From Rhodocyclaceae bacterium (GTDB taxonomy: Bacteria; Pseudomonadota; Gammaproteobacteria; Burkholderiales; Rhodocyclaceae), in NCBI GenBank assembly GCA_024710925.1, contig JANJTW010000189.1, positions 1 through 34,803 on the forward strand: a DNA stretch of 34,803 nt, written 5' to 3'. Numbering within the stretch: position 1 is the first letter of the stretch; each line of letters starts with the position of its first letter. Below, piece by piece: positions 1 through 34,803 of this stretch. Below the pieces are notes generated by a model, which saw only the letters and a program-made list of their open reading frames with translations, made no database searches and was not told where the DNA came from. The translations under genes and the position numbers were made by a program.

Positions 1-1
1 C

Positions 2-724
2 ATGGTCGAGGCGGCGACGCTGGAGGCCGGCGGCAGCATCGTCGTCAAGGGCGGCGTCGTCGGCAGCCTCGGCCGCAAGGAAGGCGGCGAGCACGTCATC
101 CGCTGCGGCGGCTCGTTCAACGCGGCCTACGTGCAGCAGGCACGGATCGAGGCGGGCGACGGCATCTTCATCGACGATACGGCGATGCAGTGCGAGCTGA
201 TCGCGGTGAACCATGTCCTCGTCGGCAACAAGCGGCGCGGCCATATCATCGGTGGCCGGACGCAGGCGACGCTGTCGATCAAGGGCAAGGTACTCGGCTC
301 GCCGAACCGCGTCGTCACGCGCTTCGAGATCGGCGTCGATCCGAATCTGCACAAGCAGGCGCAGGAGAAGGCGAAGGCGCGCGACGGCAAGGAGACGCAA
401 CTGCTCGAAATCAGCAAGCTGCTCGACTTCGCCGTCCACAACCCGCAGCGCATCCGGCCGGAAATGCTCGACAAGGCACGTGCCACCGCCGCCTCGCTGT
501 CGGCCGAGATCGCCGCGCTGCGCGACGAGGAGCAGGCGCTGGCGAAGAAGATCGAACTGGCGCAGCAGTCGCGCGTGATCGCCAGCGAGGCGATCCACGA
601 AGGCGTCGAAGTGGTCATGGGGACGGCCCGCTACCGTGTCGTCGGCGAACATGGCGCCGGCGCCATCGGCCTCGGCAAGGGCGGCCTCGGCCTATTCTCC
701 ATCGACGAGGCGGACGGCGGCTGA
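2..724 (+). CDS. FapA/DUF342-family protein, C-terminal part (5' end probably outside the window)
   Basis: Repetitive beta-helix-like Gly-rich segment (GGSIVVKGGVVGSLG..., GKVLGSPN) followed by a coiled-coil C-terminus, as in the DUF342/FapA family; the ORF runs to the window edge. Confidence 0.75.
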   Translation: MVEAATLEAGGSIVVKGGVVGSLGRKEGGEHVIRCGGSFNAAYVQQARIEAGDGIFIDDTAMQCELIAVNHVLVGNKRRGHIIGGRTQATLSIKGKVLGSPNRVVTRFEIGVDPNLHKQAQEKAKARDGKETQLLEISKLLDFAVHNPQRIRPEMLDKARATAASLSAEIAALRDEEQALAKKIELAQQSRVIASEAIHEGVEVVMGTARYRVVGEHGAGAIGLGKGGLGLFSIDEADGG

Positions 725-740
725 ACGTTCGCTCGCCCGC

Positions 741-1100
741 TCAGCTGGGCGGGGCGCCGGAATCGCAGCCCCGGCCGGCGGCGATCCAGCGCGCGACAAA
801 GCGCACGGCAAGGCGGCGGCCGCAGCGCGGCAGCCAGCGCAGATGCCGTTCCGGCGCGAGCAGCAATCCGCAGGCGTAGCGTTCGCCTTGCCAGTCGAGC
901 GCCGGGCAGGTCCCGTACCGGCGGCGGAAGACGATCATCGCCAGCGGACAGGGCTCGGCGGCGCAGCAGACGCCGCAGCCGTTGCATGGCGCGCCGGCCG
1001 GCGGCTTCGGCGGTGCTGCTGCGTGCAGCAGGACGATTCGCGCCGCCGCCGTTGCGCTAGCCACGCCGTCCTCGTTCCCGTCGCCGCGCCCCGGCTTCAT
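741..1100 (-). CDS. YkgJ-like small cysteine-cluster protein
   Basis: 119-aa ORF with CNGCGVCCxxxPCPL...CPALxxxGxRYACGLL, a cysteine cluster typical of YkgJ/CxxCxxCC proteins. Confidence 0.6.
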   Translation of the reverse strand: MKPGRGDGNEDGVASATAAARIVLLHAAAPPKPPAGAPCNGCGVCCAAEPCPLAMIVFRRRYGTCPALDWQGERYACGLLLAPERHLRWLPRCGRRLAVRFVARWIAAGRGCDSGAPPS

Positions 1101-1245
1101 CCTGAACAGAACCTTGCGGGAACGCCGGGACGCGCAGCCGGCACCGCCACCGGCGGGAAGGCTTGGCGCGCCGTTGCCGCGGCTCGCCAGGCGGTCGCAG
1201 CCCGGGCCGGCCGCGGCGGGATCGGCGAAAGTGCGGCCGGCGGCG

Positions 1246-2451
1246 TCATTCGGCGCGCAGCGCCTCGACCGGGTCGAGCCGCGCCGCCCGCCGCGCCGGC
1301 AGTACGCCGGCGGCGAGGCCGATGCCGATCGCCGTCGCCTCGGCGAGCAGCACGAAGCTGAGCGGCGTGTGCACCGGCAGCGCCGGCACCGCCAGATGGA
1401 TCAGCTGCGCCAGGCCGACGCCGAGCGCCAGCCCGAACAGCCCGCCGAGCGCGGAGAGCGTCACCGCCTCGCCGAGGAACAGCCCGAGGATGGTCCGCCG
1501 CGGCGCGCCGAGTGCGACCATCAGGCCGATCTCGCCGGTGCGCTCGCTGACGGCGATGGTCATGATGGTGACGATGCCGACGCCGCCGACCAAGAGCGAG
1601 ATGCTGCCGAGCGCGCCGACGGCCATGGTCAGGACGTCGAGAATCTTGGAGAGCGTCTTCAGCATGTCCTCCTGCGTCGTGATCGTGAAGTCCTCGCGGC
1701 CATGGCGGGCGATCAGCGTCGACTTGATCGCCGCGCTCACCTGCGCCGCCGGCACGCCCTCGGCGTACGACACGTGGATTTCCATCAGCCCGTCGCGGTT
1801 GAACAGTTCGAGCGCGCGCGCCGCCGGGATGTAGGCGGTGTCGTCGAGGTCAATGCCGAGGAACTGCCCCTTGCTCTCCAGCACGCCGACGATGCGGAAC
1901 TGGTTGCTGCCGATGCGCAGCTTGGCGCCGAGCGGGTTGGCCGCGCCGAACAGTTCCTGCTTCAGCTTCGCACCGAGGACGACGAAGGCGCGCGGATTCT
2001 CGGCATCCTCGACCGGCAGGAACTGGCCGCTCTTCACCCTGATGCTGAAGATCTTCGCCATCGCCGCGCCGACGCCATAGACCGTCGTCCGGCGCAGCCG
2101 GCCGTTGGCGTTCACCTCGGTATTGCCCCACACCGTCGGCGTCACGCCGGTGACGTGGGGCAGCCGCTCCAGGCTCTGCGCGTCGGCCAGCGTCAGCGGC
2201 CGCACCGAGGTCGGGATGCCCGAAGGGTGCGGCCCGGCGGTCTTCGTCTTGCCCGGGCCGATGCCGATGACGTTGGTGCCGAACTGCGTGAACTCGGCGA
2301 GCACGAAGCGGTGGATGCCTTCGCCGATCGACGTCAGCAGGATCACCGCGGCGATGCCGACGGCGATGCCGAGCAGCGTCAGGAAGGAGCGCAGCCGGTG
2401 CGCGGTGATCGCGCGCAGGGCGAGCTGGACGGAGTCGGCCGGGCGGATCAT
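1246..2451 (-). CDS. MacB/FtsX-like ABC transporter permease (permease 1)
   Basis: 401 aa; N-terminal MacB_PCD-like domain (LTLLGIAVGIAAVILLTSIGEG) and C-terminal FtsX TM domain ending ...[20 protein letters not shown]. Confidence 0.9.
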   Translation of the reverse strand: MIRPADSVQLALRAITAHRLRSFLTLLGIAVGIAAVILLTSIGEGIHRFVLAEFTQFGTNVIGIGPGKTKTAGPHPSGIPTSVRPLTLADAQSLERLPHVTGVTPTVWGNTEVNANGRLRRTTVYGVGAAMAKIFSIRVKSGQFLPVEDAENPRAFVVLGAKLKQELFGAANPLGAKLRIGSNQFRIVGVLESKGQFLGIDLDDTAYIPAARALELFNRDGLMEIHVSYAEGVPAAQVSAAIKSTLIARHGREDFTITTQEDMLKTLSKILDVLTMAVGALGSISLLVGGVGIVTIMTIAVSERTGEIGLMVALGAPRRTILGLFLGEAVTLSALGGLFGLALGVGLAQLIHLAVPALPVHTPLSFVLLAEATAIGIGLAAGVLPARRAARLDPVEALRAE

Positions 2452-2458
2452 CGCGCGC

Positions 2459-3667
2459 TCACCGCTTCGACAGCGCCTGCACCGGATCGAGCCGGGCCGC
2501 CCGGCGCGCCGGCAGCACGCCGAAGACGAGGCCGGTGACGAGCGCCGTGCCGAGTCCGGCGATCACCGCCCAGGCCGGCGGCCAGGCCGGGAAGGCCGGA
2601 TAGAGGTGGCGGATCAGCGCCGCGCCGGCGTGGCCGAGCGCGTAGCCGAAGAGCGCGCCGGCCAGCGAGAGCATGCCGGCCTCGGTCAGGAAGGCGGCGC
2701 GGATGGTGCCGCCGGTGGCGCCGAGCGCCTTCAGGAGGCCGATCTCGGCGGTGCGCTGCGTCACCGAGACGAGCATCACGTTCATCACCAGGATGCCGGC
2801 GACGGCCAGGCTGATCGCGGCGATGCCGGCGACGCCCAGTGTCAGCGCACCGAGCAGGCGGTCGAAGGTGGCCAGCACCGCGTCCTGGGTAATCACCGTG
2901 ACGTCCTCCTCGCCGTCGTGGCGGACCTTGACGATCTCCGTCACCTGCGCCTTCGCCGGCTCGATCGCCTCGCGGCTCTTCGCCTCGACCAGCACGCGGA
3001 ACAGCGTGTTGCTGTTGAACATCTGCTGCGCCAGCGCCACCGGCACGAAGACGATCTCGTCGGTGTTCATGCCCAGGCCCTGGCCGCTTGCCGCGAGCAC
3101 GCCGACGATGCGCAGGCGGCGGTCGCCGACGCGCACCAGCCGGCCGAGCGCCGGCTCGCTGCCGAACATCTCGTTGCGCACCGTGGCGCCGATCACCGCC
3201 TCGCTGGCACCGCGCCGCCAGTCGCCGGCGGCGAGGAAGCGGCCCTGCGCCATGTCCAGCTTGCGCACCTGCGTGTATTCGGCCGTCGTGCCGGCCACCA
3301 TCACCTCGCGCAGCCGGCCGCCGACGCTGATTTCCGACGTGCCGACGGCGATCGGGGAAACGTTCTTCACCGCCGGTGCGCGCAGGAGCGCCTCGGCGTC
3401 GTCCACGGTCAGGTCGCGCGGCGTGTTGGTGATCGCGTTGCCGGGGTTGAAGCCGCCGGTCTGCGAGCGGCCGGGCAGGACGATGACCAGGTTGCTGCCG
3501 ATCGACGAGAACTCGTCGATCACATAGCGCCGCGCGCCGTCGCCGAGCGCGGTGAGGACGACGACGGCGGCGACGCCGATGGCCATCGCCAGCACCAGCA
3601 GCACGGTGCGCAGCGGGTTGCCGGTGGCGGCGTCGCGGGCGAAGCGGAGCAGGTCGGGGGCGCGCAT
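2459..3667 (-). CDS. MacB/FtsX-like ABC transporter permease (permease 2)
   Basis: 402 aa; same architecture as the downstream permease, ends ...[20 protein letters not shown]; 7-nt gap to the next gene. Confidence 0.9.
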
Positions 3668-3677
3668 GGGGCGGGGG

Positions 3678-4364
3678 TCAGGTGGCCGAATCGTGCTTCA
3701 GCGCCCCGTCCTCCATCATCAGCCGCCGCCTGGCGCGGCCGCCGAGCGCCGCGTCGTGGGTGACGACGATCAGCGTCACGCCCTGCGCGTTGAGCCCTTC
3801 GAGCAGGCGCACGACCTCGTCGCCGGTGGCGCGGTCGAGGTTGCCGGTCGGCTCGTCGGCGAGGATCACCGCCGGCCGCATGATCGTCGCGCGGGCGATC
3901 GCCACGCGCTGGCGCTGGCCGCCGGAGAGCTCGTCCGGACGGTGGTTGGCGCGGTCGGCCAGCCCGTAGTCCTGCATCGCCTGCGCCACGCGCGCGGCGC
4001 GCTCGGCCGGCGCGATGCCGGCCAGCGTCATCGGCAGCGCGACGTTCTCGGCGGCGGTCAGCCGCGGCACGAGATGGAAGCTCTGGAAGACGAAGCCGAT
4101 GCGCTCGCTCCTGACGCGCGCCTGCTCCTCGGCCGAGAGCGTCGTCACGTCGCGCCCTTCCAGCCGGTAGCTGCCGGCGTTCGGCCGGTCGAGCAGGCCG
4201 AGCAGGTTCAGGAGCGTCGACTTGCCGGAGCCCGATGGCCCCATCACCGCAACGTATTCGCCGGCGTCGATCTGCAGGTCGAGCCGGCGCAGCGCGTGCA
4301 CCTCGCTGTCGCCGAGATGGAAGACGCGCTCGATGCCGGACAGCGCGATCAGCGGCGCCGCCAT
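3678..4364 (-). CDS. ABC transporter ATP-binding protein, MacB/LolD-like
   Basis: Start placed at [15 protein letters not shown]; Walker [10 protein letters not shown], signature [14 protein letters not shown], Walker [13 protein letters not shown]; start overlaps the upstream adaptor stop (ORF track extends further upstream). Confidence 0.92.
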
Positions 4365-5530
4365 CACTTGCCGCCGTTCTTCTTCTCGTCGGCGACCCAG
4401 GCGGCGCCGGCCTTGACGCCCTCGCGTTCGAGCGAGGTGACGACGCGCTCGCCGGCGGCCAGCCCGTCCACCACCTCGGTGTATTCCCAGTTGGCCAGCC
4501 CGGTCTTCAGCTGCCGCTCGACGAGGCGGCCGTCGCCGCCGGCGACGAGCACGCGGCCGCCCTCCTGCAGCGCCGAGGTCGGCACGCGGACGACGTCCGC
4601 GCGCACGTCGAGGATGATCTCGATGTCGGCGCTGTAGCCGACGAGCAGCTTGCCCGGCGCCGCCGGGTCGTCGAACAGCGCCTCGACATCGACCGTGCGC
4701 GCCTGCTTCTCGACCGCCGAGACGTAGGGCGCGACGCGCTTCACCGTGCCCGGGAAGCTCTGCTTCGGCAGCGCGTCGAGGCTGATGCGCACCGGCTGGC
4801 CGGCGGCGATCTTCGGCGCGTCGACCTCGTCCATCGGCGCCTTCACGTAGAGGCAGGAATCGTCGATCAGGTCGATCGCCGGCGGCGTCGGCACGCCGGG
4901 GGGCGACGGGGTGGAATACTCGCCGACCTCGCCGACGATCTTGGCGACGGTGCCGTCGAACGGCGCGTAGAGTACGGTGCGCCCCTGCTCGACGCGGGTC
5001 GCCTTGAGCTTTGCCTCGGCGGCGGCAACGTCGGCCTTCGCCGCCTCGCAGCCGGCGCGTTTCGCATCCGCCTCGGCGCGCGCCGTTTCCTCGCGCGAGC
5101 CGGAGACGAAGCCGCGCGCGCGCAGCGAGGCCTGCCGCTCGGCTTCCTTCGCCGCGTTGGCGGCCAGCGTGCACACCTCGTTCACGCGCCGCCGCGCCGT
5201 CTCCGTCTGTGCGCCGGCGAGCGTCGCCTGCGCCTGCTGGTCGTCGTTCCACAGCTTCATCAGCAGCTGGCCCTTGTGCACGCGGTCGCCTTCCTTCACC
5301 GCCAGCAGTTCGATGCGACCGCCCATGATCGTCGACAGCTTGGTGCGCTGGCAGGCCTCGACGGTGCCGGCGCGGGTGTTGGCGATGCTCGATTCGACCT
5401 TGCCGCGGTCGATTTCGGCGACGACGACGGCCACCGGCTGCGGCCGGCCGGCCCACCAGACGGCGGCGGCGACGAGGGCGAGGGCGACGAGGGCGAGGGG
5501 CAGGCGGCGGCTCCAGGTGCCGAGGGTCAT
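4364..5530 (-). CDS. HlyD/MacA-family periplasmic adaptor subunit
   Basis: 388 aa; N-terminal TM anchor, lipoyl/barrel-sandwich halves (AGTVEACQRTKLSTIMGGRIELLAVKEGDRVHKGQLLMKL; VLYAPFDGTVAKIVGEVGE), coiled-coil hairpin between them. Confidence 0.92.
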   Translation of the reverse strand: MTLGTWSRRLPLALVALALVAAAVWWAGRPQPVAVVVAEIDRGKVESSIANTRAGTVEACQRTKLSTIMGGRIELLAVKEGDRVHKGQLLMKLWNDDQQAQATLAGAQTETARRRVNEVCTLAANAAKEAERQASLRARGFVSGSREETARAEADAKRAGCEAAKADVAAAEAKLKATRVEQGRTVLYAPFDGTVAKIVGEVGEYSTPSPPGVPTPPAIDLIDDSCLYVKAPMDEVDAPKIAAGQPVRISLDALPKQSFPGTVKRVAPYVSAVEKQARTVDVEALFDDPAAPGKLLVGYSADIEIILDVRADVVRVPTSALQEGGRVLVAGGDGRLVERQLKTGLANWEYTEVVDGLAAGERVVTSLEREGVKAGAAWVADEKKNGGK

Positions 5531-5560
5531 GGCGGCGGGTTCTCCGGTTCGGGTCGAAAA

Positions 5561-8341
5561 TCAGGAAACGTTGATATTGTCGCATCGGCCGCCGTCCGGC
5601 GCATCCCCGGCGCGACGCAGGAGCAGCAGGGCGGCTTCGAAGACGATTTCGTCCCCGTCGCGGACGAAGCGGGCGCGGCCGGCGGCGCCCTCGGCCAGCA
5701 GGTAGTCGGCGAGCCCGGGCTGCAGCGCCTCGTAGTCGGCGAGGGCGGCGCGGCGCGTCTGCGCGGCGACGGTGTCGACGGCGAAACCGGCGGCCGCCGC
5801 CGTCGCCCGCACGCGCGCCGGATGGGCCAAGCCGATGTGCAGGACGAAGGCCTCGCCGTCGTCGGCAAGCGCCGCCGGCAACTGCGCGATCAGTGCGCAG
5901 AGCAGCTCCGCGCCGTCGGCGCCACCGTAGCGGTCGAGGCGGAAGCCGGCCGGCCCCGGCGTCTGCGGCAGGTTGGCGCAGACCAGCGCAGCCCGCTCGC
6001 CGCGGTCGAGCAGCGGCTGCAGCAGGCTGCCGTCGACGAGCAGCGCCTCGTCGGCCATCGCCAGCCGTCGGCGGTGTCGGGTCAGCGTACGTGCCAGCGC
6101 GGCGAGGCTCGGCCGGTGCGGGTCGCTGAAGATGATCCGCGGTAGCCGCTTGCCCTGCCGGGCGAGCGCTTCGAGCAGCGCCAGGCCGAAGGCGCCGCAG
6201 CCGCAGCCGACGTCGATGGCCAGCGCCGGCGCGACGACGCCGGGCGCGACCTGGCGGAAGAGGTCGACGTTCTCCGCCGACAGCGGGTGCGTGCCGGGTG
6301 CCAGGTCGAGGCGCAGCGGCGCGCCGCCGGCGAAGGGCAGCGTCGCCTGGCGACGGGCCAGCGTGCGCGCGAGCAGTGCCGACAATGCCGCCCGCTCGGC
6401 TTCCGGCGCGGCGCTCCCGGCGATGTCGCGGCGGGCCTGCGCGGCCCGGCGCGCGGTGACGTCCGGCGCCGCGAAGCAGGCGGCGTAGGCCGCCGGCAGC
6501 GCGGCGAAACCGGCGAACAGGCGGCCGTTCTCGCCGTCGCGGACGAGCAGGCGGTTGCCGGGAATGTCGCGGGCGAGCACCGGCACGCCGGCGGCCATCG
6601 CTTCCGCCAGCGCGTGGCTGAGGCCTTCGTGCTCGGAGGCGTTGATGACGAGGTCGGCCTCGCGCAGCGCCGCCAGGTAGTCGGCGCGCGGCAGGCCGTC
6701 GTGCAGCCGCAGGCGGCCGCGCAGGCCGGGCCGCTCGGCTTCGAGTCCGGCGATGCGCGCGCGCAGCGCCGCCGCGTAGTCGGCTTCGAGCGGTGGCCCG
6801 AGGACGACCAGCACGTGTTCGGGAAAATCTTCGGCGAGCGGCGCCGCCAGCGCCTCGATGGCCGGCAGCACGCCCTTGAGGCGCCGCAGCGCGGCCGGCA
6901 GCAGCACCAGCCGGGCGTCCGCCGGCAGGTCGAGGGCGGCGCGCAGCGAGAAATGCGAGGCGGTGGCGACGTCGATGCCGTTGGCCAGCACCGTCGTCTC
7001 GGCCGGCGCGGGCAGCCCGGCGAGCGCCTGCCGCTGGCCGTCGTTGAGGCAGATCAGGAAGTCGGCGGCGGCGAGCGCGGCGGCGATCGCCGGCCGCTTC
7101 GCCGCTTCGGCGAGGTCGGCGTTGACGTCGGTGCCGCTGGCCAGCAGGCCGTAGGGCAGCGGCGTTTCCTCGCCGGCGAAGGCGGCGTGCAGCAGCGCAC
7201 CGGCGCGGTGGAGGTGGATGCCGAAGGCGAGGTCGATGCCTTCGCGCGCGGCCAGTTCGCGCAGCCGGATGGCTTCGCGCGCCAGCACCGCCGGCGAGGT
7301 CGCCGCATCCGGGGCGGCGGGCAGCGGCCGGAAGCGGACGTCGGCCAGCGCCGACCAGGCCGCGGCGTAGCGCCGCGCCGTCTCGGCATTGCCGGTGGCC
7401 GGCGTCAGCTTGCCGCAGATCAGCAGCGCCGGCCGTTCGCCGGCGCCGGGGCGCGGCAGTTCGCGGTACGAGCAGCGCTGCCAGCCGGCGACGGCGGTCT
7501 GCCAGTCGCCGCTCGCCAGCACCGCCATCTCGTGCGCGCGCGCCGGCGAGCGGGCGAAATCGTCGGCGGCGTCATCGCTTTCCGGGTAGCCGGGATGCAC
7601 CATCAGTTCGACGGACAGCGGATTTTCCGGCGTCGGCCGCCACTCCGCGGCGAGGCCGGCCAGCGCCGCAGCGACCGTCTCGGCCCGCAGCCGCCCGCCC
7701 ATCGTCGACTGACCGAGGAAGGCCGCCGTCGAATAGACGCCGTGTGCCGCGAAGACCGGCGCGGCGGCTTCGGCGGCGGCGGCGACGGCGCGGTGGAAGG
7801 CGGCGTCGAACTCGGCGTCGGGGGGGATGTCGGCGAGGCCGCGCTGGCGCGGCAGGCGGACGCAGCAGACGCCGTACTCGCGGGCCATGACCGGCGCCAG
7901 CACGGCGGCGACCGCCGGCTCGACGTGGATGTGGTGGTGGCCGTCGACGTGGCTCGGCAGGTCGCCGGTGAGCGCGACGAAGTCGTCGAACTGGGCGCGG
8001 ATTTCGCGGGCGATGGACGCGGCGTCGATGTCGCCGGCGGCGAGCGCGCGGCGCGCGCCGGCCTTGCCGCGCAGGCGGCCGTCGGCGCCGGCCAGCGCAC
8101 CGTCGGTCAGCGGCCGGCCTTCGCTCAGGTTGAGGTGCAGGCCGAGCGGCAGTCCGGCGGCGACGGCGGTGGTAGCGGCCGCGACGGCGGTCGGGCCGTT
8201 GACCAGCAGCGAGGCGGAGGTGACGGCGCCGGCGGCAAACAGTTCGAAAATGCCGGCGTCGCGGCCGGGGCCGCTGCCGAGGTCGTCGGCGTTGACGATC
8301 AGCCGGCGGGCCGGCGGGGCGAGGCGCAGCGGCTGTTCCAT
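5561..8341 (-). CDS. Three-domain fusion: ChbG/YdjC-type carbohydrate deacetylase + GLT1D1-like GT4 glycosyltransferase + class I SAM-dependent methyltransferase
   Basis: 926 aa uninterrupted. N-term (~8320-7490): LIVNADDLGSGPGRDAGI, HVDGHHHIHVEP, ELMVHPGYPE. Middle (~7440-6380): HLHRAGALL..PYGLLASGTDVNADL, NASEHEGLSHALAEAMAAGVPVLARDIPGNRLLVRDGENGRLF. C-term (~6350-5561): AIDVGCGCGAFGLALLEAL, ALVCANLPQTPGP. Confidence 0.88.
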   Translation of the reverse strand: MEQPLRLAPPARRLIVNADDLGSGPGRDAGIFELFAAGAVTSASLLVNGPTAVAAATTAVAAGLPLGLHLNLSEGRPLTDGALAGADGRLRGKAGARRALAAGDIDAASIAREIRAQFDDFVALTGDLPSHVDGHHHIHVEPAVAAVLAPVMAREYGVCCVRLPRQRGLADIPPDAEFDAAFHRAVAAAAEAAAPVFAAHGVYSTAAFLGQSTMGGRLRAETVAAALAGLAAEWRPTPENPLSVELMVHPGYPESDDAADDFARSPARAHEMAVLASGDWQTAVAGWQRCSYRELPRPGAGERPALLICGKLTPATGNAETARRYAAAWSALADVRFRPLPAAPDAATSPAVLAREAIRLRELAAREGIDLAFGIHLHRAGALLHAAFAGEETPLPYGLLASGTDVNADLAEAAKRPAIAAALAAADFLICLNDGQRQALAGLPAPAETTVLANGIDVATASHFSLRAALDLPADARLVLLPAALRRLKGVLPAIEALAAPLAEDFPEHVLVVLGPPLEADYAAALRARIAGLEAERPGLRGRLRLHDGLPRADYLAALREADLVINASEHEGLSHALAEAMAAGVPVLARDIPGNRLLVRDGENGRLFAGFAALPAAYAACFAAPDVTARRAAQARRDIAGSAAPEAERAALSALLARTLARRQATLPFAGGAPLRLDLAPGTHPLSAENVDLFRQVAPGVVAPALAIDVGCGCGAFGLALLEALARQGKRLPRIIFSDPHRPSLAALARTLTRHRRRLAMADEALLVDGSLLQPLLDRGERAALVCANLPQTPGPAGFRLDRYGGADGAELLCALIAQLPAALADDGEAFVLHIGLAHPARVRATAAAAGFAVDTVAAQTRRAALADYEALQPGLADYLLAEGAAGRARFVRDGDEIVFEAALLLLRRAGDAPDGGRCDNINVS

Positions 8342-8368
8342 GCGTGCGCAGCCCGGGCCGGCGGCCGG

Positions 8369-9181
8369 TCAGCGGAAGCGGTTGATCGCGTCGCGCGTTG
8401 CCAGCGCCGCCTGCCGGGCGGCCGCTGCGTAATCCTCGTTGCGGCCGGCGTAGAGGATGGCGCGCGAGGAGTTGATCATCAGGCCGGTGCCGTTGGCCGT
8501 GCGGCCGGCGTTCACCGTCGCCTCGATGTCGCCGCCCTGGGCGCCGATGCCCGGCACCAGCAGCGGCATGTCGCTGGTCAGCTCGCGCACGCGCGCGATC
8601 TCGGCCGGGAAGGTGGCGCCGACGACCAGCGCGCACTGGCCGCTGGCGTTCCATTCGCTGGCGACCAGGCGGGCGACGCGCTCGTAGAGCTTCATGCCGC
8701 CGACGTGGAGGAATTGCAGGTCGCTGCCGCCGGGGGTGGAGGTGCGGCAGAGCAGGATGACGCCCTTGTTCCTGTAGGCGAGGTAGGGCTCGACCGAGTC
8801 GCGGCCCATGTACGGGTTGGCGGTGACGGCGTCGGCGCCGTAGCGCTCGAAGGCCTCGATGGCGTACTGCTCGGCGGTGCTGCCGATGTCGCCGCGCTTG
8901 GCGTCGAGGATCACCGGGATGCCGGGGTAGGTGACGCGGATGTGCGCGATCAGCGCCTCCAGCTGGTCCTCGGCGCGGCGCGAGGCGAAGTAGGCGATCT
9001 GCGGCTTGAAGCAGCAGACGAGGTCGGCGGTGGCGTCGACGATGCTCTTGCAGAACTCGAAGATGGCGTCGTCGCGGCCCTGCAGGTGCACCGGAAATTT
9101 CGTCGGGTCCGGGTCGAGGCCGACGCAGAGCAGGGAGTCGTTGCGGGTCCAGGCGGCGTTGAGCGATTCGATGAAGGTCAT
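8369..9181 (-). CDS. pyrF: Orotidine 5'-phosphate decarboxylase, type 2
   Basis: Start at [66 protein letters not shown] motifs. Confidence 0.95.
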
Positions 9182-9387
9182 GCGTCTTTCTCCGTTTTCT
9201 GTGCGGCGGCCGCTTCGGCGGCCTGCCGGCGGGCGATTTTTTCGCGGAAGCGGGCGTTCTTGCTTTCGTCGGCGAAGCGGAAGCGGCCGGACAGTTCGCA
9301 GCCCTTCATGCCCGGATCGCACGGCAGATCGTTGATCTTGCTGCAGCGGTCGTTTACCTCGTGGGGGCAGCCCCAGCCTCCGGCCAT
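9178..9387 (-). CDS. Small four-cysteine hypothetical protein
   Basis: 69 aa, [38 protein letters not shown]...; stop overlaps the pyrF start by 4 nt (ATGA), supporting real coding. Confidence 0.65.
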
Positions 9388-9593
9388 CTTTCTTCCTTCC
9401 TCCGCAAAGGGGGTATTTTCGCACCGACTCGCGGCGCGTGCATGCCTGCGCTGCGAGCTTCTTCCGCGGATCTTCGTTCCGCGGCCTGAAATGACGCCAT
9501 GATATGACCCAGATCAATGTCGAGCCCGAATCGCGGCCTTACGATCCCGTGGTCGCCGACCGGCGGACGTCAATGCAGCGACTCGGGGGGGTT

Positions 9594-12158
9594 ATGCGTA
9601 TCAGGACATTCATTCTGGCCGCATCCGCGGCGGTCGGAATCCTATTCTTCGGGGGCACCTATCTGATGATGGGCGGCATCCTCGACCAGGTCGTCAAGGC
9701 CAACGCCGTGCGCACGTCCGACGCCGTCGCCCGCGTCACCTTCACCTCGATGTACCAGCTGATGAGCGCCGGCTGGAAGCGCGCCCAGGCCGAAGCCTTC
9801 CTCAAGGCGACGCACGGCGCCGGCGCCGAGTCCGGGCTGGATATCGAGATTTACCGCGGCAAGCTGGTCGAGGCGATCTACGACGCCATCGAGCAGGCGC
9901 CGATGGACAGCCAGATCCTCGGCGCCCTCGCCGACGGTCGCCGGCGCCATCTGGAAGGCGAGAACTCGGTGCGCCACATCTACCCGCTGGTCGCCGAGGA
10001 GCGCTGCCTGCGCTGCCACCGCAACGCCACCGAGGGCTCGGTGCTCGGCGCCATCGAGATCCGCCAGGAATTCGGCCCGGTCGTCGCCGACGCGCGCGGC
10101 GACCTCGTCGTCGCGCTCGGCGCGCTGCTGCCGTTGATCGTCGCGCTCGCCAGCGTCGTCGTCTGGTGGGTCTGCCGGCGCATCGAGGATTCGCTGTACG
10201 ACCTCGGTGCCAGCCTCGAACGTGTCAATTCGGTGAGCGACCTGCGCCAGGTCGCGCTCGACCGGCACGACCTGCGCTTCCTCGAACTCAACCGCCTCGT
10301 CGGCTCGCTCGACGTGCTGGTGAACAAGCTGCGCACGGTGGCCGTCGACAAGGACATCCTGACCTTCGAGATCGGCCTGCTCGAGAAATTCGTCATCACC
10401 TCCGACGTCGTCCGCGACTGGCGCGAGTACGTCGGCCAGCTGCTCTCCGACATCAATCGCGTGATGCCGGCGCATGTGCTGTTCTCGGTGTTCAAGATCG
10501 ACGACGAGGTCTTCGACCTAGAGATCTTCTGGCGCGGCCGGCCGTCGCCGGCGACGAAGTCGATGATGGAGACGCACATCCGCGCGGCACTCGCCGACAG
10601 CCCGAACTTCTCCGACATGACCGCCTGTTCGCTCAACCACCACGTCGTCGACGGCGACCTCGCCGAGGTCGTGCTCAGCGAGGACGCGGTGGCGGTGCGC
10701 GTGAAATCCTTCTTCGTCGATTCGCCGAAAATCGGTGGCATCGTCGGCATCGGCGTGCATTCCGAAGTGCTGGAGGACGAGACGCGGCACCTGGTGATGG
10801 AAAGCGTGCTGTCGACGCTGCTCAACGTCGTCGGCTCGGTCAAGGCGATCTACAAGTACACCCGCGACCTTGAGTACTACGCGACGCGCGACCCGCTCAC
10901 CGACCTCTTCAACCAGCGCGTCTTCTGGGAGCTGGCCAACTACGAGATCGGCCGCGCCGCGCGCCACGGCTATTCCTTCGGCCTGCTGCTGATCGACCTC
11001 GACAACTTCAAGGTGATCAACGACAGCCACGGCCATCCGGTCGGGGACCGGTACCTGCAGCAGTTCGCCCGCGAGGTGCAGGAGGCGCTGCGCGCCGGCG
11101 ACGTGCTCGCCCGCTACGGCGGCGACGAGTTCGTCGCCATCCTGCCCGAGGCCGACCTCAACGGCGTGGCGATGGTCGCCGAGCGCGTGCGCGCGGCGAT
11201 CGAGGCGATGCAGCTCGAACTCGACGACGGCGTTCGCCTGCGCGGCACCGGCTCGATCGGCATGGCGGTGTTCCCGGAGCACGCCGACAACGCCAAGGAT
11301 CTCTTCCTCTTCGCCGACAACATGATGTACAAGGCCAAGGCCGGCGGCAAGGACCGGGTTGCCGTGCCGACCGCCGACGACGTCGTCGACGCTTTCCGCG
11401 ACATCACCGAGAAGAGCGCGCTGGTGCTGGAAGCCATCGAGTCGAAGCGGGTCATCCCCTTCTTCCAGCCGATCCTCGACGTGGCGACGAAACACATCGT
11501 CGCCTACGAGGTGCTGTCGCGCATCGAGGTCAACGGCGAGATCATGCGCGCCGACGAGTTCGTCGAGATCGCCGAGAAAATGGGCGTCATCCACCGCCTC
11601 GACGCGCTCGTCATCGAGGCCGCGCTCGCCCGCCTGCGCGAGATGGAGCACGACGGCCGCGTCTTCATCAACCTCTCGCCGCGCGCGCTGGTGCTCAGTG
11701 AATTCGGCCGCAACGTCCGCCAGATCGTCGCTGCCAGCGGCTTCCGCAACGACCAGATCGTCTTCGAGATCACCGAGCGCGACACGGTGAAGAACATCTC
11801 GATGCTCGAACGCCTGCTCAACGAACTGAAGCTCGAAGGGTTCAAGCTGGCCATCGACGACTTCGGCTCCGGCTTCTCGTCCTTCCACTACCTGCGCCGC
11901 TTCCCGATCGACTACCTGAAGATCGAGGGCGACTTCATCGCCAACATGCTGACCAGCCAGAAGGACCGGGCGGTGGTCACCAGCATCAAGTCGCTGGCGC
12001 AGGAAATGGGCATCACCATCGTCGCCGAATTCGTCGAGTCGCAGGAAGTGCTCGACGAACTGCATCAGATGGGCGTGCATCTGGCGCAGGGCTACTACAT
12101 CGGCAAGCCGCAGCGGGAGACCATTTCCGCCGACTGGCTGGCCCCCGTCAAGGACTGA
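9594..12158 (+). CDS. Membrane-bound GGDEF-EAL protein with periplasmic CXXCH (heme c-like) sensor segment
   Basis: N-terminal TM, periplasmic region with CLRCH, second TM (VVALGALLPLIVALASVVVWWV), GGDEF with RxxD I-site (RAGDVLARYGGDEF), EAL-type domain (AYEVLSRI, INLSPRA, EITER, DDFGSGFSS, YLKIEGDFI, AEFVES, AQGYYIGKP). Alternative starts at 9504 and 9573. Confidence 0.9.
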   Translation: MRIRTFILAASAAVGILFFGGTYLMMGGILDQVVKANAVRTSDAVARVTFTSMYQLMSAGWKRAQAEAFLKATHGAGAESGLDIEIYRGKLVEAIYDAIEQAPMDSQILGALADGRRRHLEGENSVRHIYPLVAEERCLRCHRNATEGSVLGAIEIRQEFGPVVADARGDLVVALGALLPLIVALASVVVWWVCRRIEDSLYDLGASLERVNSVSDLRQVALDRHDLRFLELNRLVGSLDVLVNKLRTVAVDKDILTFEIGLLEKFVITSDVVRDWREYVGQLLSDINRVMPAHVLFSVFKIDDEVFDLEIFWRGRPSPATKSMMETHIRAALADSPNFSDMTACSLNHHVVDGDLAEVVLSEDAVAVRVKSFFVDSPKIGGIVGIGVHSEVLEDETRHLVMESVLSTLLNVVGSVKAIYKYTRDLEYYATRDPLTDLFNQRVFWELANYEIGRAARHGYSFGLLLIDLDNFKVINDSHGHPVGDRYLQQFAREVQEALRAGDVLARYGGDEFVAILPEADLNGVAMVAERVRAAIEAMQLELDDGVRLRGTGSIGMAVFPEHADNAKDLFLFADNMMYKAKAGGKDRVAVPTADDVVDAFRDITEKSALVLEAIESKRVIPFFQPILDVATKHIVAYEVLSRIEVNGEIMRADEFVEIAEKMGVIHRLDALVIEAALARLREMEHDGRVFINLSPRALVLSEFGRNVRQIVAASGFRNDQIVFEITERDTVKNISMLERLLNELKLEGFKLAIDDFGSGFSSFHYLRRFPIDYLKIEGDFIANMLTSQKDRAVVTSIKSLAQEMGITIVAEFVESQEVLDELHQMGVHLAQGYYIGKPQRETISADWLAPVKD

Positions 12159-12165
12159 GCGGCGC

Positions 12166-12750
12166 TCAGAAGCCGCTGCCCGGCTGCGCCAGGTAGGCGG
12201 CCTCGGCCGCCGTCGATTCCCGGCCGAGCGCCGCATTGCGGTGCGGGAAGCGGCCGAAGCGGGCGATCACCTCGTGGTGCCGGCGCGCATAGTCGAGAAC
12301 GTCGTCGAAGCCGGGCTGTTCCGCGGCCAGCGCGGCGAACAGCGCCAGCGAGCGCGCCTGGTCGGCGAGCGACTCGCCGTGCTCGAACGGCAGATAGACG
12401 AAGAGGCGCTCGACGCCGTTCAGCGCACGGTCCCAGCCTTTCTCCAGCATTCCGCCGGCGAGCCGCCGCGCCCGCTCGTCGCCGGCGAAGGCGCGCGCCT
12501 CGCCGCGGAACAGGTTGCGCGGCAACTGGTCGAGCACGAGCAGCAGCGCCAGCGCGTCGCGCGGCGCCGCTTCCCATTCCGCAAGCCCGCCGGCGAGCGC
12601 CGCCGCCACAGTCGGCAGGAAGCGTGCGCGGATCGCCGCATCGAACGCTGCGTCCTTGCGGAACCACTCGCCGCGGAAGCGGCCGTGCCCCGGCGCGCCC
12701 GGCGGCAGGAACCAGAAATCGAGAATCTCCCCGCTTGTCGCGATGCCCAT
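12166..12750 (-). CDS. DUF924-family protein
   Basis: 194 aa from MGIATSGEILDFWF; EWFRKDAAFDAAIRARF, LLVLDQLPRNLFRG, ARRHHEVIARFGRFPHRNAALGR are characteristic. Confidence 0.88.
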   Translation of the reverse strand: MGIATSGEILDFWFLPPGAPGHGRFRGEWFRKDAAFDAAIRARFLPTVAAALAGGLAEWEAAPRDALALLLVLDQLPRNLFRGEARAFAGDERARRLAGGMLEKGWDRALNGVERLFVYLPFEHGESLADQARSLALFAALAAEQPGFDDVLDYARRHHEVIARFGRFPHRNAALGRESTAAEAAYLAQPGSGF

Positions 12751-13034
12751 GCGCAAGTCCTCCACGGCGTCACGCTGACGCTTTCCGTTCGCCTTATTCC
12801 TTACGACAAGCAGGGATCCCGTGCCGTTCCTGCGCAGGTCCGTTGCCGGAAAGGTCGGCAGCGAAGCCGCTCCTCCCCGGGCCAAGCCGCATGCGATCAC
12901 GGCGATAGGCGATTCGGAGCGTTACGACCGGGGGGGCGACCATCGTGCACTGAGCGGGCGTCGCGCAGATGTCGATTCACCGATGCCTCCGGAATGCGCG
13001 ACAATGGATCATCGCACCGACAGGGAGAGAGATC

Positions 13035-13862
13035 ATGGCTGACCCGTTGCAGTCCCTCGACATGGTCAAGGCTTCGGCCATCGACATGGTCGTCAAGTTC
13101 GGGCCGAAGGCGCTGGTCGCCGCGGTCATCATGGTCGCCGGGCATTTCGCCGGTCGCTGGACGGGCCGCATGCTGCTGCGTCTGCTCGCGCGTTTCCAGC
13201 TGGAGGCGCCGGTGCGCTCGCTGCTGGTGCGCGTTGCCTACCTCGTGGTGCTGGCGCTGTTCGCGATCATGGCGCTGCAGAACCTCGGCGTCGAGCTGCT
13301 GCCGCTGATCGCCGGCCTCGGTGTCGCCGGTGCCGGCGTCGCGCTGGCCATGCAGGGCCTGCTCGGCAACATCGTCGCCGGGCTGACGATCATCTTCACG
13401 CACCCCTTCCACGTCGGCGACTACATTTCCATCGGCGACGAGGAGGGCGAGGTGCTCGACATCACGCTGTTCAGCACGACGCTCGGCCACACCGACCGCT
13501 CGAAGGTGGTCATCCCGAACCGCAAGATCGTCGGCGAGATCCTGCACAACTACGGCAAGCTGCGGCAGCTCGACCTGGCCGTGCGGGTGGCCTACGGCAC
13601 CGACGTGAATCTCGCGCATCGCCTGATCGACGAGGTGCTGCGCGCCAACCCGCGCGTGCTGCAGGACCCGGTGCCGGTGGTCGGCGTCGAGCAGCTGGCG
13701 GAGTCCGCCGTCGCCATCGCCATCCGGCCGTGGGTCGCCGTGCCGGATTACGTGGCGGCGCGCCGGGAAATCAACCAGGCGGTGCTCGAAGCCTTCCGCG
13801 CGCAGGGCGTGGCGATTCCGTTCCCGCAGCGCGAGGTGCGGCTGCTCGGCGCGACGGCCTGA
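13035..13862 (+). CDS. Small-conductance mechanosensitive channel, MscS family
   Basis: 275 aa from MADPLQSLDM; Gly/Ala-rich pore helix (GLGVAGAGVALAMQGLLGNIVAG) and FHVGDYISIGDEEGEV..TLFSTTL..VVIPNRKIVGEIL; AGGGAGA-like SD before start. Confidence 0.95.
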   Translation: MADPLQSLDMVKASAIDMVVKFGPKALVAAVIMVAGHFAGRWTGRMLLRLLARFQLEAPVRSLLVRVAYLVVLALFAIMALQNLGVELLPLIAGLGVAGAGVALAMQGLLGNIVAGLTIIFTHPFHVGDYISIGDEEGEVLDITLFSTTLGHTDRSKVVIPNRKIVGEILHNYGKLRQLDLAVRVAYGTDVNLAHRLIDEVLRANPRVLQDPVPVVGVEQLAESAVAIAIRPWVAVPDYVAARREINQAVLEAFRAQGVAIPFPQREVRLLGATA

Positions 13863-13932
13863 GCCGCGCCTCGGGTAGAATGGCCGCCCCGCCGCCGCCA
13901 TGGCGGCCCTTCGTTCCGCCCGGGCATTCCGC

Positions 13933-14781
13933 ATGAAACCTTCCATCGAACCGATTTCCTTCCACGGCCTCGACGCGCTGCGCCTGACCGGTCCCGACGG
14001 TGCGTCCGCGGTGATCGCGCTGCAGGGCGCGCAGGTGCTCTCCTGGCGGACGCCGGATGGCCGCGAGCGGCTGTACCTGTCCGAGCGGGCCGTATTCGAC
14101 GGCAGCGTGCCGGTGCGCGGCGGCATTCCCGTCTGCTTTCCGCAGTTCGCCGCGCAGGGCCCCCTGCCGAAGCACGGCTTCGTGCGCACGCGGCCGTGGC
14201 AGGTGAGCGCGCAGCGTGCCGGCGACGACTACGCGCTGGCGACGCTGGCGACGAGCGACGACGCGGCGACGCGGGTGCTGTGGCCGCATCCGTTCCGGCT
14301 GGAACTGACGCTGATGATCGAGGCCGGCCGCATCGATCTCGAACTGTGCGTGGCGAATACCGGCGAGGCGCCGCTCGCCTTCACCGGCGCGCTGCATTCC
14401 TACCTGCGCGTGGTGCAGGTCGAGGACGTGGCGCTGGAGGGGCTGCGCGGCTACGACTACCGCGATGCGGCCAAGGGCGGCGGCATCGTGCGCGAGACCG
14501 GCACCGAGCTGATCGTCGAAGACGAGACGGATCGCGCCTATTTCGGGGCGAAGCGGCCGCTGCTGCTGAAGGCGGCGAACCTGTCCACGGGCATCGCGCA
14601 GGAGGGCTTTCCCGATGTCGTCGTGTGGAACCCGTGGGTCGATAAATGCGCGGCGATCGCCGACCTGCCGGCCGACGGCTGGCGGCACCTGCTTTGCGTC
14701 GAGGCGGCGGTGGCGCGCAACCCGGTGACGGTGGCAGCCGGCGAGGAATGGTACGGCCGGCAGACGCTGGTCGCGGTGTGA
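13933..14781 (+). CDS. D-hexose-6-phosphate mutarotase-like (aldose-1-epimerase superfamily)
   Basis: GAQVLSWRTPDGRERLYLSERAVFDGSVPVRGGIPVCFPQFA..GPLPKHGFVRTRPW and C-terminal WNPWVDK. Confidence 0.9.
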   Translation: MKPSIEPISFHGLDALRLTGPDGASAVIALQGAQVLSWRTPDGRERLYLSERAVFDGSVPVRGGIPVCFPQFAAQGPLPKHGFVRTRPWQVSAQRAGDDYALATLATSDDAATRVLWPHPFRLELTLMIEAGRIDLELCVANTGEAPLAFTGALHSYLRVVQVEDVALEGLRGYDYRDAAKGGGIVRETGTELIVEDETDRAYFGAKRPLLLKAANLSTGIAQEGFPDVVVWNPWVDKCAAIADLPADGWRHLLCVEAAVARNPVTVAAGEEWYGRQTLVAV

Positions 14782-14800
14782 GCGGTCGCGGGGGTACGGA

Positions 14801-15124
14801 ATGAGCTACAGCGAACGGTTCGTCGAGGAAGCGCCGACGCGCGAGGCGGTCGATGCGCTGCCCGGCCCGGTCGTGCTCGAATTCGGCGCCGGCTGGTGCG
14901 GCCATTGCCAGGCGGCGCAGCCGCTGGTGCAGGCGGCGTTCGCCGGCTATCCGCAGGTGCGCCACCTGCGCATCGAGGACGGCCCCGGCCGCCGGCTGGG
15001 GCGCAGCTTCGGCGTCAAGCTGTGGCCGACGCTGGTTTTCCTGCGCGACGGCGCCGAGGTGGCGCGGCTGGTGCGGCCGACCGCGGTCGCGGCCATCGAC
15101 GCGGCGCTGGCGCGCATCGCATGA
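14801..15124 (+). CDS. Thioredoxin-family protein
   Basis: 107 aa; active-site FGAGWCGHCQAAQPL and LWPTLVFLRDG. Confidence 0.88.
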   Translation: MSYSERFVEEAPTREAVDALPGPVVLEFGAGWCGHCQAAQPLVQAAFAGYPQVRHLRIEDGPGRRLGRSFGVKLWPTLVFLRDGAEVARLVRPTAVAAIDAALARIA

Positions 15125-15804
15125 GCGCCATCGACTTCTCGGCGCTCGACGCCGCCGGCCTCAACCTGCAGGCGGTCTTCGATCTCGCCGCCCTGCCGGC
15201 CGACGTGCGCGCGCCGCTCGATCCGGCCGGCGCCTACCGGCGGCTGATCCTGATCGGCCACGGCGGGCGGACGCTGTGGGAACGGGTGCAGGCGGCACGC
15301 CTGTCGTCCGAACATCCGATCGACGATTTCACGCGGGCGACCGTCGTCGCCTGGCTCGCCGGGCAGCTGCCCGGGGTGGCGCATGCGCTGGTCTATCCCG
15401 GCGACGGCCCGGTCGGCCTGCAGGCGCTCGGGCGGCTCGCCGGCTGGCACCACGAATCGCCGTTCCGCGTCGGCGTCAATGCCGCATGGGGTTCGTGGTT
15501 CGCCTACCGGGCGGTGCTGCTGGTCGATGCCGATCTGGCCGTGACCCCGCCGATGGCCGGCGAATCGCCGTGCGCCGCGTGCGCCGGCCAAGCCTGCGTG
15601 TCCGCCTGCCCGGCCGACGCGCTGCGCGAGCGCGCGTTCTCGCTGGCGAAATGCATCGCCTATCGCCGGCAAGCGGATTCGCGCTGCCGCGTCACTTGCG
15701 TCGCGCGCACCAGCTGCCCGGTGCGCCCCGAGCATCGCTACGACGACGCGCAGATCGCGCACAGCTACGTACGCTCGCTGGCGATGATCGAGCGCTGGGG
15801 CTGA
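15121..15804 (+). CDS. QueG-like 4Fe-4S protein
   Basis: 227 aa; start overlaps the thioredoxin stop (ATGA); CAACAGQACVSACPADAL plus a second Cys group KC..RCRVTC..SCP. Confidence 0.65.
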   Translation: MSAIDFSALDAAGLNLQAVFDLAALPADVRAPLDPAGAYRRLILIGHGGRTLWERVQAARLSSEHPIDDFTRATVVAWLAGQLPGVAHALVYPGDGPVGLQALGRLAGWHHESPFRVGVNAAWGSWFAYRAVLLVDADLAVTPPMAGESPCAACAGQACVSACPADALRERAFSLAKCIAYRRQADSRCRVTCVARTSCPVRPEHRYDDAQIAHSYVRSLAMIERWG

Positions 15805-16691
15805 GCGCTTCTGCCGGCGCCCGGCTTCAACACCGCCAGCAGCACGCCGGCGGCGGCGAGCGCGATGCCGCCGAAGGCCGCGCTCTCGATCGTCTGCCCG
15901 AACAGCAGGTAGGCGACGATCGCCGTGCTCACCGGCATCAGGTAGAAGATACTGGCCACCCGGCTGACTTCGCCGCGCTGGATCAGGAGGCCGAGCAGCG
16001 TCACCGCGCCGACCGAGACCGGCAGCGCCATCCACAGCAGCGCGACGACGAACTCGCCGTTCCAGTCCGCCGTTCCCGATTCGAACAGCGCCGCGCCGGC
16101 GAACATCGGCACGGCGCACAGCGCGTGCTGCAGCGTGCTGCCGGTGAGCGGGGGCATCCCCGGGCAGCGCGCCTTCTGGTAGAGGTTGCCGGCCGACATG
16201 CCGACGAGGCCGAGCCCGGACAGCAGCGCCGCGTCGAGATAGGCGGGGTCGATCTGCAGCCGTCCGCGCAACACCAGATAGACGCCGGCCAGCCCGAGCA
16301 GCAGGCCGAGCCATTGCCGCGGCGAGACGCGCTCGCCGAGCAGCGGCCCGGCGCCGAGCGCGACCAGGATCGGGTGCAGCGCGATGATCAGCGCCGACAC
16401 CGCCGGCGGCACCCCGCGCGCGATGCTGTAGAAGACGCCGGCCGAGAAGAGGCCGATGCCGAGCAGGCCGGCGACGCCGATGTGCGCCGCCGCGCGCAGG
16501 TCGTGCGGCCACGGCGCGCGCAGAGCGACGGCGATGCCGGCGAGGATCGCCGCCGCCAGCGCGAAGCGCAGGCCGAGGAAGAGGAAGGGCTCGGCGTGCG
16601 GCAGGCCGAGGCGGGCGCCGACGAAGCCGGAGCCGGAGAGTGCGACGAAGAGCAGCGGTAGCGTCGCCGGCCAGCCGAATATGCGTTTCAT
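15765..16691 (-). CDS. EamA/DMT-family transporter
   Basis: 308 aa, 10-TM pattern, two EamA-like halves (FVGARLGLPHAEPFLFLGLRFALAA; SRVASIFYLMPVSTAIVAYLLFGQTI). Confidence 0.88.
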   Translation of the reverse strand: MKRIFGWPATLPLLFVALSGSGFVGARLGLPHAEPFLFLGLRFALAAAILAGIAVALRAPWPHDLRAAAHIGVAGLLGIGLFSAGVFYSIARGVPPAVSALIIALHPILVALGAGPLLGERVSPRQWLGLLLGLAGVYLVLRGRLQIDPAYLDAALLSGLGLVGMSAGNLYQKARCPGMPPLTGSTLQHALCAVPMFAGAALFESGTADWNGEFVVALLWMALPVSVGAVTLLGLLIQRGEVSRVASIFYLMPVSTAIVAYLLFGQTIESAAFGGIALAAAGVLLAVLKPGAGRSAQPQRSIIASERT

Positions 16692-17086
16692 GGCGTCGTC
16701 GCCGTCAGCCGCCGCGCCGCCTGCGTGCGGCCGGCGTAGCCCCAGCTTTCGGCCGGCAGCTCGCGGATCGCCACGTAGCTCGCTTCCGGCACGCCGCCCA
16801 GCGTGTCCGCCAGCAGCGCGTGCATGGCGGCGATCGTGCGCGCCTTCTCCCCGGCGTTGTTGCTGCCGGCGGTGATGGCGATCTCGCAGTGCGCCGGCGT
16901 CGCGCCGGCGGCGACGCTCTCGCCGCCGACCAACCAGTCCGCCGCGCCGGCGGTTTCGACGAGCACAGCGGTGACTTCGCGGCGCTTGCCGAGCAGGTCG
17001 ACGATCAGGTCGGTGGCGCGCCGGCCGAGCCGCTGCCGGGTGCCGGCATCCGCCGGCCGGCCGAGGGTGATGCGGATGAAAGGCAT
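16688..17086 (-). CDS. 4-oxalocrotonate tautomerase-family protein
   Basis: Starts MPFIRITLGRP, leaving N-terminal Pro1 after Met removal; AGSNNAGEKARTIAAMHALLAD, WGYAGRTQAAR; ATGA overlap with the downstream EamA gene. Confidence 0.8.
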   Translation of the reverse strand: MPFIRITLGRPADAGTRQRLGRRATDLIVDLLGKRREVTAVLVETAGAADWLVGGESVAAGATPAHCEIAITAGSNNAGEKARTIAAMHALLADTLGGVPEASYVAIRELPAESWGYAGRTQAARRLTATTP

Positions 17087-17131
17087 GGTCGTTCTCCTTT
17101 GGGCTTGCTTCACGACCACTCTAGCGGCTAC

Positions 17132-17178
17132 GATAAAATTACAGAAATTGATTTATCTGCGATCAAAATACTGATAAG
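17132..17178. promoter_or_regulatory. Candidate LysR-type operator: three phased GATAA/TTATC half-sites in the divergent tautomerase/lysR intergenic region
   Basis: GATAAA at 17132-17137, TTTATC at 17152-17157, GATAAG at 17173-17178; centre spacings about 20 and 21 bp in an AT-rich island. Confidence 0.45.
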
Positions 17179-17183
17179 GAATT

Positions 17184-18065
17184 ATGCGAACCCGCCATCT
17201 CGACCCCGAGGCGCTGCGCGCGCTGGTCGCCATCGCCGACACCGCGAGCTTCTCCGCCGCCGCGCAGCAGCTCGGCCGGACGCAGTCGGCGGTGAGCCTG
17301 CAGATCAAACGGCTGGAGGAAACGCTCGGGCAGACGCTGCTGCGCCGCGTGCAGGGGCGGGTCGACGGCGCCACCGCCGAGGGCCTGGCGCTGCTCGGCT
17401 ACGCGCGCGAGATCCTGCGCCTGAACGACGAGGCCTGCGCCAGCATCGCGCCGGACGCGGTTGCCGGCACGCTGCGCGTCGGCTTGCCCGAGGAGCTGAT
17501 GGAGAGCGTCTTCCCGGCGGCGATGGCGCGCTTCCGCGCGCTTTACCCGCGCATGCGCCTGCTCGTCCGCGCCGATGCGGCGGCGCGCCTGCGCGATGCG
17601 CTGGCCGACGGCGAGCTCGACCTGATCGTCTTCAAGCACTGCGGCGGGGCGTTGCCGCGGCAGGCGGAAACGCTGTGGCAGGAGCCGCTGCTGTGGGTCG
17701 TCGGCGAGGCCTGGGCGACGGCGCTGCCGGCGCCGCTGCCGCTGGCGCTGTTCGGCGAGAACTGCGTCTTCCGGCTGGCGGCGACGGCGGCGCTGGCCAA
17801 GGCGAAGCGCGACTGGCTGCTCGCCTACACCGGCAGCAGCCTTGCCGGCCTGCGCCACGCGGTGCGCTGCGGGCTGGGCGTCAGTGTGCTGCCGCGCAGC
17901 CTGCTGCAGCCAGGGCTGTGCGTCGTCGAGAAGGGGTTGCCGGCGCTGCCCGAGGCGCGCCTGCTCGCCGCCGCGGCGAGCGATCTGCCGCCGGCCGGCA
18001 TGCGGCTGCAGGCTTTGCTTGGCGAGGAGATCGCCGGCCAGCGCGGCATGGCGGCCGCGGCCTGA
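17184..18065 (+). CDS. LysR-family transcriptional regulator
   Basis: 293 aa; LysR HTH ALVAIADTASFSAAAQQLGRTQSAVSLQIKRLEETLGQTLLRR. Confidence 0.93.
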   Translation: MRTRHLDPEALRALVAIADTASFSAAAQQLGRTQSAVSLQIKRLEETLGQTLLRRVQGRVDGATAEGLALLGYAREILRLNDEACASIAPDAVAGTLRVGLPEELMESVFPAAMARFRALYPRMRLLVRADAAARLRDALADGELDLIVFKHCGGALPRQAETLWQEPLLWVVGEAWATALPAPLPLALFGENCVFRLAATAALAKAKRDWLLAYTGSSLAGLRHAVRCGLGVSVLPRSLLQPGLCVVEKGLPALPEARLLAAAASDLPPAGMRLQALLGEEIAGQRGMAAAA

Positions 18066-18105
18066 GCGATCCTTGGCGGCCGGGTTTCCGTCGCGCCGGC
18101 GGGAC

Positions 18106-19287
<1,182 letters not shown>

Positions 19288-19300
19288 CGTTCCGCTCCCC

Positions 19301-21103
19301 TTATTTCGCGGGCTTTGCAGCCCACGAATCCTTCAGCGTCACCGTGCGGTTGAACACCGGCGCGCCGGCCTGCGAATCGACGCGGTCGGCGACGAAGTAG
19401 CCGTGGCGCTCGAACTGGAAGCAGTCTTCGGCCTGGGCGTCCTTCAGCGAGGGTTCGAGCCGGGCGGTGATGACCTGCTTTGAGTTCGGGTTGATGTCGT
19501 CGAGGTAGTCGCGTTCCAGCTCCGGCGCGTCGCCCTCGCGCCGCGCGCCCGGCGCCGGAACGGCAAACAGTCGGTCGTAGAGGCGCACTTCGGCGGTGTA
19601 GCCGTGGGCCACCGAAACCCAGTGCAGGTTGCCCTTGACCTTGACGCTGTCGGCGCCCGGCGTGCCGGACTTGGTCTCCGGCAGGTATTCGCACAACACG
19701 GCGGTGACCTTGCCCGAGGCGTCCTTCTCGCAGCCGGTGCACTTCACGATGTAGCCGTATTTCAGGCGGGCCATGTTGCCCGGGTAGAGGCGGTGGAAGC
19801 CCTTGCTCGGCTCTTCCATGAAATCCTCGGCCTCGATCCACAGCTCGCGCGAGAAGGGCATGGCCCGCTTGCCGAGTTCCGGCTTGAGCGGATGGTTCGG
19901 CGCGAAGGCTTCCTCGCTCTGGCCTTCCGGGTAGTTGGTGATGATCAGCTTCAACGGATCGAGCACGGCGACGCGGCGCTCGGCGGATTCGTTGAGCACT
20001 TCGCGGAAGCAGTCCTCGAAGGTGACGTAGTCGATCAGCGAGTCGTGCTTGGAGACGCCGATGCGCTCGGCGAAGAGGCGGAAGCCTTCCGGCGTGTAGC
20101 CGCGGCGGCGCGCGCCGACCAGCGTCGGCATGCGCGGGTCGTCCCAGCCGTCGACATGCTTTTCATCGACCAGCTGGATCAGCTTGCGCTTCGAGAGCAC
20201 GACGTAGGTCAGGTTCAGGCGCGAGAACTCGATCTGCTGCGGCAGCGGGCGTTGCAGCTTGCCGCCTTCGGCCAGGCGTTCGAGCAGCCAGTCGTAGAAC
20301 GGGCGCTGGTCCTCGAATTCGAGCGTGCAGATCGAGTGCGTGATGTTCTCCAGCGCATCCTCGATCGGGTGGGCGAAGGTGTACATCGGATAGACGCACC
20401 ACTTGTCGCCGGTGTTGTGGTGCGTGGCGTGGCGGATGCGGTAGATGGCCGGGTCGCGCAGGTTGATGTTGGGCGAGGCCATGTCGATCTTCGCGCGCAG
20501 GATGTGCGCGCCGTCCGGGAACTCGCCCTGCTGCATGCGCTTGAAGAGGTCCATGCTCTCGGCGGCGCTGCGGTTGCGGAACGGCGAGTCCTTGCCCGGC
20601 TCCTTCAGCGTGCCGCGGTTGGCGCGCATCTCGTCGGCGCTCTGGCTGTCGACGTAGGCGTGGCCGGCTTCGATCAGGTACTCGGCGAACTCGACCATCC
20701 AGTCGAAGTAGTTGGAGGCGTAGTAGAGATTCTTCTCCCCCTCCTTCTCCCACGAGCAGCCGAGCCATTTCACCGCATCGATGATCGAGTCGACGTACTC
20801 CTGCTCCTCCTTCTCCGGGTTGGTGTCGTCGAAGCGCAGGTGGCAGCGGCCGCCATACTGCTCGGCCAGGCCGAAGTTGAGCAGGATCGACTTGGCGTGG
20901 CCGAAGTGCAGGTAGCCGTTCGGTTCCGGCGGGAAACGGGTGCGGATCTTCGCCGCGTCGAGTGGCGCGCCGGCGTGGTCGGCAGCGGTGCCGGGCTGGC
21001 CGGCCCAGCGGCGCTGCGCGTGCTTGCCGGCGGCGAGGTCGGCTTCGACGATGTTCTTGATGAAGTTGGCGGCGGGAACGGCCGGGGCGGTTTCTTTGGA
21101 CAT
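19301..21103 (-). CDS. glnS: Glutaminyl-tRNA synthetase
   Basis: Start [47 protein letters not shown] (HIGH), VLSKRKL (KMSKS-like), [34 protein letters not shown]. Confidence 0.97.
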
Positions 21104-21163
21104 GGCGGGGGCGTTGGCTTGGCGCGAAAGCCGCATTCTAGCAGGGGCCGGCCGGCCCCCGCG

Positions 21164-21730
21164 TCAGTGCCGGCCGGCGACGCGGCTGCGAAAGAGCGCG
21201 AGGATGGTCGGGTCGTGCTTGCCGCTTTCCTCGCGTTCCAGCGTCGCCATCACCTCCGCGTGCGTGCGTGCCGGGTGGTAGGGGCGCGGCATGGCCATCG
21301 CGTCGTAGCTGTCGGCGATGCCGAGGACGCGCGCCAGCGCCGGGATGTCCTCGCCGGCGAAGCCATCCGGGTAGCCGCTGCCGTCGTAGCGCTCGTGATG
21401 GTGGCGGACGATGGTCGCCACCTCGTCCATGCCGTCGATGCCGATGCTGCGCAGGATGCGCTCGCCGCGCACGGCGTGGCTCTGCATCACCTGCCACTCG
21501 TCGGCGGAGAAGCGTCCCGGCTTGCGCAGGATCTGATCGGGAATGCCGATCTTGCCGATGTCGTGCATGGCGCTGGCAAGCCGCAGCAGGCGCAGCTCGC
21601 GCTGGCTCAGCCGGCAGGCCCGGCCGAGTTCGCCGGCGAGCGTGGCGACGCGGTCGCTGTGTTCGCGCGTGTGGCCGTCGCGTTCGTCGAGCGTGGTGAT
21701 CAGCGTGCGGGCGAAGTGCTCGGGCGACAT
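21164..21730 (-). CDS. HD-GYP domain phosphodiesterase, stand-alone
   Basis: Start MSPEHFARTL; HTREHSDRVA, MHDIGKIGIPDQIL, SHAVRGERIL, HHERYDGSGYPDGFAGEDIPALARVLGIADSYDAM. Confidence 0.9.
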   Translation of the reverse strand: MSPEHFARTLITTLDERDGHTREHSDRVATLAGELGRACRLSQRELRLLRLASAMHDIGKIGIPDQILRKPGRFSADEWQVMQSHAVRGERILRSIGIDGMDEVATIVRHHHERYDGSGYPDGFAGEDIPALARVLGIADSYDAMAMPRPYHPARTHAEVMATLEREESGKHDPTILALFRSRVAGRH

Positions 21731-21820
21731 GGCGGACTCCCTCGGGGTGGCCGGACGACGGAAGTCCGTCGCCGCGTTTCTCCGGTTGGATCGCATTGCC
21801 GCGGGCGGGTTCCTTCGCGT

Positions 21821-23425
21821 TCAGCCGCCGCGCAGTTCGACCAGCAGGCGGGCGGCCTTCGCCGCCTGGTCGATGACGCGCCGCAGCGTGCTGAAGCTGC
21901 GCGTCAGCGATTCCATCGCGGCGATGTCGATCTCGCCGCAGGCGCCGGCCGTCAGCAGGTCGGCCTTCAGGCGCTGGTAGCCGGCCTCGAATTCCTCGGC
22001 CTGCGCGCTGCTGAGCGGTGCGAAGGGTTCGGTATCCGGATTGAGCTGGACGAGCAGGTCGTCGGCAAGCTTGGCGAGTGCGAGCAGGTTGCGTTGCAGC
22101 GGGGTGTCGCCGAGCGTGGCGATGGCCGGGTGGCCGGTGGCGATGTCCGGCGCCACTTCGCCGCAGGTCTCGTAGTAGCGCTGTACGCGCAACAGGCGGG
22201 CGAACTCCTGCGCCGTACCGGCCGACATCGGACCGCGGTTGACGCGGGCAACGAAGTCGGCGATGGCCCGGTTCAGGCCGGGCAGGGCGGCCGATTCGTC
22301 CGGGCGGCCGGGGATGCCGGTAAGCGTGCCGAGGCGCGCCCAGACGCCGCCGACGGCCATGCCGCCGAGGCGGACCAGTTCGCGGCGCAGGGCGTCGGCG
22401 GCCAGCGACGGCACCGAGGCGACGTTGCGGTCGAGGAAGTGCGGCTGCGAGATCGTTTCCTCGCGGGTGCGGAAGCGGCGGAGCAGGAAGGCGGCGAGGG
22501 GGTCGCCGAGCGGCCACATCAGGATGACGCCGAGGACGTTGAACACCGTGTGGAATAGCGCGAGGCCGACCGCCGGCGACGAACCGAGGGCAAAGGCATC
22601 GCCGAGCAGGTCGACGATGCCGATCAGGGCCGGCAGCAGGACGAAGGCGACGGCGCCGGTGAGGACGTTGAACAGGATGTGCGCGGCCGCGGCGCGGCGG
22701 GCGGCGGGCGTGGCGCCGAGGGCGGCGAGCAGCGCCGTGACGGTCGTGCCGATGTTGGCGCCGATGACCGCCGCCGCCGCTTCCGGCAGCGGCAGTACGC
22801 CGCTTTCGGCGAGCGTCAGGACGATCGTCAGCGATGCCGCCGAGGATTGCATGAGCACGGTGAGCAACAGGCCGGCGAGGATGAAGCCGAACACCGACCA
22901 GAGTCCGTGTCCGCTCCAGGCGCCGAGGTCGAAGGACTGGCCGGCGTCGTTGAAGGCCTGCTGCAGGAAGGCGATGCCGAGGAAGAGGACGCCGAAGCCG
23001 GCCAGGGCCCCGCCGACGGCGCCGCGCCGGGTATCCGGGCCGGACAGCCGGAGCGCCATGCCGATGCCGATGATCGGCAGCGCGGCGGCCTCGATCTTGA
23101 TCTTGAAGCCGACCAGCGCGACCAGCCAGCCGATGGTGGTGGTACCGACGTTCGAGCCGAAGATGACCCACAGCGACTGGCCGAAAGTGAGCAGTCCGGC
23201 GTTGACGAAGCCGATGGCGGCGACGGTGACGGCGCTGGAGGACTGCACCAGCGTGGTGACGACGATGCCGGAAACGAGACCGCGCAGCCGGGTCTGCGTC
23301 GAGGTCGCGAGGACGTTGCCGAGGAGCGGGCCGGCGGCGGCCTTCAGCCCGTCGGTCATGAGCATCATGCCGAGCAGGAAAAGGCCGAGGCCGCCGAGGA
23401 CGAGGCCGGTTTCCTGTGCGTTCAT
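21821..23425 (-). CDS. Na/Pi cotransporter family protein with PhoU-like C-terminus
   Basis: Start MNAQETGLVLGGLGLFLLGM; repeated QSSSAVTVAAIGFVNAGL and QSSAASLTIVLTLAESGV motifs; helical C-terminal region. Confidence 0.93.
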   Translation of the reverse strand: MNAQETGLVLGGLGLFLLGMMLMTDGLKAAAGPLLGNVLATSTQTRLRGLVSGIVVTTLVQSSSAVTVAAIGFVNAGLLTFGQSLWVIFGSNVGTTTIGWLVALVGFKIKIEAAALPIIGIGMALRLSGPDTRRGAVGGALAGFGVLFLGIAFLQQAFNDAGQSFDLGAWSGHGLWSVFGFILAGLLLTVLMQSSAASLTIVLTLAESGVLPLPEAAAAVIGANIGTTVTALLAALGATPAARRAAAAHILFNVLTGAVAFVLLPALIGIVDLLGDAFALGSSPAVGLALFHTVFNVLGVILMWPLGDPLAAFLLRRFRTREETISQPHFLDRNVASVPSLAADALRRELVRLGGMAVGGVWARLGTLTGIPGRPDESAALPGLNRAIADFVARVNRGPMSAGTAQEFARLLRVQRYYETCGEVAPDIATGHPAIATLGDTPLQRNLLALAKLADDLLVQLNPDTEPFAPLSSAQAEEFEAGYQRLKADLLTAGACGEIDIAAMESLTRSFSTLRRVIDQAAKAARLLVELRGG

Positions 23426-23492
23426 GGGGGCGGCAGGCGCGTGCGCATGCGGGTCAGCATGGGCCACGCGGCGCGGCCGCGTCAAGCGGCGC

Positions 23493-25064
23493 TCAGGCGT
23501 GCACGATGCCGAAGATCATGTAGTAGAGCAGCGCCGCCAGCAGCGCCGACACGGGCACGGTGATCACCCAGGCGGCGGCGATCTTGACCAGCGCCGAGCG
23601 CTTCACCAGTTCGTGGCGATAGACCTTGCGGATCTGCTTGCGCTCGCGCTTCGTCAGCTCGGCCGTCTCGGCGTGCGCCTTGAGGCGTTCGAGCATGATC
23701 CGCTTGTCGGCCAGCGTCGCGGCCTTGAAGCGTTCGAGGAAATTCTCGACGACCTCCTTGTCGGCGCCGATGTGGTGGTGTTTGATCTCCTCGATCATCT
23801 GCGAGTAGCTGGTCTTGATGAACTCGCGCAGGAATCCGACGCCGAAGACGCCGCCGACGGCGATGTGCGTCGAGCTGACCGGCAGGCCGAACTGCGAGGC
23901 GACGATGACGGTCAGCGCCGCCGACATGGCGATGCAGAAGGCGCGCATCTGGTCGAGTTCGGTGATTTCGCTGCCGACGGTGCGGATCAGCTTCGGTCCG
24001 TAGAGCATCAGCCCGACGGCGATGCCGGCGGCGCCGACCAGCATGACCCAGAACGGAATGCCGGCCTTGGCCGAAACCCGGCCGCTGTTGACGACGTCGG
24101 CGATGGCCGCCAGCGGACCGACGGCGTTGGCGACGTCGTTGGCGCCGTGCGCGAAGCTGAGCAGCGCCGCGGCGCAGATCAGCGGGACGGTAAACAGCGA
24201 GTTGATGCTCTGCTTGGTGTTGGCAAGTGTGTGGAACTTGCGCTTGATCGAATGCGCGACCAGCCAGTGGGTGAGGGCGCCGACGGCCGCGCCGATGGCG
24301 AAGGCGGTGCCGGTGCCGACTTTCAGTACCTTGGACAGGCCCTTCAGCATCAGGTAGGTCGTGAAGGCCCAGGCCATCAGCGCGATGAGCAGCGGCACCA
24401 TGCGCCGCGCCGCCGCGACCATGTCCTCGCGGTAGGTGATGGTGCGCTTGATCCAGTACAGGAAGCCGGCGGCGACGACGCCGCCGAGTACCGGCGAGAT
24501 GATCCAGCTGGCGACGATGCCGCCGAGGGTGCCCCAGTTCGCCGAGTCGAGGCCGCCGGCGGCGATGCCGGCGCCGAGGACGGCGCCGATGATCGAATGC
24601 GTCGTCGATACCGGCGCGCCGAGTGCCGTTGCCAGGTTCAGCCAGAGCGCGCCGGCAAGCAGGGCGGCGATCATCAGCCAGACGAAGCGGTCGGCGTCGG
24701 CGATGGCGGCCGGATTGATGATGCCCTTCTGCACGGTGGCGACGACGTCGCCGCCGGCGATCAGCGCGCCGGCCATCTCGAAGACGGCGGCAATGATGAT
24801 CGCGCCGGTCATCGAGATCGCCCGCGAGCCGACGGCCGGGCCGACGTTGTTGGCGACGTCGTTGGCGCCGATGTTCATCGCCATGTAGCCGCCGATCATC
24901 GCCGCGATCACCAGCAGGACGCCGTGCTGGCCGCTGGCGCCGGTGGTGAGGCTGGTGTACAGCATCACCGCGACGACGAAGATGAGTCCGATGCCAAGGC
25001 GCTGCGTTTCCCGGCTGCCGCGCTTGGTTGCCTTCTCGATGTCGGCGATATCCCTGAATTCCAT
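23493..25064 (-). CDS. Inorganic phosphate transporter, PiT family
   Basis: Start MEFRDIADIEKATKRGSRE; duplicated PiT signatures GANDVANNVGPAVGSRAI and GANDVANAVGPLAAI, plus GAPVSTTHSIIGAVLG and GLPVSSTHIAVGGVFG. Confidence 0.95.
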   Translation of the reverse strand: MEFRDIADIEKATKRGSRETQRLGIGLIFVVAVMLYTSLTTGASGQHGVLLVIAAMIGGYMAMNIGANDVANNVGPAVGSRAISMTGAIIIAAVFEMAGALIAGGDVVATVQKGIINPAAIADADRFVWLMIAALLAGALWLNLATALGAPVSTTHSIIGAVLGAGIAAGGLDSANWGTLGGIVASWIISPVLGGVVAAGFLYWIKRTITYREDMVAAARRMVPLLIALMAWAFTTYLMLKGLSKVLKVGTGTAFAIGAAVGALTHWLVAHSIKRKFHTLANTKQSINSLFTVPLICAAALLSFAHGANDVANAVGPLAAIADVVNSGRVSAKAGIPFWVMLVGAAGIAVGLMLYGPKLIRTVGSEITELDQMRAFCIAMSAALTVIVASQFGLPVSSTHIAVGGVFGVGFLREFIKTSYSQMIEEIKHHHIGADKEVVENFLERFKAATLADKRIMLERLKAHAETAELTKRERKQIRKVYRHELVKRSALVKIAAAWVITVPVSALLAALLYYMIFGIVHA

Positions 25065-25186
25065 GGCCTTCCCTTGCTCCTGTGGCAGTCGGCGGGGCGG
25101 CTCGTGGCGGCCGCTTTCCCGTCTGCGAGGGCGGCATTTTGACATCAATGTGACGTTTTCGTGAAAACGGCGGGGCGGCGGCGGCG

Positions 25187-25214
25187 AAAAAAAACCCGGC
25201 CGGGGCCGGGTTCG
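25187..25214 (-). terminator. Rho-independent terminator downstream of htpX
   Basis: On the minus strand AACCCGGC-CCCG-GCCGGGTT followed by a T8 tract, 35 nt after the htpX stop. Confidence 0.85.
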
Positions 25215-25247
25215 GGAACGCGGCGGGGGCCGCGGAGGGGGTCACAC

Positions 25248-26120
25248 TCAGGACTGCAAGGCTCGAATACGGGACTCGATCGGCGGGTGGGTGGAGAACA
25301 GCGCCATCCACGCCGGGCCGCCGGCGATGCCGGCACTGGCCATGTTCTGCGGCAGCGGCTCGGTGTGCAGGCCGCCGAGGCGGCGCAGCGCGGACACCAT
25401 CGGCTGCGGGTTGCCCATCAGTTGGGCGGCGCCGCGGTCGGCGCGGAATTCGCGCTGACGCGAGAAGTAGGCGACGATGATGCTGGCGAGGATGCCGAAG
25501 ACGATGTCGCAGACGATCGTCGTCACCATGTAGCCGATGCCGGGACCGGACGACTCCGAGTCGTTGCGGCGCAGGAAGGAGTCGACCAGGTAGCCGACGA
25601 CGCGCGAGAGGAAGACGACGAAGGTGTTGACGACCCCCTGGATCAAGGTCAGCGTGACCATGTCGCCGTTGGCGATGTGCGCCACCTCGTGCGCCAGCAC
25701 CGCCTCCGCTTCCTCGCGGGTCATGCTTTGCAGCAGGCCGGTGGAGACGGCGACCAGCGAGCTGTTCTTCGTCGCGCCGGTGGCGAAGGCGTTCGGCTCG
25801 CCGTCGTAGACGGCAACTTCCGGCATGGCGATGCCGGCCTTCTGCGACAGGCGCTCGACCGTCTGCACCAGCCAGAACTCGGTCGAATTGCCCGGCGTCT
25901 GGATGACGCGGGCGCCGGTGCTCCACTTGGCCATCGGCTTCGACATGAGAAGCGAAATGAAGGCGCCGCCGAAGCCCATGACGGCGGCGAAGCCGAGCAG
26001 GGCGCCGAGGTTCAGGCCGTTGGCGGTGAGGTATTTGTTCACGCCGAGCAGACTCGCCGTGACGCCGAGCACGACCATCACGGCCAGGTTGGTGGCGAGG
26101 AATAGCACGATGCGTTTCAT
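25248..26120 (-). CDS. htpX: Membrane zinc metalloprotease HtpX
   Basis: 290 aa; [75 protein letters not shown]. Confidence 0.97.
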
Positions 26121-26225
26121 GGTGGGGCTCCTTCGGGGTGATGCGTTGGCGGCAATGATAATGATCTTGTATTTTCCGTAAAAGCAGATAAAAATTTAAC
26201 CTTGATTCGAAAAAACGGGATGTTT

Positions 26226-27128
26226 ATGGCGCCGCTCAATTATCGGCATCTCCACTATTTCTGGGTCGTCGCCAAGGAGGGCGGCGTGACGCGCGCCGCC
26301 GACAAGCTCGGCGTCGCCGCCCAGACGATCAGCGGCCAGGTGGCGTTGCTCGAACGGGCGCTCGGCGTCTCGCTGCTGGCGCCGGCCGGGCGCGGCCTGA
26401 CGCTGACCGAAGCCGGCCGGACGGTCCTCTCCTACGCCGACCGCATCTTCAGCCTGGGCGAGCAGATGCTCGAAGCGGTCGAGTCGAGCGCCGGCGAGAG
26501 TGCGCTGCGCCTGACCGTCGGCATCCTCGATGCGCTGCCGAAGCTGACCGCGCACCGGCTGCTGCAGCCGGTGATGGCTCTCGACCGACCCGTACGGCTG
26601 GTCTGCTACGAAGGCGAACTCGACGAGCTGATGTCGGATCTGGCGCTGCATCGTATCGACGTGGTCCTCGCCGACCGGCCGGTGGCGAGCAGCGGCAGCC
26701 TGCGTGTCTTCAGCCATGCCCTCGGCGAGTATGCCGTCAGCCTCTACGCGGCGCCGGCGCTGGCCGCCCGCTATGCTCCGGGTTTTCCCGCGAGCATCTC
26801 CGGGGCGCCATTGATGCTGCCGACGCGGACCAATGCCCTGCGCGGCCGCCTTGAGCAGTGGTTCGACACGCATGAACTGCGCCCGGCCATCGTCGGCGAA
26901 TTCGAGGATGCCGCGCTGATGGATACCTTCGGCCGCCACGGGCTCGGCCTGTTCCCGGCGTTGACGATGCTCGGCCCGGAGATCGAGGCGCAGTTCGGCG
27001 CGCGGGCGGTTGGCGAACTCGACGGCGTCAGCGAGCAGGTGTTCGCCATCTCCGGCGAGCGGCGCATCCGCCACCCGGCCGTCGAGGCCATGCTCGCCGC
27101 CGGTGCGGCGCGCGTGCCGGTGGCCTGA
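26226..27128 (+). CDS. LysR-family regulator, NhaR-like
   Basis: MAPLNYRHLHYFWVVAKEGGVTRAADKLGVAAQTISGQVALLERALG resembles NhaR; alternative starts at 26202 and 26220. Confidence 0.88.
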   Translation: MAPLNYRHLHYFWVVAKEGGVTRAADKLGVAAQTISGQVALLERALGVSLLAPAGRGLTLTEAGRTVLSYADRIFSLGEQMLEAVESSAGESALRLTVGILDALPKLTAHRLLQPVMALDRPVRLVCYEGELDELMSDLALHRIDVVLADRPVASSGSLRVFSHALGEYAVSLYAAPALAARYAPGFPASISGAPLMLPTRTNALRGRLEQWFDTHELRPAIVGEFEDAALMDTFGRHGLGLFPALTMLGPEIEAQFGARAVGELDGVSEQVFAISGERRIRHPAVEAMLAAGAARVPVA

Positions 27129-27135
27129 ACGGCCG

Positions 27136-27696
27136 TCAGTAGCGGCGCCATTCGCCATTGCCGATGGCACAGGCGGTCTGCCGGGCAACATCGCCGTTGC
27201 TGGCGAATTCGTAGTCGCGGCACTGGCGCCCGTCGCGCTGGTAGGTGCGCAGCGGCGTAACGACGTAGTCGCGGCCGTTTTCCGGGCTGCGCCAGGAAAC
27301 GCGCTGCCGGTCCTTGGCCAGTTCCAGCGCGTGGCCGAAGCAGGCCCGGTCGGCGCCGGAGAGTTCGCGTGCCGCGGCGGCGCCGACGACGGCGCCGAGC
27401 ACGGTGCCGATGATGATGGCGACCGGCCGGCCGTCGCCGACCTGCGAGCCGATGGCGCCGCCGACCGCGCCGCCGATGGCCGCGCCGACCGCTTCGACGT
27501 TGCAGCGGCCGCCGAGGATGCCGTAGTCGTCGTTCCAGCGCTTGCCGGTGTAGCCGAGGTAGTAGGGGTCGTGCTTCTTGCGCCAGCCGTGCGCCGGGGC
27601 GTGCGCGGGCGGGTCGGCGAGGCTGGCCGTCGGCACCGGCAGGGCGACGGCGAGGGCGACGAGCAGCGTCAGTGGCTTGTTCCGGATCGTGGTCAT
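27136..27696 (-). CDS. Glycine-zipper (17-kDa surface antigen-like) exported protein
   Basis: N-terminal signal (MTTIRNKPLTLLVALAVALPVPTASLA), glycine zipper GAAIGGAVGGAIGSQVGDGRPVAIIIGTVLGAVVGAAAAREL. Confidence 0.82.
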   Translation of the reverse strand: MTTIRNKPLTLLVALAVALPVPTASLADPPAHAPAHGWRKKHDPYYLGYTGKRWNDDYGILGGRCNVEAVGAAIGGAVGGAIGSQVGDGRPVAIIIGTVLGAVVGAAAARELSGADRACFGHALELAKDRQRVSWRSPENGRDYVVTPLRTYQRDGRQCRDYEFASNGDVARQTACAIGNGEWRRY

Positions 27697-27765
27697 GGGC
27701 TTCCTTTCTCCGTCGGTATTTTCGTTTGACCGGTAGAATAACGTTTTGCTCGCCAAACCGTTGAA

Positions 27766-28155
27766 ATGAGCCTTGCAGGATTCCTTGCCGTCGGATTCGG
27801 CGCGATGCTCGGCGCGTGGTCGCGCTGGCTGCTCGGCCTGGCGCTCAATCCGCTGTTCGTCATGCTGCCGCTCGGCACGCTGGCGGCCAACCTGATCGGC
27901 GGCTATCTGGTTGGCGTCGCCGTCGGCGTCTTCCACATCAATTCCGGCCTGCCGCCGACGCTGAAGCTGTTCGCCATCACCGGCTTCCTCGGCGGCCTGA
28001 CGACGTTTTCCACTTTCTCGGCCGAGGTCGTCGAACGGCTGCTGGCCCATCAAGTCGGCTGGGCGCTGGCGCTGGCGTGCACGCACCTTGCCGGTTCACT
28101 GCTGATGACCTACCTCGGGCTGCTCACCGTCGGCGCCGACAAACTGTTTTCCTGA
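27766..28155 (+). CDS. crcB: Fluoride efflux transporter CrcB
   Basis: 129 aa, 4 TM; GAMLGAWSRWLLG, LGTLAANLIGGYLVG, GFLGGLTTFSTFSAEV. Confidence 0.96.
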   Translation: MSLAGFLAVGFGAMLGAWSRWLLGLALNPLFVMLPLGTLAANLIGGYLVGVAVGVFHINSGLPPTLKLFAITGFLGGLTTFSTFSAEVVERLLAHQVGWALALACTHLAGSLLMTYLGLLTVGADKLFS

Positions 28156-31100
28156 TGCACATCGAAATCGACGATTGCCTCGCCAGCGACCGGCGCAGGC
28201 TCAAAGCCCTGTTGCGCGACCTGAAGTCGGCGCAGGGGGCGAAGAAGGACAAGGCGCGCGCCGACTTCGCGGCGCTGGCGACGAAATCGAGCGAGATCGT
28301 GCAGAAGCGCCGCGCGCGGCTGCCGAAGCCGGAGTACGACGAGGACCTGCCGGTCAACACGCGGCGGGCCGAGATCGCCAGGCTGATCGCCGACAACCAG
28401 GTGGTGATCGTCTGCGGCGAGACCGGTTCCGGCAAGACGACGCAGCTGCCCAAGATCTGCCTCGAACTCGGCCGTGGCGCGACGGGGCTGATCGGCCACA
28501 CGCAGCCGCGCCGCATCGCCGCCCGCTCGACCGCCGCGCGCATCGCGCAGGAACTGAAGACCGAGCTCGGCAGCCTGGTCGGCTACAAGATCCGCTTCAC
28601 CGAACGCACGATCCCGGAAACCTTCGTCAAGCTGATGACCGACGGCATCCTGCTTGCCGAGACGCAGGGCGACCCGTCGCTGTCGCAGTACGACACGCTA
28701 ATCATCGACGAGGCGCACGAGCGCAGCCTGAACATCGACTTCCTGCTCGGCTACCTGAAGACGCTGCTGCCGAAGCGCCCGGACCTGAAGGTGATCATCA
28801 CCTCGGCGACGATCGACGCCGAGCGCTTTTCGAAGCACTTCCACGATGCGCCGGTGATCGAGGTTTCCGGCCGGCTGTTCCCGGTCGAGGTGCGTTACCG
28901 CCCGGTCGAGACGGAAGAAGCCGAACGCGAGGACCAGCGCGACCTCTACGACGCGCTGGTCGATGCCTGCGACGAACTGCACCGCGAGGGGCCGGGCGAC
29001 GTGCTGGTCTTCCTGCCGGGCGAGCGCGAGATCCGCGATGCGGCCGAGGCGCTGAGGAAACGTCACCCGCCGCACACCGAAATCCTGCCGCTGTTCGCGC
29101 GGCTCTCGGCCGAGGAACAGTCGCGCATCTTCAAGCCGCACGGCGGCCGCCGCATCGTGCTGGCGACCAACGTTGCCGAAACCTCGCTGACCGTGCCCGG
29201 CATCCGCTATGTCGTCGATACCGGGCTGGCACGGGTCAAGCGCTACTCGTACCGCAACAAGGTCGAACAACTGCAGGTCGAGAAGATTTCGCAGGCCGCC
29301 GCCAACCAGCGCGCCGGCCGCTGCGGCCGCGTCGCCGCCGGCATCTGCATCCGTCTCTACGACGAGGCAGGGTTCAAGGCGCGGCCGGCGTTCACCGATC
29401 CGGAAATCCTGCGCTCGTCGCTGGCCGGCGTGATCCTGCGCATGAAGTCGCTGCATCTCGGCGACATCGAGGATTTTCCCTTCCTCGAAGCGCCGTCGAC
29501 GCGCGCCGTAGCCGATGGCTACCAGCTGCTGCAGGAACTGAACGCGCTCGACGGCAACAACACGCTGACCGGCATCGGCCACGGGCTGGCCAAACTGCCG
29601 CTCGACCCGCGCATTGCGCGCATGATTGTCGCCGGCCGCGACGGTGGCTGCCTGAAGGAAGTGCTGGTCATCGCCGCCGCGCTGTCGGTGCAGGACCCGC
29701 GCGAGCGGCCGCAGGAGAAGCAGGGCTCGGCCGACGCCGCGCACGCCAAGTGGGCCGATGAGAAGTCGGAGTTCTTGTCGTGGCTGAAGCTGTGGAACTG
29801 GTACGGCAACGAGATCGAGCACAAGAAGTCTCAAAGGAAGCTGGTGCAGGTCTGCCATGCGAATTTCCTCTCGGCCAACCGCATGCGCGAATGGCGCGAC
29901 ATCCATTCGCAGCTGCACGCCTTGATCGGCGAGCAGGGGTGGAAGGAAAACGAGCTGCCGGCGACCTACGACGCGATCCACAAGGCCTTGCTTACGGGCC
30001 TGCTCGGCAACCTCGGCTGCCGCTCCGAGGACTCGATGTACTTCCTCGGCGCGCACGGCATCAAGTTCCTCGTCCATCCCTCCTCGCCGCTGCAGAAGAA
30101 GGTCGGCCGCTGGCTGATGGCGAGCGAGATCACCGAGACGACGAAGCTCTACGCCCGCTGCATTGCCCGCGTCGATCCGCTGTGGTTGGAGGAAGTGGGC
30201 GCTCACCTGATCCGCCGCAGCTACTTCGACCCGCACTGGGAGCAGAAAGCGATGCAGGTCGCCGCCTGGGAGCGGTCGACGCTCTACGGCATCGTCGTCA
30301 ATCCGAAAAAGCGCGTGAACTTCGGCCCGATGAACCCGGCCGAGGCACGGGAGATCTTCATCCGGCAGGGCCTGGTCGGCGGCGAGATCAACGAGGATTT
30401 CGCGCGGCGCTGGCCGTTCTGGCAGCACAACAAGAAGCTGATGGCTGAGATCGAGTCGCTGGAGCACAAGTCGCGCCGGCCGGACGTGCTGGTCGACGAC
30501 GAACTGATCTACGCCTTCTACGACCATGTGATCCCGGAAGGCATCCACAACGGCGCCGACTTCGACAAATGGCGCAAGGAAGCCGAGCGGGAGAACGCCA
30601 AGCTGTTGTTCCTCAAGCGCGAGGACCTGATGCGGCACGAGGCGGCCGGCGTCACCACCGACGCCTTCCCGTCGCAGATCAAGCTCGGCGGGGTGGAGTA
30701 TGCGCTCACCTATCACTTCGAGCCGGGATCGCCGAAGGACGGCGTGACGCTGACGGTGCCGCTGGCGCACCTGAACCAGGTGCCGGCGCTACGCTGCGAG
30801 TGGCTGGTGCCGGGGCTGTTGAAGGAGAAGGTGCAGCAGCTGGTGAAGACGCTGCCGCAGAAGATCCGGGCGAAACTCGTGCCGGTGCCGGAGTTCGCCG
30901 CCGAGTTCGCCGAGAAGGTAGTGCCTTCCGACCGGGGGCTGGTGCCGGCCTTGATCGCCTTCATCATGGAAACGCGCGGGCTGAACGCACGCGGCTGGGC
31001 GGTGACGCCGGACGCCTTCCGCCCCGGCGAACTGCCGGCGCACCTGTCGATGAATTTCAAGCTGGTCGACGAACATGGCCGCCAGCTCGACATGCGCCGC

Positions 31101-32036
31101 AACCTGACCGAGTTGCGCGCCGAATGGGGCGGGCAGGCGAAGGCCGAGTTCGCCGAGAAGCACGAGGCGCCGTCGGAATTCTCCGGGCTGACCGACTGGA
31201 CCTTCGGCGAGCTGCCGGAACTGATGGAGGTCGATGTCGGCGGCCAGATGCTGCTCGGCTATCCGGGGCTGACCGACGATGGCGAGAGCGTGTCGCTGAA
31301 GGTCTTCGACTCACCCGAGGAAGCGCGTGCTGCGCACGAGAAGGGACTGGTGCGGCTGTTCAAGATCCAGTTCCGGGAGCAGTTGAAGTACTTCGAGAAG
31401 AACCTGCCGGGCCTGCCGCAGATGGGCATCCAGGCGATGGGGCTGATGACCGTCGACGAGTTGAAGCAGCAGCTGATCGACCTCGTCTTCGCCCGTGCCT
31501 GCCTGACGGCGCCGCTGTCGCAAACCGAGGCGCAGTTCCGCACGCGCTGCACCGAGGCGAAGTCGCGGCTCGGCCTGCTGTCGCAGGAAATCTGCCGCCT
31601 CGTCAGCCTCGTGCTCACCGAATGGCAGGCGCTGATGAAGAAGCTGCCGGCGTTCAGGGTCCATGCGGCGACGGTCAAGGACATCGAGGCGCAGGTGGCG
31701 CGGCTGATGGGCAAGCGCTTCGTTGCCGCGACGCCGTTCGAGCGACTGCAGCACTACCCGCGCTACCTGAAGGCGGCGGCGCTGCGGCTGGACAAGCTGA
31801 AAGCCGACCCGGCGCGCGATGCCCGCCTGATGGCCGAGTACGCGCCGCTGTGGACCAACTACGAGCGCCGTGCCGGGCAACTCGCCAAGCAGGGCGTGGT
31901 CGACGAGAATCTGGAGCAGTTCCGCTGGCTATTGGAGGAACTGCGCGTGTCGCTGTTCGCGCAGGAGCTGAAGACGCCGACGCCGGTATCGACGAAGCGC
32001 CTGCAGAAAACGTGGGAGGGGCTGGCCCGTGGTTGA
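28155..32036 (+). CDS. hrpA: ATP-dependent RNA helicase HrpA (DEAH box)
   Basis: Start MHIEIDDCLASDRRRL overlaps the crcB stop (TGATG); GETGSGKTTQLPK, IIDEAHERSLNIDFLLGYLK, TSATIDAERF, QRAGRCGRV; 1293 aa with long HrpA-type C-terminus. Confidence 0.97.
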   Translation: MHIEIDDCLASDRRRLKALLRDLKSAQGAKKDKARADFAALATKSSEIVQKRRARLPKPEYDEDLPVNTRRAEIARLIADNQVVIVCGETGSGKTTQLPKICLELGRGATGLIGHTQPRRIAARSTAARIAQELKTELGSLVGYKIRFTERTIPETFVKLMTDGILLAETQGDPSLSQYDTLIIDEAHERSLNIDFLLGYLKTLLPKRPDLKVIITSATIDAERFSKHFHDAPVIEVSGRLFPVEVRYRPVETEEAEREDQRDLYDALVDACDELHREGPGDVLVFLPGEREIRDAAEALRKRHPPHTEILPLFARLSAEEQSRIFKPHGGRRIVLATNVAETSLTVPGIRYVVDTGLARVKRYSYRNKVEQLQVEKISQAAANQRAGRCGRVAAGICIRLYDEAGFKARPAFTDPEILRSSLAGVILRMKSLHLGDIEDFPFLEAPSTRAVADGYQLLQELNALDGNNTLTGIGHGLAKLPLDPRIARMIVAGRDGGCLKEVLVIAAALSVQDPRERPQEKQGSADAAHAKWADEKSEFLSWLKLWNWYGNEIEHKKSQRKLVQVCHANFLSANRMREWRDIHSQLHALIGEQGWKENELPATYDAIHKALLTGLLGNLGCRSEDSMYFLGAHGIKFLVHPSSPLQKKVGRWLMASEITETTKLYARCIARVDPLWLEEVGAHLIRRSYFDPHWEQKAMQVAAWERSTLYGIVVNPKKRVNFGPMNPAEAREIFIRQGLVGGEINEDFARRWPFWQHNKKLMAEIESLEHKSRRPDVLVDDELIYAFYDHVIPEGIHNGADFDKWRKEAERENAKLLFLKREDLMRHEAAGVTTDAFPSQIKLGGVEYALTYHFEPGSPKDGVTLTVPLAHLNQVPALRCEWLVPGLLKEKVQQLVKTLPQKIRAKLVPVPEFAAEFAEKVVPSDRGLVPALIAFIMETRGLNARGWAVTPDAFRPGELPAHLSMNFKLVDEHGRQLDMRRNLTELRAEWGGQAKAEFAEKHEAPSEFSGLTDWTFGELPELMEVDVGGQMLLGYPGLTDDGESVSLKVFDSPEEARAAHEKGLVRLFKIQFREQLKYFEKNLPGLPQMGIQAMGLMTVDELKQQLIDLVFARACLTAPLSQTEAQFRTRCTEAKSRLGLLSQEICRLVSLVLTEWQALMKKLPAFRVHAATVKDIEAQVARLMGKRFVAATPFERLQHYPRYLKAAALRLDKLKADPARDARLMAEYAPLWTNYERRAGQLAKQGVVDENLEQFRWLLEELRVSLFAQELKTPTPVSTKRLQKTWEGLARG

Positions 32037-32772
32037 AATTTTCAACGCGCTGATGCGCAGCGTGAACAACCTGCAGGACCGCGGCATCTGGCTGCGGCTG
32101 GCCGGGCCGGCGGTGGTCTCGCTGGTCGTCTGGCTGCTGCTGGCCTTCTTCGCGCTCGAATGGTTCGTCGCCGAACTGCTGGCCTTCCCCCCGCTGACCT
32201 GGATCGCCGGCTGGGGCGCGCTGTGGCTGGCCAAGGTGCTGGCCTGGGTCGGCGGCTGGCTGGCGGTGTTCGGGCTGGCCTACATGACGGCGATGCTGCT
32301 CGCCGCCGTCTTCGTCGTGCCGCTGCTGGTCAACGAGATCGCGCCGCGCGAGTACCCGGAAGTGGCGCGCATGGGCGAGGACAGCTTCGTCGCGGCGACC
32401 GGCAACAGCCTCGTCGCGGCCCTCGGCTTCATCATCGGCTGGATCGGCACACTGCCGCTGTGGCTGATCCCGGGCATGGGGCTGGTGCTGCCGGTCTACT
32501 GGCTGGCCTGGCTGAACCGGCGCACCTTCGCCTACGACGCGCTGGCTGCGCATGCGACGAAGGAAGAGTGGAAAACGCTGTTCGAGAGGCATCGCGGCAA
32601 GCTGCTGCTGCTCGGCGTGCTGCTTGGGCTGCTCGCGCATGTTCCCTTTGTCGGCCTGCTGGCGCCGGCCTTCGGCGCGCTGGCCTACATCCACTACGGG
32701 CTGGAAGCGCTGCGCCGCGAGCGCGATGGCGCCGTCCTGACCCTCGAAAAGACGCAATGGGAGCGCACATGA
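32029..32772 (+). CDS. EI24 domain-containing membrane protein
   Basis: GTG start (MVEIFNALMRSVNNLQDRGIWLRLAGPAVVS), multi-TM; ALGFIIGWIGTLPLWLIPGMGLVLPVYWLAWLNRRTFAYDAL; 8-nt overlap with hrpA. Confidence 0.85.
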   Translation: MVEIFNALMRSVNNLQDRGIWLRLAGPAVVSLVVWLLLAFFALEWFVAELLAFPPLTWIAGWGALWLAKVLAWVGGWLAVFGLAYMTAMLLAAVFVVPLLVNEIAPREYPEVARMGEDSFVAATGNSLVAALGFIIGWIGTLPLWLIPGMGLVLPVYWLAWLNRRTFAYDALAAHATKEEWKTLFERHRGKLLLLGVLLGLLAHVPFVGLLAPAFGALAYIHYGLEALRRERDGAVLTLEKTQWERT

Positions 32773-33530
32773 AGACTTTCGGCGCGATCGTCATCGGCGA
32801 CGAGATCCTCTCCGGCAAGCGCCAGGACCGGCATTTCGCCAAGGCCGCGGAATTGCTCGGCGCGCGCGGGCTGCGCCTGTCTTGGGTCGAGTACCTCGGC
32901 GACGACCGGGCGCGGCTGACCGAAACCTTCCGCCGCACGCTCGCCGCCGGCGACGTCGTCTTCTCCTTCGGCGGCATCGGCAACACGCCCGACGATCACA
33001 CGCGGCAGGCCGCGGCGGCGGCGCTCGGCGTCGGCTTGGAAATCCATCCTGAAGGCGTCGAGGAGGCGAAGGTCCGCTTCGGCGACGATCTGACGCCGCA
33101 GCGCCTGCAGCTGGTGACCTTCCCGGCCGGGGCGCGGATCGTCCCCAACCCGTTCAACCGCATCCCCGGCTTCATGGTGCGCGAGCACTATTTCGTGCCC
33201 GGCTTTCCGCAGATGGCGCACCCGATGGTCGAGTGGGTGCTGGAGACCTTCTACCGCGACCAGTTCCGCGCGGCGCCGGTCGAGAAGGCCTTCCTGCTGA
33301 CCGGCGAGCGCGCCTACGAGAGCGCGCTGCTCGACCTGATGGAGCGCATCGTCGCCGATTACCCGACGCTGCGGCTGTTTTCGCTGCCGACGTTGCAGGG
33401 GCAGGAGCGCAAGCATCTGGAGCTCGGCGTCGAAGGCGATCCGGCGCTGGTCGAGCGGGCGATGGAGGAAATTCGCCAGGAGGTCGAGCGGCGCGGCATT
33501 CGCTGGGTCTGGCGCGACGCTTCCTCCTGA
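32769..33530 (+). CDS. Molybdopterin-binding (MoCF/CinA N-terminal-like) protein
   Basis: MKTFGAIVIGDEILSGKRQDRH, FSFGGIGNTPDDHTRQAAA, NPFNRIPGF, VPGFPQMAHPM; ATGA overlap with the upstream gene. Confidence 0.9.
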   Translation: MKTFGAIVIGDEILSGKRQDRHFAKAAELLGARGLRLSWVEYLGDDRARLTETFRRTLAAGDVVFSFGGIGNTPDDHTRQAAAAALGVGLEIHPEGVEEAKVRFGDDLTPQRLQLVTFPAGARIVPNPFNRIPGFMVREHYFVPGFPQMAHPMVEWVLETFYRDQFRAAPVEKAFLLTGERAYESALLDLMERIVADYPTLRLFSLPTLQGQERKHLELGVEGDPALVERAMEEIRQEVERRGIRWVWRDASS

Positions 33531-33561
33531 GCAGGCCCGACCCGCCGACCGTAGAAAACAA

Positions 33562-33584
33562 AAAACCCGGCGTGGCCGGGTTTT
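33562..33584. terminator. Bidirectional rho-independent terminator between convergent operons
   Basis: AAAACCCGGC-GTG-GCCGGGTTTT perfect hairpin with flanking A and T tracts, between the converging 32769-33530 and phasin genes. Confidence 0.88.
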
Positions 33585-33605
33585 CGGGGGGCGATGCGGC
33601 GCCGC

Positions 33606-34157
33606 CTATTTCTTCTTGCCGGCCGCCGTGGAACCGACCGCCTTGGCGGTGGCGCTCGATGCCGCCTGCAGGTTGGCGTCGGCGATCTCGGTCATCTGCC
33701 GGGCCATGTTCTGCATGTTGCCGAAGGCCTGGTTGGTCGCGTCGAGCATCGACTTCATCGCCGCTGCGAAAACGTCGCCGCCGACCGGCGCTTGTGCCGA
33801 GGTCTTCTCGATGGTGGCGCTGGCCTTCTTGCTGAAGTCGCTGTACTGCGAGTTCATTGCCGTGGTGACTTCCTGCTGCATCTGCGTCACCAGGTCGTAG
33901 ACGCTGCGCGAGTACTCCATCAGCTTCTGCACGTTCGGCTGCGACAGCGAGGCGTTGATCTTGGCCAGTTCCTGCGCATCCTTCGCGGCAAGGATCTGCT
34001 GCGCGTTGGCGACGCTGGCGTTGAAGAATTCGCGGCTGGCCGCCATGTTCAGCGCCGCCAGCTTTTCCATGCCCTCGAAGGCGGTGCGCATGAGCGTCAT
34101 CATCACTTCGGTGTTGGCTTTCTGGGCAGCGGCCAGTTGGTCCAGATTGGTGCTCAT
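33606..34157 (-). CDS. Phasin-family protein (PHA granule-associated)
   Basis: MSTNLDQLAAAQKANTEVMMTLMRTAFEGMEKLAALNMAASREFFNASVANAQQIL...; start at 34157 chosen because GGAGG lies 5 nt upstream, inside the longer 34169 ORF start. Confidence 0.92.
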   Translation of the reverse strand: MSTNLDQLAAAQKANTEVMMTLMRTAFEGMEKLAALNMAASREFFNASVANAQQILAAKDAQELAKINASLSQPNVQKLMEYSRSVYDLVTQMQQEVTTAMNSQYSDFSKKASATIEKTSAQAPVGGDVFAAAMKSMLDATNQAFGNMQNMARQMTEIADANLQAASSATAKAVGSTAAGKKK

Positions 34158-34246
34158 CGCATCCTCCATCGTTTCTAAGGGTCAGAAAGACTGAATATAG
34201 GTTATTTACCCGGCATTAACCAAGCCGGAATCGCAAAAAACGGACG

Positions 34247-34273
34247 AAAAAAACCCCCGAACGCGTCGGGGGT
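34247..34273 (-). terminator. Rho-independent terminator after the second phasin
   Basis: Minus strand ACCCCCGA-CGCGT-TCGGGGGT followed by T tract; stem 34253-34260 / 34266-34273. Confidence 0.88.
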
Positions 34274-34293
34274 CTTCTGCGGGCAAGCCTTTA

Positions 34294-34803
34294 TCAGGCA
34301 GCCTTCTTCTTGCCGGCAGCGGCGGTGGCGCCGACCGCCTTGACCGTCGCGTTGGTCGCGGCGGCGACGTTCGCTTCGGCGATCTCGGCAACCTGCTTGG
34401 CAGCCTTGTTCATGCTGTCGAAGGCCGAGTTGGCGGCGGCGATGGCCGACTTGACGGCGGCGACGGCAACGTCCGAACCGGCCGGGGCCGACTTGGCTGC
34501 CTTGTCCAGCAGGCCGGCGACCGACTTCTGGAACTCGGCGAACTGCGACTCCAGGACCTTGGCGAACTCTTCCTGGGTCTGGGCCGAGATTTCGTAGACG
34601 CTACGCGAGTAGGCGACGGCCTTCTCGACGTTCGGCTGGGCCAGCGTGGCCTGGACCGAGATCGCTTCCTGCACGTCCTTGGCGCCGAGCAGGGCCTTGG
34701 TGTTGGAAACGCCGTCTTCCAGCACGGAGCGGGCGGTGTTCAGGTTCAGGGCGGCGACGCGCTCGGCCGAAGCCAGGGCGGTGTTGGCCAGGGTCAGCAG
34801 GGA
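34294..34803 (-). CDS. Phasin-family protein, N-terminus beyond the window end
   Basis: Reading frame open to the window edge (...SLLTLANTALASAERVAALNLNTARSVLEDGVSNTKALLGAKDVQEAISVQATLAQPNVEKAVAYSRSVYEIS...); C-terminal AAGKKKAA. Confidence 0.9.
   Translation of the reverse strand, partial: SLLTLANTALASAERVAALNLNTARSVLEDGVSNTKALLGAKDVQEAISVQATLAQPNVEKAVAYSRSVYEISAQTQEEFAKVLESQFAEFQKSVAGLLDKAAKSAPAGSDVAVAAVKSAIAAANSAFDSMNKAAKQVAEIAEANVAAATNATVKAVGATAAAGKKKAA

Follow-up and report, generated by a model that had tools for sequence, protein, structure and literature searches.

Mycothiol (MshA/MshB) and bacillithiol (BshA/BshB) are both built by the logic of a GT4 glycosyltransferase paired with a de-N-acetylase, and the deacetylases of both pathways belong to the PIG-L family, not to ChbG. 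In the N-methyl-bacillithiol pathway (BshA, BshB, BshC, NmbA), the class I methyltransferase NmbA finishes the molecule by methylating the cysteine nitrogen (PMC12719100). Chitooligosaccharide deacetylases of the ChbG/YdjC family usually stand alone; the active site of the Klebsiella enzyme (kpChbG) comprises the Zn-binding and acid/base residues D10, D11, H61, H125 and H206, plus R223 (PMC9402603). SenB, a selenosugar synthase of the GT4 type, prefers UDP-GlcNAc, with donor choice set by N20, T23 and E231, plus K158 (PMC10891094). A GT4 group that NCBIfam calls the 'GPMC system' combines an NF038229 glycosyltransferase with an NF038231 MBL-fold hydrolase (genomes G1636 and G1613); in G1636 a YdjC gene overlaps the GT4 gene, and our literature search on the 'GPMC system' found no paper. 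We know of no SenB fused to a deacetylase or a methyltransferase.

Here we describe a gene that joins a ChbG/YdjC deacetylase, a GT4 glycosyltransferase and a class I methyltransferase in one polypeptide. It lies in a 34,803-nucleotide stretch of Rhodocyclaceae DNA, analysed at its full length and hereafter called the window. The fusion is real, conserved and rare, where rare refers to about 1,200 genomes in partial samples plus a pattern scan of one genome per species, and it is a novel arrangement of known enzyme families: each of its parts, as well as the GT4 of a corresponding split operon (the NCBIfam 'GPMC' group), is already known at family level.

Three enzyme domains in one reading frame

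The fusion and its domains map to the window as follows:
5561..8341, minus strand: three-domain fusion gene (ChbG/YdjC deacetylase, GT4 glycosyltransferase, class I methyltransferase), from the ORF call, Pfam/NCBIfam and relatives
7490..8308, minus strand: ChbG/YdjC deacetylase domain, residues 12-284, from PF04794
6362..7432, minus strand: GT4 glycosyltransferase domain, residues ~304-660, from PF00534 and NF038229
5609..6289, minus strand: class I methyltransferase domain, residues ~685-911, from AlphaFold, Foldseek and the operon signature

The gene encodes 926 amino acids between a start ATG at 8341 and a stop TGA at 5561. A sequence-only reading of this DNA had seen three enzyme domains in one uninterrupted frame, and the ORF, Pfam/NCBIfam searches and two structure models bear this out; its coordinates hold, with coding assigned to the minus strand (8341 to 5561), the plus strand across 5561-8341 being interrupted by a stop. 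All the motifs it quoted (NADDLG, HVDGHHHIH, HPGY, E-x7-E, DVGCGCGAFG) were found. It had also failed to recognise the domain order, and no described enzyme with that order turned up in the curated libraries or in our literature search, which found no publication on a deacetylase-GT4-methyltransferase architecture. On the plus strand, a 1071-aa ORF (6287-9502) runs antisense to the fusion and pyrF; since homology assigns coding to the minus strand, we attribute it to the high GC content.

The contig comes from a very GC-rich draft assembly in 262 contigs, the kind of setting in which an assembly error or frameshift could make separate genes look like a single frame. This explanation is extremely unlikely. 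Both junctions are in frame in independent assemblies, the flanks are syntenic among relatives, and GC by codon position is uniform, with the coding pattern maintained across both domain junctions and a third-position value of 0.92-0.94 there. Overall, the fusion gene has 77% GC versus 69% in the surrounding DNA. No internal ATG, GTG or TTG occurs at codons 280-325, which cover the first junction, and the sole start-type codon near the second junction is one TTG (codon 653), with no ATG or GTG. For practical purposes, chance and assembly error are excluded.

The deacetylase domain is a clear YdjC family member, scoring 184.3 bits with PF04794 against a gathering cut-off of 29.7. In alignment, the six kpChbG active-site residues correspond to D19, D20, H69, H135, H249 and R268, none of which varies among the five fusions described below. 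The domain thus has the fold and the complete active site of a chitooligosaccharide deacetylase, and differs from those usually stand-alone enzymes in being joined to a GT4. It falls short of the chitin disaccharide deacetylase equivalog NF002559 (105 bits versus 227) and lies below the HpnK cut-off of 232.6.

The GT4 domain belongs to its family with equal clarity: PF00534 (Glycos_transf_1) matches residues 467-610 with 63.9 bits against a cut-off of 26.4, and the E-x7-E motif is E572/E580. More specific models do not claim it. NF038229 ('GPMC system' GT4) matches over its full length (306-661) with 159.6 bits versus a cut-off of 400; the SenB model TIGR04348 gives 52.7 bits versus 300, and the BshA and MshA models give 25 versus 274 and 41 versus 462, respectively, placing the domain outside the bacillithiol and mycothiol enzymes. 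The SenB donor-choice residues N20, T23 and E231, together with K158, nevertheless align with N318, T321, E572 and K489, and of the SenB acceptor pocket, N20, H58, R61, T85, R155 and K158 are retained as N318, H376, R379, T404, R486 and K489, T83 being replaced by S402. Fusion and SenB thus have in common the donor site and most of the acceptor site.

In the GT4 tree, the fusion domains form one clade (100/100), although the position of the window sequence inside the fusion clade is uncertain because its composition is unusual in both the GT4 and the YdjC trees. The fusions, SenB and GPMC-like GT4s from Desulfobacterota are grouped at 100/99, apart from 12 of the 13 other GT4s; the thirteenth, L043, clusters with SenB. 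The GPMC MBL-fold partner NF038231 had no match in the five fusion-bearing genomes (G000, G005, G004, G437 and G467), whose assemblies are incomplete. With the GT4 below both the GPMC and the SenB cut-offs and the MBL-fold gene not found, we file the fusion in neither group.

The methyltransferase domain is recognised weakly by family models: TIGR03534 gives 23 bits over residues 708-854, and Pfam Methyltransf_12 stays below its cut-off. Its fold is better defined. A separate AlphaFold model of the C-terminus, built with seven sequences, reached a pLDDT of 77 and a pTM of 0.81, and Foldseek matched it to class I methyltransferases, with MmtN, an S-methyltransferase, as the best match. The Rossmann-like fold and the DxGxGxG loop identify a class I SAM methyltransferase. 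The SAM loop DVGCGCG occupies residues 710-716, the acidic D740 closes the second strand of the domain, and two further motifs follow, NLPQTPGP (790-797) and RYGGADG (804-810). In the whole-protein model (pLDDT 64, five sequences), in which the C-terminus has low confidence, the other two folds are apparent from matches to ChbG 7vi8 (TM 0.83 on target) and to the GT4 enzymes BshA, GlgM and SenB. The catalytic residues of the deacetylase and the GT4 are intact, and the methyltransferase keeps its SAM loop yet has NLPQ (790-793) where its relatives carry NPPY.

This last difference separates the domain from PrmC/HemK, whose equivalog it matches with 23 bits versus 199. PrmC/MTS-type enzymes, MmtN and an apramycin N-methyltransferase have the class I fold and the SAM loop in common with the fusion, along with a substrate motif where NPPY lies. 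Among the nearest matches of a PDB profile search were solved structures with two kinds of annotation, release factor glutamine methyltransferase and apramycin biosynthesis N-methyltransferase, the latter with ANLPRQ at the NLPQ position; AprI is described as an N-methyltransferase of apramycin synthesis (PMC11033246). A profile built from just the window and L021 methyltransferases gave no match in the PDB. The fusion domain weakly matches methyltransferases that stand alone in the order (L069-L073); these keep NPPW and probably belong to another family. The fusion domain is a diverged PrmC/MTS-type methyltransferase marked by NLPQ. True membership in GPMC, SenB, PrmC, BshA or MshA is ruled out, every score lying below the curated cut-off.

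Relatives and the site of the fusion gene

A second three-domain fusion occurs in Rhodocyclaceae MAG.136 (locus L021, genome G005), of the same genus. It is 955 aa long, is ~59-63% identical to the window fusion with the frame kept through both junctions, and occupies the same locus between pyrF and macA. The first junction is in frame in three further genomes (L022, L023 and L002). L022 (G437) and L023 (G467), from another genus of the family, carry deacetylase-GT4 fusions of ~660 aa in which the GT4 domain is the last, without a methyltransferase. The fifth copy, L002 (G004), lies in a different locus and is truncated by the contig end after the GT4 domain. As the methyltransferase is absent from two of the four complete fusions, it is dispensable to the core; gain versus loss of this domain depends on a tree rooting that rests on a long branch. 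The GT4 domain of L021 also contains an in-frame repeat, with SPLGKPGMGDSA present twice (alignment A1, columns ~401-422), in the G005 fusion only.

A search with the five-row alignment found the fusion in 5 of 399 sampled genomes of the family, three of them among the seven genomes of the genus. Samples of the order (n=400) and the phylum (n=399) held no further fusion beyond the window genome, only stand-alone YdjC genes. The pattern scan of one genome per species gave three fusions, two of them without the methyltransferase, and a plasmid search found no copy.

The flanks of the window fusion include three features:
8369..9187, minus strand: pyrF, orotidine-5'-phosphate decarboxylase (TIGR02127, 235 bits), 27 bp upstream of the fusion, flank only
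1246..5530, minus strand: MacA-like adaptor, ABC ATPase and two MacB/FtsX-type permeases, a conserved flank downstream of the fusion
5558..5588, minus strand: conserved element upstream of macA (GCGACAATATC...CTAAT/CTGAT), seen in G001, G002, G005 and G006

The fusion directly precedes macA, the ABC ATPase and the two permeases in both the window and L021, an arrangement in which the exporter could be its partner and the product an exported, antibiotic-like glycoside. This is very improbable, and we reject the exporter as a partner on the evidence of empty sites in three genomes of the same genus. G001, G002 and G006 lack the fusion and keep pyrF next to macA across a gap of 114-146 bp, where tblastn detected no fusion remnants. 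The exporter is conserved regardless: its window proteins share ~83-94% identity with their counterparts in relatives, whether these carry the fusion or not. It lends no support to a secreted product. Moreover, macA retains its own upstream element, and the other fusion loci (L022, L023) are without the exporter. The GCGACAATATC...CTAAT-like element is probably the macA promoter; it occurs with and without the fusion (the G001 variant is GCGATAATATC), and the final codons of the window fusion overlap it, whereas the L021 fusion stops before it.

The window and G005 genomes therefore carry the fusion at one site, and relatives at least as close lack it; loss in several lineages and allele exchange are each a possible cause of this pattern. 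No dedicated biosynthetic or resistance gene was found adjacent to it. On the far side of pyrF, the window carries an 884-aa GGDEF-EAL protein (9504-12155, plus strand). In G005, an extra gene lies between the two permease genes (L021 12022-12822, 266 aa), and a gap of similar size is present in G002 (L086 ~7607-8576); insertions seem to be tolerated at several joints of the exporter operon.

Separate genes in Desulfobacterota

An NF038229 search of 228 genomes from the phylum of L029 (Desulfobacterota/Thermodesulfobacteriota) identified 13 strong GT4 genes, two of them over the cut-off. A YdjC gene adjoins the GT4 gene at seven of ten loci examined (L104, L108-L113), and at four of the ten (L108-L111) a methyltransferase gene is adjacent as well. 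The order is [ATP-grasp+methyltransferase]-YdjC-GT4, as separate genes. These genes are tightly packed, with overlaps that are approximate since start codons were taken as first-in-frame: methyltransferase and YdjC overlap by 4-37 bp in the three loci measured, including 4 bp in both L110 and L111, and YdjC and GT4 overlap by 25 bp in L110 and lie 2 bp apart in L111. The methyltransferases are 557-584 aa proteins with an N-terminal D-Ala-D-Ala-ligase-like ATP-grasp domain. The operon GT4s (L108-L111) score 280-286 bits with NF038229, also below the GPMC cut-off.

The operon's methyltransferase leads back to the fusion. When the window genome was searched with the operon protein, the top match was the C-terminal domain of the fusion (E 8.4e-16), above all other methyltransferases, and the fusion domain was likewise found in G005 (E 2.8e-16), in genome-wide searches that covered the operon-to-fusion direction. 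Fusion and operon methyltransferases have in common a PQTPGP...F...RYGG signature that is absent from the generic relatives of the order (NPPW). On this signature and the best-match searches, the methyltransferase of the fusion is that of the operon, and our main result is that the fusion has its counterpart in an operon of another phylum. The two have all three enzyme types, the methyltransferase signature and the GT4 group in common; the operon differs in consisting of three genes, in the order methyltransferase-YdjC-GT4, and in joining an ATP-grasp domain, absent from the fusion, to the methyltransferase. The GPMC system proper also has a GT4 of the same group. A survey of fused versus split genes, proposed by the sequence-only reading, thus places the fused form in few Rhodocyclaceae and the separate genes in Desulfobacterota, and its idea of a common pathway for the three activities gains support from the same enzymes standing side by side there. 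Its stronger picture of an 'assembly line' with channelling between the domains is at most conjecture.

The YdjC tree gives a slightly different picture. The fusion domains are sister to Peregrinibacteria genes (98/97), with the Desulfobacterota operon genes as the next group (93/94). The surroundings of these nearest relatives (L024-L027) contained no related GT4 or methyltransferase. Because the GT4 and YdjC trees differ in this detail, we make no claim that the module as a whole arose once.

The link to an uncharacterised Desulfobacterota operon raises the interest of the fusion. A natural fusion implies that its parts act together, and in this case the GT4 group of the 'GPMC system' becomes linked to a deacetylase and a methyltransferase. 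The fusion also offers a single protein whose expression could help to reveal what an operon of a different phylum makes, and the PQTPGP...F...RYGG signature is a specific handle for further such loci.

Candidate products

Fusion of three enzymes that are encoded elsewhere as neighbours suggests that all of them build one small amino-sugar-containing molecule. We favour a cytosolic trifunctional enzyme that produces a small amino-sugar conjugate, a reading to which we give about even credence. The GT4 domain would take GlcNAc, or a different HexNAc, from its UDP-sugar donor and attach it to a small acceptor; the ChbG domain would then strip the N-acetyl group and free the amine; and the methyltransferase domain would methylate the product from SAM, most plausibly at the freed nitrogen. 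The two-domain fusions would end at the deacetylated glycoside. The Desulfobacterota ATP-grasp domain might add an acyl group to the amine, a step for which MshC and BshC use other folds. Nitrogen as the methylated atom is favoured by the apramycin N-methyltransferase entry with its ANLPRQ motif and by the NmbA precedent. On the other side, PrmC-type enzymes that methylate nitrogen carry NPPY and not NLPQ, which leaves room for O- or S-methylation, and the best fold match, MmtN, is an S-methyltransferase.

The scheme parallels N-methyl-bacillithiol and mycothiol synthesis in its GT4 and de-N-acetylase logic, and the former also in its class I N-methyltransferase step. Those systems differ in having a PIG-L deacetylase and separate genes, the fusion GT4 is far under the BshA and MshA cut-offs, and no BshC-like partner was identified for the fusion. 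By analogy, it would work like a bacillithiol-type system but is none. More tentatively, and with doubt outweighing confidence, the fusion and the Desulfobacterota operon may represent a so far undescribed family of small conjugates built on an amino sugar. Such a molecule could serve as a cofactor, redox buffer or signal; it would carry a methyl group and, in some lineages, an acyl group added by an ATP-grasp ligase, and in these Rhodocyclaceae a single polypeptide would make it.

A polysaccharide or glycolipid (LPS, exopolysaccharide or a hopanoid head group) might be decorated instead, with HexNAc added to a lipid-linked or polymer acceptor, deacetylated and methyl-capped; HpnK is thought to deacetylate as the YdjC domain would here. 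Many GT4 enzymes use lipid-linked sugars, HpnK is the top-scoring model for the YdjC partners in Desulfobacterota (131-137 bits), and L022 has an O-antigen-type ABC exporter, Wzm/Wzt-like by sequence, immediately downstream. Yet every HpnK score is under the cut-off of 232.6, and no consistent polysaccharide cluster emerges, the neighbours in L023, L021 and the window being unrelated. Since the GT4 moreover groups with SenB/GPMC and not with the sampled exopolysaccharide-type GT4s, we consider this decoration somewhat unlikely, though deserving of weight.

The grouping with SenB raises another product, a deacetylated, methylated seleno- or thiosugar made by a SenB-like selenium/sulfur glycosyltransferase. 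The single tree group of fusion, SenB and GPMC-like GT4s and the acceptor pocket retained except for T83 speak for it, but several of the SenB residues are also found in Desulfobacterota GT4s and may be general. With a SenB score of 53 against a cut-off of 300, no SenB over the cut-off in the five fusion-bearing genomes and no selenium gene seen beside the fusion, such a product is improbable.

Away from the fusion, two tandem phasin genes lie at 33609-34169 and 34297-34725 of the window (minus strand), and a similar-looking pair is found upstream of the two-domain fusion in L088 (G437).
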